Source: Metapseudomonas otitidis
Lineage (GTDB): Bacteria; Pseudomonadota; Gammaproteobacteria; Pseudomonadales; Pseudomonadaceae
Direction: 5' to 3'
Assembly: GCF_900111835.1 (NCBI RefSeq)
Contig: NZ_FOJP01000024.1
Location: 26,153-90,152 of the forward strand
DNA length: 64,000 nt
Shown here: in pieces, positions 1-64,000 of the stretch
Numbering within the stretch: the first letter of the stretch is position 1
Layout: every line of letters begins with the position of its first letter
Program-made: the position numbers and the translations under genes
The notes under the pieces: generated by a model
Database searches by the model: none
Told to the model about the DNA's origin: nothing
The model's input: the letters and a program-made list of their open reading frames with translations, nothing else

Positions 1-1363
1 AAAAGCTGACCAGATGGTTTGGCTCAGCGGCAGAGCCCCCCAGGGATAAGGTGCATGTAGCACCTGCCCCAATTACCTGCGCAATGCCACTTCCATTACT
101 GTCATCCAGGACATCGATATTGCCAGCAGCCCCAATCCAGCCAGATATTGAACCTGAAGTGGAGGCTGGCATCTCTACCTCGTTCAGCACTGCCAGGTCA
201 TCCGGTAGATCATCTGCAATTCTCTCTGCCAAGCACTGCAGTGTCGGCTCCGCTAACATGAATAGCCACGCCTGATTATCGGGCTCGCCTGTGCGCCGAA
301 GCACTCGCCCAAGCACTTGTCGGTAATGCAGCTCAGTGCGGATGCGACTGAGGTAGCAGCACACCTGGAGTCGAGGAATGTCCGTGCCTTCGCTGATCAT
401 TCCAACTGCGATAATCCAACGGCAGGCGCTGTGTCTGAACGCATTGATAACCTGCTGCGCAGCCGGGGTTTTGTTGGTGACGATGCGGCAACCTTCACCC
501 AGGGTTTCCAGGGCCAAAGCAATTTGCTGGGCGTGCTCGATGTCGGTGGCAACCACCAAGCCTGCCGCATCAGGCTTGATCAGGCGAAGCTCATCCAGCT
601 TGCTGCACCCGAGACCGAGTAACTGATCAATCACCTCGTCATGACGCAACAGCTCTTCGTAGGTGACAGGGGACTCCCCCAATAGTTTGGCAATGCTGGG
701 AAACATCCTGACAGTGCTCTCAGTGTCCAGCTCCTCGGTAAGTTTCACCTTCTGGTTGTCGAGGAGGACAATGCGAGGGGAGCGGCACACACCATCAGCA
801 ATGGCCTCTTTCAATCCGTAGCGGTAGTCGCAGATCAGGTACCCCTCGGGCGTCGAGTAGCGGGCCAGAGCAATGGCCCGGTCGTCCGAACGCCATGGGG
901 TGCCGGATAGGGCCAGGGTGAAGGTGGCCCTGTCCTGTACCCGCTGAAGAATCTGTTGGCCCCAGGCGTTGCTCAGGAGTACATCATGGCCGGCGCAGTG
1001 GTGGATCTCGTCAAAAACCGCGAATACACGGTAGTCATCGAGGAGTCGCCAGAACGCCTCATCTCGGTATTCCATGGCTTGATAGGTGAACGCTGCACCA
1101 ACTGCGCCGAGTTGGCCATCCAAGCGTCTGCCGAGCACCGCAGCAAAGGACGAGCGAAAGCCCTCGACAACCTGACAGGACGGAGCGAAGCAGAGCACCA
1201 GATCGATTCTGTCCTGCTCAAGCAGTCTGTTGGCCAGCTCTGCCGCCATGCGCGTCTTGCCGGCGCCCGGCGTTGCCTGGCAGAAGAAGTGCGGCGTGGT
1301 AGTGAAGTGCTCTAGTGCCGTGTCGATGCAGCGGCGTTGCCAGTCTCGAAGCAGTGTGGTCAT
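1..1363 (-). CDS. SF2 DExH-box helicase (partial, C-terminus outside window)
   Basis: I translated the minus strand from the ATG at 1363 and the frame stays open to position 1, so about 454 residues are visible. Helicase motifs in order: Walker A in ATPGAGKT (GKT at residues 35-37), DEIHH (from residue 119), SGTPWRSD (motif III, from 154) and a motif VI of the form RQVLGRVLRR near residue 375. It resembles the ResIII/DEAD helicases of restriction and other defence loci. Its start overlaps the stop of the upstream winged-helix gene in an ATGA arrangement, so the two are probably translationally coupled. No nuclease domain is visible in the part present. Target and activity are unknown. Confidence 0.85.
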   Translation of the reverse strand, partial: MTTLLRDWQRRCIDTALEHFTTTPHFFCQATPGAGKTRMAAELANRLLEQDRIDLVLCFAPSCQVVEGFRSSFAAVLGRRLDGQLGAVGAAFTYQAMEYRDEAFWRLLDDYRVFAVFDEIHHCAGHDVLLSNAWGQQILQRVQDRATFTLALSGTPWRSDDRAIALARYSTPEGYLICDYRYGLKEAIADGVCRSPRIVLLDNQKVKLTEELDTESTVRMFPSIAKLLGESPVTYEELLRHDEVIDQLLGLGCSKLDELRLIKPDAAGLVVATDIEHAQQIALALETLGEGCRIVTNKTPAAQQVINAFRHSACRWIIAVGMISEGTDIPRLQVCCYLSRIRTELHYRQVLGRVLRRTGEPDNQAWLFMLAEPTLQCLAERIADDLPDDLAVLNEVEMPASTSGSISGWIGAAGNIDVLDDSNGSGIAQVIGAGATCTLSLGGSAAEPNHLVSF

Positions 1364-1947
1364 CGTGCGGAGGCAAGCGTCTTGAGTGTCTTCTCGATGG
1401 CGCGAAGATGGCCCAGCAGGCGCGAGCTTCGGTCTCTAGCTTCCAGGTACTCGCCTTCGACCTTATCCCGGAGATGCGGCATATCATCGAGGAGCAGCTT
1501 GTATCGCTCCGCCTCGCCCATCGATGCCAGGAAGTCCAGCCTGATTTCCTTGAGGAGCGCTTCCAGGTGCTGATCCACATCGGCTGATGGTTGCGGTGCC
1601 GCCGCATTATTGAACGCTGACGGCTCCTGCTCTGACTCACAAGCGGTCTTATGGCTGTTCTCGAACCCGTTGTCGATCAGCTCCAGTTGCAGATGTGCCG
1701 GAATCGGCAGCAGGTGGTAGACCTGTCCCCGCGAACGGCGCTCTTCATCGAGCACAACCCAGCCCATGCGCAGCATTCTGCGGATCTGTTCATACACGTA
1801 GTGGCGCACATCGGCGATACGGAACTGTGTGCCCTTCAGGCGAGCAGCATAGGCGTCACGCAGTTCACGCGTCGTGAACCTTGCACACCCTTCCTCCTGA
1901 AGCAGCTCATACAGACGCCTGTCGAAGATAAACGAGGCCGATTTCAT
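1360..1947 (-). CDS. Predicted winged-helix / coiled-coil protein, helicase partner
   Basis: A 195-residue protein starting MKSASFIFD; the frame also extends upstream to a TTG at 2034, but that would run through the likely promoter at 1981-1994, so the ATG at 1947 is preferred. Residues about 5-80 read as a winged helix (ELLQEEGCARFTTRELRDAY, a basic helix, then a VVLDEE..QVYHLLP wing). Residues about 120-195 are charged and helical, probably a coiled coil (hexads around LLKEIRLDFL and LRAIEKTLKTL). It overlaps the helicase gene by 4 bases and likely forms a two-gene operon with it. Family not recognised; a DNA-binding or adaptor role for the helicase is inference. Confidence 0.65.
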   Translation of the reverse strand: MKSASFIFDRRLYELLQEEGCARFTTRELRDAYAARLKGTQFRIADVRHYVYEQIRRMLRMGWVVLDEERRSRGQVYHLLPIPAHLQLELIDNGFENSHKTACESEQEPSAFNNAAAPQPSADVDQHLEALLKEIRLDFLASMGEAERYKLLLDDMPHLRDKVEGEYLEARDRSSRLLGHLRAIEKTLKTLASAR

Positions 1948-1980
1948 TGAGGCACCAGAAGAGTTAACGCAGCAGAAATG

Positions 1981-1994
1981 CGGATTATAATCCG
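1981..1994. promoter_or_regulatory. Perfect 14-bp palindrome with TATAAT on both strands
   Basis: CGGATTATAATCCG is identical to its reverse complement and contains TATAAT on the plus strand (1986-1991) and on the minus strand (1989-1984). It lies between the divergent winged-helix gene (start 1947) and the XRE gene (start 2052), at distances that suit a shared -10 region. An XRE-type controller binding here would block or tune both promoters. The palindrome is seen; the operator role is inferred from restriction-modification controller (C) proteins, which bind symmetric sites overlapping their own promoters. Confidence 0.6.
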
Positions 1995-2051
1995 TGGCCC
2001 CTGCGTCCGCAAACACACGATAGTGCCGCCTCAAGTGGAATTGAGACGGTC

Positions 2052-2273
2052 ATGGAGAAGTTGGCGAAAGCGTTAGGGGAACGCATCCGGACGCAGAGAA
2101 AGGCCTGTGGGATTTCTCAGGATGCGTTAGCGCTGGCCTGCAGTATCGACCGTAGCTATATGGGGCGTATCGAGCGTGGTGAAGTAAACATCACCGTCGA
2201 GAAGCTGTATCGGATCGCAAGCGAGCTCGCCTGCGATCCATCCTGCCTTATGCCTCAGTTGTCAGAGCTGTAG
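2052..2273 (+). CDS. XRE-family helix-turn-helix regulator (C-protein-like)
   Basis: A 73-residue protein that is almost entirely one XRE/Cro HTH domain: LGERIRTQRKACGISQDALA, then IDRSYMGRIERGEVNITVEKLYRIA. Size and sequence match the controller proteins that time expression of restriction genes after entry into a new host. It stands between a divergent helicase unit and the methyltransferase operon, next to a symmetric site at 1981-1994. It probably represses the divergent promoters, its own, or that of the methyltransferase operon. The ATG at 2052 is the only sensible start; no strong ribosome binding site is seen. Confidence 0.85.
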   Translation: MEKLAKALGERIRTQRKACGISQDALALACSIDRSYMGRIERGEVNITVEKLYRIASELACDPSCLMPQLSEL

Positions 2274-2644
2274 CTCCGCATCTGATCGAGAGCGGTGTCC
2301 AAGAAGGCCTGACCAGATCCCGGCCTAATTTCGCTCTCGGATGCCCCCTGCTACTGCAGACAATACTTGGAGGTCTGCGGCTTTTTCGCATTACAGAAGC
2401 GCCTTCCTTTATCATCCCCGGCATCGTGTAGTGGTTGATTTCCCCGTTACTGGTTCAGGACACCCGGCTGTCGCTGTCAATGGCATTAGGCATACGTCAA
2501 TACTGCTGAGCAGAGCGGAGTTGCTGATGCTAACGCCAAGCCGACAGAGCAGCATGTGCCGGCCGGGGGATGTAGCCATTACCCAAAATCCTAGCGGCTA
2601 AAATCGCCGCCTTCGCGCATCAGCGATCTGGACAGTGGTAAACC
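2274..2644 (+). other. Intergenic leader of the methyltransferase operon
   Basis: There is no convincing gene in these 371 bases; an 86-codon frame at 2341-2601 has no family resemblance and no ribosome binding site. Near the end, TAAAAT at 2599-2604 could be a -10 box. It sits inside an interrupted inverted repeat, GCGGC/GCCGC at 2594-2598 and 2606-2610. This resembles in layout the palindrome at 1981-1994 but has a different sequence. Promoter function is inferred only. Confidence 0.3.
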
Positions 2645-5425
2645 ATGAATGCAGTAGAAATTGAGTCCGCCATATCGAACCTGGCCCTTGAGCCCTTTGA
2701 CGCGGCGGAGTTCCCGTTCACCTTCCTGGCCGCGTTCGGCAACAAGGAAACCGCGCTCAAGCGCCTGCGCGCCGGCAACAACAACGCCTCGGACGTACCC
2801 GGCGGCGTACTACTGCGCAGTAACATCCATATCGCCACTTGCGAGCTTGGCGGCGTGGGCGAAACGCTCAAGGCGCTGCGTGCCAGCCCGGCCACTACAA
2901 AAGCCAAAGCCAAGTTCATACTAGCCACCGACGGACAAACGCTGGAGGCCGAAGAGCTGATCACAGGTGAAACCATCGCCTGCGACTACCCGGACTTTCC
3001 CAACCATTTCGGGTTCCTGCTGCCGCTCGCCGGCATCTCCACCATCAAGGAGATCAAGGACAACCCCATCGACGTGCGCGCCACCAGCCGCCTGAACAAG
3101 CTGTACGTCGAGCTGCTAAACGAGAACCCGGACTGGGCCAAGGCCGAACGCCGCCATGACATGAATCACTTTATGGCGCGGCTGATTTTCTGCTTCTTTG
3201 CCGAAGATACCGATATCTTCCGTGGCGATGGTCTGTTTACCAAGACAGTTGAGCAGTTTAGCGAGCGCGACGGTTCAAACACCCACCAGTTGCTGTCGGA
3301 AATCTTCCGCGCCATGAACATCAAGCTGGCCGAGCGCGCCACTGCTCAGCCACGCCTGCCCAGCTGGGCCAACACCTTCCCTTATGTGAATGGCGGTTTG
3401 TTCTCCGGTAGTACCGAAGTGCCACGCTTCACGCGCATGGCGCGCACTTACCTGCTGCACGCTGGCAAGCTCAACTGGAAAAAAATCAACCCAGACATCT
3501 TCGGCAGCATGATCCAGGCCGTAGCCGATGATGAAGAGCGCGGCGCACTGGGCATGCACTACACCAGCGTGCCCAATATCCTCAAGGTGCTGAATCCGCT
3601 GTTTCTGGATGACCTTCGGGAGCAACTGGATGCATGCGGTGACAACAAAGCCAAGCTGCTCAATCTGCGCAAGCGTATGGCACGCATCCGCGTATTTGAC
3701 CCAGCCTGCGGCTCCGGCAACTTTCTAGTCATTGCCTACAAGCAGATGCGTGAGGTCGAGGCGGAAATCAATCGTCGCCGGGGCGAAGCCCACAACAAAT
3801 CCGAAATACCGCTGACTAACTTCCGCGGTATCGAACTCCGCGACTTTCCGGCAGAGATTGCCCGCCTGGCGCTGATCATTGCCGAGTTTCAGTGCGACGT
3901 GCTCTATCGAGGCCAGCAGGATGCGTTGGCGGAATTTCTACCGCTGGATGCGCAAAATTGGATCATCTGCGGTAATGCGCTATGGCTGGACTGGCTGAAC
4001 ATCTGTCCTCCTACAGGCACAGCTGTGAAATTACTCGCAGATGACTTGTTCAGTACTCCACTTAATCAGGCGGAGATCGAATTCGCGAACGAAGGTGGAG
4101 AAACATATATTTGCGGGAACCCGCCATATGTTGGGACAAAGTACCAAACAAAAGACCAAAAAGACGACATAGCGGCACTATTTAAAAGCGAAGGCATAAA
4201 TTCCGGAAACCTAGACTACGTTGGCTGCTGGCTCTTAAAGGCGGCGCAGTATGCTTCTAAAGTTGAGAGATTCGCCTTCTCGTTTGTGACAACCTCCAGC
4301 TTATTCCAAGGAGAGCAGGCTGAAATAGTCCTCCATACAATCTCTCGCTATAGTCTGAAAATTTACTGGTGTCATCCAAGCTTCATGTGGTCGAACAATG
4401 CATCTAATAATGCAGGTGTAACATGCAGTATCGTTGGCTGTGCTCGTGACGGGGCTCGACCTGAGCGATACATATATGGTGATGAGTCTAGGCGCAGAGT
4501 TGAGAACATCGGCCCATATCTTGTTCCAATGCCCGACATTGTTGTCTCAAAGCGACAGACTCCATTGTCGCAGGTATCTGCAATGAGTTATGGGAGCATG
4601 TCTAACGACAACGGTGAATTCACATTCTCCGATGACAGATACAGAGCCAGCATCAGTGCCAATCCGGAAAATAAGAGTATTTTCAAAGTCGCCGTAGGAG
4701 GAGCTGAATTCATCAGGGGGATTGTGCGAAGGAATATATATATCGATGAGACAACCACATTATCAAGTGCTCAGGAAGAAGAGTTTTCGGGCGTATTTGA
4801 TCGCGTGCGCAAATATCGCGCAGCAAGCAATCGAGAAGCAACTCGAAAGCTAAGCGCAGTTCCAATGTATTTTGCCGAAAGAAGGCATGCGGCGGCATGT
4901 AAGATATTTATACCTCAGGTTTTATCTGAGCGAAGGGAATATGTTACATCGGGGCTGTTAGGTAGTGATGCTCTCGTTATTGCTCCGCACATGCAAATCG
5001 TCGGCGGGCACAGTTATGAATTCGCAATTATCAGCAGTAAAATTCATCATGTGTGGATTTCTACAGTATGTGGAAAGCTGAAGACGGACATTCGTTACTC
5101 AAACTTGCTCGGCTGGAATACCTTCCCCATACCACTGCTCACCGAACAGAACAAGGCCGATCTGACCCGCTGCGCCGAGGACATCCTGCTGGCTCGCGAA
5201 GCCCATTTTCCCGCGACCATTGCCGACTTGTACGATCCAGAAGCCATGCCGGACAACCTGCGCCACGCCCACGAGCGCAACGATGAAGTGCTGGAGCGTA
5301 TCTACATCGGTCGTCGCTTCAAAAACGATACCGAGCGACTGGAAAAGCTGTTTGATCTCTACACCAAGATGACAGCGGGTACATTGGGGGCCGCATCGAA
5401 AAAGCCACGAGGGAAAAAGGTATGA
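2645..5425 (+). CDS. Adenine-type DNA methyltransferase, MmeI/type IIL-like architecture
   Basis: 926 residues. SAM-binding motif I is FDPACGSGNF (residues 351-360) and catalytic motif IV is NPPY (492-495), giving the gamma-class order of N6-adenine methyltransferases. The layout, with about 340 residues before motif I, a methylase core and a long C-terminal target-recognition region (about 560-830), is that of large type IIG/IIL enzymes. I could not find a PD-(D/E)XK nuclease motif at the N-terminus, so it may only modify DNA. From about 4010 to 5100 the sequence is clearly more AT-rich than either flank, which fits an exchanged target-recognition domain. Its stop overlaps the next start (ATGA at 5422), so it heads an operon with a helicase and a GIY-YIG nuclease. 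Target sequence unknown. Confidence 0.85.
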   Translation: MNAVEIESAISNLALEPFDAAEFPFTFLAAFGNKETALKRLRAGNNNASDVPGGVLLRSNIHIATCELGGVGETLKALRASPATTKAKAKFILATDGQTLEAEELITGETIACDYPDFPNHFGFLLPLAGISTIKEIKDNPIDVRATSRLNKLYVELLNENPDWAKAERRHDMNHFMARLIFCFFAEDTDIFRGDGLFTKTVEQFSERDGSNTHQLLSEIFRAMNIKLAERATAQPRLPSWANTFPYVNGGLFSGSTEVPRFTRMARTYLLHAGKLNWKKINPDIFGSMIQAVADDEERGALGMHYTSVPNILKVLNPLFLDDLREQLDACGDNKAKLLNLRKRMARIRVFDPACGSGNFLVIAYKQMREVEAEINRRRGEAHNKSEIPLTNFRGIELRDFPAEIARLALIIAEFQCDVLYRGQQDALAEFLPLDAQNWIICGNALWLDWLNICPPTGTAVKLLADDLFSTPLNQAEIEFANEGGETYICGNPPYVGTKYQTKDQKDDIAALFKSEGINSGNLDYVGCWLLKAAQYASKVERFAFSFVTTSSLFQGEQAEIVLHTISRYSLKIYWCHPSFMWSNNASNNAGVTCSIVGCARDGARPERYIYGDESRRRVENIGPYLVPMPDIVVSKRQTPLSQVSAMSYGSMSNDNGEFTFSDDRYRASISANPENKSIFKVAVGGAEFIRGIVRRNIYIDETTTLSSAQEEEFSGVFDRVRKYRAASNREATRKLSAVPMYFAERRHAAACKIFIPQVLSERREYVTSGLLGSDALVIAPHMQIVGGHSYEFAIISSKIHHVWISTVCGKLKTDIRYSNLLGWNTFPIPLLTEQNKADLTRCAEDILLAREAHFPATIADLYDPEAMPDNLRHAHERNDEVLERIYIGRRFKNDTERLEKLFDLYTKMTAGTLGAASKKPRGKKV

Positions 5426-5550
5426 GCGATATCCCTGCTAGCCTGACCACCTCCCCTGAAAGCTGCGGCGATTGGTTAGCTGATCTTGAAGGCCGCATCC
5501 ACAATGCTCAGGCGATGGCACTCTCATGGAGCAAGAATCACAGTGACTAA
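5422..5550 (+). pseudogene. N-terminal remnant of a DUF1016/YhcG-type PDDEXK nuclease gene
   Basis: A 42-codon frame starts at an ATGA overlap with the methyltransferase and ends at TAA 5548-5550. Its middle, CGDWLADLEGRIHNAQ, matches what I know of the start of DUF1016 (YhcG-like) PDDEXK nucleases, which typically read YGDWLADLKxRIHxAQ and continue for about 300 further residues. Here the match stops and the reading frame ends 12 codons later. The helicase GTG start at 5543 falls inside it. The simplest reading is that a full nuclease gene stood here and was removed by an internal deletion. Recognition of the family is from memory of its conserved opening and needs a profile search. Confidence 0.55.
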
Positions 5551-7654
5551 CACTACCAACCCGACCAACAGCTACACAGTGCCGTCGGTATCCATTGCTA
5601 CCGCGCACACAGGGGCATCCAGCAAGGCCAATCAGCTAGGCATGCGTACCATGCAGGAGCGCGCTTATGCCAAGCGCGGTGAACAGTACTTGCTGATCAA
5701 GTCGCCGCCCGCATCTGGCAAGTCCCGCGCCCTGATGTTCATCGCCTTAGACAAGCTCCATAACCAGGGACTGCAACAGGCCATCGTCGTAGTGCCGGAG
5801 CGCTCCATTGGCGGCAGCTTTGCAGATGAGCCGCTGAGCCAACACGGCTTTTACTGGGACTGGCAAGTAGCCCCACAGTGGAACCTGTGTAATGCACCAG
5901 GTATTGATGAACCGCGTGTGGCCAAGTCCAAGGTGGATGCCGTGCGTGCCTTCCTGACCAGCAGCGACAAGGTGCTGGTCTGCACCCATGCCACCTTTCG
6001 TTTTGCCGTGGAAGAGTTGGGCATTGACACCTTCGACAACCGCCTAATTGCCATCGACGAGTTCCACCACGTTTCCGCCAACCCGGACAACAAACTGGGT
6101 AGCCAACTGAGCGCGTTCATCAGCCGCGACAAGGTGCATCTGGTGGCCATGACCGGCTCGTACTTCCGTGGCGACAGCGAGGCCGTGCTGGCCCCGTCGG
6201 ACGAGAATAAGTTCGAGACGGTGACATACACCTACTACGAGCAGCTCAACGGCTATCGCTGGCTCAAGTCACTGGATATTGGCTACTTCTTCTACACCGG
6301 GAGATACGTGGATGCGGTCGCTAAGGTGCTGGACCCGGCGCTGAAAACCATCGTCCACATCCCACATCCAGCTGCTCGCGAAAGCCTTAAAGACAAGGAG
6401 CGTGAGGTCAATGAGATCATGAGCTCGCTGGGCGATTGGCAGGGTGTCGACTCGGTGACCGGCTTCCACCTGATCAAAGCCAAGGACGGCCGCACGCTGA
6501 AAGTGGCCGACCTTGTGGATGACAGCGACCCAGGAAAACGCTCCAAAGTGCTAGGCGCACTGAAAGACCCGGCTCAGAAGAACAACCGCGACAACGTGGA
6601 TGTAATCATCGCCTTGGGCATGGCGAAGGAAGGCTTTGACTGGATCTGGTGTGAGCATGCCCTGACCATCGGCTACCGCTCGAGCCTGACCGAAATCGTG
6701 CAGATCATTGGCCGCGCCACGCGCGATGCTGAGGGCAAGGAACGCTCGCGCTTCACCAACCTGATCGCCGAGCCAATGGCTGATCAAGCAGCTGTAGCCG
6801 AGGCGGTAAACGATATGCTCAAGGCCATTTCCGCCAGCCTGCTGATGGAACAGGTGCTCGCCCCGCGCTATGAGTTCACCCCGAAAGATACCGGGCCGAA
6901 AGAAGGCTTCACTTACGGGCCGGAGGGGTATCAAACGGGTGGCACCAATCTGGGTGTGAATGAGACCACGGGCCAGTTCCATGTCGAGATCAATGGCCTG
7001 ACCACACCGCAAAGCACAGAAGCCACGCGCATCTGCAAGGAAGATTTGAACGAAGTAGTAACCAGCTTCCTGCAGGACAAAACCGTGCTGGAGCGCGGTC
7101 TATTCGATAAGGAAAATACCTTGCCTGAGGAGCTGACCCAGCTGCGCATGGGCAAGATCGTGCGCGAGCGTTATCCCGACTTGAGCGACGTCGACCAGGA
7201 AGCCATCCGCCAACACGCCATCGCGGCCATGAACATTACCCAACAGGCCAAACTGGCTTTGGCGCAGGCAGATGCAAACGGTAGCGATAACGTGCAAGGC
7301 AGCAACGCACTGCTGGATGGCGTGCGCAAGTTCGTAAACGTGCGCGAGCTGGACATTGACCTGATCGACCGCATCAACCCCTTCGATGCCGCCTATGCGG
7401 TACTGGCGAAGGCGATGGATGAAAAGTCCCTGCGCCAGGTGCAGGCCAGCATTGCGGCCAAGAAGGTGAGCATTCCCGAAGACGAAGCACGAGAACTGGC
7501 AAAACGTGCTCTGCAGTTCAAGAATGAGCGTGGCCGCCTGCCTGACATCAATTCTGCTGATGCCTGGGAAAAGCGCATGGCCGAAGGTGTAGCTGCGTTG
7601 GCACGCTACCGCGCCCAGGCCAAAGCGGCACAGGGGGAATCCGCCAATGGCTGA
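5543..7654 (+). CDS. DEAD/DEAH-box (DExH) helicase of the methyltransferase operon
   Basis: 703 residues from a GTG at 5543, chosen because GGAG lies about 12 bases upstream; the frame continues upstream to a TTG at 5486 with implausible sequence. Motifs: PPASGKS (Walker A, near residue 55-61), DEFHH (motif II, near 172), MTGSYFRG (motif III), and GFDW...EIVQIIGRATRD (motifs V-VI, near 360-395). The C-terminal 250 residues are helical and match nothing I recognise. It overlaps the GIY-YIG gene by 8 bases. In this setting it most likely translocates on or unwinds DNA for the nuclease partner, as helicase subunits do in restriction-like systems; the partnership is inferred from gene order. Confidence 0.85.
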   Translation: MTNTTNPTNSYTVPSVSIATAHTGASSKANQLGMRTMQERAYAKRGEQYLLIKSPPASGKSRALMFIALDKLHNQGLQQAIVVVPERSIGGSFADEPLSQHGFYWDWQVAPQWNLCNAPGIDEPRVAKSKVDAVRAFLTSSDKVLVCTHATFRFAVEELGIDTFDNRLIAIDEFHHVSANPDNKLGSQLSAFISRDKVHLVAMTGSYFRGDSEAVLAPSDENKFETVTYTYYEQLNGYRWLKSLDIGYFFYTGRYVDAVAKVLDPALKTIVHIPHPAARESLKDKEREVNEIMSSLGDWQGVDSVTGFHLIKAKDGRTLKVADLVDDSDPGKRSKVLGALKDPAQKNNRDNVDVIIALGMAKEGFDWIWCEHALTIGYRSSLTEIVQIIGRATRDAEGKERSRFTNLIAEPMADQAAVAEAVNDMLKAISASLLMEQVLAPRYEFTPKDTGPKEGFTYGPEGYQTGGTNLGVNETTGQFHVEINGLTTPQSTEATRICKEDLNEVVTSFLQDKTVLERGLFDKENTLPEELTQLRMGKIVRERYPDLSDVDQEAIRQHAIAAMNITQQAKLALAQADANGSDNVQGSNALLDGVRKFVNVRELDIDLIDRINPFDAAYAVLAKAMDEKSLRQVQASIAAKKVSIPEDEARELAKRALQFKNERGRLPDINSADAWEKRMAEGVAALARYRAQAKAAQGESANG

Positions 7655-8837
7655 TATGAACGATGACGACCTTCTGGATGCGTTGGGGGTAGAAGTCCCC
7701 ACGCTCAAGACAGCCACTCGAACTCCTCGCGAAGAACGCATCATCGCTGGTTTCGAGGACATTCAGCGCTTCTATCAGACCCACGGCCGCGCCCCACTGC
7801 ATGGCGAAGACCGCGACATCTTCGAGCGCTTGTATGCCGTACGCCTGGATCAGCTGCGCAAGCTGCCGGAGGCACAAACCCTACTGGCCGGCCTGGATAG
7901 TCACGGCCTACTGTCAGGCAGTGCGGACGCCGCAGTAAATGTGGATGACCTGGATGAGGACGCCTTGCTCGCCGAGCTGGGCATCGGCAGTGAGTCCGTC
8001 GACCAGGACGACATCACAGTGTTGCGACATGTGCGCTCCAGCGCGGCAATCAGGGCGGCAGAAGAAATTGCCGCTCGAAACCCATGTAAAGACTTCGAGA
8101 AGTTCAAGCCGCTGTTTGATGAGGTGGAAGCGGGCCTCAAGCAGAAATTGTGGATAACCAAGCCCTTTGGCAAGAACGCGAGCATCGAGGCCGGGGACTT
8201 CTTCATTTTGAGCGGACTCATTGCCTATGTCGCCGAGGTGGGCGACACTTACAAGACGCCAAATGCGGAGATGAATGGGCGCTTGCGCGTCATCTACTCC
8301 AATGAGACGGAAAGCGATCTGCTATTACGATCCTTGCAGCGGGCGCTCTACAAAGACAGTGACGGGCGTGCCGGATCTCGGCTCATCAAGGTAGATTCCG
8401 GCCCACTGTTCAGCGACATAACCGAGCCGGACGACATCGAGACTGGCACTATCTATGTGCTGCGCAGCCAGTCCAGCCACCCATTCGTAGCCAAACACCG
8501 CGAGCTGATCCACAAGATTGGCGTGACCGGTGGCAAGGTGGAAACCCGTATAGCTGGGGCGAACAAAGATGCCACCTACCTATTGGCAGATGTGGAAGTG
8601 GTCGCTACTTACAAGCTGCACAACCTGAATCGCACCAGGCTGGAGAACATCTTCCACCGCCTGTTCGGCGCAGCGCAGTTGAACTTGACCATCGAAGACC
8701 GCTTCGGCAATCCGGTCAAGCCGAGGGAATGGTTCCTAGTACCACTGCATGTGATTGATGAAGCAGTTGAGCGTATTCGGGATGGATCGATTACCGGTGT
8801 AGCGTATGACCCGAAAACGGCTCGCCTGGTCAGTTAA
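7647..8837 (+). CDS. GIY-YIG nuclease family protein (T5orf172/Mug113-like)
   Basis: 396 residues. The C-terminal third carries the GIY-YIG signature: TIYVLRS (GIY strand, near residue 267), HKIGVT (YIG strand, near 290), an arginine in ETRIAGA (near 302) and the metal-binding glutamate in RLENIFH (near 332), ending WFLVPL as in T5orf172-type domains. The N-terminal part is acidic and helical with the repeated pattern DDDLLDALG / EDALLAELG (about residues 5-13 and 108-116), possibly a docking segment. It starts within the end of the helicase gene and closes the operon. As the only intact nuclease domain seen in the operon, it is the probable effector. Confidence 0.85.
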   Translation: MADMNDDDLLDALGVEVPTLKTATRTPREERIIAGFEDIQRFYQTHGRAPLHGEDRDIFERLYAVRLDQLRKLPEAQTLLAGLDSHGLLSGSADAAVNVDDLDEDALLAELGIGSESVDQDDITVLRHVRSSAAIRAAEEIAARNPCKDFEKFKPLFDEVEAGLKQKLWITKPFGKNASIEAGDFFILSGLIAYVAEVGDTYKTPNAEMNGRLRVIYSNETESDLLLRSLQRALYKDSDGRAGSRLIKVDSGPLFSDITEPDDIETGTIYVLRSQSSHPFVAKHRELIHKIGVTGGKVETRIAGANKDATYLLADVEVVATYKLHNLNRTRLENIFHRLFGAAQLNLTIEDRFGNPVKPREWFLVPLHVIDEAVERIRDGSITGVAYDPKTARLVS

Positions 8838-8862
8838 GGCGCAGCTAAAGCGTGATGATCAA

Positions 8863-8894
8863 ATCCGGGCGAAAGCCAGTCTCCTCGCCCGGAT
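8863..8894. terminator. Hairpin between convergent operons
   Basis: ATCCGGGCGA (8863-8872) pairs perfectly with TCGCCCGGAT (8885-8894) around a 12-base loop. It lies 25 bases after the GIY-YIG stop and in front of the convergent recombinase cluster. There is no T-tract, so termination is likely but not certain. Confidence 0.5.
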
Positions 8895-8958
8895 ACCCCC
8901 TTGGGTTGCACACCGAGCGTGTGCGCAATACGGCATAGTCGAGGAGGTGTGCGAATGA

Positions 8959-9369
8959 TTAGCCATTTTGTATCTCTTCAGGTCTTTTCTTGACCAAGGC
9001 ATAAAGATCCAGGTTGGGGATGGCATTGGCGTTCAAAAGCATCCTCTCAATCATACGCAGTTGCTCTGCATTATTTCTTTTGAGAACCGCAACCTCAGCC
9101 TTCAAGTGCTCTATTTGCTCCACAAGCTTTACTTCAGAAGCAGTTATCTTTGTGAGCAGGGAAGGCGTTGCCCCCCGAAGTTGAGCTTTTTTGTTCTTAT
9201 AAGATGTGTTGATACCCACATAAGTGCAGAGGGTTTGCCTAGTCGTTTTTATGCCAAGCTCAAGTTCAACCTTAGTCACCAGAGCATCCCACGTCAGCTT
9301 ACCTACCCACTTAGCCAACATTATCTCTATCTTACGCTGCTGCTGAGCTGATATTTTTGGGACTACCAC
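8959..9369 (-). CDS. Small HTH/coiled-coil protein of the recombinase cluster (TnpC-like)
   Basis: 136 residues from a GTG at 9369, chosen because GAGG lies about 7 bases upstream and the start abuts the stop of the preceding recombinase (9371-9373); a longer frame to 9462 would run far into that gene. The first half looks like a helix-turn-helix (LTWDALVTKVELELGIKTTRQTL). The second is a coiled coil (EVKLVEQIEHLKAEVAVLKRN). A small coiled-coil protein after two or more tyrosine recombinases is the arrangement of TnpC in Tn554-type transposons. A role as accessory DNA-binding factor in integration is inferred from that analogy. Confidence 0.6.
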   Translation of the reverse strand: MVVPKISAQQQRKIEIMLAKWVGKLTWDALVTKVELELGIKTTRQTLCTYVGINTSYKNKKAQLRGATPSLLTKITASEVKLVEQIEHLKAEVAVLKRNNAEQLRMIERMLLNANAIPNLDLYALVKKRPEEIQNG

Positions 9370-9370
9370 A

Positions 9371-11698
9371 TCACACCTCGCCTTCAGACAGACCGAAAGA
9401 GGATAAAAGAGAGCGCAACTCGGGATTAGCATCAGATGCTGTTCTGGCAGTCTTATCTTCAATAATACCCTTCAGGCGAGCCTCAAAATCCGGTAGGGCA
9501 CACGCGACCTTTGTAATGATCTTGGTATTTAGATCGGTCAAACTGAACTCAGAATTTTTATCTGAGTAACAAATCATCGTTCCGACAGCCTTACTTTTCA
9601 TCAAATCATTCAGCATGGATAGAATATGGGTATTTCGCGAGTGAATTAGATACCACTGCCTCATTGCCTGGGAGCTTGGTAAGCGTGGATCACACGCTAC
9701 CGATTCTAATCTCAAAGTTTGAAACGATAAATCTTTCTCAAAAAACTCGATTGTCTTCACATCGCCTGCTATGTGACAAGTATCCGGACACATGAAGCAC
9801 TGCGAGACGAAATCGTTCAAATAATTGCAAGGCGTTACATTAAGATTTTGAGTACAAAGACCGGTGGAGGTGACAGATGCCGGCAGGTTGGTGGTTTGTG
9901 TAAGTTGATCTTGGGAAACGACTCGAATATCCCGCCTGTCGATATCTGGCGGATTCAATATCGCACTCACACGACTGGCTTTCTCGTCGTGAGTCGTATG
10001 AATATAAGTATGGGTTTGCTCGGGATTCTTTCTGCCAGACCAAGCAGTGATAATTTCAACTGGAATGCTACTTAAATCAGCAAGGGTGTTAGATAAGTGC
10101 CGCAGACTATGCGGTCGAAGAATTAATTCTGACGAAAATCCGTAATCCTGAAAAATCGATGTCGTGTAGCGCCCCTGGCCGACCAGTCGAGTAAGAACCG
10201 AGGCGCCTAGCGACGCTAATGGCACCACCGCATAGTTTGTCTTTTGAAAAACCTTCCCACCACTTCCGACACTCTCGGGCGCACCATAAAGCCAACTCCC
10301 CAAGAAGCAGAACATGGCATCCTTAAGTTTGATACTTGATTCTCCGGTTGAAAATGAGAGCGGAAATTCCGGCAAAATTGATGTCCTATAGAAAGCAATC
10401 CACCACTCCTGCACTTCTTCAACCGAAACGACAGACTTATCGGAAAAAACTTTTGGCATATTGGCGTACCCGAACAAGTGGGGTAATCCTGCTAAAGCTG
10501 CACTTCTCGTTTGCGACACGGACAACTGATCTTGAGGCTGCAACGAGTAAATCGGTTTTTTTTCGAAAAAACGACCTCTTTGACTTTGATGGATGGAAGT
10601 CAGATCAGCTCCTTCCTTAAGGACCGGAACGCAATCATTAACCCCATAAAACCCTAAAGCATACCCCAATGTGAAAAGATTAGGCCGTTTGGTTAAATTT
10701 AAATTTCTCTCTAGCTCTGGTTCCATTTCGAACCCACTGAGCAACGCTTTCAAGCTTTTGCCCGGACTCTCGTAGAATCGACAGAGAATTCTTGCAGGCT
10801 CGCATGCCTTGTAGAAGAAGTTTAGGGCTTTCTTTATCGGCTCAGCGAGCACCGCAAGTACGTGATTTTTGTGGTTCCCGTAGCCTTTACTTCCAATCCA
10901 GTCGAGATAATAAACTGGCTCTCCATTACTTTCAGAGTAACAATGCAGTTTTTGTTTAGGCAGAACTGGTATTTCCGCAGAAATTCGATTGGGCGATGCC
11001 AGCGACAGTAGTGCAGAAGTCACCACTAAGGCATCATGGATTTTTATCTCTTTACCAGGGCTCAGCGAGCCATGTTCATCCACATACTCAAACACACTAG
11101 AGAAGATGTCGGCTAGCGCAAGTACTGTTTGGGTATCTGGAAGTTTCTCCAGCGTATTGTCAAACGCGGCATGTCCCGTCCTGTCTCTGTTGTCGCTGCC
11201 CTTCAGGTTGACCTTTCGCATCACCCCCTTTTCAGCGCAGAACGCGAGAAACGGCCGCAAGCGGTCAGCTGAACGCGCCCCCAAATTAAGGCCGGTGATT
11301 GTGGACTCTGATTGCTCATAGAGATCACCATCTATGAGTGACAACATCTTCCTAGCTACCGACGTCCGAGCTTGTTTTTCTTTGGCGGAAAGTGGTGTAT
11401 TAGTTGTTTCTATGATCCATATTTTTATCAGGTGGTCATAGGGGTAAGGAAGGGCGTCTATGGGGTGGTTGCCGGCGTTTCCTTTGCCCTTGCGGCCATG
11501 TACACCGCACAAGAATCGGGTTCGGCGGCCAGTATTGGGATCAATATGATACCAGACCAAATCATCAAACTCCGCTTTCTTGCCGCCATGCCCTTCAAAT
11601 TGCGCTAGCTTGGCTTCGCGATATTCGCTGATGAGCCGTTCCAATCGGCCAAGGTATTTGTTAAGCATCGATTGTGCGCCGCCTTGCGAGTTCTTCAT
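9371..11698 (-). CDS. Large tyrosine-recombinase-type integrase (third of three)
   Basis: 775 residues from ATG 11698; an ATG at 11668, overlapping the upstream stop by 8 bases, is an equally possible start. The catalytic block is in the C-terminal half: RPHSLRHLSNT (H-x-L-R-H box) followed by WSGRKNPEQTHTYIH, giving the late His/Trp and the tyrosine nucleophile. The first catalytic arginine is not obvious to me. After the catalytic domain comes a cysteine cluster, C..CN...CFMCPDTCH, probably a zinc site, then about 130 helical residues. It overlaps the 550-residue gene upstream and abuts the small gene downstream. Its size exceeds a typical phage integrase (350-450) and resembles TnpB of Tn554 (630). 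Confidence 0.75.
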   Translation of the reverse strand: MKNSQGGAQSMLNKYLGRLERLISEYREAKLAQFEGHGGKKAEFDDLVWYHIDPNTGRRTRFLCGVHGRKGKGNAGNHPIDALPYPYDHLIKIWIIETTNTPLSAKEKQARTSVARKMLSLIDGDLYEQSESTITGLNLGARSADRLRPFLAFCAEKGVMRKVNLKGSDNRDRTGHAAFDNTLEKLPDTQTVLALADIFSSVFEYVDEHGSLSPGKEIKIHDALVVTSALLSLASPNRISAEIPVLPKQKLHCYSESNGEPVYYLDWIGSKGYGNHKNHVLAVLAEPIKKALNFFYKACEPARILCRFYESPGKSLKALLSGFEMEPELERNLNLTKRPNLFTLGYALGFYGVNDCVPVLKEGADLTSIHQSQRGRFFEKKPIYSLQPQDQLSVSQTRSAALAGLPHLFGYANMPKVFSDKSVVSVEEVQEWWIAFYRTSILPEFPLSFSTGESSIKLKDAMFCFLGSWLYGAPESVGSGGKVFQKTNYAVVPLASLGASVLTRLVGQGRYTTSIFQDYGFSSELILRPHSLRHLSNTLADLSSIPVEIITAWSGRKNPEQTHTYIHTTHDEKASRVSAILNPPDIDRRDIRVVSQDQLTQTTNLPASVTSTGLCTQNLNVTPCNYLNDFVSQCFMCPDTCHIAGDVKTIEFFEKDLSFQTLRLESVACDPRLPSSQAMRQWYLIHSRNTHILSMLNDLMKSKAVGTMICYSDKNSEFSLTDLNTKIITKVACALPDFEARLKGIIEDKTARTASDANPELRSLLSSFGLSEGEV

Positions 11699-13313
11699 CG
11701 CAAACCATTATTGTTTGCCTCACCCAAACAATCTGTCTCTCCAATTTTTCAATACTGCGAGCGTAAAGAGGACTAACTAGGGAGTTGCGGTTTGCAGCAA
11801 GCTTGCCCTCTGCATCAGCCAATACCGACCTGTGATCAGCTTCTAGCATCGGACGAAAGTTTGGGCACCCATAACACCCCAATGGTCTCCCTAAAACAGT
11901 TGAACAGGTCGCGCAGGAATGCTTGTTGAGTGCCCCACCAACAGGGTTGAACTTATTGTCGACAATGACCTCATCGCCTTCCGGAACGACAGTTAAGGTA
12001 TGGCTAAAAGCCTTCTTTAGAAACTCATTTCCGATATACTTTGTGTCAATCTCTCTCCTAGATACATAATCCAAATCTATGTAATGCCTTGCAGCCGGCA
12101 CGGTGACACCTGTCATCTTGGCCAATTGAACGGCGGGCAGACCATTTTGAGCACCGCGAGTTAATACGGTGTGACGAATTCTGTTGGAAGTAGCCATACA
12201 TTCGACAGTTCGATCAGAGGCAACCGGAACCCATCTCATGGCCTGTGCAACTGCAGTCTCCGATATGTGGTAGGCAGTAGACTTTGGCGTAAACATGCTT
12301 TTGAACAAATCTAAAGAGTCAAATCGCACTTCAAAAAAATCAACCGCTGGAAACATAGGCATATCATTCATGAGGCTCAAGAGTTCAGATTGATCCACTT
12401 GAATCTCTGCTGAGTCCATCACTAGTCTGAGCCCTTCCAATACCACCCGTTTATAGTCTATAAGAACCCTTGAGATATATTCGGAAAGATGTATAGGATA
12501 GCGCTCGGGCCGCTCCCTTGAGAATTGTGCGCCCTTAGACTTAACTATGAACACTCTAAGCTGCAATGTTTGCCCCCCTACCGTGCCGATTTCGTCCACA
12601 GGAAGAATTCCCGCGTCGCGAAAACTCGCACCCGAGGGGATCAAATCAGACCATTTCAATAGCGCAATTTGAATTGGCCGCCTTACGATGGAGAGCAACA
12701 ACTTGTTAGTGACTATATTTCTGAGCCGCGCATATAGCCTCGGCGACTGAAAAAACAAAAGATCCCGACTGGCGCCCCAGTCGAACTCTTGTATATTTTC
12801 ATTGATCTGCCTGGCTAACGAGTCAAACTCAATATCGCTTAGTGCCCCAATGGAAGGATCAAGAGTATTGTCTTTACCCTTGTCCAAATGTGTCCGCGTA
12901 AACTTGTGATATTCTTCATACCGTGTATTACCTTGCCTAGAGAGCGTCCCAAAGAACTGATTGAGCCCCTTCTTATTGTTTGTCTGCAGCCCACTCCATA
13001 TAGATTTAACTCTGGCTAACGACGGAATGCCATTCAACATAAATGGCTTTACATTGCAAACGATACCTGACGCCGTACTCGCAGCCTTGGTTCGCACGTA
13101 GTCCACAAATACACTCAGAATTAATTTTTTATCATCATCTGGCATGTTAGACGAATGAACCCAGTCAACGCACAACCGTTTTCCTTTTCCATTATTCGGC
13201 AGTAATATCCATACATCGTCTGAGGTATTTACCATCAGGCCAGATTTGGCCGTAATCCATGAGCCTTCATTAGTCAGAGACTTAAAAACTTCCCGCCTCT
13301 TCTCGCGAGTCAT
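11661..13313 (-). CDS. Divergent tyrosine-recombinase-like protein with C-terminal zinc cluster (second of three)
   Basis: 550 residues. A recombinase-like core is suggested by RRPIQIALLKWSDL (arginine I position), SNRIRHTVLTRGA (an R-H-T box where most integrases have H-x-x-R) and a later tyrosine in ARHYIDLD. The C-terminus has a cysteine array, CATCSTVLGRPLGCYGCPNF, like a zinc ribbon. The catalytic pattern is less regular than in the neighbours, so it may be a non-catalytic partner. Start ATG 13313 overlaps the stop of the 415-residue integrase (ATGA), and its own end overlaps the third recombinase, so all are one translational unit. Confidence 0.65.
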   Translation of the reverse strand: MTREKRREVFKSLTNEGSWITAKSGLMVNTSDDVWILLPNNGKGKRLCVDWVHSSNMPDDDKKLILSVFVDYVRTKAASTASGIVCNVKPFMLNGIPSLARVKSIWSGLQTNNKKGLNQFFGTLSRQGNTRYEEYHKFTRTHLDKGKDNTLDPSIGALSDIEFDSLARQINENIQEFDWGASRDLLFFQSPRLYARLRNIVTNKLLLSIVRRPIQIALLKWSDLIPSGASFRDAGILPVDEIGTVGGQTLQLRVFIVKSKGAQFSRERPERYPIHLSEYISRVLIDYKRVVLEGLRLVMDSAEIQVDQSELLSLMNDMPMFPAVDFFEVRFDSLDLFKSMFTPKSTAYHISETAVAQAMRWVPVASDRTVECMATSNRIRHTVLTRGAQNGLPAVQLAKMTGVTVPAARHYIDLDYVSRREIDTKYIGNEFLKKAFSHTLTVVPEGDEVIVDNKFNPVGGALNKHSCATCSTVLGRPLGCYGCPNFRPMLEADHRSVLADAEGKLAANRNSLVSPLYARSIEKLERQIVWVRQTIMVCDEELARRRTIDA

Positions 13314-14557
13314 TTTTGCTGATCCACTCTTTTTTGATGCGCCATTGATATCTCTCTCGTCTTCAGCGCAATTCTCTTTTCATTATATCGTCTGTTCTGA
13401 GTCGTATTTTGCGACCAGCCCATGGCATATTTTCTAGCATCCTCAAGCAAAGCCGGATTGACCCCAAGCGACTCCCCTTTCTTATCAAAAATTTCATTCC
13501 ATTTGTGGCGCAACAAATGAGGATGGACATGAAAGCCCAGCGATCTAGAGAGCTTTTGAAATATTGCATTTATTGCCTTTAAAGAAAGAGGCTGACCCGC
13601 AGTGCCTTTAGAGTCATTTTCGCTGACAAACACGAAGTCATGGAATTGCGCACGAGGAAAGACAATACGAACGTTGTCAATATAGAACTTAACCTTCTCC
13701 AAAAAACCTGGATCAACCGAGGCGAAGTGTGCTTTTGTCTTTTGATTGGGTTTTTCAGAGCGCGGATCTGTTGGATCATTTGCAGATCGATAAATAGCTA
13801 GCTGATCGTTAGTGCCATGAAATAGACAGTCAGAAATCTTCAATTTTGCCAGCGCACCTCTTCTGATGCCGCTTAGGACTAGCAAATTGACGATCAAGTA
13901 ATTCCTCACCCTAGATGCTTTAAAGGGATTATTAGGAGATGACGGCATCAACATCTCTAAAAACTTTACGAAAACGTCATCCGGGATCACCGATTCCTCA
14001 GGATCGCCGACATGTTGCTCTCCATTCTTGCCAAGGGCATCTTCATCTAACCTAATTTTTGAAATAAGCCCATTAAATTTATTTTTTGTTTTTTCGTCAG
14101 CATCTTGCACTTCGTGAAACTCATCGAACAGCCATAAAAGAAATTGTCGAAGTCGTCTGATGCGACCTTGCAAGGTTTCGCTAGCGACCTTTGTCATCCC
14201 TTTCTGATTGGCAACAATGATGTTCCTTAAATGTTTATCATTTATATCTAGAAATCTTATATTTATACCTTCATCACCAGAACCCTTACTTAAGCAGCAT
14301 CTGTCATAGAACTGCATGTACTCCATCTGGGATATAAAAATGCCCGATGCAACTCGTTCGGGTAGGTCAATATTTTTTTCCGAAAAGTACTGCAGCACGA
14401 ACAGCAGTTCATTTGCGTACCTAAATCTCGTATTGGCCGATTTAGCAGATAAAGCGCCATTGAGATAGCAGGAAACATACGGATCAATAGGGCAATCCGC
14501 TTCGTCCACTATCGACACGAAGGGCAACGAATTGAATTGGTATCGTTTGACTTTCAT
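13310..14557 (-). CDS. Tyrosine recombinase / phage-type integrase (first of three)
   Basis: 415 residues from ATG 14557; a TTG at 14566 is possible but less likely. The catalytic set is readable: arginine in LLVLSGIRRGALAKLKISD, HVHPHLLRHKWNE (H-x-L-R-H), and MGWSQNTTQNRRYNEK (late Trp and Tyr). The N-terminal 200 residues include an SAM-like DNA-binding segment. This is the gene nearest the ttcA junction and the first of the four-gene operon, so it is the best candidate for the enzyme that cut ttcA. Codon use is AT-rich compared with the chromosome to its right, in keeping with transfer. Confidence 0.85.
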   Translation of the reverse strand: MKVKRYQFNSLPFVSIVDEADCPIDPYVSCYLNGALSAKSANTRFRYANELLFVLQYFSEKNIDLPERVASGIFISQMEYMQFYDRCCLSKGSGDEGINIRFLDINDKHLRNIIVANQKGMTKVASETLQGRIRRLRQFLLWLFDEFHEVQDADEKTKNKFNGLISKIRLDEDALGKNGEQHVGDPEESVIPDDVFVKFLEMLMPSSPNNPFKASRVRNYLIVNLLVLSGIRRGALAKLKISDCLFHGTNDQLAIYRSANDPTDPRSEKPNQKTKAHFASVDPGFLEKVKFYIDNVRIVFPRAQFHDFVFVSENDSKGTAGQPLSLKAINAIFQKLSRSLGFHVHPHLLRHKWNEIFDKKGESLGVNPALLEDARKYAMGWSQNTTQNRRYNEKRIALKTREISMAHQKRVDQQK

Positions 14558-14706
14558 GATTGACAAAAAAGCTAGTCCAATAACCGATTTAGTTACAAAC
14601 TAGCCCACAAATGAGTTCTGTCAAACGAGAGGAAAGAAAAAGCGACGGAAGGCGGGGCTTACAGGCAATGTCTACAGGTTTATAGGCTTTACAAATATTT
14701 TTTTGG
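14558..14706 (-). promoter_or_regulatory. Integrase upstream region and island end
   Basis: These 149 bases separate the integrase start from the broken ttcA. They contain an inverted repeat GCTAGT (14571-14576)/ACTAGC (14599-14604) and near-repeats GGCTTACAGG and GGCTTTACAA close to the junction. Such sites could be recombinase arm or core sites and must overlap the promoter of the integrase operon. No consensus promoter is clear enough to call. Confidence 0.35.
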
Positions 14707-14841
14707 TTATAACTTGCCGCCGGACAGGCAGACCATCACCTTGTCGCCGTCCTCGATCATGTTGAAGTCGGCGATGGCCTCGCCGGCCTGGCGACGGATG
14801 CGTTTCTGCAGCTTGTTCTGGTTGACCGAAAGGGTGCCCAT
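14707..14841 (-). pseudogene. ttcA: ttcA 5' fragment, disrupted by island insertion
   Basis: The translation from ATG 14841 gives [14 protein letters not shown], then [24 protein letters not shown], the conserved N-terminus of TtcA, the iron-sulfur tRNA thiolase that makes 2-thiocytidine at position 32. TtcA is normally about 270-310 residues; here the frame ends KL-stop after 44 codons, exactly where the PP-loop SGGKDS should continue. The missing part is expected at the other end of the island beyond position 1. No intact copy is in the window, so tRNA C32 thiolation from this locus should be lost unless the left junction rebuilds an expressed gene. Confidence 0.9.
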
Positions 14842-14984
14842 GGTGCTCTGGAGTCCGGGTGCGATGCGAAAAGCTGGCCATTTTACGCACAAAGCACGCG
14901 CCGCCCCAGTCCCTCCAGAGCCCGGGCGACCACCTGCGGCCCGCGTCGCATTCCCCGTGCAGCACAACCTGCTAGGCTCGCCCG

Positions 14985-15578
14985 ATGAATCACGACCTCG
15001 ACCCCACCCAGGACCTCGCCGACCAGGTGCTCGACCTGCTGCGCGCCGCCCCCGACGGCCTCGGCGAGTTCGAGCTGATCAAGCGCCTCAAGGCCGGTCA
15101 CAGCACCCACATCCCCCAGCTCGGCCTGAACGACCACCTGGTGCTGTTCCGCACCCACTTCCTGCTGTTCAACGCCCTCTATCGTCTGCGCGACCGCCTG
15201 CTGGCCGAACGCAGCGGCTGGCTGGCCATCGGCGCCCTGCACATCCAGCTGCTGCCCTACCAGGCCGGCGAGGCCGCCCTGGAGGCACCCGACCCGCTGC
15301 GCGCCTACTACCTGGACATGAACCAGCTGCGCGACACCACCGAGCGCGACGTCGACCGCCTGCTGGCCAGCTTCTGGACGCGCATGCAGGGCGGCGAAGA
15401 GAAGCGTGCCGCCCTGGAACTGTTCGAGCTGGACACCGAGGCCCCGCTGGACCTCGCCGTGATCCGCCGCCGCTACCGCCAGCTGGTCAGCCTGCACCAC
15501 CCCGACCGGGGCGGCAGCACCAGCCGCCTGCAGTCGATCAACAAAGCGATGGAAATATTGCAACGCTATTACCACTGA
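14985..15578 (+). CDS. DnaJ-related co-chaperone-like protein
   Basis: 197 residues. The last 55 carry a J-domain-like end, [11 protein letters not shown] followed by [15 protein letters not shown], with the HPD tripeptide required to stimulate DnaK. The first 140 residues match the N-terminal domain of the DNAJ-related family found in Pseudomonas and relatives (ELIKRLK..., ...[19 protein letters not shown]...). The J-domain is at the C-terminus rather than the N-terminus of classical DnaJ. It stands alone on the plus strand after the divergent ttcA start. Substrate unknown. Confidence 0.85.
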
Positions 15579-15731
15579 GGGTTAAGCGCGATTTGCTCTA
15601 AAGCCCCGAGCTGCGCGGCCTCCAGCCTGCCCTATACTGCGACACAAGGTCGCAGGCCCAGCCCACCGGCAGGCCCGCACCCCGCGCCCCGAACAGGGGG
15701 CGGTCTCATAAAAAGAGAGGAGGTGTTCAGC

Positions 15732-16331
15732 ATGATCCATCACGTCTGGGGGCTCTTCACCCATCCCGATCAGGAATGGCAGGACATTCGTGGCGAAGAA
15801 GAAAGCATCAGCCACATGTACCTCACCCACATCCTGATCCTCGCTGCCATACCCGCTATCTCCGCCTACATCGGCACCACCCAGGTCGGCTGGGTGATCG
15901 GCAAGGGCGACCCCGTGCTACTCACACCATCCAGCGCCCTGCAGATGACGGTGCTGTCCTACCTGGCCATGCTCGCCGGCGTCGCCGTCATGGGCGCCTT
16001 CATCCACTGGATGGCGCGCACCTACGACGCCTCGCCGAGCCTGACCGAGTGCATCGTGTTCGCCGCCTACACCGCCACCCCGCTGTTCATCGGTGGCCTC
16101 GCCGCGCTCTACCCGCACCTGTGGCTGGGCATGGTCATCGGCACCGCCGCCATCTGCTATACGGTGTACCTGCTCTACGTGGGCATACCGACCTTCATGA
16201 ACATCCCGCAGGACGAAGGCTTCCTCTTCTCCAGCTCCGTGCTGGCGGTAGGCCTGGTGGTGCTGGTGGCCATGATCGCCACCTCCGTCATCCTCTGGGG
16301 CATGGGCGTCGGCCCCGTCTACATCCGCTGA
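15732..16331 (+). CDS. Yip1-family inner-membrane protein
   Basis: 199 residues with about five hydrophobic segments (near 30-50, 65-95, 110-130, 133-155 and 170-190) and the family opening VWGLFTHPDQEWQDIR. ATG 15732 is used because GAGGAGG lies about 9 bases upstream; a GTG at 15723 would overlap that site. It is followed by its own terminator and by a paralogue of nearly equal length at 16482, so a local duplication is likely. Yip1-domain proteins in bacteria have no settled function. Confidence 0.85.
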   Translation: MIHHVWGLFTHPDQEWQDIRGEEESISHMYLTHILILAAIPAISAYIGTTQVGWVIGKGDPVLLTPSSALQMTVLSYLAMLAGVAVMGAFIHWMARTYDASPSLTECIVFAAYTATPLFIGGLAALYPHLWLGMVIGTAAICYTVYLLYVGIPTFMNIPQDEGFLFSSSVLAVGLVVLVAMIATSVILWGMGVGPVYIR

Positions 16332-16348
16332 CCGTCTTGCCGTGAACC

Positions 16349-16373
16349 GGGCCACCCCACGGGGTGGCCCTTT
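16349..16373 (+). terminator. Rho-independent terminator after the first Yip1 gene
   Basis: GGGCCACCCC (16349-16358) and GGGGTGGCCC (16361-16370) form a perfect 10-bp stem followed by TTT. It separates the two paralogous membrane-protein genes into independent units. Confidence 0.75.
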
Positions 16374-16481
16374 GCTGTGCGCCGTACCACTCGCCGAAAA
16401 AGTTGAAACCTCCCCCGCCGCTGTCCTCCAACCTTTCGAGACCGGGCCCGCGCCCGACCACCGGAACAGAAGGAGACGGAC

Positions 16482-17078
16482 ATGGCCCCGCACCTGCTCA
16501 CCCTCTTCACCCGCCCCGAGCAAGCCTGGCAGGACATCCGCGCCCAGGAGACCCGCAACCCGCTGCACTACCTCGGGCACCTGCTGCTGCTCGCCCTCAT
16601 CCCCGCCATCAGCCTCTACATCGGCACCACCGTGGTCGGCTGGAGCCTGGCCGAGGACGAAGTGGTGCGCCTCGACACCGCCAGCGCCCTGGAGCTGTGC
16701 GCCGGCCTGTACCTGGCCGCCGTGCTCGGCACCCTGCTGATGGGCGCCTTCGTGCGCTGGATGGCGCGAGCCTTCGAAACCCGCCCCGGCTTCAACGAAT
16801 GCGTCGGCTTCGTCGCCTACACCGCCACCCCGCTGTTCATCGCCGGGCTCGCCGCGCTCTACCCCACCCGCTGGCTGGCCGTGCTGGTCCTGGGCCTGGC
16901 CGGTGCCTACGCCAGCGTCCTGCTCTACCTGGGCACCCCGGTGTTCATGCGCCTGAACCGTGAGCAGGCCTTCCTCTACGCCTCCTCGATCTGGGGCGTC
17001 GGGCTGCTGGTGCTGGTGAACGTGCTGGTCTCGATGATCCTCCACTGGCACCTCTACCTGACCCCGGAATACCGCTGA
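16482..17078 (+). CDS. Yip1-family inner-membrane protein, paralogue of the preceding gene
   Basis: 198 residues. Shares with its upstream neighbour the opening LFT+P+Q.WQDIR, the segment IPAISLYIGTT.VGW, the MGAFVRWMAR...C..F.AYTATPLFI.GLAALYP core and the same spacing of hydrophobic segments. A clear AGAAGGAG ribosome binding site precedes ATG 16482. The pair probably arose by tandem duplication and the copies have diverged substantially, so it is not recent. Function unknown. Confidence 0.85.
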   Translation: MAPHLLTLFTRPEQAWQDIRAQETRNPLHYLGHLLLLALIPAISLYIGTTVVGWSLAEDEVVRLDTASALELCAGLYLAAVLGTLLMGAFVRWMARAFETRPGFNECVGFVAYTATPLFIAGLAALYPTRWLAVLVLGLAGAYASVLLYLGTPVFMRLNREQAFLYASSIWGVGLLVLVNVLVSMILHWHLYLTPEYR

Positions 17079-17158
17079 CCCGGTCGCACCACTCGGCAGG
17101 AGAACGCAGCGGGCGTCCACCGCTTTGGGCATAATCGCCGCACTCTGGAGTGCCCCTT

Positions 17159-17653
17159 ATGCCCGAGCAGTTACACGCCCGCGTCGAAGCCTGCTACCAG
17201 CAGGCAGAAGCCTTCTTCCAACGCCCGTTCACCCGCCCCGAGGTCAGCTTCAAGCTGCGCGGCCAGAAGGCCGGCGTCGCCCACCTGACCGAAAACCGCC
17301 TGCGCTTCAACCTGCAGCTGTACCGGGAGAACCGCGAGGACTTCCTGCGCCAGACCGTCGCCCACGAAGTCGCCCACCTGGTCGCCCATCAACTGTTCGG
17401 CCCGCGCATCCAGCCCCATGGCGAGGAATGGCAGCTGATCATGCGCGGCGTCTACGAACTGCCGCCCAACCGCTGCCACAGCTACGAAGTGCAGCGCCGC
17501 ACGGTGAACCGCTTCATCTACCTCTGCGCCTGCCCCGACGGCGAATTCCCCTTCTCCCCCCAGCGCCACGCCCTGGTCGGCCGAGGGCGCCGCTACTTCT
17601 GCCGGCGCTGCCGGGCCACCCTGCGCTTCAGCGGGGAGCAGCGGCAGGAATAG
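17159..17653 (+). CDS. sprT: SprT-family zinc metalloprotease-like protein
   Basis: 164 residues. HEVAH (near residues 72-76) is the zinc-binding HExxH motif, followed by AHQLFG and a downstream HGEEW that supplies the third ligand, as in SprT/SPRTN proteins. The C-terminus has CAC...FCRRC cysteines typical of the SprT zinc ribbon. The ATG at 17159 is chosen over an in-frame GTG at 17150 because GGAG at 17147-17150 is correctly spaced for it. The eukaryotic relative SPRTN degrades DNA-protein crosslinks; bacterial SprT function is not settled. Confidence 0.9.
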   Translation: MPEQLHARVEACYQQAEAFFQRPFTRPEVSFKLRGQKAGVAHLTENRLRFNLQLYRENREDFLRQTVAHEVAHLVAHQLFGPRIQPHGEEWQLIMRGVYELPPNRCHSYEVQRRTVNRFIYLCACPDGEFPFSPQRHALVGRGRRYFCRRCRATLRFSGEQRQE

Positions 17654-17666
17654 GCCGTTCCTGCCC

Positions 17667-18005
17667 TCAATACGGCAACGCCCCATCATCCGGCACCAGC
17701 CCCGACAACCCCTCCACCTGCGCCCGGGTGTTGGCCCGGTGCTGCAGCTTGTTGCGCGCGGCCTCGGGCAGGTCGGTGAAGCGCATCACCCCACGGTCCA
17801 CCAGCACGTTCACCAGGTCCTCGATGACCCGCACCAGCTCCAGGTCCGAATGCTGCAGCGACAGCAGGTGCTCGTGCAGCGAGCGGCTCGCCAGCCAGCT
17901 GCGCACCTCCGGGTCGGCTTCCGGCACCCGGTGGGTCATCCCCGGGAAGGCCTCGTGCTCCACCCGCAGCACCCGGCCCCGCTCGTCTCGTTGTACGTAG
18001 ACCAT
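17667..18005 (-). CDS. Small conserved Pseudomonas protein (named tryptophan synthase beta-like in databases)
   Basis: 112 residues beginning MVYVQRDERGRVLRVE, a hydrophilic protein with a helical middle (WLASRSLHEHLLSLQHSDLELVRVIEDLVNVLVDRGV) and the segment FTDLPEAARNKLQ. I recognise it as a protein widespread in Pseudomonas that carries the misleading name tryptophan synthase subunit beta-like; nothing in it resembles TrpB or a PLP enzyme. The frame extends to 18053 upstream but that part is not conserved-looking. It lies downstream of the adhesin terminator, convergent with sprT. Function unknown. Confidence 0.75.
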   Translation of the reverse strand: MVYVQRDERGRVLRVEHEAFPGMTHRVPEADPEVRSWLASRSLHEHLLSLQHSDLELVRVIEDLVNVLVDRGVMRFTDLPEAARNKLQHRANTRAQVEGLSGLVPDDGALPY

Positions 18006-18058
18006 CGACTTCACCCTCTGTAGCCCAGGAAGGAACAACCACCGCCCCTCCACACGTG

Positions 18059-18088
18059 AAAAGGCCCGCCTCCAAAAGGAGGCGGGCC
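18059..18088 (-). terminator. Rho-independent terminator of the giant adhesin gene
   Basis: GGCCCGCCTCC (18063-18073) and GGAGGCGGGCC (18078-18088) make a perfect 11-bp stem with an AAAA loop. Read on the minus strand it is followed by TTTT (18062-18059), 10 bases after the adhesin stop codon. Confidence 0.9.
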
Positions 18089-18098
18089 CTGCCCCGCA

Positions 18099-21000
18099 TC
18101 AGACCGTATCGGTCTTCAGCGTGCCGTCACCCAGCATCCCGCTGATCACCCCCGCCGCATCGGCTGCGCCGTAGGCTGCCTGCAGGTTGATGCCATCGAG
18201 CACGATGGTCGGCCCGCCCGTACCGCTGCCACTGCCGTTGCTGTCCACCGTGATGGTGGTGTTGGTGCCGAAGCTGAAGGTCAGGTACTGGCTCAGGCTA
18301 CCCAGGTTGGCCTGTTCCCCGGTCAGCAGCTGCGACAGGTCCAGCGCATCCACACCCTTGGTGAAGTCGGTGATGTGGGTGGTACCGGTGTCGCCCAACA
18401 GCCACTTGAAGGTGTCGGCGCCGTCGCCGCCGGTGAGGGTGTCGTTGCCGCCCGCGCCGATCAGCGTGTCATTGCCGGCCAGCCCGCTGAGCACGTTGGC
18501 CCCGCTGTTGCCAGTGAGGGTGTCGTTGAAGTTCGAGCCCGTCAGGTTCTCGATGTTCACCAGGGTGTCCAGCCCTGCCCCGCCGGTGTTTTGCTGCCCG
18601 GTGATGCCCAGGCTGACGTTGACCCCGGCAGTGGCGTCCTGGTAGCCGGCGGTATCGGTGCCACTGCCGCCATCCAGGTAGTCATTGCCGGAACCGCCCA
18701 CCAGCAGGTCGTTGCCGGCCCCGCCGTTGAGGGTGTCGTCGCCGTCGTTGCCCAGCAGCACGTCGTTGCCACCGTTGCCGTTGAGGGTGTGCCCACCCGC
18801 CAGGCCGTCCACCAGCAGGTTGTCGCTGCTGTTGCCATCGAGGATCCCGTCGGTGTCACGGGTCAGACTGACCGAGGCAGTCGTCGACTCGGCGATGTAG
18901 CTGAAGGAGCCCCCCAGCGTGCCGGTGTCGGTGACGCTCACCACCCCGGCCGCCAAGGTCGCGGTCATCCCGCTGGCACTGCCCACGGTACTGATGTGCA
19001 AGGTGCTGGTGTCCGGGTCGGTGTCGTTGTACAGCAGTGCCCATTCCGGCACCGGCACCGTGACCCCCGAGGCCACGTTGGTGATCAGCGAATCACCGGT
19101 CAGCGTCGGTGCATCGTTCACCAGGGTGACGTTGATGGTCGCCGTGTCCACCGCCGTCAGCGCGCCACCTCCGATGGCGCCGGCGTCGTTGATCATCAGC
19201 ATCAGCGCCACCGCAGCCGCCGTGTTGGTGCTGGCCAGGAAGGAAATGCTCCCCGCCGAGCCGGCCCCTGTGTCGATCCCTGCCAGCAGGTTGTTCAGCT
19301 GGGTCAGGGTGCCGCGGAAGGTCACCTGCGACGTGCCGTTGCCGGTGATGTTGGTCACCCCGCTGTTCCCCGCCGAGACGGTCAGCGCGCCCTGGGCCAC
19401 CGCCAGGGTCACGGTGCGCAGGTCGCTGCCGCCGTCCACGTCACCCACGCTCATGCCGGTGCCGCTGAGGGTCAGGCTGCTCTTCTCGCCGATGCTGTAG
19501 GTGAGCCGGCTGATGTCGGCGGTCGGCGCATCGTTCACCGGGGTGACGTTGAAGGTGATGGTGTTCGGGTTCGGATCGAGGTTGATCCCGCCGTTGGCCG
19601 TCCCACCGTTGTCCTGCACCTGGAAGGTGAACTTCGCATAGCCGTTGCCATTGGCGTTGGCCGCCGGGCTGAACACCAGCTTGCCGGCTGCCAGGTCGGC
19701 GGCCGAGACGAAGGTCCCGGCGCTGATGGCGCTGCCGTTGAGCAGCAGCGTACCGGCCGTGGGCAGCGTGGTGATCTTCACCGCCGCCAGGCTGTTGCCC
19801 TCGCTGTCGGAGAAGCCGAAGTTGGCCGCCGTCAGCACATGGCTGGTGTCCTCCAGCAGGCTCAGGGTGGCGTCGGCACCGGCCGGCGGGCTGTTGGCGT
19901 CGATCACGTTGATGGTCAGGTTGGCGCTGTCCGGGGTGCCGTCACTGTCCACCAAGGTGTAGCTGAACTGCTCGGTGACGTTGGCGGTGAGCCCTTCCGG
20001 CGCCACGTAGCTCCAGGCCCCGGTGGCGAAGTTGAAGGTCAGCTTGCCGTGCAGCGGCGTGTCGATCCCGGTGAGCTGGTTGCCGCTGATGGGCGAGCCG
20101 CTGCTCGGGGTGATGGTGCTGCTGCCGTTCCAGGTGTAGGTGATGCTGCCGATGGTGATGGACTTGATGTAGCCCGCGCCGTCCGGCCCGTAGCTGTCGT
20201 CGTCGGCGGTGCCGGCCACGCCATCGGAGCCCTTGAGCACGTTGCCGGTCACATCGCCGCCAACCACCTGCCCCAGCAGCGCATCCACCAGTTGGCCGAA
20301 GCCGGAGACGCTCAGCGGCGAGCCCTGGCCGTCGAGGTCGACGTCCTGCAGGCGCGCGGTGTTGATGCCGTCGCCGATACCCACCGTGGTGACGTTGATG
20401 CCGTTGTTGTCGACGAAATTGTTCCAGGCCGTCGACGTGGCATCGGTCAGCGAGTTGCCACCGCTACCGGTCTGCTCGTTGGGGTTGCCGTCACTGATGA
20501 ACACCACCTGGTTGCTCCAGCCGGCAATCGGCTGGTACACGCCCATGGTTTCCTGGATGCCCGCGGTGAAGTCGGTGCCGTCGGCGAACGGCCGGGTACC
20601 GCCCTCGGCGGGGTTGAGGCTGGCGATCAGCGCCGAGAACGCCTCCACGCTGGTGACCGGCGCATAGGAGGTGGCCGTCGACGAGAAGGCCACGATCTGC
20701 AGTTGCACATGGCCGCTGGTGCCGTCGAACAGCTCGCTGCCGGCCTGGCGCACCGCACTGAGCATCTGGTTCAGCTCGGTGTTGTCGATGCTGCCGCTGA
20801 AGTCCAGCACGAAGACCACGTTGAAGTCCTGGCCGTGCCCTTCCACCACGCTGGCCACGTCGTCCTTCGCATCCGGCCCGTTGTCCACGGCCACCACGTT
20901 GATGGTGGTGTGGGCGGTGTTGGAGTCGGTGGCGCCGTCGTTCACCGTCACCGTCACGTCACGCGGGGTGGTGCTCGGCGTGTTGCTGGTGTTGGAGAAG

Positions 21001-24000
21001 CGGATCGCCTCCAGCGCCGTCTCGTAGGTGGCCTGGCTGGCCACGCCGGTGAGGGTGACGGTGATCTTGCCGGCCACGCTGGTGTCCACCACCGCCGTGA
21101 TGCCGGCCGGCATGCCGGTGGCACTGAGCACATCGCCCGCCTGGGCGTTGGTCAGCACCACCTTGGCCGAGGCGATGGTACTGCCGTCGACGTCGGTGAT
21201 CTGACTGTCCAAGTCGGCGATGGCCACCGCCGGCTGGCCTTCGGTGAAGGTGGTGCGGTAATCGGCCCCGGTGGCGCCGCTGCTGTTGTTGGCGTCCAGG
21301 TCCAGCACGGGGGCGTCGTTCACCGCAGCCACATTGATGGTCACGGTGGCGGTGTTGCTGTAGAGGCTGCCGTCGCTCACCTGGTACTGGAAGGTGGCAT
21401 AGGGCGCGCCGTTCTCGTTGCCATCGGGCACGAACACCAGCTTGCCGGCGGCGATGTCGGCGATGGTGATCACCTGGTTCAGGGTCACCGCCACGCCATC
21501 GAGCTTCAGCACGCCGTCGGTGGCCAGCTGGGTCACCTTGATGTTGGCGAAGCTGCCGGAATCGACGTCGCTGTCGTTCAGCGGGCCGGTGCCGTCACTG
21601 CCGAACAGCCCGGCGCTGGTGATGGTCACGGCGTTGTCTTCGGTGGTGCTGAAGGTGTCGTTGACCGCCACCGGCGCATCGTTCACCGCCGCCACATTGA
21701 TGGTCACCGTGGCCACGTTGCTGTAGGCGCTGCCATCGCTGACCTGGTACTGGAAGGTGGCGTAGGGCGTGCCGCTCTCGTTGCCATCGGGCACGAACAC
21801 CAGCTTGCCGGCGTCGATGTCCGCCGCGCTGATCACCTGGTTCAGGGTCACTGCCACGCCGTTGAGCTTCAGCACGCCGTCGCTGGCCAGCTGGGTGATG
21901 CGGATGGCGGTGAAGCTGCCCGAGTCGATGTCGCTGTCGTTCACCGGGCCGGTGCCATCGCTGCCGAACAGGCCGGCGCTGGTGATGGTCACCGCCGTGT
22001 CCTCGTTGGTGCTGAAGGTGTCGTTGACAGCCACCGGCGCATCGTTCACCGGGGTCACGGCGATGGTCACCGTGGCGGTGTTGCTGTACAGGCTGCCGTC
22101 GCTCACCTGGTACTGGAAGGTGGCATAGGGCGAGCCGTTCTCGTTGCCGTCCGGCACGAACACCAGCTTGCCGGCGGTGATGTCCGCCAGGCTGATCACC
22201 TGGTTCAGGGTCACCGCTACGCCGTTGAGCTTCAGCACGCCGTCGCTGGCCAGCTGGGTGATGCGGATGGTGGTGAAACTGGCCGAGTCCACGTCGCTGT
22301 CGTTCAGCGGGCCGGTGCCGTCCGAGCCGAACAAGGCCGTGGTGGTGATGGTCAGCGAGGTGTCCTCGGCAGTGGTGAGGTTGTCATCCACGGCCACCGG
22401 CGCATCGTTCACCGCCGTCACGTTGATGGTCACCGTGGCCGCGTTGCTGAAGGTGGTGCCGTCGCTCACCTGGTACTTGAAGGTGGCGTAGGGCGCACCG
22501 TTCTCATCGCCATCAGGGACGAACACCAGCTTGTTGGCGTTGATATCGGACAGCGAGATCACCTGGTTCAGCGTCACCGCCACACCGTTGAGGGTGAGCA
22601 CGCCGTTGCTCGCCAGCTGGGTCACCTTGATGGCAGTGAAGCTGCCGGAGTCGCTGTCGCGGTCGTTCACCGGCCCGGTTCCGTCGCTGCCGAACAGGCC
22701 GACGGCGGTGATGGTCAGCGGGCTGTCCTCGGCGGTGGTGAAGGTGTCGTTCACCGCCACCGGGGCATCGTTGGTGGCCGTCACGTTGATGGTCAGTTGG
22801 CCGTTGGTGCCGTCCTTGTCAGCGTCGCTGATGCTGTAGCCGACCACTTCCGAAACATTGCCGGTCAAGCCCGAGGGCGCGGTGTAGCTCCAGTCGCCGG
22901 TCTTGAAGTTGAACTGCAGCTTGCCGCCCAGGGTGGTGTTCACCGACAGCTGGGCGGTGGCATCGCTGCCGTTCCAGGTGTAGGTCACGCCGCTCACGGT
23001 CACCGAGTTGATGCCGCCCTTGCCGTCGGCGCCGAAGCTGTCGTCGTCGGCGGTGCCGGCCACGCCATCGGAGCCCTTGAGCACGTTGCCGCTCACCTGG
23101 CCGGCACTGACGCCGGTCAGCAGCGCATCCACCAACTGGTCGAAGGTGCCGACGCGGATCGGCGAACCGCTGCCGTCGAGGTCGACGTTCTGCAGCTTGC
23201 TGTCGTCGATGCCGTTACCCACGCCCACGGTGGTGACGTTGAGGCCGTTGTTGGCGATGAACTGCGCCCAGGCCGTGGCCGTGGCATCGGCCAGGGCGTT
23301 GCCGCCCGTGCCGGTCTGCTCGTTGGGGTTGCCATCGCTGACGAACACCACCTGGTTGCTCCACCCCGCCTGCGGCACGTAGTTGGCGATGGTGGCCTTG
23401 ATGGCATCGGTGAAGTCGGTGCCACCGTCGAACGGCCGGGTGCCGCCATCCAGCGGGTTGAGCGAGTTGACCAGCGACTCGAAGGCCGCATAGGAGGTGA
23501 CCGGTGCATAGGCCTGGGCGGTGGAGGAGAAGGCCACCACCTGCATCTGCACGTCACCCGGGGTGCCCTGGAACAGCGCCTGGGCGGCGGCTTTCACGGC
23601 ATCCAGCATCTGGTTCAGCTCGGTGTTGTCGATGCTGCCGCTGAAGTCCAGCACGAACACCATGTTGATGTCCGGCGCGTTGGACTCGGCCACCGTGGCC
23701 ACGTCGTTGCGTGCCACCGGGGTGTCGTCGTCCACGCTCAGGCTCAGGGTGCCGTTGGCGCTGTCGCCGTCCTTGTCGGTGACCTTGTAGGTCAACTGGA
23801 ACTGGACGTTGTTCTCGTCCTGCCCGTCCGGGTGGCGGATGGGCGCGTTCTGCACCACCTGGTAGGCGCCGCTGGTGCTGTTGAGGGTGACGGTCAGCAC
23901 CGTGGTGGCGCCCTGCTTGACCAGCAGGTTGCTGCCCGAGGTCTCGTAGGTGAACCCGCTGGGCGCACCGCTGGTGACCCAGGTGATCGAACCCGCGCCG

Positions 24001-27000
24001 TCGGCGCCGAAGCTGTGGGCCACCGTGCCGCTGGTGTTCTGCGCATCCACGTCGTCGCCCACGCCACCGGGGTTGCCGTTGGCCAGGGTGTCGTCGTCCA
24101 GCTTCACGTCGATGTTGCCGGCGGTGGGCGCGTCATCCTTGAAGCTGATGGCATTGCCCAGGTTGAGGCTGGTGCTGGTGGAATCGCCGTCCTTGTCGGT
24201 GATGGTGGCCACCAGTTTCACCAGGTCCGCCGCCGACAGGCCGGTGGCCTGGTCCGGCCCGCTGTCCGGGCTGTGCAGGAGGGCCAGTTTCTGGTCGAGG
24301 GTGACCTTGCCGACGCTGTCCACGGTCACGGTGAAGGCCACTGCCCCGCCGCTGCCGCCCACGCGGCCGACCACCTGGCCGCTTTCCAGGTAGAGCTTGA
24401 TGTCGCTGCCGCTGGCGCTGTCCTTCAGGCCGCTGTTGGCGCCGCTGGCGCTGATGGCCAGGCTGTAGGCGAGGCTGCCGGAACCATCGGCACCGTAGTT
24501 GCCGCTGAAGGCATTGCTGTAGTCGGTGGTGGCGTCGACGGACAGGTTGGTTTCATCCACCTGCAGGCTGGCGACACCGGCCTGACCAGCGTTGATGCTC
24601 GGCGCGTCGTCCTTGAAGCTGATGGCGTTGCCCAGGTTGAGGCTGGCGCTGCTGCTGTCACCGTCCTTGTCGGTGATCGTCGCCACCAGTTTCACCAGGT
24701 CCGCCGCCGACAGGCCGGTGGCCTGGTCCGGCCCGGTGTTGGGGGTGTGCTGGATGGCGATGCGCTGGTCGAGGGTGACTTTGCCCGTGCTGTCGACCGT
24801 GACGGTGAAGGCCACCGCCCCACCGCTGCCGCCAACGCGGCCCACCACCTGCCCACCTTCCAGGTAGAGCTTGATGTCGCTGCCGCTGGCGGTGTCCTTC
24901 AGCCCGCTGCTGGCACCGCTGGCGCTAATGGCCAGGCTGTAGGCGAGGCTGCCGGAACCATCGGCACCGTAGTTGCCGGAGAAGGCGCCACTGAAATCAG
25001 TGGTGGCGTCGAGGGTCAGGTTGGTTTCATCCACCTGCAGGCTGGCGACGCCGGCCTGGCCGGCGCTAATGGTGGGCGCATCGTCCTTGAAGCTGATGGC
25101 GTTGCCCAGGTTGAGGCTCGCGCTGCTGCTGTCACCGTCCTTGTCGGTGATGGTGGCCACCAGTTTCACCAGATCCGCTGCCGACAGGCCGGTGGCCTGG
25201 TCCGGCCCGGCGTCCGGGCTGTGCTGGATCGCCAGTTTCTGGTCGAGGGTGACCTTGCCGCTGCTGTCCACGGTCACGGTGAAGGCCACGGCCCCGCCGC
25301 TGCCGCCCACACGGCCCACCACCTGGCCGCCTTCCAGATAGAGCTTGATGTCGCTGCCGCTGGCGGTGTCCTTCAACCCGCTGCTGGCACCGCTGGCGCT
25401 GATGGCCAGGCTGTAGGCGAGGCTGCCGGCGCCGTCGGCACCGTAGTTACCGCTGAAGGCACCACTGAAATCAGTGGTGGCGTCGACGGTCAGGTTGGTT
25501 TCATCCACCTGCAGGCTGGCGACGCCGGCCTGGCCGGCGCTAATGGTGGGCGCATCGTCCTTGAAGCTGATGGCATGGCCCAGGTTGAGGCTGGCGCTGC
25601 TGCTGTCGCCATCCTTGTCGGTGATGGTCGCCACCAGTTTCACCAGGTCCACGCTGCCCAGGCTCACTTCCTGGTCCGGTCCGGCGTCCGGGCTGTGCTG
25701 GATCGCCAGTTTCTGGTCGAGGGTGACCTTGCCGCTGCTGTCCACGGTTACGGTGAAGGCCACGGCCCCGCCGCTGCCGCCCACGCGGCCCACTACTTGC
25801 CCGCCTTCCAGGTAGAGCTTGATGTCGCTGCCGCTGGCGGTGTCCTTCAGGCCACTGCTGGCGCCCTCGGCACTCACCGCCAGGCTGTAGGCGATGCTGC
25901 CGGCGCCGTCGGCACCGTAGTTGCCGCTGAAGGCGCCACTGAAGTCGGTGGTGGCATCGGTGGCCAGGGTGGTTTCGTCCACCTGCAGGCTGTCGGCCAC
26001 GGCCTGACCGGCGTTGATGCTCGGCGCGTCGTCCTTGAAGCTGATGGCGTTGCCCAGGTTGAGGGTGGCGCTGGTGCTGTCGCCGTCCTTGTCGGTGATG
26101 GTCGCCACCAGTTTCACCAGGTCGACGCTGCCCAGGCTCACCTCCTGGTCGGGCCCGCTGTCCGGGGTGTGCTGCAGGGCGATGCGCTGGTCGAGGGTGA
26201 CCTTGCCCGTACTGTCGACACTGACGGTGAAGGCGATGGCGCCCGAGGGGCCACCCACGCGGCCAATCACCTGGCCGCTTTCCAGGTAGACCTTGATGTC
26301 GCTGCCGGTGGCGGTGTCCTTCAGGCCGCTGCTGGCCCCGTCGGCGCTGACCTGCAAGGCGTAGGTGGTGGTGCCGGGGCCGTCGGCACCGTAGTTGCGG
26401 ATGAAGGCGCCACTGAAGTCGGTGGTGGCGTCGCCGGCCAGGTTGGTTTCGTCCACCTGGAGGATGTCCGCCGGGATGGAGACCGCGCGAATGGCCGGGG
26501 CGTCATCGCGGAAGCTGATGGCATTGCCCAGGTTGAGGCTGGCGCTGCTGCTGTCGCCATCCTTGTCGCTGATCGTCGCCACCAGTTTCACCAGGTCCGC
26601 CGCCGACAGGCCGGTGGCCTGGTCCGGCCCGGCGTCCGGGCTGTGCTGGATGGCCAGTTTCTGGTCGAGGGTGACCTTGCCGCTGCTGTCCACGGTCAGG
26701 GTGAAGGCCACGGCACCGCCGCTGCCGCCCACGCGGCCCACTACTTGCCCGCCTTCCAGGTAGAGCTTGATGTCGCTGCCGCTGGCGGTGTCCTTCAGGC
26801 CACTGCTGGCGCCCTCGGCACTCACCGCCAGGCTGTAGGCGATGCTGCCGGAACCGTCGGCGCCGTAATTGCCGGTGAAGGCGCCGCTGTAGTCAGTGGT
26901 GGCGTCGATGGCCAGGTTGGTTTCATCCACCTCCAGGCTGGCGACGCCGGCCTGACCAGCACTGATGGTCGGCGCGTCGTCCTTGAAGCTGATGGCGTTG

Positions 27001-30000
27001 CCCAGGTTGAGGGTCGCGCTGCTGCTGTCGCCGTCCTTGTCGGTGATGGTGGCCACCAGTTTCACCAGGTCCGCACTGCCCAGGCTCACCTCCTGGTCCG
27101 GCCCGCTGTCCGGGCTGTGTTGCAGGGCGATGCGCTGATCGAGCGTGACCTTGCCGGTGCTGTCCACACTGACGGTGAAGGCGATGGCACCCGAGGGGCC
27201 GCCCACGCGGCCGACTACTTCGCCACCTTCCAGGTAGACCTTGATGTCGCTGCCGGTGGCGGTGTCCTTCAGCCCGCTGCTGGCGCCGTCGGCGCTGACC
27301 TGCAGGGCATAGGTGGTGGTGCCGGGGCCATCGGCGCCGTAGTTGCGGATGAACGCGCCGCTGAAGTCGGTGGTGGCATCGCCGGCCAGGTTGGTCTCGT
27401 CCACCTGGAGGATGTCCGAGGGGATCTCCACCGCGCGGATGCCGGGCGCGTCGTCCTTGAAGCTGATGGCGTCGCCCAGGTTCAGGCTGGCACTGCTGGA
27501 GTCGCCGTCCTTGTCGGTGATGGTCGCCACCAGTTTCACCAGGTCGACGCTGCCCAGGCTCACCTCCTGGTCCGGCCCGCTGTCCGGGCTGTGCTGCAGG
27601 GCGATGCGCTGGTCGAGGGTGACCTTGCCGCTGCCGTCCACGCTGACGGTGAAGGCGATGGCGCCCGAGGGGCCACCCACGCGGCCAATCACCTGGCCGC
27701 CTTCCAGGTAGACCTTGATGTCGCTGCCGCTGGCGGTGTCCTTCAGCCCGCTGCTGGCGCCATCGGCGCTGACCTGCAGGGCATAGGTGGTGGTGCCGGG
27801 GCCATCGGCACCGTAGTTGCGGATGAAGGCGCCGCTGAAGTCGGTGGTGGCATCGCCGGCCAGGTTGGTTTCGTCCACCTGGAGGATGTCCGCCGGGATG
27901 GAGACCGCGCGAATGGCCGGGGCGTCATCGCGGAAGCTGATGGCGTCGCCCAGGTTGAGGCTGGCCTTGCTGAAGTCACCGTCCTTGTCGGTGATGGTGG
28001 CCACCAGTTTCACCAGGTCCGCTGCCGACAGGCCGGTGGCCTGGTCCGGCCCGGCATCCGGGCTGTGCTGGATGGCCAGTTTCTGGTCGAGCGTGACCTT
28101 GCCTTCGCTGTCCACGGTCAGGGTGAAGGCCACGGCGCCGCCGCTGCCGCCCACGCGCCCGACCACCTGGTTGCCTTCCAGGTAGACCTTGATGTCGCTG
28201 CCGGTGGCGCTGTCCTTCAGGCCGCTGGAGGCACCGTTGGCGCTCACCGCCAGGCTGTAGGCGATGCTGCCGGCACCGTCGGCGCCGTAGCTGCTGGTGA
28301 AGGCACCGCTGAAGTCGGTGGTGGCGTCGATGCCGAGGCTGGTTTCGTCCACCTCCAGGCTGGCGACGCCGGCCTGGCCGGCGCTGATGCTCGGGCCATC
28401 GTCCTTGAAGCTGATGACCTTGCCGATGTCCACCGCGCCGCTGGCACTGTCGCCGTCCTTGTCCACCACGGTGAGGGTCAGGCTGACATGCCCGGCGCCC
28501 AGGTACTTGGCCTCGTCGGCGTCGCTGGTGGGGTGCACCACGGCGCGCTGCTGGTCGAGGGTGACGGTGCCGGCCGCGTTCACGCTGAGGGTGAACACCA
28601 GCTCGCCGGTGCCGGCGGTACGGCCTTCGATCACCGAGCCGTTGAGGCTCAGCAGCACCGCCTCGCCGGTGGCGGTGTCCACCAGGCCGGAGTTGGCGTT
28701 CTGCACGCTCAGGCTGTAGGCCTGGCTGCCCACGCCGTCGGCGCCGGGTTGCACGTTGAACACGCCGCTGAAGTTGGCGGTGGCGTCCTGGGCGAAGTTG
28801 GATTCGTCCACCTGCAACTGGATCGCCGAGCCCCAGGTGACGTTGGCGCTGACGTCGTTGTAGTCGTAGTCGGAGGTGGCGGTCTTGTCTTCCCAGTTCT
28901 GGTTGCCGGCGCTGCCGGTGTCCTGCAGGTGGGAACCGCCGGGGTTCAGGGCGGCGTCACTGAACAGCACGTTGGCGCCGTCGGCCCCCACCAGCGGGGT
29001 GCTGCCGATGAAGGCCTGCCACTTGCCCCCCACCAGCTGGAAGGTGACCTCCGCGCCATTGCTCAGGCCGCCGTTGGCGGCGCCGTCGGGGATGATGAAG
29101 AAGCCGGTGTGGGCCGGGTCCAGGCCATCGAGGCTGGCCTGGTCGCCCACGCTCTGGTCGTGCACGTTGGCCCAGATGATCTTGCCGCCCTGGGGCGTGC
29201 CGTCATCGCCCTTGATGTAGTAGCCGTAGGTGTTGGAGTAGCCGGCATTGGTGCCGAGGAAGGTCACCGAGGAATTCAGGTCCAGCTCGCTGGCCTGCAC
29301 GCTGGGCGAGTCGTCGTTGATCACCACGGCGAGGGAGCCGTTGGCGCTGTCGCCGTCACCGTCGGTGACCTTGTAGCCGACGTTGAGGGTGATGTTGTCC
29401 TCGGTGCCGCCCTGCGGGTGCATCAACGGTTGCAGCAGGTTGACCGTGTAGGCGCCGGTGGCCGGGTTGGTGAGCACCACGGTCATCAGCGCGCCCCGGG
29501 CGGAGCTGATGGTCAGGGTGTTGGTGCTGGCATCCCAGGTGGAGGTGACGCTCTCGCTGCCCAGGCTGCTGGGGCCGGTGAGTTCCACGCTCTTCACGCC
29601 GTCGGCGCCGCCGTCGTAGCCGAGGCTGCCGCTGGTGCTGGTGTTGGCGCCGGCAGCATCGCCGGGGCCGCCGTTGATGCCACCGGCCAGGCCTTCGTCG
29701 TCCAGCACGGTTTCGGCACGCACGTCGCTGGCGGTGGGGCCGTCATCCTCGAAGCGCACGGCATCGCCGATGCCGGTGGAGGCCACGGATACGTCGCCGT
29801 CACCATCGGTCACGGTGACCACGGCGTTGATCTTGCCGGTGAGGCTCAGGGCGTCGTCGGCGTTGCTGCCGTCCAGGTGCTGCAGCGGCAGGTACTGGGC
29901 CACGCTGAGGGTGCCGTCCTGGCCGATGGCCACGGCGAACGCGGCTTGCCCGTCGAGGGCGCCACCGGATACGCGGCCGACCACCAGGCCGTTCTCGACG

Positions 30001-33000
30001 CTGAGCAGGATGGACGAGCCGTCGAGGGCCTTCAGGCCCGAGTCGCTGTCCTGCACGGACAGGCTGAGCACCGTGGTGGCGCCTTCCTGGTCCTGGCCAA
30101 CGTTGCTGAATGAGGTGTCCACCACCGCGCCGGTGCTCTGGGCATAGCCCGCCGCCAGGCCGGTGCCGGCGTTGACCACGCTGGCGAACAGCGCCGCCAC
30201 GGCCGGGTTGCTGGTGTCATGGTTGGCCGCATCGCCGGGGATGCCGGGGGTGGCACTAGCGTTCTGCAGGCCGGGGGTTTCGTCGTGGATCACCACGCGG
30301 CCTTCCACGGCCTGGATGGCCGCGCTGGGCGCGTCGTCCTCGAAGCGCACGGCACCGCCGATGTCCACTTCGCTCCGGGCCACGTCGCCGTCGCCATCGG
30401 TCACGGTGACCACGGCCTTGATCAGGCCGGCCAGGTCCACCGACTCGTCACCGCTGCCGGTGTCGGGGTGATGCAGGGACATGTACTGGGCCACGCTCAC
30501 CGTGCCATCGGCCCCGAGGACGATGGCGAAGGCCGCCTGGCCGGGGCCGTCGATGCCTTCGACACGACCGACGATCAGACCGTTCTCCACGTACAGGCGG
30601 ATCACCTGGCCGTCGGTGGTGGTCAGGCCCGAATCGGTGCCGCTGCCACCGGTGATGGCCAGGCTGAGTTCCAGGGTGGCGTCCTCCTGGTCCTCGCCGA
30701 AGCTGCTGCCGGCGGTGCTCACCAGCGGGCCTTCGCTCTGGGCGAAGCCGAGCAGGTCGGTGCCGGCGTTGGCCACGCTGTCGAACAGCGAAGCGACCGT
30801 CTTGCCGCCCACGTCGTTGTCGTCGGCATCGCCGGCCGGGGTCGGGGTGGTGGTGCCGTTCTGCAGCTCGGGGCTTTCGTCGTGGGTCACGCTGCGGCCT
30901 TCCACCAGCTGGATGCTGGCGGTGGGGGCGTCGTCCTCGAAGCGCACGGCTCCGCCGACGCCGACCTGGTCGACGGCCACGTCACCATCGCCATCGGTGA
31001 TGGTGACCACGGCGTTGATCTTGCCGGCGAGGCTGACGCTGTCATCGCCGCTGCTGGTGTCCGGGTGGAACAGCGACACGTACTGGGCGACCTGGAGGGT
31101 GCCGTCCTGGCCGATGGCCACGGCGAACGCGGCCTGGCCGTCGAAGCTGCCGCCGACGATGCGCCCGACCACCAGCCCACCTTCCAGGCTGAGGACGATG
31201 GAGCGCCCGTCGGTGGTGGTCAGGCCGGAATCGGCGCCGTCACCGCCGACGATGGACAGGCTCAGCACCGTGGTGGCGCCCTCCTCGTCCTCGCCGGTGC
31301 TGCTGCCGGAAACATCCACCACCGGGCCGTTGCTCTGGGCATAGCCGGGGCTGCCGAGGTCGCTGCCGGCATTGGCCACGCCGCTGAACAGGGCGGCCAC
31401 GGCCGGGTCGCTGGTGTCCTGGTTGCCGGCATCGCCGGGGACACCGGGCGTGGCCGTGCCGTTCTGCAGGCCGGCGCTTTCATCGAGGGTCACGCTGCCG
31501 CCCTCGGTCACGCGGATCACTGCGGTGGGGCCGTCGTCCTCGAAGCGGATGGCACTGCCGATGTCGGCACTGGCGGTGGCCTTGTCGCCGTCGCCGTCGG
31601 TGACGGTGAACACCGCCCGCACCAGGCCGGACAGGTTCAGCCCCTCGTCATCACTGCCGCTGTCGGGATGGCGCAGGGATTCGTACTGCACCACGCTGAG
31701 CTGCCCGGAATCCGGGTCGATGGCGATGGCGAACACCGCATTGCCGCTGCCATCACGGCCCACCACCAGGCCGTTCTCCAGGGCCAGGGTGATGGGGCTG
31801 CCGGCGGTGGTGAACAGGCCGCTGCCGCCCTCACCTTCGCCACCACCCTCGCCCAGGGCCAGGGAAAACACCGCGGAGGAGCCGGCTTCGTCAGCCCCCG
31901 TGTCAAAGGCCCCCACGACGACCGGGCCACTGCCCTGGGCGAAGGCCAGCATGTCAGCAGAGGCATTGGCCACCGAGGCGAACACCGCCAGCGGGCCGGG
32001 CACTTCCTGGCTGTCCGGCTGCAGGCCGGCGGTCTCGTCCAGCACCACGAAGCCGCCTTCCTGATTGAATTGCAGCCCGGCCGTGGGGCCGTCGTCGTTG
32101 ATGGCCACGGTCAGGGGCACGGTGGGCGACACGTCGCCGTCCAGGTCGAAGACCCGCACGCTGAAGTTGTCGAAGATCTGGTCGTCGGCGCCCGTGGCGT
32201 TGGGGTTGCCGTGGTCGAGGCTGTTGTCGGTGAGGGTGTAGGTCCAGTTGCCGGCGCCGTCGAACACCAGCACGCCAAAGGCGCCCTGGACGGTGCCGCC
32301 GGCGGTGACGTTGATCCAGTTGCCGTTGACGTCCAGCACCTCGACGCGGTCGATGCCGTCCGGCGAGGTGATCACCAGGCTGCCGGAGGTGCTCTCGGCA
32401 GTGCTGCCGGCATTGCTGCCGGCCTTGCCGCCCCCGCCTTCGCCGCCGTTGAGGGCCTCTTCATCCACCACGCCGGGGCCGGTCACCACGGTGCCGGACT
32501 GGTCGAGGAACACCACCGTCAGCGAGGGGGTGGAATCGTCCGGCAGCGGGGGGATGTCGCCCTCGGGGAACAGCGGGGTGAAGTCGATGGGCCCGGTGGG
32601 GAAGCCGATGGTCGGGTCCACCGCACCGCCGGTTTCCGACAGCAGCACGAAGGAGTGGCCGCCGCCCACACCGCCCGCGCCACCGGCACCGCCAGCGCCC
32701 GGGCCGGCTGCGGTGGCCTCGGCGGCCAGGGTCGGGTCCACGCCGGCCTCGATGGCGGCCTGCAGTTGCTCGACGTCGGTCAGCTCCTGCTGGCTCGGGG
32801 GCTGCGGCTGGGCGTCGGCAGTGGGATCGACCGGCGCCGCGTTGTCGCCACCAGCACTGAGCATCTGGGTACTCAGGGTGGTGCTGCTGTCGCGCCCCAG
32901 GGTCAGCTCGCCGCCGCTGGCCAGGTTGATGGCCACCGCGCCTTCGGCGCCGGTAACCAGTTGTTCACCGGCAAACACCCGGTCCCCTTCCACCAACGGC

Positions 33001-33074
33001 CGGCGCGTTCCATCGCCTGCTACCGCGAACACCTCGCCTACGACCTGCCTGACGACACCGATTACCGTAGCCAT
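18099..33074 (-). CDS. Giant LapA-type RTX adhesin with N-terminal retention module (type I secreted)
   Basis: 4,991 residues from ATG 33074 (GGAGGAAGG upstream). Residues 1-120 are the retention module (MATVIGVVRQVVGEV, VEGDRVFAGEQL, GGELTLGRDSS), followed by TAAG at 121-124, the motif cut by the periplasmic protease LapG. Then a glycine-rich linker; four repeats of about 190 residues (about 330-1110); an unusual block around 1270-1430; nine 158-residue repeats (about 1557-2980); a von Willebrand A domain with DFSGS near 3140; four 121-residue cadherin-like VNDAPVAVND repeats (about 3430-3920); a second A domain near 4090; RTX nonapeptides GGxGxDxLxG (about 4765-4800); and a C-terminal secretion signal. 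Divergent TolC/ABC/HlyD genes export it. It should anchor cells to surfaces in biofilms. lapD and lapG are not in this window. Confidence 0.93.
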   Translation of the reverse strand: MATVIGVVRQVVGEVFAVAGDGTRRPLVEGDRVFAGEQLVTGAEGAVAINLASGGELTLGRDSSTTLSTQMLSAGGDNAAPVDPTADAQPQPPSQQELTDVEQLQAAIEAGVDPTLAAEATAAGPGAGGAGGAGGVGGGHSFVLLSETGGAVDPTIGFPTGPIDFTPLFPEGDIPPLPDDSTPSLTVVFLDQSGTVVTGPGVVDEEALNGGEGGGGKAGSNAGSTAESTSGSLVITSPDGIDRVEVLDVNGNWINVTAGGTVQGAFGVLVFDGAGNWTYTLTDNSLDHGNPNATGADDQIFDNFSVRVFDLDGDVSPTVPLTVAINDDGPTAGLQFNQEGGFVVLDETAGLQPDSQEVPGPLAVFASVANASADMLAFAQGSGPVVVGAFDTGADEAGSSAVFSLALGEGGGEGEGGSGLFTTAGSPITLALENGLVVGRDGSGNAVFAIAIDPDSGQLSVVQYESLRHPDSGSDDEGLNLSGLVRAVFTVTDGDGDKATASADIGSAIRFEDDGPTAVIRVTEGGSVTLDESAGLQNGTATPGVPGDAGNQDTSDPAVAALFSGVANAGSDLGSPGYAQSNGPVVDVSGSSTGEDEEGATTVLSLSIVGGDGADSGLTTTDGRSIVLSLEGGLVVGRIVGGSFDGQAAFAVAIGQDGTLQVAQYVSLFHPDTSSGDDSVSLAGKINAVVTITDGDGDVAVDQVGVGGAVRFEDDAPTASIQLVEGRSVTHDESPELQNGTTTPTPAGDADDNDVGGKTVASLFDSVANAGTDLLGFAQSEGPLVSTAGSSFGEDQEDATLELSLAITGGSGTDSGLTTTDGQVIRLYVENGLIVGRVEGIDGPGQAAFAIVLGADGTVSVAQYMSLHHPDTGSGDESVDLAGLIKAVVTVTDGDGDVARSEVDIGGAVRFEDDAPSAAIQAVEGRVVIHDETPGLQNASATPGIPGDAANHDTSNPAVAALFASVVNAGTGLAAGYAQSTGAVVDTSFSNVGQDQEGATTVLSLSVQDSDSGLKALDGSSILLSVENGLVVGRVSGGALDGQAAFAVAIGQDGTLSVAQYLPLQHLDGSNADDALSLTGKINAVVTVTDGDGDVSVASTGIGDAVRFEDDGPTASDVRAETVLDDEGLAGGINGGPGDAAGANTSTSGSLGYDGGADGVKSVELTGPSSLGSESVTSTWDASTNTLTISSARGALMTVVLTNPATGAYTVNLLQPLMHPQGGTEDNITLNVGYKVTDGDGDSANGSLAVVINDDSPSVQASELDLNSSVTFLGTNAGYSNTYGYYIKGDDGTPQGGKIIWANVHDQSVGDQASLDGLDPAHTGFFIIPDGAANGGLSNGAEVTFQLVGGKWQAFIGSTPLVGADGANVLFSDAALNPGGSHLQDTGSAGNQNWEDKTATSDYDYNDVSANVTWGSAIQLQVDESNFAQDATANFSGVFNVQPGADGVGSQAYSLSVQNANSGLVDTATGEAVLLSLNGSVIEGRTAGTGELVFTLSVNAAGTVTLDQQRAVVHPTSDADEAKYLGAGHVSLTLTVVDKDGDSASGAVDIGKVISFKDDGPSISAGQAGVASLEVDETSLGIDATTDFSGAFTSSYGADGAGSIAYSLAVSANGASSGLKDSATGSDIKVYLEGNQVVGRVGGSGGAVAFTLTVDSEGKVTLDQKLAIQHSPDAGPDQATGLSAADLVKLVATITDKDGDFSKASLNLGDAISFRDDAPAIRAVSIPADILQVDETNLAGDATTDFSGAFIRNYGADGPGTTTYALQVSADGASSGLKDTASGSDIKVYLEGGQVIGRVGGPSGAIAFTVSVDGSGKVTLDQRIALQHSPDSGPDQEVSLGSVDLVKLVATITDKDGDSSSASLNLGDAISFKDDAPGIRAVEIPSDILQVDETNLAGDATTDFSGAFIRNYGADGPGTTTYALQVSADGASSGLKDTATGSDIKVYLEGGEVVGRVGGPSGAIAFTVSVDSTGKVTLDQRIALQHSPDSGPDQEVSLGSADLVKLVATITDKDGDSSSATLNLGNAISFKDDAPTISAGQAGVASLEVDETNLAIDATTDYSGAFTGNYGADGSGSIAYSLAVSAEGASSGLKDTASGSDIKLYLEGGQVVGRVGGSGGAVAFTLTVDSSGKVTLDQKLAIQHSPDAGPDQATGLSAADLVKLVATISDKDGDSSSASLNLGNAISFRDDAPAIRAVSIPADILQVDETNLAGDATTDFSGAFIRNYGADGPGTTTYALQVSADGASSGLKDTATGSDIKVYLESGQVIGRVGGPSGAIAFTVSVDSTGKVTLDQRIALQHTPDSGPDQEVSLGSVDLVKLVATITDKDGDSTSATLNLGNAISFKDDAPSINAGQAVADSLQVDETTLATDATTDFSGAFSGNYGADGAGSIAYSLAVSAEGASSGLKDTASGSDIKLYLEGGQVVGRVGGSGGAVAFTVTVDSSGKVTLDQKLAIQHSPDAGPDQEVSLGSVDLVKLVATITDKDGDSSSASLNLGHAISFKDDAPTISAGQAGVASLQVDETNLTVDATTDFSGAFSGNYGADGAGSLAYSLAISASGASSGLKDTASGSDIKLYLEGGQVVGRVGGSGGAVAFTVTVDSSGKVTLDQKLAIQHSPDAGPDQATGLSAADLVKLVATITDKDGDSSSASLNLGNAISFKDDAPTISAGQAGVASLQVDETNLTLDATTDFSGAFSGNYGADGSGSLAYSLAISASGASSGLKDTASGSDIKLYLEGGQVVGRVGGSGGAVAFTVTVDSTGKVTLDQRIAIQHTPNTGPDQATGLSAADLVKLVATITDKDGDSSSASLNLGNAISFKDDAPSINAGQAGVASLQVDETNLSVDATTDYSNAFSGNYGADGSGSLAYSLAISASGANSGLKDSASGSDIKLYLESGQVVGRVGGSGGAVAFTVTVDSVGKVTLDQKLALLHSPDSGPDQATGLSAADLVKLVATITDKDGDSTSTSLNLGNAISFKDDAPTAGNIDVKLDDDTLANGNPGGVGDDVDAQNTSGTVAHSFGADGAGSITWVTSGAPSGFTYETSGSNLLVKQGATTVLTVTLNSTSGAYQVVQNAPIRHPDGQDENNVQFQLTYKVTDKDGDSANGTLSLSVDDDTPVARNDVATVAESNAPDINMVFVLDFSGSIDNTELNQMLDAVKAAAQALFQGTPGDVQMQVVAFSSTAQAYAPVTSYAAFESLVNSLNPLDGGTRPFDGGTDFTDAIKATIANYVPQAGWSNQVVFVSDGNPNEQTGTGGNALADATATAWAQFIANNGLNVTTVGVGNGIDDSKLQNVDLDGSGSPIRVGTFDQLVDALLTGVSAGQVSGNVLKGSDGVAGTADDDSFGADGKGGINSVTVSGVTYTWNGSDATAQLSVNTTLGGKLQFNFKTGDWSYTAPSGLTGNVSEVVGYSISDADKDGTNGQLTINVTATNDAPVAVNDTFTTAEDSPLTITAVGLFGSDGTGPVNDRDSDSGSFTAIKVTQLASNGVLTLNGVAVTLNQVISLSDINANKLVFVPDGDENGAPYATFKYQVSDGTTFSNAATVTINVTAVNDAPVAVDDNLTTAEDTSLTITTTALFGSDGTGPLNDSDVDSASFTTIRITQLASDGVLKLNGVAVTLNQVISLADITAGKLVFVPDGNENGSPYATFQYQVSDGSLYSNTATVTIAVTPVNDAPVAVNDTFSTNEDTAVTITSAGLFGSDGTGPVNDSDIDSGSFTAIRITQLASDGVLKLNGVAVTLNQVISAADIDAGKLVFVPDGNESGTPYATFQYQVSDGSAYSNVATVTINVAAVNDAPVAVNDTFSTTEDNAVTITSAGLFGSDGTGPLNDSDVDSGSFANIKVTQLATDGVLKLDGVAVTLNQVITIADIAAGKLVFVPDGNENGAPYATFQYQVSDGSLYSNTATVTINVAAVNDAPVLDLDANNSSGATGADYRTTFTEGQPAVAIADLDSQITDVDGSTIASAKVVLTNAQAGDVLSATGMPAGITAVVDTSVAGKITVTLTGVASQATYETALEAIRFSNTSNTPSTTPRDVTVTVNDGATDSNTAHTTINVVAVDNGPDAKDDVASVVEGHGQDFNVVFVLDFSGSIDNTELNQMLSAVRQAGSELFDGTSGHVQLQIVAFSSTATSYAPVTSVEAFSALIASLNPAEGGTRPFADGTDFTAGIQETMGVYQPIAGWSNQVVFISDGNPNEQTGSGGNSLTDATSTAWNNFVDNNGINVTTVGIGDGINTARLQDVDLDGQGSPLSVSGFGQLVDALLGQVVGGDVTGNVLKGSDGVAGTADDDSYGPDGAGYIKSITIGSITYTWNGSSTITPSSGSPISGNQLTGIDTPLHGKLTFNFATGAWSYVAPEGLTANVTEQFSYTLVDSDGTPDSANLTINVIDANSPPAGADATLSLLEDTSHVLTAANFGFSDSEGNSLAAVKITTLPTAGTLLLNGSAISAGTFVSAADLAAGKLVFSPAANANGNGYAKFTFQVQDNGGTANGGINLDPNPNTITFNVTPVNDAPTADISRLTYSIGEKSSLTLSGTGMSVGDVDGGSDLRTVTLAVAQGALTVSAGNSGVTNITGNGTSQVTFRGTLTQLNNLLAGIDTGAGSAGSISFLASTNTAAAVALMLMINDAGAIGGGALTAVDTATINVTLVNDAPTLTGDSLITNVASGVTVPVPEWALLYNDTDPDTSTLHISTVGSASGMTATLAAGVVSVTDTGTLGGSFSYIAESTTASVSLTRDTDGILDGNSSDNLLVDGLAGGHTLNGNGGNDVLLGNDGDDTLNGGAGNDLLVGGSGNDYLDGGSGTDTAGYQDATAGVNVSLGITGQQNTGGAGLDTLVNIENLTGSNFNDTLTGNSGANVLSGLAGNDTLIGAGGNDTLTGGDGADTFKWLLGDTGTTHITDFTKGVDALDLSQLLTGEQANLGSLSQYLTFSFGTNTTITVDSNGSGSGTGGPTIVLDGINLQAAYGAADAAGVISGMLGDGTLKTDTV
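21310..22765 (-). repeat. Four 363-bp cadherin-like repeats within the adhesin gene
   Basis: The same landmark (the codons for VFVPDGxE) recurs at 21421, 21784, 22147 and 22510, spacing exactly 363 bp, or 121 residues. Each copy has the form AVNDTF..TEDxxxTIT...LFGSDGTGP.ND.D.DS.SF...QLA..GVL.L.GVAVTLNQVI. This length is typical of bacterial cadherin-like/Ig-fold adhesin repeats. Confidence 0.85.
24126..28405 (-). repeat. Nine tandem 474-bp repeats within the adhesin gene
   Basis: The landmark encoding F(K/R)DDAP recurs at 24133, 24607, 25081, 25555, 26029 and 26503 and again at 28399; the interval from first to last is 4,266 bp, exactly nine periods of 474 bp (158 residues). Each repeat encodes one domain with VDETNL, DFSGAF, YGADG, KVTLDQ and DKDGDS, probably a calcium-binding extender. 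Two subtypes differ at the start: A with ISAGQAGVASL and B with IRAVxIPxDIL. In protein order they run A B B A B A A A A. Confidence 0.92.
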
Positions 33075-33546
33075 GAATCCTTCCTCCAGCGCACACCTGC
33101 CGACCACTGCCGACAACCCTTCTCGAATAGGGCCAGCGCTGCGTAGGAGCGGTGCTCAAGGGGGGAAAAATGCGTGGGGCGGGGCGACAATTTTTTGGTC
33201 AAAAAATTCGCGACAGAAAAACGTCACTTATTTTCCGTGTCGAACTGCTCCAGCAAAAACCGCGTCTCCCCAGGGCTCGAATCGCGCAACTGACCACCTG
33301 AAACCAGACCGCGAATGCCTGAAAGGCCCGAATTCCGCGGCTGACAGGAAAACAAGATGTGCCGGTTTGCCGCACCTGCATAAGATTTTTTCGTCATATC
33401 CGTTGTGAAAAAAATTTCTTAGCTCCGTCAAAAGTTGTTCTTAGCTCTGATGTTACAAGCCTGAAACGGTTGAACAGGCAATTTCGCCAAAAAAATGGCG
33501 ACCCAGAAGAAAGCAGCAAGAAGCATCGGACAAGGAGACACCCCTC
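33075..33546. promoter_or_regulatory. Divergent promoter region of adhesin and exporter genes
   Basis: 472 bases without a gene. They hold an AT-rich inverted repeat AATTTTTTG (33189-33197)/CAAAAAATT (33200-33208). A direct repeat TTCTTAGCTC occurs at 33416-33425 and 33438-33447, 22 bp apart, which is two helical turns and typical of tandem activator or repressor sites. The region around 33380-33450 is markedly AT-rich and is the likely exporter promoter. AAGGAG precedes the TolC-like gene. Which regulator binds is unknown; FleQ controls lapA in other pseudomonads, but I do not see its consensus. Confidence 0.5.
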
Positions 33547-34902
33547 ATGCGAGCACTCACCCCACTCTGGAGCGCCATGTTGCTGGCCTTCGCCAGCACC
33601 CAGGTCCAGGCGATGAATCTCACGGATGCGATTCAGAGCACCCTCGACACCCACCCCGAACTGCGCGCCGCCTCCAACGCCCGGCTGGTCGCCGACGAGC
33701 AGGTGAAGGTGGCCAAGGGCGGCTACCTGCCGACCGTCGACCTGATCGCCGGCTACGGCCGGCAGATGACCGACAACCCCAGCACCCGCGCCCAGGGCAA
33801 CCACAACACCGAGACCCTCAACTACAGCAACGCCGAGCTGCGCCTGCGGCAGATGCTGTTCGACGGCTTCAACACCCCCAACGAGGTGGGCCGCACCCAA
33901 TCGGTGGTGAACTCCCGCGCCTACTACACCCTGGCCACCGCCGAGAGCCTGGCGCTGCGCACCATCGAGGTGTACCTGGAGGTGCTCAAGCGCCGTGAAA
34001 TGGTGGCCCTGGCCCGCAACAACCTGCAGTCGCACCAGCGCGTCGGTGACCAGATCAACCTGCGCAGCCAGCGCGGCGTGGGCAGCACCGCCGACTCCGA
34101 CCAGTCCGCCGCCCGCCTGGCCCTGGCCGAGAACAACCTCTACACCGAGGAAGTGAACCTGGCCGATGCCGAGGCCAACTTCTTCAGCGCCGTCGGCCGC
34201 CCGGCGGACGAACTGGAAGCCCCCTCCAGCGTCCGTGGCGAGATGCCCGCCGACCTGCTGGCGGCCCGCCAGACCATGATGGAGAACAACCCCTACCTGA
34301 AATCCGCCCAGGCCGACGTACAGGCCGCCGAGAGCCAGTACGAGTCGGCCAAGTCGCCGTTCTACCCGCGCTTCGACGGCGAGCTGGCCACCAACGCCGA
34401 CAACGACGTGCAGGGTGACGAGGGCCACGTGAAGGGTTGGCGCGCCGCCGTGGTGATGAACTACAACCTGTTCAACGGCATGCGCGACAAGGCCCGCCTG
34501 CAGGCCGCCGCCCACTCCATCAACCAGTCGATGGACATCCGCAACAACGCCCTGCGCACCCTCAACGAGAACCTCGCCCTGGCCTGGAACGCCATGGAGA
34601 ACGCCCGCCTGCAAACCCCCAAGGCGCGTGAATACGCCGACTACACCCAGCGCGTGCGCGAGGCGTACCAGCAGCAGTTCGGTCTCGGCCAGCGCACCCT
34701 GCTGGACCTGCTGGACAGCGACAACGAGCTGTTCACCGCCAACCGCCGCTACGTCGAAGTCCGCTACACCGAGGAGTTCGCCATGTACCGCGTGTTCGCG
34801 GCCATGGGCGGCCTGCTGCAGCGCCAGCGGGTGGTGGTACCGGCCGAAGCCGTGGCCGCCACCGAGGTGAAGAGCGAGGCCCACCTGCCGGACCTGAAGT
34901 AA
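33547..34902 (+). CDS. lapE: TolC-family outer-membrane channel of the adhesin exporter (LapE-like)
   Basis: 451 residues with a signal peptide (residues 1-22, cleavage probably after VQA), then MNLTDAIQSTLDTHPELRAA, the standard start of TolC-type outer-membrane factors. Two internally related halves follow (LVADEQVKVAKGGYLPTVDL and YESAKSPFYPRFDGEL), as expected for the helical barrel. The C-terminal half contains GQRTLLDLLDSDNEL, another family hallmark. It is first of three plus-strand genes (TolC, ABC, HlyD; gaps of 19 and 9 bases) divergent from the adhesin, so it should form the outer-membrane pore of that secretion system. Confidence 0.9.
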   Translation: MRALTPLWSAMLLAFASTQVQAMNLTDAIQSTLDTHPELRAASNARLVADEQVKVAKGGYLPTVDLIAGYGRQMTDNPSTRAQGNHNTETLNYSNAELRLRQMLFDGFNTPNEVGRTQSVVNSRAYYTLATAESLALRTIEVYLEVLKRREMVALARNNLQSHQRVGDQINLRSQRGVGSTADSDQSAARLALAENNLYTEEVNLADAEANFFSAVGRPADELEAPSSVRGEMPADLLAARQTMMENNPYLKSAQADVQAAESQYESAKSPFYPRFDGELATNADNDVQGDEGHVKGWRAAVVMNYNLFNGMRDKARLQAAAHSINQSMDIRNNALRTLNENLALAWNAMENARLQTPKAREYADYTQRVREAYQQQFGLGQRTLLDLLDSDNELFTANRRYVEVRYTEEFAMYRVFAAMGGLLQRQRVVVPAEAVAATEVKSEAHLPDLK

Positions 34903-34921
34903 CCCGGATCGGGAGCAGTCG

Positions 34922-37081
34922 ATGACCACCATGGAACTGGCGGGCCCTGCAGTCGACCCGCGGCAGAGCCACGATGACCCCTTGCTCGACGGCCTGCTGA
35001 TCCTCTGCAGGCTGCACGAGAGCCCCGCCAGCCGGGGCAGCCTCACCGCCGGCCTGCCGCTGGCCGAACAGCGCCTGACCCCGGAGCTGCTGCCCCGTGC
35101 AGCCGCCCGGGCCGGGTTGCAGAGCCGCCTGCTGCGCCGCGAGCTGCACGCCATCTCGCCGCTCAACCTGCCGGTGCTGCTGCTGCTGCGCAACGGCCGC
35201 AGCGCGGTGCTGCACCAGTGGGGCAAGGATGGTCGCGCGCTGATCCTGCCCAGCGAGTCCGACGGTGGTCAGCAATGGATCGACCGCGAGGCCCTGGCCG
35301 CCGAGTACAGCGGCCAGGCGCTGTTCGCCCGCCCCCGCCACGAGCTGGAGGAGACCCGCAAGCCGCTGATGCCCCGGGTCAAGTCCTGGTTCCGCGACAC
35401 CTTGCGGCTGTCGCGCTGGCTCTACACCGACGCGGTGCTGGCCAGCCTGCTGATCAACCTGCTGGGCATGCTGGTGCCGCTGTTCGTGATGCAGACCTAC
35501 GACCGCGTGGTGCCCAACCAGGCCACCTCCACCCTCTGGGTGCTGACCATCGGCCTGCTCATCGGCACCGGCTTCGACCTGCTGCTGCGGGTGCTGCGGG
35601 CGCACCTGCTGGACACCGCCGGGAAGAAGACCGACGTGGTGCTCTCGGCCACCCTCTTCGAGCGCATCACCGGCATGTCGATGAAGGCCAAGCCGGCCAC
35701 CATCGGCGGCTTCGCCCAGAGCATCCATGACTTCCAGGGCCTGCGGGAATTCCTCACCGCCGTCACCCTCACCAGCCTCATCGACCTGCCCTTCTCCGTC
35801 CTCATGCTGGTGGTGATCGGGCTGCTCGGCGGCTGGCTGGTGGTGATCCCGATCCTCGCCTTCCCCATCACCGCGATCTTCGCCTGGATCATCCAGGCCC
35901 GCCTGCGCGACACCGTGCAGCGCAGCCTGGCCCTGGGCGCGGAACGCCAGGCACTGCTGATCGAAACCCTCTCCGGCCTGGAAACCCTCAAGGCCTGCGG
36001 CGCCGAGAGCGAGCGCCAGCACCGCTGGGAGCGCACCCACGGCGCCCTCACCCGCCTGGACAGCCACGCCCGCTTCCTCTCCGCGCTGGTCACCAACGGC
36101 ACCCTGTTCCTGCAGCAGTTCGCCGGGCTGGCGATGATCGTCGCCGGGGTCTACAGCATCATCGGCGGCAACCTCAGCGTCGGCGCCCTGGTGGCCAGCT
36201 ACATGCTCAACGGCCGCGTGCTCGGGCCGCTCGGGCAGATCGCCGGGCTGATCACCCGCTACCAGCAGGCCCAGCTGACGATGAAGAGCACCGACTCGCT
36301 GATGGGCCTGCCCCAGGAGCGGGAGAACACCCAGCAGCCCCTGGAACGCACCCACATCCGCGGCGCCATCGACGTGCGCGGGGTGAGCTTCCGCTACCCC
36401 GAGCAGAACGCCCCGGCGCTGCACAACGTCAGCCTGCGCATGGCCGCCGGCGAGCGGGTCGGCATCATCGGCCGCAGCGGCTCGGGCAAGAGCACCCTGG
36501 CGCGGCTGCTGATGAACTTCTACAGCCCCGAGGAAGGCCAGGTGCTGCTGGACGGCATCGACCTGCGCCAGCTGGACGTGGCCGACCTGCGCCACCAGAT
36601 CGGCTTCGTCACCCATGACATGCCGCTGATCTCCGGCAGCCTGCGCGACAACCTCACCCTCGGCGCCCGCTACGTGAACGACGCGCGGATGCTGGAGGTG
36701 GCCGAGCTGACCGGCGTCACCGAGCTGGCCCGGCAGCATCCCCAGGGCTTCGACCGCCCGGTGGGCGAGCGCGGCCAGCTGCTTTCCGGCGGCCAGCGCC
36801 AGGCCGTGCTGCTGGCCCGCGCGCTGCTGCTGGACCCGCCCATCCTGCTGCTGGACGAGCCCACCAGCGCCATGGACAACACCAGCGAAGACCTGCTGCG
36901 CAACCGCCTGCACGCCTGGGCCCAGGGCAAGACGGTGGTGCTCATCACCCACCGCGCCTCCATGCTCAGCCTGGTGGAACGCCTGGTGGTGCTGGACGCC
37001 GGGCACATCGTCGCCGACGGGCCGAAAGAGGCCGTCATCGATGCCTTGCGCAAGGGCCGTGTCGGCCCGGCGGCTGTCTAG
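34922..37081 (+). CDS. lapB: Type I secretion ABC transporter with degenerate C39 domain (LapB-like)
   Basis: 719 residues. The first about 140 form a C39 peptidase-like domain without the catalytic cysteine, as in RTX exporters, where it binds but does not cut the substrate. A six-helix membrane domain follows (about 160-440; FVMQTYDRVVPNQATSTLWVL is typical). The nucleotide-binding domain has Walker A GRSGSGKST (near 515), signature LSGGQRQ and Walker B ILLLDEPTSAMD. It works with the TolC-like and HlyD-like neighbours to export the adhesin from cytoplasm to cell surface in one step. Confidence 0.92.
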   Translation: MTTMELAGPAVDPRQSHDDPLLDGLLILCRLHESPASRGSLTAGLPLAEQRLTPELLPRAAARAGLQSRLLRRELHAISPLNLPVLLLLRNGRSAVLHQWGKDGRALILPSESDGGQQWIDREALAAEYSGQALFARPRHELEETRKPLMPRVKSWFRDTLRLSRWLYTDAVLASLLINLLGMLVPLFVMQTYDRVVPNQATSTLWVLTIGLLIGTGFDLLLRVLRAHLLDTAGKKTDVVLSATLFERITGMSMKAKPATIGGFAQSIHDFQGLREFLTAVTLTSLIDLPFSVLMLVVIGLLGGWLVVIPILAFPITAIFAWIIQARLRDTVQRSLALGAERQALLIETLSGLETLKACGAESERQHRWERTHGALTRLDSHARFLSALVTNGTLFLQQFAGLAMIVAGVYSIIGGNLSVGALVASYMLNGRVLGPLGQIAGLITRYQQAQLTMKSTDSLMGLPQERENTQQPLERTHIRGAIDVRGVSFRYPEQNAPALHNVSLRMAAGERVGIIGRSGSGKSTLARLLMNFYSPEEGQVLLDGIDLRQLDVADLRHQIGFVTHDMPLISGSLRDNLTLGARYVNDARMLEVAELTGVTELARQHPQGFDRPVGERGQLLSGGQRQAVLLARALLLDPPILLLDEPTSAMDNTSEDLLRNRLHAWAQGKTVVLITHRASMLSLVERLVVLDAGHIVADGPKEAVIDALRKGRVGPAAV

Positions 37082-37090
37082 GAGGGCTCC

Positions 37091-38449
37091 ATGGCCAACG
37101 CTCAAACCCCCGCCCAGTACTTCGGCGGCCGCGCCCCGGCCCGGGCCGACACCGAGTTCATGCCCGAGGTGGACGGCGCCATCCTCGAAGACTCCCCCAC
37201 CGGCACCCGCATCACCGTGTGGGTGGCCTGCAGCCTGCTGATCGTCGCCCTGGTGTGGGCCAAGCTCGCCGTGCTGGAGGAAGTCACCACCGGCGAAGGC
37301 AAGGCCATCCCCTCCAGCAAGGTGCAGGTGATCCAGAACCTGGAGGGCGGCATCGTCTCGGAGATCTTCGTCCGCGAGGGCCAGGTGGTGAACAAGGGCG
37401 ATGTGCTGCTGCGCCTGGACGACACCCGCTTCCTCTCCAACAAGGGCGAGACCGAGGCCGACCGCCTGGCGCTGATGGCGCGGGTCGAACGCCTGGCCTC
37501 CGAAGCCGAGGGCCGCCCCTTCGAGGTGCCCGACGAGATCGCCAAGGGCGCGCCGCAGCTGGCCGAGGACGAACGCGCGCTGAACCGCACGCGCCTGCAG
37601 CGGCTGGAAAGCGAGCAGCACATCCTCAAGGAACAGCTGCGGCAGAAGGAGCAGGAACTGGCCGAATTCCGCTCCAAGTCCCAGCAGTACGCCTCCAGCC
37701 TGGCGCTGCTGCAGCAGGAGCTGAACATGTCCCAGCCGCTGGTGGGCACCGGCGCCATTTCCGAGGTGGAGATCCTCCGCCTGCGGCGCAGCGCGGTGGA
37801 GATGCGCGGCGAGCTGAACGGTACCAACCTGGCCATCCCCCGGGCCGAGGCAGCGGTGAAGGAGATCGAGCGGAAGATGGAGGAGAGCCAACTGTCGTTC
37901 CGCTCCGACGCCTTCAAGGAACTCAACGAAGCCCGCACCGAGCTGCAGAAGATCACCTCCACCGGCCGCGCCATCGACGACCGCGTCTCGCGCACCACCG
38001 TGCTCTCGCCGGTGCACGGCATCGTCAAGCAACTCAAGGTCAACACCATCGGCGGCGTGGTCCAGCCGGGCAGCGACATGGTGGAAGTGGTGCCGCTGGA
38101 GGACAACCTGCTGATCGAAGCGCGCATCCGCCCCCAGGACGTCGCCTTCCTCCACCCCGGGCAGAAGGCCATGGTGAAGTTCAGCGCGTACGACTACACC
38201 ATCTACGGCGGGCTCAAGGCCAAGCTGGAACTGATCGGCGCCGACACCATCACCGACGACAAGGGCAACAGCTTCTACCTGATCCAGGTCCGCACCGACA
38301 AAAGCCACCTCGGCAGCGACGCCAAACCGCTGCTGATCATCCCCGGCATGGTCGCCACCGTGGACATCATCACCGGCGAGAAAAGCGTGCTCGACTACCT
38401 CCTCAAACCCGTCCTCAAGGCCCGCTCCGAAGCCATGCGCGAACGCTAG
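37091..38449 (+). CDS. lapC: HlyD-family periplasmic adaptor (LapC-like)
   Basis: 452 residues: a short cytoplasmic N-terminus, one membrane helix (about residues 38-62, TVWVACSLLIVALVWAKLAVL), the lipoyl/barrel-sandwich half VIQNLEGGIVSEIFVREGQVV, a long coiled coil (about 115-290), the second half VLSPVHGIVKQLKVNTIGGVV and a beta-barrel with GQKAMVKFSAYDYTIYGGL. This is the standard plan of type I secretion membrane-fusion proteins. Nine bases separate it from the ABC gene, so the three exporter genes form one operon. It ends facing hsdR, with a hairpin pair between them. Confidence 0.92.
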   Translation: MANAQTPAQYFGGRAPARADTEFMPEVDGAILEDSPTGTRITVWVACSLLIVALVWAKLAVLEEVTTGEGKAIPSSKVQVIQNLEGGIVSEIFVREGQVVNKGDVLLRLDDTRFLSNKGETEADRLALMARVERLASEAEGRPFEVPDEIAKGAPQLAEDERALNRTRLQRLESEQHILKEQLRQKEQELAEFRSKSQQYASSLALLQQELNMSQPLVGTGAISEVEILRLRRSAVEMRGELNGTNLAIPRAEAAVKEIERKMEESQLSFRSDAFKELNEARTELQKITSTGRAIDDRVSRTTVLSPVHGIVKQLKVNTIGGVVQPGSDMVEVVPLEDNLLIEARIRPQDVAFLHPGQKAMVKFSAYDYTIYGGLKAKLELIGADTITDDKGNSFYLIQVRTDKSHLGSDAKPLLIIPGMVATVDIITGEKSVLDYLLKPVLKARSEAMRER

Positions 38450-38469
38450 TGCAGGGTGGTGGATGATGC

Positions 38470-38590
38470 TCGCCGGCAATCGCGTGCCAGAACGCGATGG
38501 GCTTCGCACAGCTCAGCCCATCCTACGGGTGCCACCGGTTCTACCGGTTTGGTTCGTAGGATGCGCTGAGGCACGAAGCGCATCACGCCG
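38470..38590. repeat. Paired inverted hairpin repeat (REP/BIME-like) between lapC and hsdR
   Basis: Two 8-bp-stem hairpins lie back to back: GATGGGCT/AGCCCATC (38496-38503 and 38515-38522) and GATGCGCT/AGCGCATC (38560-38567 and 38577-38584). The loop of one is roughly the reverse complement of the other. The same pair recurs near 50.6, 50.9 and four times at 55.1-55.7 kb. Lying between convergent genes and ending just before the hsdR stop codon, it may also act as a bidirectional terminator. Confidence 0.8.
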
Positions 38591-41500
38591 CTACGCCACC
38601 ATCGCTGAGGACTTCACCCGCTCCAGCACGCCCAACAGCTCATCGACCTGCTCGGTGCTGAACAAGCCATCCAGCCCTGCCGGGGTCAGGTCGGTGAAGG
38701 GCGACTCGTACAGGCGGTAGGGCTCCATCACCCCGAACTCGGTGAGGTGCTGCACCACCAGGTCGACGAACTCGATCTGGTTGGCACTGAGCGTCTTGCC
38801 GACGAGGAAGGCCGCCAGCGCCTCGGTCGCGGCCTCACGGTCCAGGCCCACAAGGGAGCGCACGAACAGGCCCAGGCCGTGAGCGTGCTCCTTGGCCAGG
38901 TTGATCTCGCCTGCCGCCGCACCGCTGTCAACCAGCATCTGCTCCAGGGCCTGCAGATCGAGGGCGGTCAGTGGCTGGTTGCGCCTCAGTTTCTGCAGAG
39001 AAAGGTGATCCTGGTGCTGGCGCAGGAAGGCCCGCACCTTCTCACGGAAGCGTTCGAAGCTGGCCGGGTTGATCATGGTCGGCATCGCCACTTCCTCGAC
39101 CTGGCCCAGCTCATCGGCAAAGTTCGTGTACACCGTGCGGCCACGTTCCGGCTCCAGCAGCCTGATCAGCCCGCGCAGCTTGCGCCGGGCCTGCTCCAGC
39201 ATGGAAACGGTCACGTCCTCCCACCATTCCTGTCCCGCCACGGCCTCGATCAGCAACGCATGGGCGCCGATGGCCGGCACCTGCGCACATTTCTCCAGCA
39301 GCGCCTGGGCCAGCTCCTGCACCGCCTCGGAGTAACGGGCGAAACCCGGCTCGGCGTTGAGGATGCAGAGCTGCAAACGCAGGATCAGCAAGTCGAAACG
39401 CTTGGCCTCCTCGTCCTCCTCCGCCAGGGTGCAAGGCAACCCGGAGAGGTGCTCCGCCACCTCCTGCAACTGCGCGGGCCCCAGATCGTTCCAGATGCCT
39501 GCCTGGGCGTAGGTTTCCACCCAGCGCCGCTTGGGCCGTACCAGAAAGTTATCCAGCGTCATCGCCGCAACGCGCTCGTGCAGCATCAGGGCGATGTCCT
39601 CGCGCAGCTCATCATCGCTGTAGCTCGTTTCATAGGCGCCCGCAGGCTCGCGGACGCCCGCCTGCGCGCGGCGCCGATCCAGCGCGGCCAGCATCGCCAG
39701 CCGGGCCTTGAACAGACGCTGGCTCAGGGGCTCGGTCAGCGAGCCCTCGGCCGGCTCCGGGTTCTCGTTGAAGAATTCGAAGTTCTGGCAGAAATCGAAG
39801 ATGAAGAAATCTTCCTTGTCCTGCCCCGGCCCGAACAGGTCCGTGCACAGCCGCGTGCCGCGCCCCACCATCTGCCAGAACTTGGCCTTGGAACGCACCA
39901 CCTTGAAGAACACCAGGTTGACCACTTCCGGCACGTCGATGCCGGTGTCCAGCATGTCCACGGAAATGGCGATGTGTGGTGCCTTGTCCTTGATCGAGAA
40001 GTCATCGATCAGCGTCTGCGCATAGGGCGCCTTGTAGGTCACCATCCGCGCGAAGTGACCGGCCTTGTCCGGGTAGTTGGCGTCGAAACGCTCGGCGATG
40101 AACTTCGCATGCTTGTCGTTCTTGGCGAAGACGATGGTCTTGCCGATGCGCTCGCCTCCGGCCACCTTGTGGCCGCGGGTCATCAGGGTTTCCAGCATCT
40201 TGTCCACGGTGTCGGTGTTGAACAGCCAGCGGTTCACCGCCTCGGCGCCTACCTCATTGGGCGCCGCGTCCTCATCACCCCAGTCCAACTCATCCCACTG
40301 GTCCTTCTCGTCTTCGCTGAGGTCGTCATAGCGAATGCCCTCGCGCTGGAACTTCAGCGGCACGGAAACGGCTCGCGGGCGCACCAGGTAACCCTCGGCG
40401 ATGGCGTCTTCCAGGGTGTAGGCATCGGTGGGGACACCGCTTTCCAGGTTGAACAGGCTGTAGGTGTTGCGGTCGATCTCGTCCTTGGGGGTCGCCGTCA
40501 GCCCCACCAGCAGAGCGTCGAAGTAGGAAAAGATCGCCCGGTACTTCTGGTACACCGAGCGGTGTGCCTCGTCGATCACGATCAGGTCGAAGTGACCCAC
40601 GCCGAAGCGCCGCTGGCCCGCCTGCTTCTCGTCGATCAGCCCCATCATCGTCGGGTAGGTGGACACGTACACCCGCCCCTCGCCGCCCCTCTCCGTCACC
40701 AGATTCACCGGCGATGCCGAGGGCAGGAAGGTCTTGAATGCATTGGCGGCCTGGTTCACCAGCGCCACCCGGTCGGCAAGGAAGAGAATCCGCTTGGCCC
40801 AGTTGCAACGCATCAGCAGGTCGCACAGCGCGATCACCGTGCGGGTCTTGCCGGCACCGGTGGCCATCACCACCAGGGCCTTGCGCTGGCGGTCGCGCTC
40901 GAAGGTCTCGCCGATGCGGCGGATGGCACGCACCTGGTAATGACGCTCGACGATGGCCGGGTCGATGCTCGCCTCGCCCAATGGGCGGCGGCTGGCATGG
41001 CGCTGCTGCATCAGCTCCAGCTCTGCCTTTTTGTGGAAGCCCTGCACCAGCCGCGCGGGATAGAGGCGGTCATCCCACAGCCAGTGCTCGTAGCCGTTGG
41101 TGAAGTAGATCAGCGGGCGACGGCCGTAACGCGCCTCCAGGCAGTTGGCGTAGAGCTCCGCCTGGCGTTGGCCGTCGTGGGGGTCTTTCTGGGTGCGCTT
41201 GGCCTCGATCAGCGCCAGCGGCAGGCCATCGTCGCCCCACAGCACGTAGTCCACCGAGCCCTGGCCACTGGCGTTGGGCATGCCCTCTACCGGGAACTCC
41301 CGGTCGCGCTCGGCCTCCAGCGTCCAGCCGGCCTCGTGCAGCAACTGGTCGATGAACAGGTCGCGGGTCTGCGCCTCGTTGTAATCATGGGTGTCCGCCA
41401 CCTGGGTGTTGGCGGCCTTGGCGGCCTCCACCTCGGCACGCAGGCGGCGCACCTCCTCATCCAGCGCCGCATTCTGCTCGCGGGCCCTGGCCAGCTCGGC

Positions 41501-42004
41501 GTCACGCTGGGCGGCGTCCTGCTCCAGCGTCTTCAGTTGCGCCAGGCTGCGGGCCACGGCCTGGGCCGGGGGTGGCGGCAGCAGGTTGGGGTCGAAGCGC
41601 AGCGCCGCATCCGGCTTGCCGCTGGCATGGCGGGCGTAGGTGCGGCCCAGCCAGTAGGTGACATGGAACAGCTCGCTCAGCACTGCCTGGGCATCCTGCT
41701 GGCGCACCTGCCGCGTGCTGTGCACCGCATCGTTGCCGCGCTTGCGGATGATCTCCATCTTCGCGTGGAGCATCGGCCCCACCAGGGCCTTGAAGCTGGG
41801 CTCGAAGAGGAAGGCCGACAGGTCACTCTTGTACGGCGGGCGCAGGCTGCGGTCGGCCTGGAACAACCAGGCCACCATCAGCTCCAGGGTGCGCCGCGCG
41901 TAGAAGCACGCCGAACGCGGGTCGGCCAGTACCCCCGCCTCGGCTTTCAGCGCCTCGGCGTGCAGGGCCGGCCATTCGGCCTTGAGGAAATCGAAGTTGC
42001 TCAT
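38591..42004 (-). CDS. hsdR: Type I restriction endonuclease subunit R
   Basis: 1,137 residues. An N-terminal DUF4145-like segment (about 20-110), a coiled coil (about 150-205), then the PD-(D/E)XK nuclease: VDYVLWGDDGLPLALIEAKR, with D near 250 and E-x-K near 266-268. The SF2 motor follows with ATGAGKT (near 382), DEAH (near 476), LTATP and the motif VI region QMVGRGTRLC. The C-terminal domain binds the methylase complex. This is the EcoEI-like form with DUF4145. Its ATG overlaps the stop of the GmrSD-like gene (ATGA at 42001-42004), so the two are coupled, whereas hsdM/hsdS lie about 5.5 kb upstream behind unrelated genes. It cleaves unmodified DNA after translocation together with HsdM and HsdS. 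Confidence 0.93.
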   Translation of the reverse strand: MSNFDFLKAEWPALHAEALKAEAGVLADPRSACFYARRTLELMVAWLFQADRSLRPPYKSDLSAFLFEPSFKALVGPMLHAKMEIIRKRGNDAVHSTRQVRQQDAQAVLSELFHVTYWLGRTYARHASGKPDAALRFDPNLLPPPPAQAVARSLAQLKTLEQDAAQRDAELARAREQNAALDEEVRRLRAEVEAAKAANTQVADTHDYNEAQTRDLFIDQLLHEAGWTLEAERDREFPVEGMPNASGQGSVDYVLWGDDGLPLALIEAKRTQKDPHDGQRQAELYANCLEARYGRRPLIYFTNGYEHWLWDDRLYPARLVQGFHKKAELELMQQRHASRRPLGEASIDPAIVERHYQVRAIRRIGETFERDRQRKALVVMATGAGKTRTVIALCDLLMRCNWAKRILFLADRVALVNQAANAFKTFLPSASPVNLVTERGGEGRVYVSTYPTMMGLIDEKQAGQRRFGVGHFDLIVIDEAHRSVYQKYRAIFSYFDALLVGLTATPKDEIDRNTYSLFNLESGVPTDAYTLEDAIAEGYLVRPRAVSVPLKFQREGIRYDDLSEDEKDQWDELDWGDEDAAPNEVGAEAVNRWLFNTDTVDKMLETLMTRGHKVAGGERIGKTIVFAKNDKHAKFIAERFDANYPDKAGHFARMVTYKAPYAQTLIDDFSIKDKAPHIAISVDMLDTGIDVPEVVNLVFFKVVRSKAKFWQMVGRGTRLCTDLFGPGQDKEDFFIFDFCQNFEFFNENPEPAEGSLTEPLSQRLFKARLAMLAALDRRRAQAGVREPAGAYETSYSDDELREDIALMLHERVAAMTLDNFLVRPKRRWVETYAQAGIWNDLGPAQLQEVAEHLSGLPCTLAEEDEEAKRFDLLILRLQLCILNAEPGFARYSEAVQELAQALLEKCAQVPAIGAHALLIEAVAGQEWWEDVTVSMLEQARRKLRGLIRLLEPERGRTVYTNFADELGQVEEVAMPTMINPASFERFREKVRAFLRQHQDHLSLQKLRRNQPLTALDLQALEQMLVDSGAAAGEINLAKEHAHGLGLFVRSLVGLDREAATEALAAFLVGKTLSANQIEFVDLVVQHLTEFGVMEPYRLYESPFTDLTPAGLDGLFSTEQVDELLGVLERVKSSAMVA

Positions 42005-44112
42005 GCGTCCGTCCCACTGCCCAGTTGCCGCTCCAGGGACTGGCGCACCAGCCCGAGGATGTACGGCAGGTCATTCAACGACTCCAGCCCCACGGATACA
42101 TCGCCATTGCCCCAGCGCCCCAACCCGGTCACATCGCGGCACAGCCCGCGCGGGTCGTTGATGTCGGCGAAGGGCATGTTCAGCGACAGGCGCAGGCGCC
42201 CGGCCTGGGGCACCACGTCGACGAAATTGGTCTCGGCCTTGAAGGCCACGTACAGCTTCAGAAATTGCTCGCTGACACAGGGATCGAGCGCCTTGACCGC
42301 CTTGCGGAAGGCCTCGAACAGCGACGCACCCGGCTCCACCTGAAGGTAGGGATGGTCCTTGAGCCCGTAGCCCGTCTCCTCCGACGGCTCCTGGTAGGCC
42401 GCCAGCACCTGCGACTCCAGGTGCGGCGCTGTCCATACCTGCAAGGCCCGCTCGGCCAGTTGCGCCGCGCGTGCCTGGATGGCTGCCTCGTTCCATTGCT
42501 CCACGTTGCCCAAGCCGGCGTTCAGGCGCAGCGGGCTCTCGCGGAAGCCGCCCGGCATGTCGCGCTTGGTCTGGAACGGGTGGTCGCTGTACTCGGCGTT
42601 GTAGCCGGTCAGGGTCAGGTTGCCGAGGGTGTGCAGCCAGTAGCCGTGCACCTCCTCCCAGTTGGCCCCCAGGGCCTCGCGCCACTCGGCTGAGAGCGCC
42701 GGGTTCTGCGGCATGATGTGCTCGATGGTGTACTCGTCCACCACCACCCGCTCCTTGCGCTGGAAGTTCTCGAAGCGCCGCAACCAGTAGCTGCGCACCC
42801 GGATGTTGTACAGGTCGCGCTCCGGCAGCGCCCGGCGGAATTCCTCGTCCGAGGGGAAGCGGCGGTACGACGGCAAGCCCAGGAAGTGCGCCTGGATGCT
42901 CTCCAGGTAGCGGTCCTTCTTCAGTGCCCGGCCAAAGGTGGCGAAGGTCTTGTTCATCGAGTTGGTGGGGATGGCGCAGACCGTGCGGCGGAACACGTAG
43001 GACTCCACCAGGCGCACCGCCGCCAGCAGGTCCGCATGGCTCAGTTGGCCCGTGGCGTAGTCGTGGTACAGCTCCAGCAGGAAGGGATAGGCCACCTCCA
43101 CCTTCAGCTCCCGCAGGTCATGGAAGGCCTGGGCCAGCTCCGGGTCGGGCTCGGCATTCAGCGCCATGGCGCAGAAGTAGCGCGCGTAGTCACGCACCTC
43201 GCGCACCTGCGCCTCCACCCCGAGCTGGGCGACCTTCGGCTTGCGGCTGTGGCTGCGGAAGGCCTCGTAGACCTCGTCCTGGCGCGGAATCTCGCCGGTC
43301 TTGAGTGTCAGGTAGTGGCGCATGAAGGCATCGAAATAGAGCCCGTAGGCCTCCTGCCCGAAGGCCACTTCCATCGGCCGCCAGTAGTCTTCGTACAGGC
43401 GGCTCTGCAGCTCGGTTTCCAGCCCCATGAGGATGAAGTTGCGGATCAGGTCGGCCTGGCTCAGCTTGCGGCCGGTGGAGTTCATGCTTTCGAAGATCAG
43501 CTGCGGGTTGTCCTGCGAGCGATTCAGCGCGATGTCCACCAGCACCAGCTTGGCCAGGCCCCGGCACAGGGCGGCCAGGTCCTCATGCTGCTCGGCGATG
43601 CAGCGCTCGAAGAAGCGGTAGTTCTCGTACACCCGCAGGGAATGCTCCGCAGGCTGCTCCTTGCCGGCCACCAGGGCGATCAGCGAGGCCTTGTCGGTTT
43701 GCGACAGCACCAGCTTGTAACGCCGCTCGCCCCGCTCCAGCGGGTTCTCCAGGTAATAGGCCCGCAGCTTTTCGGGGGAGAAGCCGTCCAGCGGCTCCTG
43801 CTCCGCCTCGTCCAGGCCCGCCAGGTGGTGGGCCAGGGCCGTGAGCAGCAGGGTCACCGTGGTCAGGCGCTGCTGGCCGTCGATCACCAGGTAGGGCTCC
43901 ACGCTGGTCAGGCTCGACAGGCCCTTCTCCACGTACACCACCGAGCCCACGAAATGCGCACTCACCTCCTCGTCACGCCCGGCCCGCAGGATGTCATTCC
44001 ACAGTTGCTCGCATTCCTTCTCCGTCCAGGAGTAGGTGCGCTGGTAGATGGGGATGACGAACTGCGGGGCTTGCTTGAGGAGATCGAGAAAACGCGCTTC
44101 CGATGCCTTCAT
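42001..44112 (-). CDS. GmrSD/DUF262-DUF1524 type IV restriction-like protein with DUF5655
   Basis: 703 residues. DUF262 is marked by IPIYQRTYSWTEKE (near residue 20) and VIDGQQRLTTVTLLL (near 75), the latter the nucleotide-binding/hydrolysis motif. The DUF1524 HNH-type nuclease has TIEHIMPQNP (near 465) and LGNLTLTGYN (near 500). The C-terminal part with ETNFVDVVPQAGRLRLSL and RGLCRDVTGLGRWGNGDV is a DUF5655-type domain. GmrSD and BrxU enzymes with this plan cut DNA with modified cytosines such as glucosyl-hydroxymethylcytosine. Coupling to hsdR suggests combined protection against both unmodified and hypermodified phage DNA. Substrate here is inferred. Confidence 0.88.
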   Translation of the reverse strand: MKASEARFLDLLKQAPQFVIPIYQRTYSWTEKECEQLWNDILRAGRDEEVSAHFVGSVVYVEKGLSSLTSVEPYLVIDGQQRLTTVTLLLTALAHHLAGLDEAEQEPLDGFSPEKLRAYYLENPLERGERRYKLVLSQTDKASLIALVAGKEQPAEHSLRVYENYRFFERCIAEQHEDLAALCRGLAKLVLVDIALNRSQDNPQLIFESMNSTGRKLSQADLIRNFILMGLETELQSRLYEDYWRPMEVAFGQEAYGLYFDAFMRHYLTLKTGEIPRQDEVYEAFRSHSRKPKVAQLGVEAQVREVRDYARYFCAMALNAEPDPELAQAFHDLRELKVEVAYPFLLELYHDYATGQLSHADLLAAVRLVESYVFRRTVCAIPTNSMNKTFATFGRALKKDRYLESIQAHFLGLPSYRRFPSDEEFRRALPERDLYNIRVRSYWLRRFENFQRKERVVVDEYTIEHIMPQNPALSAEWREALGANWEEVHGYWLHTLGNLTLTGYNAEYSDHPFQTKRDMPGGFRESPLRLNAGLGNVEQWNEAAIQARAAQLAERALQVWTAPHLESQVLAAYQEPSEETGYGLKDHPYLQVEPGASLFEAFRKAVKALDPCVSEQFLKLYVAFKAETNFVDVVPQAGRLRLSLNMPFADINDPRGLCRDVTGLGRWGNGDVSVGLESLNDLPYILGLVRQSLERQLGSGTDA

Positions 44113-44252
44113 TTCAACGTCCTTGATGACTCGCCAACCCGTTCAACGGGGTGGCCGAGGGAGAGAGGGAACGAACCGCGCAAGCATACAAAGTGCCAGC
44201 ACGGCTCGCATCACCAATGAGTCAAAGCCTGCTGCGAGAACACCCCGCGACC

Positions 44253-44696
44253 TCAATCGACCAGCGCGGGATGGTGTTCGCGTAGCCAGCCCAGGGTGTG
44301 CTCTAACAAGCTGTGGGCCTCTTCCAGGCAGGTGGCCAGCATCGCCTCGGAGACCGGCTCACCGTCGTAGTCACTGAGATTGCGTTTGCGCCGCAAGGTA
44401 TCGAGCACCACCAAGCGCTCGGGCTCGATGCCCATGCTCTTGGGCAGCGCCTGCAGAGCGGTCTGGTGATGGCCCGGCTGGCTGGTGGAAGTGCGGTAAC
44501 CGTTGGCCAGCAACCCCACCATGGCGCATTGCAGCAGGCACTTGTAGGCGGCATCGAAACGGTTGTCGGCACTCAGGGCCTGCAACTGGGCATCGGCCAG
44601 ATTGCGGCTGGCGGCGGCGACCAGCCGAGCAATGGCAGCCTTGTCAGGGGTTACTTGCTGCAGACGCTGCAAGGCCAGCAAATTCTCCAAAGTCAT
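44253..44696 (-). CDS. HEPN-domain protein, probable toxin of a MNT/HEPN pair
   Basis: 147 residues, all helical. The segment LDTLRRKRNLSDYDGEPVS, with RN and YD, resembles the conserved end of SAV_6107-like HEPN proteins, and the size is right. ATG 44696 has GGGAG a few bases upstream and overlaps the upstream nucleotidyltransferase gene by 53 bases. Adjacent HEPN and MNT genes usually form a toxin-antitoxin system in which the nucleotidyltransferase AMPylates and silences the HEPN ribonuclease. The exact R-x4-6-H ribonuclease motif is not clear here, so activity is uncertain. Confidence 0.7.
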   Translation of the reverse strand: MTLENLLALQRLQQVTPDKAAIARLVAAASRNLADAQLQALSADNRFDAAYKCLLQCAMVGLLANGYRTSTSQPGHHQTALQALPKSMGIEPERLVVLDTLRRKRNLSDYDGEPVSEAMLATCLEEAHSLLEHTLGWLREHHPALVD

Positions 44697-45261
44697 CTTC
44701 TACTCCCTGTATGAACAGCCGCGGCCGACTCACCAGCTCGCGGATGAAGGGCTCACCTTCGGCCAGCTTGCGCTGGAACTCCTGCACCCCGTACAGCACC
44801 GGGTTCACCTCACGACCCAGCTGCTCCTGGCAAGGGTTCAACGCCCGCACCAGGTCGACGAAGCCCGCCGAGCCTATCACCATCACATCCACATCACTGT
44901 GGGCCTGCTCCTCGCCTCGGGCCACGGAGCCGAACACGAAGGCGTACTCGATGGAGGCAGACAGAGGCGCCAAGGCTGCCCGCAGTACATCGACAACACC
45001 CGACGTCTTGCGGAACAGCCCGGCCAATTCCTCGAACACCGGGCACTGCCGATTGGCCTGGTAAAGCACCTGGTTGCCTTGCTGCGAACGCAGCAAAAGG
45101 CCTGCCTCTGCCAAACGTGCCAGCTCCCGGTGCAGGGAGCCGGGGTGGGTATCGGTGATGCGCGCCAGCTCGCGCACATGCAGGGCCTGCTCGGGGTGCA
45201 GCAGCAGCCAGCTCAGCACGCGCTGGCGTTGCAGGCCGAAAAGCGTATCCAGAAGGTTCAT
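44644..45261 (-). CDS. Winged-helix/MNT nucleotidyltransferase fusion, probable antitoxin and autoregulator
   Basis: 205 residues. An N-terminal winged helix (about 1-75; QRQRVLSWLLLHPEQALHVRELAR, then TDTHPGSLHRELARLAEAGLL) is fused to a minimal nucleotidyltransferase with FVFGSVARGEEQAHSDVDVMVIG, the G-S-x-x-R-G...S-D-x-D active site, near residues 110-132. It overlaps the HEPN gene downstream. The HTH suggests it represses its own promoter, and a matching inverted repeat lies just upstream (45286-45302). Role as antitoxin by AMP transfer follows from the MntA/HepT family; regulation is inferred. Confidence 0.8.
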   Translation of the reverse strand: MNLLDTLFGLQRQRVLSWLLLHPEQALHVRELARITDTHPGSLHRELARLAEAGLLLRSQQGNQVLYQANRQCPVFEELAGLFRKTSGVVDVLRAALAPLSASIEYAFVFGSVARGEEQAHSDVDVMVIGSAGFVDLVRALNPCQEQLGREVNPVLYGVQEFQRKLAEGEPFIRELVSRPRLFIQGVEDDFGEFAGLAASAASNP

Positions 45262-45264
45262 GTT

Positions 45265-45302
45265 GTAGCCTTTTTAGCTTCATTCGTAGCCGATTTGGCT
45301 AC
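45265..45302 (-). promoter_or_regulatory. GTAGCC operator-like repeats before the MNT/HEPN operon
   Basis: GTAGCC (45286-45291) and GGCTAC (45297-45302) form an inverted repeat with a 5-base AT-rich spacer, and a further GTAGCC followed by TTTTT stands at 45265-45270, directly before the start codon. This is a plausible binding site for the winged helix of the adjacent nucleotidyltransferase. Confidence 0.5.
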
Positions 45303-45389
45303 ATTAAACATCAATGAGCCGTTCAACAAGACGACGGATACAGCGGTCAGATACCCGCAACATGGGCATGCCAGCTCCACTAGCCCGGT

Positions 45390-45525
45390 TGTAGGGTGGA
45401 TAGCGCTCTTTCCATCCACCAAGGGCGTCCAACACGGCTGTGCGGGTGCAACGCCGGGGCACTGGTAGCCCGGACTTCAGTGCGGGGACACGAACAGCTC
45501 CCGGGCTGAAGCCCGGGCTACGCGG
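45390..45525. repeat. REP-like hairpins between thioesterase and MNT genes
   Basis: A GGTGGAT...ATCCACC hairpin (about 45396-45420) is followed by an inverted pair: TAGCCCGGACTTCAGT (from about 45467) and its counterpart CGGGCTGAAGCCCGGGCTA (about 45503-45521). The second family recurs at 46.05-46.64 and 55.74 kb. Confidence 0.75.
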
Positions 45526-45527
45526 CG

Positions 45528-45947
45528 TCATACCCGGCTCACCAACGCCGTGGCGGTTGCCGTGGCCACCACCTTGCCGGCCTGCTCCAGCTCGGCGGAG
45601 AGGAAGCACACCTGGCCGCCGCGCCGCTCCACACGCCCCCGGCCGAGCAGCGTGCCGACCCGGGCGGGCCGGTGGAAGCTGACGTTGAGGTTCAGCGTGG
45701 GGGCGAACTCCCCCTCCCCCAGGGTCGAGGCCAGGGCCGGGCCCATGGTGTCGTCCAGCATGGCGGCGAGAAACCCGCCCTGTACGTTGCCCACCGGGTT
45801 GGTGAAGGCCTCCACGGCCTCGAACGACACCTCGATGGTGCCGGCCTCGCCATCCACCGCAAGAATCCGGATGCCCAGAGTCGCGGCGGCCTTGGGGGCC
45901 GGTAGCTGGCCGTTCTGCACCTGCCAGAAAAACGCCTTCTCGTTCAT
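45528..45947 (-). CDS. PaaI-family hotdog-fold thioesterase
   Basis: 139 residues with the hotdog-fold pattern FTNPVGNVQGGFLAAMLDDTMGPAL, in which the aspartate after GGFLAAML is the catalytic position of PaaI-type acyl-CoA thioesterases, and LNLNVSFHRPARVGTLLGRGRV. AAGGAG stands about 8 bases before the ATG. It is flanked on both sides by repeat arrays and separates the type I modification genes from the restriction gene. It looks like a core metabolic gene rather than part of the defence set. Substrate unknown. Confidence 0.88.
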   Translation of the reverse strand: MNEKAFFWQVQNGQLPAPKAAATLGIRILAVDGEAGTIEVSFEAVEAFTNPVGNVQGGFLAAMLDDTMGPALASTLGEGEFAPTLNLNVSFHRPARVGTLLGRGRVERRGGQVCFLSAELEQAGKVVATATATALVSRV

Positions 45948-46044
45948 TGCCTACTCCTTGTGGCTGCCGGGGCAGCGTCGTCGAACGGGCCATGGCCCGG
46001 GATGAAAAGGGGAATGGCCCCACCTGGGGGTGCGCGCCAGGCCA

Positions 46045-46640
46045 TCGGTAGCCCGGCCTTCACTCCGGGGACCCGGTTGTAGGTTGGATGGCGCTCTTTC
46101 CCTCCACCAATGGCGCTCGGCGCCACTTCGGTGGTGGATCGATGGAGCGCGATCCACCCTCCGGCGCTCGCCGGCCATCATGTGCCAGGACGCGATGGGC
46201 GCCACCGGTTCGTAGGATGCGCTGAGGCCACGAAGCGCATCACGCCGAGGCTTCGGACGCTTGTACGGTGTAATCCGCAGCGCATCGAGGGTGCAGCGCC
46301 GAGGCGCCGGTAGCCCGGACTTCAGTCCGGGGCCATGAACAGCTCCTGGGCTGAAGCCCAGGCTACGGGGTAGAAGTTCCGTGCATTTGCCAATTGCCCC
46401 CGGCATCGCGCCAACGGTGGATCGATGAAGCGCGATCCACCCTACGGGGGTACAGCGTCGGGGCACTGGTAGCCCGGACTTCAGTCCGGGAACCCGGTTG
46501 TGGGGTGGATGGCGCTCTTTCCATCCACCAACGGCGTTCGGCACGGCTGCGCGGGTGCAGCGCCGGGGCGTCGGTAGCCCGGACTTCAGTCCGGGGCCAT
46601 GAACAGCTCCCGGGCTGAAGCCCGGGCTACGGGGTGGGGC
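46045..46640. repeat. Cluster of mixed REP-like hairpins
   Basis: About 600 bases without a gene. It holds three TAGCCCGG-CTTCA...TGAAGCCCGGGCTA elements (about 46050, 46311-46367 and 46570-46632) and one more unpaired half at 46470. It also holds GGATGGCGCTCTTTCC hairpins (about 46087 and 46507), GGTGGATCG/CGATCCACC hairpins (about 46132 and 46420) and one GATGCGCT/AGCGCATC hairpin (about 46217-46241). Elements are degenerate and overlapping, which suggests repeated insertion at one site. Confidence 0.8.
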
Positions 46641-46659
46641 CGTGCGGTGGGGTGGGCGG

Positions 46660-47484
46660 TCAGAGGCCGGGGAAGATGGCGTCGGCATCGATGCGGCCGC
46701 TGAGGTAGGGGGTGAAGCCGATGAAGAGGATGCACAGCGCCAGCAGGTCGCGCATGCCCAGTTCGCCCAGCACGCTGCCGGGTTTGCCGCCGTGGCGGAC
46801 GCCGGGGTAGTCGCAGGTGAAGCCGTAGAGCAGCTTCAGCGCGTCGCGCACCTTGCGGTGGGGCCAGTGGGCCACCTCGTCGCAGATGCTCGACAGGGCG
46901 TATTCCTTTACGTAGGGCATGTCGCGGCCGAGAGCTTCCAGCAGGTTCATCTGCTTCTGCAGGCAGGTTTTGATGCGGCCCTGGCTGGGGCGGTCGTGGA
47001 GGTCGCGGAAGGCTTCGTCGAAGTCCCGCAGCAGGGTGTGCAGGGCGTCGTGGCTGGCGCAGCTGTGGCGCAGTTGCTGCAGCAGTTGGGCGAAGGCGCC
47101 CGGCAGCGTGGGGTAGAGCCGGCAAGGGCGGCGCAGTTCGTAGTGCAGGTTGTAGGTGTGGATCAGGGCATCCAGGCGGTTGAAATAGAGGTTGGCCAGG
47201 GCCTCCCCGCCCAGCTCCGCCAGCACCTCCGGCAGGCCCTGGAGAAAGCCCAGCAGCGCCGCCTCGCCCTGCAGGTGCTCGGCCCGTACCCGCTGGAAGG
47301 CCCGGCGCGCGGCCGGCGGGTCGTCGATGATGGCCACCAGGGCCGGCAGCTCCGGCGGTGCCTTCAACGCCGGGGCCAGGGCGCGGTACAGCTCGCAGTG
47401 CAGGTCCCCCGGCGCCTGGCGCGCCAGCGGCCCCCACAGCTCGCGCCCGGTCCGGGACCAGATCGCCAGCAGGGAGCCGCGCAT
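46660..47484 (-). CDS. Possible abortive-infection (Abi_C/HEPN-like) protein downstream of hsdS
   Basis: 274 residues, mostly helical. The C-terminus reads LKLLYGFTCDYPGVRHGGKPGSV, then MRDLLALCILFIGFTPYL; the YGFT...GVRHG pattern resembles Abi_C-type abortive infection proteins, whose RH is thought to be part of a HEPN-like active site. The start lies 3 bases after the hsdS stop, so it is cotranscribed with hsdM and hsdS, in the slot often taken by accessory or anti-restriction-guarding genes in type I loci. Assignment is from motif memory only; it may be an unrelated accessory protein. Confidence 0.55.
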   Translation of the reverse strand: MRGSLLAIWSRTGRELWGPLARQAPGDLHCELYRALAPALKAPPELPALVAIIDDPPAARRAFQRVRAEHLQGEAALLGFLQGLPEVLAELGGEALANLYFNRLDALIHTYNLHYELRRPCRLYPTLPGAFAQLLQQLRHSCASHDALHTLLRDFDEAFRDLHDRPSQGRIKTCLQKQMNLLEALGRDMPYVKEYALSSICDEVAHWPHRKVRDALKLLYGFTCDYPGVRHGGKPGSVLGELGMRDLLALCILFIGFTPYLSGRIDADAIFPGL

Positions 47485-47487
47485 GGG

Positions 47488-48666
47488 TCAGAGCTCCCCG
47501 CGGAAGGCGCGGTGTTGGAGGGAGGAGAAGAGAGCGTCGAGTTCAAGCGCAGACTTTTCGAGTACCACTTTCGACTCCTCCAAAGATTTTAAGCGCCTAA
47601 CAAACTTCTCTTGCAGCTCAATCGGCGGCACCGGTATTTCTGCTTTTTTAAGCGAGCCAGCATTTAAATGCTTCTGAATTTGCCCGCGCTCCTCACCGAG
47701 AACCAGCCTCTTACCGGCATTTGAATTCATAAAAAATGAAAGATATTCACCAGACAAAAGATCAGACTTCGGGGAGGCAATCAAAATATCAATCGCATTA
47801 ACGCCATCTAATTCACGAGAAACAACTGCCGCAGTTCCAGGACGCCCAGAACGGACAACCACAACATCTCCCGCCCAAACCCGAGTTTTAGATAACGCCT
47901 CATTATCCGCCGCAGAAAAATAAACAAGTTCACTCAAGTCAAATTTATTTGATTTTATATTCAGCGAGCGCAAAGCCGGTACGCCGCTAGGCTGATAGTA
48001 AGATGCCGGCTGAACAACTATACCTACCGTAACCCTGCTGCAAAGTTCATCGCAACTTGCTACCCCCCATCTCATCGGGTTAGTAACTGGATCACCAAAC
48101 ATCTCAATAAAAATCGCCTGAGCCAGCGCATCGAGCTGCTCAAGGGCTTTGCGGCGCTTGGCGCGCAGAGCGTCGGCTTTGTCCAGGATGGCGGCGATGC
48201 GTTTCTGCGCCACCAGGGATGGCAGATAAACCAATAGGTCCTTAATCACGCCTTGACTAATATTGGGCTGCGCACCACCAACCCCTTTAGCCGTAATACG
48301 AGAAACCTGTGCAAGCAGCGCGTGAAACACATATCTGGTGTCTGCCAATTCCGGAGCGGGAATAATATGGCAAACAGCTTGGTTGGTGGTGGCTGGAACA
48401 CCAAGAATTCCGAGTCGACCAACAGTAGCACCATACATAGCCAGAAGGATTGCCCCTGGTTGAACCAGTTTTATGTTGGTCTCCTTTAACGCATCATCAG
48501 TTATGTTCTCTTCAGTCTTGTGAATGACAGTCTCACGAAGCTCGCCAGACTTCACCCAAGGTGTTTTCCCCCCTTCGTAATAGCGAGCCATTTCGCTTCG
48601 CGAGGGAGTAATGCCACTTCCGGTCTGGCAGAAATCTCCAATACGGACTAGATCACCAGGCATCAT
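47488..48666 (-). CDS. hsdS: Type I restriction specificity subunit
   Basis: 392 residues with two target-recognition domains (about 5-140 and 195-350), each followed by a helical conserved region; the central one reads LVAQKRIAAILDKADALRAKRRKALEQL. Each recognition domain binds one half of a split recognition site and the helices set the spacing. Base composition is strikingly mosaic: both recognition domains (about 48225-48620 and 47560-48115) are AT-rich, while the central helices (about 48119-48225) have host-like GC. This indicates past exchange of recognition domains. Its ATG overlaps the hsdM stop (48663-48666). Confidence 0.92.
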   Translation of the reverse strand: MMPGDLVRIGDFCQTGSGITPSRSEMARYYEGGKTPWVKSGELRETVIHKTEENITDDALKETNIKLVQPGAILLAMYGATVGRLGILGVPATTNQAVCHIIPAPELADTRYVFHALLAQVSRITAKGVGGAQPNISQGVIKDLLVYLPSLVAQKRIAAILDKADALRAKRRKALEQLDALAQAIFIEMFGDPVTNPMRWGVASCDELCSRVTVGIVVQPASYYQPSGVPALRSLNIKSNKFDLSELVYFSAADNEALSKTRVWAGDVVVVRSGRPGTAAVVSRELDGVNAIDILIASPKSDLLSGEYLSFFMNSNAGKRLVLGEERGQIQKHLNAGSLKKAEIPVPPIELQEKFVRRLKSLEESKVVLEKSALELDALFSSLQHRAFRGEL

Positions 48667-50201
48667 CCCAACATCCCCCGCAACTCCCCCATCCCCACTC
48701 GAATCTCTTCTTCCAGCTTCTCCAGCTCGTCGAGAATCTCCTGCGGGCAGCGGTGGTCCACGGCTTCGTGCTCCACCTCCTTGTAGCGGTTGAAGGTGAG
48801 GTCGTAGCCGTTGGCGGCGATCTCCTCACGGGGGACGCAGAAGCTCTGGGCGGTGCGGGGGCGCTCGCGTTCGCGGGTGGTGCGCTGGCGCCAGCGGGCG
48901 AGGACGTCGGGCAGGTTGTTCTTGCCGTGTTCGTCCTCGCTCAGGGGCGTGTGCGGGCGGACGCTGAGCTTGTCTTCATCCAGCAGCGGGGTGCGCTTGT
49001 CGTCCAGGCTCATGCCGTCGGCCTGCACCTCGTAGAACCACACCTGGTCGGTACCGCCGGAGTTGGTCTTGGTGAAGAAGAGGATGGAGGTGGCCACGCC
49101 GGCATAGGGCTTGAACACGCCGCTGGGCAGCTTCACCACGCCGTCGAGCTTGTGCTCGTCGACGATGAGGCGGCGCAGCTCCTTGTGGGCGGTGGTGGAG
49201 CCGAACATGACGCCGTCAGGGACGATGACGGCGGCGCGGCCGCCGGGCTTGAGCAGGCGCAGGAACAGGGCGAGGAAGAGCAGTTCGGTCTTCTTGGTCT
49301 TGACGATGCGTTGCAGGTCCTTGGCGGTGGCTTCGTAGTCGAGGCTGCCGGCAAAGGGCGGGTTGGCGAGGATGAGGCTGTAGCGGTCGGCCTCCCCGGC
49401 GGCGCTTTCGGCGAGGGAGTCGCGGTAGCGGATGTCGGGGTTCTCCACGCCGTGCAGGAGCATGTTCATGCTGCCGATGCGCAGCATGGTGGTGTCGAAG
49501 TCGAAGCCGTGGAACAGGTTGTGGTGGAAGTGCTGGCGCAGGGCGTCGTCCATCAGCGCCTTGGGGTGCTCGCGGCGCAGGTATTCGCCGGCGGAGACGA
49601 GGAAGCCGCAGGTGCCGGAGGCGGGGTCGCAGATGAGGTCGGTGGGCTGCGGTTCGGTCATTTCCACCATCAGGTCGATGATGTGGCGCGGGGTGCGGAA
49701 CTGGCCGTTCTGCCCGGCGCTGGCGATCTTGCCGAGCATGTATTCGTAGAGGTCGCCCTTGGTGTCGCGGGCTTCCATGGGGATGTCGTCGAGCATGTCC
49801 ACCACCTTGGCCAGCAGGGCGGGCGTGGGGATGGTGAAGCGGGCGTCGCGCATGTGGTGGCTGTAGGTGGAGTCATCACTGCCGAGGGTCTTGAGGAAGG
49901 GGAAGACGTGCTCGCTGACGATCTCGAACATCTCCCGCGGCTCTTTGCCCTTGAACACGGACCAGCGGTAGTCGTTGTACTGGCAGCCACGCGGGTCGAG
50001 GCCTTCGGGGAAGATGCGGTGCTCCATGGGGCGCTTGAGGCGGTTGGCCTTGTTCTCTTCGAGGGTGTGCAGCTCGTCGAGGCGGCGCAGGAACAGCAGG
50101 TAGGTGAGCTGTTCCATCACTTCCATGGGGTTGGAGATGCCACCGGACCAGAAGGCGTTCCAGATGGCGTCGACTTTGCTCTTGAGTTCCCCGGTGATCA
50201 T
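48663..50201 (-). CDS. hsdM: Type I restriction-modification methyltransferase subunit M
   Basis: 512 residues from ATG 50201; the frame extends further to 50432 but that part is repeat-derived sequence. The N-terminal helical domain (ELKSKVDAIWNAFWSGGISNPMEVMEQLTYLLFLRRLDEL) precedes the N6-adenine methylase core with DPASGTCGFLVSAGEY (SAM motif I, near residue 193) and NPPFAG (motif IV, near 284). It methylates adenines in the HsdS-specified site and is needed for cleavage by HsdR. The linked hsdR lies downstream on the same strand but separated by four other genes. Confidence 0.93.
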   Translation of the reverse strand: MITGELKSKVDAIWNAFWSGGISNPMEVMEQLTYLLFLRRLDELHTLEENKANRLKRPMEHRIFPEGLDPRGCQYNDYRWSVFKGKEPREMFEIVSEHVFPFLKTLGSDDSTYSHHMRDARFTIPTPALLAKVVDMLDDIPMEARDTKGDLYEYMLGKIASAGQNGQFRTPRHIIDLMVEMTEPQPTDLICDPASGTCGFLVSAGEYLRREHPKALMDDALRQHFHHNLFHGFDFDTTMLRIGSMNMLLHGVENPDIRYRDSLAESAAGEADRYSLILANPPFAGSLDYEATAKDLQRIVKTKKTELLFLALFLRLLKPGGRAAVIVPDGVMFGSTTAHKELRRLIVDEHKLDGVVKLPSGVFKPYAGVATSILFFTKTNSGGTDQVWFYEVQADGMSLDDKRTPLLDEDKLSVRPHTPLSEDEHGKNNLPDVLARWRQRTTRERERPRTAQSFCVPREEIAANGYDLTFNRYKEVEHEAVDHRCPQEILDELEKLEEEIRVGMGELRGMLG

Positions 50202-50399
50202 GGTCGTCCTGCTTGCTTGGGCGGTTGGGCTTGGGTGCCAAAGCGGCGGACGGTAATGGCCGCAAACGCGCTTGGCAACCGGAAGTTGGCGGGGGAAGCG
50301 GCTGAAGGCCAGGCGGTACAACCGCCGTGGCGCGGAGCGACGATTCCACCGGTTCCAGCCCGCGCGCAACGGCCAGCGCGCCCCGCCCAGCGGCGCTCC

Positions 50400-51165
50400 C
50401 GGCAAACGCATACCAGGCCGCGATGGGCCCACCGGTTCGTAGGATGCGCTGAGGCACGAAGCGCATCACGACAGGGCTTCAGACGTTTGCACGGTCTCAT
50501 TCACAACGTATCGAGGGTGAGCACCGCATTGGGTGGATGGCGCTTTTTCCATCCCCCCACGGCGTTCGGCACGGCAACGAATGGTGGATCGGTGAAGCGC
50601 GATCCACCCACGGTGCTCGCTGGTAATTGCGTGCCAGAACGCGATGGGCTTCGCACAGCTCAGCCCATCCTACGGGTGCCACCGGTTCTACCGGTTCGGT
50701 TCGTAGGATGCGCTGAGGCACGAAGCGCATCATGCCGGGGTCAGGCACTTGCACGGCGTCATCCACAACGCATCGAGGGTGTGCATCGCATAGGGCGGAT
50801 GGCGCTTTTTCCATCCACCCATGGCCTTCGGCACGGCCACGAATGGTGGATCGGTGAAGCGCGATCCACCCATGGTGCTCGCCGGTAATCGTGTGCCAGG
50901 GCGCGATGGGCTTCGCACAGCTCAGCCCATCCTACGGGAGTCACCGGCTCTACCGGTTCGCTTCGTAGGATGCGCTGAGGCACGAAGCGCATCACGCCGG
51001 GGCTTCAGGCGCTTGCACGGTCTCACCCACAACGCATCGAGGCTGGCCACCGCGTAGGGCGGATGGCGCTCTTTCCATCCACCCATGGTGTTCGGCATGG
51101 CCACGAATGGTGGATCGGTGAAGCGTGATCCACCCACGGCGCTCGGCGGCAATCGCGTGCCAGGA
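50400..51165. repeat. Composite hairpin-repeat array between hsdM and nahK
   Basis: About 760 bases with no gene. A composite unit is repeated nearly three times: hairpin b (GGATGGCGC...CCATCC), hairpin c (GGTGGATCG/CGATCCACC), a linker with GCGTGCCAG, hairpin d (GATGGGCT/AGCCCATC) and hairpin e (GATGCGCT/AGCGCATC). Hairpin d starts at 50643 and 50905, so the period is about 262 bases; partial units flank them (from 50420 and to 51160). Units differ by scattered substitutions. Confidence 0.85.
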
Positions 51166-51178
51166 GGCGGTTCGGGAG

Positions 51179-53752
51179 CTAGCCGCCCAGCAGGTGGCTC
51201 ATGGCGGCCTTGAGCTTCATGGGGCGGACGGGTTTGTGCATGAGGGTGTGGCCGAGTTCGCGCAGGTGCTGGCGCAGTTCGTGGCTGTAGTTGGCGGTGA
51301 TCATCAGCGCCGGGAGGGCGTGGTCGCGGTGGGCGTTGATGTGGGCGACGGCGTCGACGCCGTTGTGGTCGTTGTCCAGGTGGTAGTCGGCGATCAGCAG
51401 GTCGGCGTCGGCCTGGTAGTCGTCCACCTGGCGGGCCAGGTCCTGTTCGGAGAGGGCGGTGACCACGCGGCAGCCCCAGCCTTCCAGCAGGGTGCGCATG
51501 CCGGCGCAGATGGCGGCGTCGTTGTCCAGCACCCAGACCCGCGCGCCCTGCAGGCGCTCCAGGGGCGCCACTGGCAGTTCCACCTCGGGCCGGGCACGGG
51601 GGGCGCGGCGGGCCAGGGGCACTTCCAGGGCGAAGCAGGAGCCACGCCCCGGCTGGGAGCTGACGCGGATGCGGTGGCCGAGCATGCCGGCGATCTTCTC
51701 GACGATGGCCAGGCCCAGGCCGAGCCCGCGGTCCTGCTGCGGGCGCTGGGAGTCGCCGCGCTTGAACTCCTGGAAGATCTCCTTGAGCTTGTCCGCCGGG
51801 ATGCCGATGCCGCTGTCCCAGACCTCGATGGACAGGCTGCGACGCCGCCGCCGGCAGCCCAGTAGCACGCGGCCGCTGGGGGTGTAGCGGATGGCGTTGC
51901 TGAGCAGGTTGCGCAGGATGCGGGCGAGCAGTTGCACGTCGCTGCGCACCAGCGCCGAGCAGGGCACGTAGTGCAGCGCCAGCCCTTCGCTGGCGGCCTG
52001 CTGGCGGAACTCGGTGGCGAGGTTGTCCAGCAGTTCGCCGAGGGCGAAGGGTGCCACTTCGGGGCGGATTACCCCGGCGTCCAGCTTGGAGATGTCCACC
52101 AGGGTGCCGAGCAGGTTCTCCACGTCATCCAGCGAGTTGCTGATGTTGCGCACCAGGGTGTCGCCCCGAGCGGGCTCGCGCAGCTCCTGCAGGGCGCTGG
52201 TGAACAGCCGGGCGGCGTTCAGCGGTTGCAGCAGGTCGTGGCTGACGGCGGCGAGGAACTTGGTCTTGGACAGGTTGGCCTGCTCGGCTTCGCGCTTGGC
52301 CTCGCGCAGGCGCTGTTCGGCCTGGCGCCGCTCGCCCACTTCGCGCAGCAGCTGTTCGTTGAGCTGGGTGAGTTCGGCGGTGCGTTCGCGCACCCGCTGC
52401 TCGAGGTTCTGGTAGGCCAGGTGCAGGGCTTCGGCGGTGCGGCGGCGTTCGGTGATGTCGCGAATCAGCACGAAGATGCCCACCACTTCGCCGCCCGGCA
52501 GGCGGTTGGGCACGTAGGAGCGCAGCATGTAGCGCTCCTGCCCGGCGAGGTTGACCTCGGCCACTTCGAAGGTGACGTTCTCGCCGGAGAGGGCACGCTC
52601 GACGTAGGGCTCCAGGCGCTCCCAGTGGGTTTCGCTGTGGACGTCGCGCAGGCGCTGGCCGAGCAGCCCGCCCCGGGGCCAGCGGTACCACTCTTCGTAG
52701 ACCTTGTTGGTGAATTCGTAGACCAGGTCGGCATTGAGGTAGGCGATCAGCGCGGGCACCTGGTCGGTGATCAGGCGGATCCAGCGCTCGCTCTCGGCCA
52801 GGGTCTCGGCGTGGCGGTAGCGCTCGGTGATGTCGGTGAAGGTGTTGACGAAGCCGCCGGTGGGCAACGGGTGGGTGCGCACCTCCAGCATCCGACCATC
52901 GAACAGGCGCTGCTCCATCTGCCGCTGGGGGCGCCCCTCGGCGTCGCGGCTGGCGGGGGTGAGCAGCGCCAGCTCGCTGTCGGCCATGACCTCGGCGAAG
53001 GGCCGGTGGGCCTGGATCGGTGCCAGGCCGCAGAGTTCGAGGAAGCGGTGGTTCCACAGCTCCAGGGTGCCTTCGGCGCTGACCATGGCCATGCCCTGGG
53101 ACAGGTTGTCCACGGCGCGCTGCAGCAGGCGCGACTTCTGCGCCAGGGCCTGCTCGCGGCGCATGGTTTCGCTGACCTTCAGCTCGGTGATGTCGGTGTA
53201 GAGGATCACCAGCCCGCCTTCGCGGGTGGGCCGTTCGCTGACCTGCACCCAGCGCCCGTCGTGCAGGCGGTAGAGGCTGTGCTCGTTGTCGCTGCTGCGC
53301 TGCTCTTCGACGATCAGCCCGGTGCTCTGGGCCAGGCGTCGGATCTCGTCGAGGCGGGTGCCGCTGATGATGCGGGCGCGGCTGCGGGCCCAGAAGGATT
53401 TGAAGCGGCTGTTGAACAGGACGATGCGCTGCTGGGCGTCGAACAGGACGAAGGCGTCGGAGATGCTCTCGATGGCGTCCACCAGGTGCTGGTGGGCGGT
53501 CTCGGCACGCAGCCGGGCATCGCTGAGCAGGCGGTTGCTGGCCTTGAGTTCGGACATGGCCTGGTTCAGGGCGTCGGTGCGTTCGCGCACCTGTTCGGCC
53601 AGCACCACGGAGTGCTCGAAGGCGGCGTAGGCCCCTTCGCGACGGGCTCCGCCGGATTCCACCCGTTCGATCAGGGCGGCGTTGATGCGCCGCAGCTTGG
53701 CGTTCTCCCGCTCCAGCTCGGCGAGCCGGGCGCCCTGTTCAGCGTCCGCCAT
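51179..53752 (-). CDS. nahK: NahK-type PAS-domain hybrid histidine kinase (NosP-associated)
   Basis: 857 residues: N-terminal coiled coil (about 5-80), three PAS domains (about 85-195, 205-320, 325-440; e.g. AIESISDAFVLFDAQQRIVLFN), a second coiled coil (450-495), a HisKA domain with phosphoacceptor H505 in AAVSHDLLQPLN, an HATPase domain (NAIRYTP, DSGIGIP, GLGLGLAIV) and a receiver domain with phosphoacceptor D789 in LLIADYHL. No membrane segments, so cytosolic. Gene order and architecture match NahK (ErcS') of P. aeruginosa, which donates phosphate through HptB and affects biofilm and Rsm signalling, and is inhibited by NO-bound NosP. It overlaps nosP by 14 bases. Confidence 0.9.
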   Translation of the reverse strand: MADAEQGARLAELERENAKLRRINAALIERVESGGARREGAYAAFEHSVVLAEQVRERTDALNQAMSELKASNRLLSDARLRAETAHQHLVDAIESISDAFVLFDAQQRIVLFNSRFKSFWARSRARIISGTRLDEIRRLAQSTGLIVEEQRSSDNEHSLYRLHDGRWVQVSERPTREGGLVILYTDITELKVSETMRREQALAQKSRLLQRAVDNLSQGMAMVSAEGTLELWNHRFLELCGLAPIQAHRPFAEVMADSELALLTPASRDAEGRPQRQMEQRLFDGRMLEVRTHPLPTGGFVNTFTDITERYRHAETLAESERWIRLITDQVPALIAYLNADLVYEFTNKVYEEWYRWPRGGLLGQRLRDVHSETHWERLEPYVERALSGENVTFEVAEVNLAGQERYMLRSYVPNRLPGGEVVGIFVLIRDITERRRTAEALHLAYQNLEQRVRERTAELTQLNEQLLREVGERRQAEQRLREAKREAEQANLSKTKFLAAVSHDLLQPLNAARLFTSALQELREPARGDTLVRNISNSLDDVENLLGTLVDISKLDAGVIRPEVAPFALGELLDNLATEFRQQAASEGLALHYVPCSALVRSDVQLLARILRNLLSNAIRYTPSGRVLLGCRRRRRSLSIEVWDSGIGIPADKLKEIFQEFKRGDSQRPQQDRGLGLGLAIVEKIAGMLGHRIRVSSQPGRGSCFALEVPLARRAPRARPEVELPVAPLERLQGARVWVLDNDAAICAGMRTLLEGWGCRVVTALSEQDLARQVDDYQADADLLIADYHLDNDHNGVDAVAHINAHRDHALPALMITANYSHELRQHLRELGHTLMHKPVRPMKLKAAMSHLLGG

Positions 53753-54902
53753 GGCGGCTGCGGCGGCCGATGGCGACGCCGGTGAAGGTCTGGTTGACGT
53801 GCATGCCGTTGTACTGCTCGCCGTAGGTGTTGAAGCCGATCACCCGCTGGCGCCGCAGGTAGTCGCCGATCTCGGCGTCGCGGCCGTTGCATTCGGCCTC
53901 CAGGCGCCGCAGGAAGCAGTCGCAGCCGATGGTCAGCAGCGGCGGGCCGAGGCGCGCCTCCAGGCGCTGGAACAGGGCCTGGAGGTTGGGCAGCAGCGGG
54001 CCGGGGCGCATGCCGGTGAGGACGATGCCGGTCTCGACGGCGCAGTAGAAGCTGAGGCTGAGGTCGTCATGGACCTGCTGGATGGAGCGCACGTAGTACT
54101 GGTCGTTGACCCGCACGGCGAGGGGGTGGGCGGCGAACAGCGGGTGGTCGAGGGCGGAGACGGGTACGCCGACCCACTGGGCGTAGGCCAGGGCGGCGGG
54201 CTCGGCGTCCAGTTCGTAGACGCGGCGGCTGTGGCTGTCGGCCTGGGTGACCACCAGTTTCTGGCCGTTGGGCTCGATGTGGTGGGTGCTGAAGACTTCG
54301 AAGTCCAGCGCGGTGTTGACCAGCAGCACCACGGCGGCGCCGGTGTGGAACTGGCCGCCGTGGTAGACGTGGGTGTGGGTAAGGTGGTTGTCGTCGCCGG
54401 CCGATCCGCCGAAGTGGGGGATGCTGCCGAAGGCGGCGCTGAGGGCAGCGAGCACCACTTCCTCGCGGCTGGAGAGGCCGTCGAGCAGGGTCAGGGCGAA
54501 GCTGTGGTCCTTGATCGGGGCGAGGTCGTGGCCCCGGCAATCCCCCACCAGGCGCTCCACCAGTTGCTGGGCGTCGATCAGGCTGAAGCGCTCCATCTCG
54601 TCCACCAGGGCGCTGGCGATGGAGAAGCTGCGGTAGTCGAAGCCCACGGCGCTGACGCAGCCCCGGCCGTAGCCCTGGGGGGTGATTTCGCCGGCGCTGG
54701 TGCAGCCCACCAGTTCGATGCCGCCGAAGTACTGGGCCAGGGCGTCGCCCAGGGCCTGGAGGTCGTACTCGGCGGAGCAGAAGAACAGCACGAAGCCCAG
54801 GTGCGGGTGCACCAGCTGGCGTGCCAGGTCCTGGGCGACGACCTCCGCGTCGTCGGCGGCGGACATGGCGGTGACCACGCCTTCGGCCTGTAGCTCTTGC
54901 AT
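53739..54902 (-). CDS. nosP: NosP, FIST-domain heme-based nitric oxide sensor
   Basis: 387 residues from ATG 54902. It has the FIST N domain (LFFCSAEYDLQALGDAL, GCTSAGEITPQGYGRGCVSAVGF, FGGSAGDD) and FIST C domain (LLTIGCDCFLRR, VIGFNTYGEQYNGMHVNQTFTGVAIG). NosP proteins bind heme and, when they bind NO, inhibit the kinase encoded alongside. The overlap with the kinase gene implies coupled translation and a stoichiometric pair. This places NO-dependent control of biofilm dispersal about 20 kb from the biofilm adhesin. The heme-ligating histidine cannot be assigned from sequence alone. Confidence 0.9.
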   Translation of the reverse strand: MQELQAEGVVTAMSAADDAEVVAQDLARQLVHPHLGFVLFFCSAEYDLQALGDALAQYFGGIELVGCTSAGEITPQGYGRGCVSAVGFDYRSFSIASALVDEMERFSLIDAQQLVERLVGDCRGHDLAPIKDHSFALTLLDGLSSREEVVLAALSAAFGSIPHFGGSAGDDNHLTHTHVYHGGQFHTGAAVVLLVNTALDFEVFSTHHIEPNGQKLVVTQADSHSRRVYELDAEPAALAYAQWVGVPVSALDHPLFAAHPLAVRVNDQYYVRSIQQVHDDLSLSFYCAVETGIVLTGMRPGPLLPNLQALFQRLEARLGPPLLTIGCDCFLRRLEAECNGRDAEIGDYLRRQRVIGFNTYGEQYNGMHVNQTFTGVAIGRRSRHGGR

Positions 54903-55024
54903 GACGCGCCTCGCGTGTCGAACAGCAGTTGGCGCGATTCTACGGAGCCCCCGAGGCCGGCCCCATCCTTCTTGGGTAGCGGGCGGGCTCGTTCGAAGGG
55001 AGGAGACGCCGGGGCGCATGGGGT

Positions 55025-55720
55025 TGTGGGGTGGATGGCGTGCTTTCCATCCGCCCAGGCGCCCGGCCTGACGCCGCAGGTGGATCGCCGGGAGTCGCCT
55101 GCCGGGACGCGATGGGCTTCGCACAGCTCAGCCCATCCTACGGGTGCCACCGGTTCGTAGGATGTGCTGAGGCCACGAAGCGCATCACGCCGAGGCTCGG
55201 GGCGGATCGCGTTCCGTCCATCCGCCCAGGCGCTCGGCCTGACTCCGCAGGTGCTTCGCCGGGAGTCGCCTGCCGGGACGCGATGGGCTTCGCACAGCTC
55301 AGCCCATCCTACGGGTGCCACCGGTTCGTAGGATGTGCTGAGGCCACGAAGCGCATCACGCCGAGGCTCGGGGCGGATCGCGTTCCGTCCATCCGCCCAG
55401 GCGCTCGGCCTGACTCCGCAGGTGCTTCGCCGGGAGTCGCCTGCCGGGACGCGATGGGCTTCGCACAGCTCAGCCCATCCTACGGGTGCCGCCGGTTCGT
55501 AGGATGTGCTGAGGTCACGAAGCGCATCACGCCGGGGCTCGGGGTGGATGGCGTGCTTTCCATCCGCCCAGGCGCCCGGCCTGACGCCGCAGGTGGATCG
55601 TCGGGAAGCGCCTGCCGGGACACGATGGGCTTCGCACAGCTCAGCCCATCCTACGGGTGCTACCGGTTCGTAGGATGTGCTGAGGTCACGAAGCGCATCA
55701 CGCCGGGGCTCGGGGTGGAT
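55025..55720. repeat. 171-bp tandem repeat, four copies, upstream of nosP
   Basis: The landmark GATGGGCTTC occurs at 55111, 55282, 55453 and 55624, exactly 171 bp apart each time. Each unit holds a GGATGG/CCATCC-type element (degenerate in copies 2 and 3), hairpin d (GATGGGCT/AGCCCATC) and hairpin e (GATGTGCT/AGCGCATC, with one mismatch-type change to GTGCT). Because 171 is a multiple of three, open frames run through the array on both strands; they are not genes. Copies 2 and 3 are most alike, pointing to recent unit duplication. Confidence 0.92.
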
Positions 55721-55737
55721 GGCGGTTTTCCATCCAG

Positions 55738-55772
55738 CCACGGCTCCCGGGCTGAAGCCCGGGCTACGTGCC
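55738..55772. repeat. Single REP element
   Basis: CTCCCGGGCTGAAGCCCGGGCTA is one self-complementary unit of the family seen at 45.5 and 46.3-46.6 kb. It stands between the tandem array and the porin terminator. Confidence 0.75.
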
Positions 55773-55783
55773 ACGGTGCCATG

Positions 55784-55814
55784 AAAAAAGGCGGGAGGCC
55801 GAGGCCGTCCCGCC
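55784..55814 (-). terminator. Rho-independent terminator of the porin gene
   Basis: Read on the minus strand, GGCGGGA (55814-55808) pairs with TCCCGCC (55796-55790) around an 11-base loop that is itself partly self-complementary, and is followed by TTTTTT (55789-55784), 29 bases after the porin stop. Confidence 0.85.
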
Positions 55815-55842
55815 AATCCAAGGGAGCAACGAGGGGTGGGGC

Positions 55843-57024
55843 TTACCAGTTGAGCACCACGCCCAGGGCGAGGGTGTCGGTGTCTTCGTTCTGGGTGCTG
55901 CCGACGTGGCCGTCGATCTCGAACTGGTTGTATTCGGCGACCAGCTTGAGGTTGTCGTTGACGTCGTGGAACAGGGCGACGCCGCGGGTCTGGTAGTCGG
56001 CGCCGGCGTTGACCGCGCCGTTGCCGTCGTCCTTGGTCTTGCCGTAGGACAGCGCCAGGCGGTTCTTGCCGAAGCGGTAGGAGCCCTGCAGCAGGTAGCC
56101 GTCGCTGTCCACTTCACGCAGGGTGGCTTCGCCGGCGTTGTTGGTGAAGAAGGGGTTGATGCCCTTGGCCTGGAAGCCGGAGGCGACCACGGAGAAGGCG
56201 CCCATCTTGGCCTGCACGCCGTAGCCCAGGCCCTTGGAGGTGACGCTGTCCACGGCCGGGTCGGTGTTGTCGGAGGTCTGGTAGCCGCCGTTGAGCCAGG
56301 AGTAGATCTGCGCGCCGCCCAGTTCGAATTCGTAGGTGAGTTCGGACTCGAAGCGCGGGTTCTCCTGGTAGGCCTTGCCGGTGGCGCTGCTGTCGTTGGT
56401 GTCCACCGGGTCCATGATGCCGACCGCCAGGCGCAGGCCGTCGGACTTGGGGGTGCGGTAGGTGATCTGCGAGGTGGGGAAGGGATAGGGGTAGCCGCTG
56501 CCGATGTTGCCGAAGGAGACGCCACCGCCATCCACCAGGCCCAGGGTGTCGCTGACCTGGCCGTACCCGGCGAGCAGTTCGTCGAGGAGGATGTTGGAGC
56601 GGGCGAACAGGCCGAAGTCCTTGCCCACCAGCACTTCGCCCCAGTCGCTGGCGACGGTGCCGTAGAACTGGCGCACGTCGATGGCGGTGTCGGTGCCGTT
56701 GGTCTCGCTGTCGTTGATGGTCACCCAGAAGGAGGCGCGGCCGCCGAGCGTGAGGTCATCCACCTGCTTGCCCATGTTGAAACCGATCCAGTTGGGCAGG
56801 AACCCCATCTTCACGCGGGACTGACGGCGGTCGTAGCGCTCGCCTTCGCGGTCGACGTCGCTGTTGACGTAGAAGGCGTTGACGTAGCCGTCGGTGGCGA
56901 AGGTGGTGCCGTCCTTGTCGTAGAGGACGATCTCGGCCTTGGCCTGCTCCATGGCGACCAGGGCCAGCCCGGTGGTGAGGGCGAGGGGGAGGAATCCGAT
57001 GACGGCGTTCTTGTTGTTGTGCAT
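55843..57024 (-). CDS. Outer-membrane porin (Gram-negative porin family)
   Basis: 393 residues from ATG 57024 with GGAG upstream. A signal peptide covers about residues 1-30 (cleavage probably after QAKA), followed by EIVLYDKDGTTFATDGYVNAFY, the first strand of a general porin. Alternating strands run to a C-terminal VVLNW, the terminal aromatic needed for outer-membrane assembly; GEVLVGKDFGLFARSN and SQITYRTPKSDGLRLAVGI are typical of trimeric 16-strand porins. Substrate not predictable. It has its own terminator and is separated from pqqF by a hairpin. Confidence 0.88.
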   Translation of the reverse strand: MHNNKNAVIGFLPLALTTGLALVAMEQAKAEIVLYDKDGTTFATDGYVNAFYVNSDVDREGERYDRRQSRVKMGFLPNWIGFNMGKQVDDLTLGGRASFWVTINDSETNGTDTAIDVRQFYGTVASDWGEVLVGKDFGLFARSNILLDELLAGYGQVSDTLGLVDGGGVSFGNIGSGYPYPFPTSQITYRTPKSDGLRLAVGIMDPVDTNDSSATGKAYQENPRFESELTYEFELGGAQIYSWLNGGYQTSDNTDPAVDSVTSKGLGYGVQAKMGAFSVVASGFQAKGINPFFTNNAGEATLREVDSDGYLLQGSYRFGKNRLALSYGKTKDDGNGAVNAGADYQTRGVALFHDVNDNLKLVAEYNQFEIDGHVGSTQNEDTDTLALGVVLNW

Positions 57025-57210
57025 GGCGCTCTCCGCGGTGTGGGACGACCCGTCCGGGCCGTGTCGGAGGCGATTATCGAAACGCCGGAACCCCCGCCAT
57101 ATGCGGCCTTGGCGCTGTTTCGGCGATTCCTTGGCGGGGCGCGGGCGGGCCTGGCGGAAGGTCGTGGGACGGGCCCGGGGCGGAGGTCGCGGACGGCGGA
57201 CGACCAAGGG

Positions 57211-57235
57211 CCCGCCCCCTTGGACAGGGGGCGGG
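57211..57235. terminator. GC-rich hairpin between pqqF and the porin gene
   Basis: CCCGCCCCC (57211-57219) and GGGGGCGGG (57227-57235) form a perfect 9-bp stem with a 7-base loop, 32 bases after the pqqF stop on the minus strand. No T-tract, so a moderate call. Confidence 0.55.
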
Positions 57236-57267
57236 TCGCTGCGGAAGGAGTAGGACGGAGGGAGGGG

Positions 57268-59682
57268 TCAGCGCCAGGGCAGGCCGGGCGACGGGGCGTT
57301 GGCCAGCAGGTGCCAGCCGCCCTCCCCGGCCGCCAGCCGCGCCAGGGCGCGGTGCAGGTCGTCGGGGCCGAGGGTGGCGAGGGCCAGGGCGAGTTGCAGG
57401 TGCCAGTCCGCCGGCCGGGCGCCGAGGTGCAGGGGGCTGGCGTTGCCGGGCAGGTCCTCGGCCGCTTGCCGCCATGCCTGCAGGAGCGCCTCGCGCAGGG
57501 GCTCGGCCTGCGCCAGCAAGGGCGGTGCCTGGTCGAGGAAGGCCTGGACCTGCACCAGCACTTCGGGCACCGGCGTGTCGGCAGCCTGCACGGCGAACAC
57601 CAGCCCGGCCTGGCCGGCCACGTGGCGCAGGCCGGCGAACACGGCATAGCCGAGGTTCAGCTCGGTGCGCAGGCGCTGGTAGAAGGGCGATTCCAGGCTG
57701 CGACCCAGCCAGTGCCAGAGCGCTTCGCTGCGGGCGCTGCGATCCGGCACCGGGCAGAACAGCACCAGCGCCGGTTCGCCCTGGCCCGGCAGGTGATGCC
57801 AGTGATAACCGGGTGCCAGCGCCGGCGGTGCGAGGCTGCGGGGCATTGCCTCGCCGGGCAGGGCGTCGAGCAGGGCTTGCACGCTGGGCAGGTCGTCGTC
57901 GGCCAGGCCGAGGGCGATCACGTCCCAGCGGCTGGCGTCGAGGCTGCGGCGGATGCTGGCGGGGCTGACGACGGCCTGCGCCGGAGCGGCCCCTCGTGGG
58001 GTGGCGAGCACTTCGGGCAGACGCTGCAGCAACTGCCGGATCGGCAGCTCGGCAGCCAGCCGGTTACGCCCGGCCTGCAGCAGCCGGGGGCCTTGTTCGC
58101 AGGCGGCCAACGGCGGTGCCAGCAGGGTGCGCAGGGCGGCGGCGAGCATGGCCGGGAGGTCGCCGGAACGGCCTTTGACCTGCAGCTGCCAATCCAGCCC
58201 CTGCTCCAGCAGCAGCAGGTCGCCGCCCTGCTGCTGGGCCTGGCTGCGCAACCCGCGCAAGGCGCGCTGCAGCGCCGGGTAGTGGGCGGGGTCGCGGACG
58301 CCGGGGTTCAGCCGCCAGCGCAGGAGCAGTTGGGCGTGCCCGGGGTCCCCCGGCCAGCGCACCAGCGGAGGCGCCGCGCGGGGCGCCTGGGACGGCGCGA
58401 CGAAGGCCTGGAAGGCCGGTGCGGGGCCGAAGCGCCAGCGCACCTCCGGGCGCAGGGGCGGCGCCAGGGGCGCGGGCTCCAGCGCCAGTTCGAAACCGGC
58501 CGACAGGCAGCGGGCCGACACCGGGCGCGCATCGCCCAGCAGGCGCACGAGGCGGGCCGGCTGCAGCTGGGCCAGCAGGGCCGCCAGGGCACTGGCGGGC
58601 AAGGTGCCGTGGCGCTGTGCCTGGTCGCGGATGAACTCCAGGGGCGCCTGCCGGGGCGCGGCGGGCCGCTCGTGCAGGAGGCGCGCCCAGGGCTCTCGCT
58701 CGCGCAGGGCGGCGAGCCAGGCGAACAGGCCGCCTTCGATGCGGGCACGGGTGTCGGCACTGGCATCCGCCAGGGCCAGCTCCAGCACCAGCAGGGCCTG
58801 GCCCTGGTGGTGATAGGTCAGGTGCAGGTCGAGGCCGTCGCACAGGCCCTGTTCGCACAGCCAGCCCTGGAAGCTGCCGGGGCTTTCGTCCCGCAGCAGT
58901 TCGCCGAGCAGTGCCACGGCGTCGGGCAGCGTCTCGGGCTGGCGCTCCAGGGCGAAGGCCAGCCACTGGCGCGGAGCGCCGGGCAGTTGCAGGCGCAGGC
59001 TGTGGCAGGCCAACGGCAGCAGGGGCGGCGCAGCCCGGTGTGGCAGCGCCTGGCCCGGTGGGCAGCCGGCGAAGGCCTCCCGGACGAACGCCTGCACCTG
59101 CTCCGCCGGCTGCGGCGCGACCACCCACAGCTGCCGCTCGCCGGCCTCGGCGAAACGGGCCAGGGCGGCCTGGAAGGCGGGCGCGTCGATGGCCAGGCTG
59201 TCGCGGTGGCCGGCATGGAAGTCGGCCAGGGGGTGACCCGGCGCCAGCGCGGCGGCCAGGGCGGATTGGGCTTGGGTCCAGGGGTCGCGCCCCCGGTTGA
59301 GGTATTCGATCTGCAGGATTTCCCGCTCGCGGCGCTGCAGGTCGAGGCTGGGCAGCGGCGCCTGGATCAGGTCGGCGAGCCGCTCCAGGCCGGCCTGGAG
59401 GCGGTCGGCGGGCAGCTCGAAGAAGAAGTCGGTGTGGTGGGCCTGGGTGCTGGCGTTGAGGCGGCCGCCACAGGTCTGGACGAAGGGCATCAGCCGCTCG
59501 CCCTGGGTGAAGCGCTGGCCGCCGAGAAAACGCAGGTGCTCGAGGAAGTGCGCCAGGCCCGGCCACTCGCGGGGCGCATCATGGCTGCCGGCGTGGACCC
59601 GCAGCAGCACGGCAGCCAGGGGGCCCGGCTGCTGCCAGGTGCGCAGGGGGAGCGGGCTGGAGGGGGCGGGCAACTCGGACAT
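57268..59682 (-). CDS. pqqF: PqqF-type M16 zinc metallopeptidase
   Basis: 804 residues from ATG 59682. H45-F-L-E48-H49 is the inverted zinc motif HxxEH of the M16 (insulinase/pitrilysin) family, within GLAHFLEHLRFLGG; the sequence REREILQIEY supplies the later glutamate. Two M16 half-domains are followed by a divergent second half (LPGQGEPALVLFCPVPDRS...LNLGYAVFAGLR). PqqF trims the PqqA peptide during synthesis of pyrroloquinoline quinone, the cofactor of periplasmic alcohol and glucose dehydrogenases. No other pqq gene is in the window, which is common since pqqF is often unlinked. Composition is extremely GC-rich. Confidence 0.85.
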   Translation of the reverse strand: MSELPAPSSPLPLRTWQQPGPLAAVLLRVHAGSHDAPREWPGLAHFLEHLRFLGGQRFTQGERLMPFVQTCGGRLNASTQAHHTDFFFELPADRLQAGLERLADLIQAPLPSLDLQRREREILQIEYLNRGRDPWTQAQSALAAALAPGHPLADFHAGHRDSLAIDAPAFQAALARFAEAGERQLWVVAPQPAEQVQAFVREAFAGCPPGQALPHRAAPPLLPLACHSLRLQLPGAPRQWLAFALERQPETLPDAVALLGELLRDESPGSFQGWLCEQGLCDGLDLHLTYHHQGQALLVLELALADASADTRARIEGGLFAWLAALREREPWARLLHERPAAPRQAPLEFIRDQAQRHGTLPASALAALLAQLQPARLVRLLGDARPVSARCLSAGFELALEPAPLAPPLRPEVRWRFGPAPAFQAFVAPSQAPRAAPPLVRWPGDPGHAQLLLRWRLNPGVRDPAHYPALQRALRGLRSQAQQQGGDLLLLEQGLDWQLQVKGRSGDLPAMLAAALRTLLAPPLAACEQGPRLLQAGRNRLAAELPIRQLLQRLPEVLATPRGAAPAQAVVSPASIRRSLDASRWDVIALGLADDDLPSVQALLDALPGEAMPRSLAPPALAPGYHWHHLPGQGEPALVLFCPVPDRSARSEALWHWLGRSLESPFYQRLRTELNLGYAVFAGLRHVAGQAGLVFAVQAADTPVPEVLVQVQAFLDQAPPLLAQAEPLREALLQAWRQAAEDLPGNASPLHLGARPADWHLQLALALATLGPDDLHRALARLAAGEGGWHLLANAPSPGLPWR

Positions 59683-59976
59683 GGGCAGCACCGTCGACAA
59701 ATGCGCACAGCATCCTCAACCCATGCCCACAGGGCAATGCTTCTTTGGACGTCAGCGGTGTCTTGACGCTCCGGCCTGGCCTGCCGAGAATCCGCGCGCC
59801 TTCCGGTGCGGCCGTTCTATCCAGCCGAGCCGCCGTGCTTCCCCGCGCGGCGCCGGCCTCAGGTCTTCCAGTCCCGATGTCCGCACCCGCGCACCCTGCG
59901 CCCCCCTTCGACCCGACCCGGTGCCCGGCTGCCTTGCCTCGGGCGCGCGGTCATCCCTACCCAAAAGGAAAACGAC
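59683..59976. other. Divergent intergenic region, pqqF / DUF2165 gene
   Basis: 294 bases between divergent genes. I see no gene, hairpin or consensus promoter. An open frame from 59806 is only the upstream extension of the DUF2165 gene. Confidence 0.5.
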
Positions 59977-60486
59977 ATGACCCTGATCCGCCTGTCCAAG
60001 GCCGCCATGGTGCTGGCCATGGCTTTCTTCGCCACCTTGGTCGCCTTCGGCAACATCACCGACTACGGCACCAACTTCGCCTTCGTGCGCCATGTGTTCC
60101 TGATGGACACGCTGTTCCCCGACAACCAGATCATGTACCGCTCCATCACCACGCCCTGGCTGCACCATGCGGGCTACATCGGCATCATCACGCTGGAAAG
60201 CCTGACCGCCCTGTTCTGCTGGATCGGCGGCGTGCGCCTGCTGCGGGCGATCAAGGCACCGGCCGAGACGTTCCGCGCGGCCAAGGGCTGGGCAGTGGCC
60301 GGCCTGACCCTGGGCTTCCTGACCTGGCAGGTGGGCTTCATGTCGGTGGGCGGGGAATGGTTCGGGATGTGGATGTCGAAGCAGTGGAACGGCGTGCCGG
60401 ATGCCTTCCGCTTCTTCATCACGCTGCTGGTGGTGCTGATCTACCTGACTATGCCCAACGACGGCGGCGAAACCGGCAACGCCTGA
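59977..60486 (+). CDS. DUF2165 family small membrane protein
   Basis: 169 residues with four hydrophobic helices (about 10-28, 63-85, 105-125, 140-158). The opening RLSKAAMVLAMAFFATLVAFGNITDYGTNFAFVRHVFLMDT and the later TWQVGFMSVGGEWFGMWMSKQWNG are characteristic of DUF2165 proteins. ATG 59977 has AAGGAA 6 bases upstream. Function unknown; monocistronic, with a terminator shared with the convergent tRNA. Confidence 0.85.
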   Translation: MTLIRLSKAAMVLAMAFFATLVAFGNITDYGTNFAFVRHVFLMDTLFPDNQIMYRSITTPWLHHAGYIGIITLESLTALFCWIGGVRLLRAIKAPAETFRAAKGWAVAGLTLGFLTWQVGFMSVGGEWFGMWMSKQWNGVPDAFRFFITLLVVLIYLTMPNDGGETGNA

Positions 60487-60506
60487 GTGAGCGGTCGGTC
60501 GTAACT

Positions 60507-60542
60507 AAAAAGCCCCGCCAGCGCTAGCTGTGCGGGGCTTTG
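60507..60542. terminator. Bidirectional terminator between DUF2165 gene and tRNA-Arg
   Basis: AGCCCCGC (60511-60518) pairs with GCGGGGCT (60532-60539), with A-tracts before and TTT after, so it can stop transcription from both sides. Confidence 0.85.
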
Positions 60543-60548
60543 CATTCA

Positions 60549-60625
60549 TGGTGTCCCAGAGTGGGTTCGAACCACCAACCTTCCCCTTAGGAGGGGGATG
60601 CTCTATCCAATTGAGCTACTGGGAC
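60549..60625 (-). tRNA. tRNA-Arg (anticodon CCU)
   Basis: 77 bases on the minus strand beginning GUCCCAG and ending CUGGGAC-ACCA, so the acceptor stem is 7 bp and the CCA end is encoded. The D arm reads AGCUCAAUUGGAUAGAGC, the T arm GGUGGUUCGAACCCACU. The anticodon loop CUCCUAA is closed by UCCCC/GGGGA, giving anticodon CCU, which reads the rare AGG codon. It is intact, with no sign of an integrated element at its 3' end. Confidence 0.95.
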
Positions 60626-60718
60626 ATCGGAACGGGCGGCATGTTAGCGGCGCTCGGCGTTTTTGTCATGCCACTGCCACCGGCTAGGCTCAGACTTCCG
60701 GAAAAAAGGAGCGACACC

Positions 60719-61195
60719 ATGCAACCGAGCCGCCTTGATCCCCTCCCCGACTCCCCCTTCATGACCCTTGAGCTGCGCGCCGCCAGCCCGGCCGATGCCC
60801 CGGCGCTGGCGCTGCTGCTGCACCAGCTGGGGCCGGACGAGCCGCAGCCGGACCCGACGCTGCTGGCGCTGCGCCTGGAGAACCTGCCGGCCGGGCGGGA
60901 GGTGCTGGTGGCGGAGCGGGAGGGCCAGTTGCTGGGCACCTGCACGGTGATCCTGGTGGAGCACCTGGCCCACAACTTCGCCCGCTCGGCCATCGTCGAG
61001 GACGTGGTGGTGGACGCCGAGGCCCGTGGCCTGGGGGTGGGCAAGGCGCTGATGGAGAAGGCGGCGGAGCGCGGCCGGGCGCTGGGCTGCTACAAGCTGG
61101 TGCTTTCCAGCGGGCTGGGCCGCGAGGCGGCCCATGCCTTCTACGAGTCCCTGGGGTACCGGCGCCACGGGGTCAGTTTCTACCTGGACCTGTAG
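60719..61195 (+). CDS. GNAT-family N-acetyltransferase
   Basis: 158 residues from ATG 60719 with AAGGAG 7 bases upstream. The GNAT core is clear: LELRAASPADAPALALLL (strand 1 and helix 1), VLVAEREGQLLGTCTVI, then IVEDVVVDAEARGLGVGKALMEKA, in which R-G-x-G-V-G-K is the acetyl-CoA pyrophosphate loop (motif A), and AHAFYESLGYRRHG (motif B). Acceptor unknown. It converges with the leucine dehydrogenase gene across a 17-base gap. Confidence 0.9.
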   Translation: MQPSRLDPLPDSPFMTLELRAASPADAPALALLLHQLGPDEPQPDPTLLALRLENLPAGREVLVAEREGQLLGTCTVILVEHLAHNFARSAIVEDVVVDAEARGLGVGKALMEKAAERGRALGCYKLVLSSGLGREAAHAFYESLGYRRHGVSFYLDL

Positions 61196-61212
61196 CGCCG
61201 GCGTCGCGCGCT

Positions 61213-62268
61213 TCAGGTCCGCCCGAAGCGCTCTTCGGCCAGGCGGTCGGCCACCTCGGTGGTGGTGCGGCCCTCCTGGTCGGCGCGCTGGAAGATGGTC
61301 TTGAGGGTGGCACCGATGCCTTCGATGTGGGCCTTGAGGGCGGCGGTGCTGCCGCCGCTGCGCTCGTAGTGCACGTCAATGATGCCGCCGGCGTTGATGG
61401 CGTAGTCCGGGGCGTAGAGGCAGCCGTTGCGGCGCAGTTCCTCGGCCAGTTGCGCGTCGGCCAGCTGGTTGTTGGCGGCGCCGGCGACCACGGGGGCGCG
61501 CAAGGCTTCGAGGGTCTGCAGGTTGAGGATGCCACCCATGGCACAGGGGGCGAAGACGTCCACGTCCAGGCCGTAGATCTCGTGCTGGCCGACGGCCTTG
61601 GCGCCCAATTGCTCGACGGCGCGGCGCACGTTGGCTTCGACGATGTCGGTCACCCACAGTTCGGCCCCGGCGTCATGCAGCAGGCGGGCGAGGTGGAAGC
61701 CCACCTGGCCGACGCCCTGGATGGCGACGCGCAGGCCCTTGAGGTCATCCCGGCGCAGGCGGTGCTGCACGGCGACCTTGAGGCCGATGAACACGCCGTA
61801 GGCGGTGGACGGCGACGGGTCGCCGCTGCGGGTGCCGCCGTCGAAGGCTTCGCGGGTGTTGGCGCCGGCCACGTGGCGGGTGCGCTCCGCCATGATCTGC
61901 ATTTCCGTCGGGCCGGTGCCGGAGTCGGCGGCGGTGATGTAGCGCCCGCCGAGGCTGTCGACGAAGTCGCCCATGGCCTGGAACAGCGCTTCGGTCTTGT
62001 CCTTGCGGGGGTCGCCGAAGATGACGGCCTTGCCGCCGCCCAGCGGCAGGCTGGCCAGGGCGGACTTGTAGGTCATGCCACGGGACAGCCGCAGCACGTC
62101 ACGCAGGGCCTGCTCGTCGTCGGCGTAGGGGAACATGCGGCAGCCGCCGAGGGCGGGGCCGAGGTTGCGGTTGTGGATGGCGATGATGGCCTTGAGGCCG
62201 CTGGCCTTGTCGTGGCCGTAGACGACCTGCTCGTGGTGGTCGAATTCGACGTGGCTGAAGACGGACAT
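61213..62268 (-). CDS. ldh: Leu/Val/Phe dehydrogenase
   Basis: 351 residues. The amino-acid dehydrogenase signature is [14 protein letters not shown] with catalytic K80, plus the substrate-side lysine in [10 protein letters not shown]. The NAD-binding fold has [17 protein letters not shown] (about residue 177) and CAMGGILN / GAANNQLA typical of leucine and phenylalanine dehydrogenases. The enzyme interconverts branched-chain or aromatic amino acids and 2-oxo acids with NAD. The gene downstream of the same orientation upstream in position, for indolepyruvate ferredoxin oxidoreductase, acts on related 2-oxo acids, so the two may serve one catabolic route. Confidence 0.9.
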
Positions 62269-62354
62269 GGGGGTTCCTCGATTCGGGTTGGGCGTGTTTC
62301 AAGTCGATGGGGCGCCCTCCCCCATGGACCGGGAGAGGGGCCTCTGATCGGGCG

Positions 62355-64000
62355 TCAGGCTGCCGGGTCGAACAGGTGCAAGACCTGCACGTCGCTGGCG
62401 GTGAGGCGCGCGCGCAGCTGCTGCTCCTGCTGGCGGACCTTGGCCAGGGCGCGTTCCTTCACCGGGCCGTAGCCGCGGATCTGCTCGGGCAGTTCGGCCA
62501 GGGCGACGGCGGCGGCGTAGTTGCCGGGGCGCAGCTCCTTGAGGATCAGCGCCACCTGGGCTTCGTACTCGTCGATCAGCTGGCGTTCGAGCTTGCGCTC
62601 GTGGCTGTAGCCGAAGGGATCGAGGGCGCTGCCACGCAGGAAGCGGAAGCGTGCGAGGACGTCGAAGGCCTTGAGCATCCAGGGGCCGAAGCGACGCTTG
62701 CGCGGCTCGCCGGTGGCCGGGTCGGCCTTGGCCAGCCAGGACGGGGCGAGGTGGAATTCGAGGCTGTAGTCGCCCTCGAACTGCGCCTCCAGCTGCTTGC
62801 GGAAGCTGGCGTCGCTGTAGAGCCGGGCCACTTCGTATTCGTCCTTGTAGGCCAGCAGCTTGGCGTAGTAGCGGGCCACGGCGCGGGTCAGGGCCTTGTC
62901 TTCGCCGATGTCGGCCTGGCGCACGCGCTCCACCAGGGCGCGGTAGCGCTCGGCGTAGGCGGCGTCCTGGTAGGCGCGCAGGTGGTCGGCGCGGTACTGG
63001 ACGATCTCTTCCAGGGTTTCGCAGCGCGGGGCTTCGATCTCGGCCGGGCGGGCGAGCTTCTCCACCGCCGGCAGGTCGTGGGCGGCGCGACGGCCCCAGA
63101 GGAAGGCCTGCTGGTTGAGGGTGACGGCGACGCCGTTGAGTTCGATGGCCTTGTCGATGGCGGCGGCGGAGATGGGCACCAGGCCCTTCTGGTAGGCATA
63201 GCCGAGCATGAACAGGTTGGTGGCGATGCTGTCGCCCAGCAGGCGGGTGGCCAGGCGGGTGGCGTCGACGAAGTGGGTCTTGGCTTCGCCCACTGCCTCT
63301 ACCAAGGCGTCACGCATGGCGGCGCCGGGCACCTGGGCGTCGGGGTTGCGGGTGAACTCGGCGGTGGCGGCCTCGTGACTGTTGACCACGGCGGTGGCGA
63401 TGCGGTCGTTGAGCTTGGCCAGGGCCTCTTCGCTGGCGGCCACCACCAGGTCGCAGCCCAGCAGCAGATCGGTCTCGCCGGCGGCGATACGCACGGCGTA
63501 GATGTCGTCCTGCTTGGCGGCGATGCGGATGTGGGTGATGACCGGGCCGAACTTCTGCGCGAGGCCGGCCTGGTCGAGCACGGTGCAGCCCTTGCCTTCG
63601 ATGTGGGCGGCCATGCCCAGCAGGGCGCCGACGGTGGTGACGCCACTGCCGCCGACGCCGGGCAGGAGGATGTTCCAGGGCCGGGCGAGGCTCGGCTGGC
63701 GCGGCTCGGGCAGGGCGACGAAGAGTGCCTTGGCTCCGGCGGCCTCGGGCTTGCGCAGGCTGCCGCCGTGAACGGTGACGAAGCTAGGGCAGAAGCCTTC
63801 GACGCAGGAGAAGTCCTTGTTGCAGGCGTTCTGGTCGATCTGCCGCTTGCGGCCCAGTTCGGTTTCCAGGGGCAGCACGGAGAGGCAGTTGGACTTGACG
63901 CTGCAGTCACCGCAGCCCTCGCACACGGCGGGGTTGATGAAGGCGCGCTTGGCCGGGTCGGCGAGCTTGCCGCGCTTGCGGCGGCGGCGCTTCTCGGTGG
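62355..64000 (-). CDS. Indolepyruvate ferredoxin oxidoreductase, fused alpha/gamma type (partial, 5' end outside window)
   Basis: The minus-strand frame is open to the window edge; about 548 residues are visible up to the stop at 62355. It begins in the ferredoxin-like linker with CEGCGDCSVKSNC, an iron-sulfur cysteine set, then CVEGFCPSFVTV. The gamma (2-oxoacid oxidoreductase) domain follows with WNILLPGVGGSGVTTVGALLGMAAH. The C-terminal 200 residues match the extended DUF6537-type end of large indolepyruvate oxidoreductases (about 1,150 residues in full). The enzyme decarboxylates aryl-pyruvates to acyl-CoA with reduction of ferredoxin. An internal GTG at 63926 is not the real start. Confidence 0.9.
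   Translation of the reverse strand, partial: TEKRRRRKRGKLADPAKRAFINPAVCEGCGDCSVKSNCLSVLPLETELGRKRQIDQNACNKDFSCVEGFCPSFVTVHGGSLRKPEAAGAKALFVALPEPRQPSLARPWNILLPGVGGSGVTTVGALLGMAAHIEGKGCTVLDQAGLAQKFGPVITHIRIAAKQDDIYAVRIAAGETDLLLGCDLVVAASEEALAKLNDRIATAVVNSHEAATAEFTRNPDAQVPGAAMRDALVEAVGEAKTHFVDATRLATRLLGDSIATNLFMLGYAYQKGLVPISAAAIDKAIELNGVAVTLNQQAFLWGRRAAHDLPAVEKLARPAEIEAPRCETLEEIVQYRADHLRAYQDAAYAERYRALVERVRQADIGEDKALTRAVARYYAKLLAYKDEYEVARLYSDASFRKQLEAQFEGDYSLEFHLAPSWLAKADPATGEPRKRRFGPWMLKAFDVLARFRFLRGSALDPFGYSHERKLERQLIDEYEAQVALILKELRPGNYAAAVALAELPEQIRGYGPVKERALAKVRQQEQQLRARLTASDVQVLHLFDPAA

Follow-up and report, generated by a model that had tools for sequence, protein, structure and literature searches.

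Organization of the locus and limits of the cassette

The window analyzed here is a 64,000-nt stretch of Metapseudomonas otitidis DNA (assembly GCF_900111835.1, contig NZ_FOJP01000024.1, positions 26,153 to 90,152, forward strand). Between positions 2645 and 8837, its plus strand encodes an MmeI-family methyltransferase, an SF2 helicase-like protein, and a T5orf172/GIY-YIG protein, all with active-site motifs kept (Table 1). This layout is not attributable to chance because it recurs across evenly drawn genomes, and the same gene order was found in the three plasmid records covered beyond Pseudomonadota, from Staphylococcus, Ligilactobacillus, and Rhodococcus.

Table 1. Features of the cassette and its upstream neighbor (positions in the window).
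Feature	Position	Strand	Basis or remark
XRE gene	2052..2273	+	
Mobile cassette as a unit	2374..8941	.	common to loci without the neighboring modules
MmeI-family N6-adenine DNA methyltransferase with target-recognition domain, without N-terminal nuclease motif (DnmA/YeeA-like), 926 aa	2645..5425	+	Pfam, 5hr4 homology, motifs
42-aa remnant ORF, scar of internal deletion	5422..5550	+	first 33 codons align with start of YhcG (DUF1016/PD-(D/E)XK)
SF2 helicase-like ATPase (YeeB-like), 703 aa	5543..7654	+	likely GTG start, ATG 5504 possible; profiles, motifs, Foldseek
GIY-YIG (T5orf172/MUG113) nuclease-type protein (YeeC-like), 396 aa	7647..8837	+	PF10544/PF13455 over cut-off, catalytic residues

The methyltransferase carries five MmeI Pfam domains (MmeI_N, MmeI_hel, MmeI_Mtase, MmeI_TRD, and MmeI_C), matches the solved MmeI structure 5hr4 with an E-value of 2.7e-122, and keeps the motifs FDPACGSGNF (at 351) and NPPYVG (at 492). 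The columns that hold the nuclease D, E, and K are occupied by D50, L57, and S59. Residues 1-160 contain no loose match to D...(D/E)xK, and the sole match in residues 1-340, at 322-335, falls outside that domain of the protein which corresponds to the nuclease; likewise, the matches listed from the profile search include no PD-(D/E)XK profile besides MmeI_N. These observations bear out the preliminary description, which had seen no nuclease motif in this protein, and an active PD-(D/E)XK domain in residues 1-340, which would have contradicted it, was not found. That description had also noted the lack of a specificity subunit, which agrees with the absence of HsdS among the matches listed for the four proteins; a separate subunit is unneeded since the methyltransferase has its own MmeI target-recognition domain (MmeI_TRD, 195.8 bits).

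The helicase-like protein matches ResIII at the curated cut-off, and DEAD and Helicase_C below it; it has the motifs PPASGKS, DEFHH, TGSYFRGD, and QIIGRATRD, and Foldseek matches it to SF2 enzymes that include HsdR and LlaBIII. Translation likely starts at the GTG rather than at the alternative ATG, given that 703 aa is the most frequent length in the list of 120 relatives and that locus L123 has a GTGA junction. The helicase motifs are kept in 95-96 of 96 aligned sequences, with the exception of A411 (90 of 96), and residues G267, Y270, R301, and E333 of the GIY-YIG protein are identical in 95 of 95, where frames over 600 aa and over 350 aa, respectively, were counted. Profile searches and catalytic residues thus uphold, as predicted functions, the separate motor and separate GIY-YIG protein claimed at the outset. 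In the window, lysine takes the place of the YIG tyrosine (HKIG), and a lysine at this position is typical of T5orf172. This replacement would favor a BREX-like, methylation-guarded phage block without cutting, in which the GIY-YIG fold binds, or nicks only as a signal, as would the observation that the B. subtilis motif is not avoided in phage genomes (PMC9973331, in part). However, such a block is improbable: invariance of the four residues would be unlikely for a dead fold, and PglZ and BrxC are absent among the PADLOC matches listed for the ten proteins in positions 1-14566 (for the methyltransferase, the best 25 of 46).

The preliminary description had joined the three genes to the upstream XRE gene in a four-gene, previously undescribed operon. 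The XRE gene does lie upstream on the same strand, its stop 371 bp before the methyltransferase start, and the entire arrangement also occurs in L061, L064, L065, L067, and the P. aeruginosa plasmid L196. However, the XRE gene and a divergent helicase module stand without an annotated methyltransferase alongside in pF007, p382, and pPAMH19, whereas L123 and L066 carry the cassette without that module, and no XRE match was found within 2.5 kb in 25 of the 26 sampled loci of the split kind that have at least 1 kb upstream. DNA matches to relatives place the left edge of the cassette between 2312 and 2374: those to L123 and L066 start at 2374-2375 (the latter running on to 8941), and those of the XRE-module plasmids L197 and L198 stop at 2254 and 2312. 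Judged by this distribution, the XRE gene is not part of the cassette and belongs with the divergent, minus-strand helicase module. As for novelty, the three-protein class is already in PMC4752239, and DnmA-YeeB-YeeC is in PMC7261158 and PMC9973331, as far as the consulted portions of these papers go. A four-gene, undescribed system is therefore almost certainly the wrong reading, and only three of its genes stand. Their near-adjacent places and shared strand hold as well, but the ATGA-type joins do not: the helicase and GIY-YIG genes are the sole overlapping pair (8 nt, 7647-7654), and the ATGA at 5422-5425 opens the remnant ORF, not the helicase gene.

An insertion slot between methyltransferase and helicase

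By alignment, the ATGA overlap is the scar left by deletion of a YhcG gene, with 937 bp missing in comparison to L123. In pPA942-IMP45 the remnant ORF is annotated as 'hypothetical protein'. Among 100 loci, 51 have inserted genes at this junction, comprising defence-type genes that include YhcG, RhuM, AlbA_2, and others (66 of the 79 insert ORFs were scanned; 9 of the 13 left out are from near-copy loci). About half of the relatives carry a gene in the slot; such genes probably serve as optional second effectors, and the window has lost one, YhcG. A more tentative possibility is a two-tier defence platform, in which the junction would be a dedicated slot loading interchangeable back-up effectors (YhcG, RhuM, AlbA_2, GmrSD, Abi, and Fic types) whose translation is coupled to that of the restriction genes and which are triggered when restriction is inhibited or engaged, akin to PrrC with type I enzymes; the window would then represent the slot after effector deletion, with the core operon still spreading. 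Such a slot, if general, would offer a simple route to new back-up effectors.

The loss of this accessory gene, together with what is reported for B. subtilis (deletion phenotypes, no avoidance of the motif; PMC9973331, PMC7261158, in part), could also indicate an active methyltransferase beside an inactive restriction half, with the helicase and GIY-YIG genes as relics and methylation confined to gene regulation, the case made for B. subtilis. This is unlikely given that the catalytic residues of both proteins are present and nearly invariant across the 95-96 aligned sequences, that the genes remain linked across loci, and that deletions in V. crassostreae alter sensitivity to some phages (by the account in PMC9973331).

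Nuclease motif and helicase partner among relatives

All 55 MmeI_TRD places of at least 117 bits, from Pseudomonadota only and excluding the window's own, were fetched; places scoring 59.5 bits or less, which mostly lie in frames of about 930-1,380 aa, were set aside (11 and 28 in two surveys, two shared). The D..E-x-K motif is present in 20 of the 55 loci, and neither YeeB nor YeeC was found in any of these (17 have at least 2.5 kb downstream). A further 26 have a readable N-terminus without the motif, and YeeB follows on the same strand in all 25 with room for it; YeeC is also present in 23 of those, and the fetched stretch ends inside YeeB in the other two. The remaining nine lack a readable N-terminus (four with YeeB, five without). 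Motif and helicase are therefore mutually exclusive in the 42 loci with a readable N-terminus and enough flank: 17 of 17 motif-bearing loci are without the helicase and 25 of 25 motif-less loci have it (Fisher P 4e-12). When the tree is built from only the methyltransferase and recognition parts (65 rows, four labeled by YeeB only), the label switches once, with a branch support of 100.

In the reverse direction, 22 of the 23 YeeB genomes among 398 (the window's own included) have an MmeI-family gene nearby on the same contig, as compared by eye, and the 23rd is a contig-edge fragment. The genes are thus conserved together, which the initial reading had made a check on itself. Additionally, the 80 best of 375 confirmed relatives, those closest to the window methyltransferase (L061-L140), were counted apart from the sample; 73 have YeeB, and in the other seven the downstream stretch is no longer than about 1.3 kb (L085 duplicates L177 and L119 duplicates L162). 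The class is common among plasmids and sampled Pseudomonadota genomes: of 72,556 plasmid records, 264 contain a helicase match, which spans 80% or more of the helicase in 152, and methyltransferase and helicase lie close together in 22 of the 398 genomes, the window's own included. New here are the exclusion of motif and helicase and the finding that the two kinds are the two sides of one methyltransferase-tree branch. With a built-in nuclease and an external motor and nuclease one branch apart, the family offers a test case relating a one-protein enzyme to a three-protein machine.

Proposed mechanism and known relatives

The best reading of the cassette remains the originally proposed split restriction-modification system with a separate motor and GIY-YIG effector, which survives both the PD-(D/E)XK and the gene-conservation checks. 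The cassette probably belongs to a split class in which a motif-less methyltransferase, an SF2 helicase-like motor, and a GIY-YIG cutter would carry out ATP-dependent, methylation-guarded restriction. At the sequence level, support comes from the methyltransferase and its recognition domain, the missing nuclease motif, the ATPase and GIY-YIG residues, and the strict coupling of motif loss to the partners; from the literature, in part, it comes from the published components of OspHL35III (PMC4752239) and V. crassostreae phage sensitivity (PMC9973331). The methyltransferase likely recognizes and methylates one asymmetric site and, by analogy with type I systems, may act as the specificity subunit for both partners. 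Its N-terminal domain, equally conserved without the motif (mean pairwise identity 0.489, 24 sequences) and with it (0.501, 18 sequences), would serve as a surface for docking rather than as a nuclease. From unmethylated sites, the helicase-like protein is predicted to travel along DNA, bringing with it the GIY-YIG protein, which is predicted to cut invading DNA; translocation would fall to the former and cleavage to the latter. A type I-like proposal is attributed to Morgan 2009 in PMC7261158.

Several known systems were considered and rejected. The matches listed for the four proteins include neither HsdS nor, for the helicase, a nuclease domain of the HsdR type, both of which type I would have. 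PADLOC's type IIG restriction enzyme-methyltransferase model gave the methyltransferase 870.1 bits, versus 100.7 bits for partial matches to DISARM DrmMI, and for the ten proteins in 1-14566 the matches listed contain no DrmA or DrmB and, for BREX, nothing besides PglX, matched only in short stretches around the methyltransferase motif. The class is therefore misnamed by at least one defence catalogue, which makes a type IIG call on the methyltransferase and has no strong model for the two partners.

Likened by description, CglI also has a separate nuclease and a DEAD-family helicase-like ATPase, which there cleave jointly in an NTP-dependent manner, but its cutting complex consists of R and H subunits alone (PMC5737866, in part), whereas specificity in the window likely comes from the methyltransferase recognition domain. 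MmeI itself (type IIL; 5hr4) shares the spacer, methyltransferase, target-recognition, and C-terminal domains but has its own N-terminal D70...E80-x-K82 (PMC4833311, in part); the window protein is without this motif and its gene is followed by two partner genes, so the architecture and recognition domain of type IIL proper are found without its N-terminal PD-(D/E)XK nuclease. AchA6III-type systems pair a motif-less MmeI-like methyltransferase with a single fused PLD nuclease/translocase, as described in S4 Fig panel B of PMC4752239, whereas the window encodes the motor and the GIY-YIG nuclease separately. Closer is DnmA-YeeB-YeeC of Bacillus subtilis, whose control genome yielded an MmeI_TRD domain. 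By description (PMC7261158, PMC9973331), it has the same order of methyltransferase, SF2 helicase, and T5orf172 protein, an MmeI-related methyltransferase without the nuclease motif, and a place on a likely acquired element; it differs in that YeeB and YeeC lack C-terminal stretches and no phage phenotype is described. For Vibrio crassostreae, PMC9973331 relates that deletions increase sensitivity to some phages. The literature, to the extent covered, contained no report of cleavage by any class member. The cassette is a member of this class, the split type IIG-like systems (OspHL35III / DnmA-YeeB-YeeC), which are already described, have hardly been tested, and are likely to block phages. The prototype of the three-protein "type IIG-like" class, OspHL35III (Blow et al. 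2016, S4 Fig panel C; PMC4752239), comprises an MmeI-like methylase/specificity protein without an N-terminal nuclease motif, a translocase, and a GIY-YIG endonuclease; the window likewise has a motif-less MmeI-like protein, an adjoining predicted SF2 translocase-type protein, and a separate GIY-YIG protein. Gene content is thus the same by the published description, and only the window is noted to carry the remnant ORF of a lost YhcG.

The cassette and the exclusion of nuclease motif and helicase

The methyltransferase of the cassette (Table) matches the solved MmeI (5hr4) at E 2.7e-122, and both the SAM-binding and NPPY motifs were found in it. The nuclease residues of MmeI are given as D70, E80, and K82 in the excerpted text of PMC4833311, and here D50, L57, and S59 occupy the family's nuclease D, E, and K columns. 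Searching residues 1-160 for a loose D...(D/E)xK pattern gave no match, and its sole match in residues 1-340 (322-335) lies outside the nuclease domain, which bears out the preliminary description of a methyltransferase lacking the nuclease motif. The helicase-like protein carries PPASGKS (74), DEFHH (191), TGSYFRGD (223), and QIIGRATRD (406), numbered from a TTG at 5486; apart from A411 (90/96), each residue in these columns is shared by 95-96 of 96 aligned sequences. Residues G267, Y270, K290, G292, R301, and E333 of the GIY-YIG protein are each identical in 95/95 aligned sequences, the window's counted.

Whether loss of the nuclease motif accompanies the two extra genes, YeeB (helicase-like) and YeeC (GIY-YIG), was examined using all MmeI_TRD places of at least 117 bits, the window's own excluded, in two even genome draws, from which 55 stretches were fetched. 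Any MmeI_TRD match was present in 29 of 274 genomes (class draw) and 51 of 398 (phylum draw). The D..ExK motif was detected in 20 of the 55 loci, and none of these 20 (17 with at least 2.5 kb downstream) encoded YeeB or YeeC. Another 26 had a readable N-terminus without the motif, and all 25 with room carried a same-strand YeeB downstream, accompanied by YeeC in 23; for the remaining two, the fetched sequence stops inside YeeB, and the 26th locus has 655 bp of contig. The N-terminus was unreadable in nine loci, four with YeeB and five without. Searched by helicase, 23 of 398 genomes encoded YeeB (E 1e-20), and 22 of the 23, the window's included, had an MmeI-family gene nearby on the same contig, positions having been matched by eye; the 23rd, G456, has a contig-edge fragment only. 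Among the 80 closest loci from named genomes, 73 encoded YeeB and 69 also YeeC; the seven without YeeB have about 1.3 kb or less of downstream room. The same gene order occurs on plasmids of Staphylococcus cohnii, Ligilactobacillus salivarius (methyltransferase gene annotated as two pieces), and Rhodococcus pyridinivorans, and the motif pattern was searched for and not found in these three methyltransferases. In the A. baumannii records listed (Acinetobacter plasmids H36-H41 and H44-H52), every helicase match was partial, covering query 187-700 or 35-197, and several records had two helicase places, as if interrupted.

A tree was built by a quick method from the methyltransferase and recognition parts alone. 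Its 65 rows, five of them of odd composition, represent the window, 54 of the 55 sampled loci, and 10 of the 80 close loci; 41 are labelled motif-less (four of these by YeeB alone), 20 carry the motif, and four are unlabelled. The motif label switches once (SH-aLRT 100), and the nuclease side takes all four unlabelled rows, none with YeeB. Mean pairwise identity of the N-terminal domain was 0.489 in motif-less sequences (24) versus 0.501 in active ones (18). Being as conserved as the active domain, the motif-less domain likely retains a role, judging from sequence, which might be the docking of partners.

Features of the window and representatives of recurrent inserts
Feature	Position	Strand	Remarks
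Helicase with weak RadD/PbeA similarity and 224-aa protein without family match (divergent module)	2-2034	-	
XRE of divergent module	2052-2273	+	
MmeI-family methyltransferase, 926 aa	first gene of 2645-8837	+	five MmeI Pfam domains
SF2 helicase-like protein	second gene of 2645-8837	+	helicase motifs
GIY-YIG protein, T5orf172/MUG113 type	third gene of 2645-8837	+	GIY-YIG residues
Two tyrosine-recombinase-like genes, 418 and 550 aa	within 8959-14566	-	
775-aa protein	within 8959-14566	-	weak recombinase match
167-aa protein	within 8959-14566	-	
Insert family of 10 loci, representative	L125:11766-12614		between methyltransferase and helicase
Insert family of 8 loci, representative	L117:11733-12575		between methyltransferase and helicase

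The methyltransferase-helicase junction

In 93 of 96 loci the helicase and GIY-YIG open frames either abut or overlap; of the other three, two have a split helicase frame and one is locus L144. Between methyltransferase and helicase, a gap exceeding 500 bp was found in 14/29 sampled and 39/73 close loci and, after de-duplication and with the window excluded, in 51/100; in 49 of these 51 the gap contains an ORF of 170 aa or longer on the same strand. Of 79 junction ORFs, 66 were scanned for families; the first 25 of 36 families listed include RhuM (8), AlbA_2 (7), YhcG (6), PDDEXK_4 (3), and GmrSD_N (2), and, as single ORFs, Abi_2, AbiJ_NTD4, Fic, reverse transcriptase, AAA_15, and others. Two recurrent insert families, of 10 loci (L085/L177 counted twice) and 8 loci, gave no Pfam or NCBIfam match for one representative each and are candidates for new effectors. 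Inserts of about 7 kb occupy this junction in L085/L177 and L166; both likely contain an HTH/M78-peptidase-like ORF, and that of L085/L177 likely also a reverse-transcriptase-like ORF.

The window's own junction encodes 42 aa; the first 33 align to the N-terminal end of YhcG from close relatives L063, L088, and L123. Window 5397-5510 matches L123 11810-11923 (83%) and window 5511-5620 matches L123 12861-12970 (93%); given these separated places, 937 bp are missing from the window relative to L123. The same junction is found in L061, L064, L065, L067, and L196. The ATGA overlap, likely taken previously as coupling of core genes, is instead the start of the 42-aa remnant.

The island and its separate units

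The XRE gene had also been counted as an operon member, a reading that did not hold. By DNA match, window 168-2312 is found in plasmid pF007, 192-2312 in p382, and 168-2254 in pPAMH19, all carrying the divergent helicase, hypothetical gene, and XRE. In pF007 and p382, XRE is followed by recombinase-type genes, with no annotated methyltransferase within the 14 kb shown; the recombinases of pF007, the plasmid tested, have no DNA likeness to the window's. The XRE gene of pPAMH19 is followed, across the record's start, by a DeoR regulator and glmS. In L123 and L066, the match to the window begins at 2374-2375 and the XRE module is absent. A same-strand XRE match within 2.5 kb upstream was detected in 1/26 sampled motif-less, YeeB/YeeC-associated loci (those with room of 1 kb or more) and 9/68 of the close set. 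Since the module occurs without the cassette and the cassette without the module, they are separate units of one island, and XRE is not part of the cassette. The divergent module, which travels without the cassette, may serve defence or maintenance as a unit of its own; in pPA942-IMP45 and pPAMH19, BPSL0761 and DUF6088 genes are found past it.

Most of the island, recombinases included, is common to L061, L064, L065, L067, and pPA942-IMP45 (80-100% identity), and the minus-strand genes of 8959-14566 are likely its mobility genes. Part of pPA942-IMP45, a P. aeruginosa megaplasmid, is 99.9% identical to window 1-14729, and past the island the window is high-GC DNA with tRNA genes; from this match and the change that follows it, the island likely moved recently. 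The G+C content of the cassette is 51-59% (2-kb windows) versus mostly 64-71% beyond 15 kb.

Proposed mechanism and relation to known systems

One asymmetric site is likely marked and read by the methyltransferase, which, at unmethylated sites, would act as specificity subunit for the helicase-like motor; the cut would be made by the GIY-YIG protein, the steps from motor to cut being those that we infer. A type I-like proposal is credited to Morgan 2009 by PMC7261158.

The PADLOC model PDLC03598, labelled type IIG restriction enzyme-methyltransferase, gives the nuclease-less window methyltransferase 870 bits, and counts made with it may therefore mix fused and split kinds.

The cassette is a member of an already known kind. 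According to the excerpted texts of PMC7261158 and PMC9973331, which describe DnmA-YeeB-YeeC of B. subtilis, the gene order is conserved, and yeeB- and yeeC-like genes beside MmeI homologues without the nuclease motif were reported previously (Morgan 2009, as cited in both). Relatives of the window GIY-YIG protein are already called YeeC-like in some databases. In those same excerpts, the B. subtilis system has no phage or transformation phenotype, which shows that some members do not restrict under laboratory conditions; Vibrio crassostreae deletions, in a study cited in PMC9973331, increased sensitivity to certain phages but not to others.
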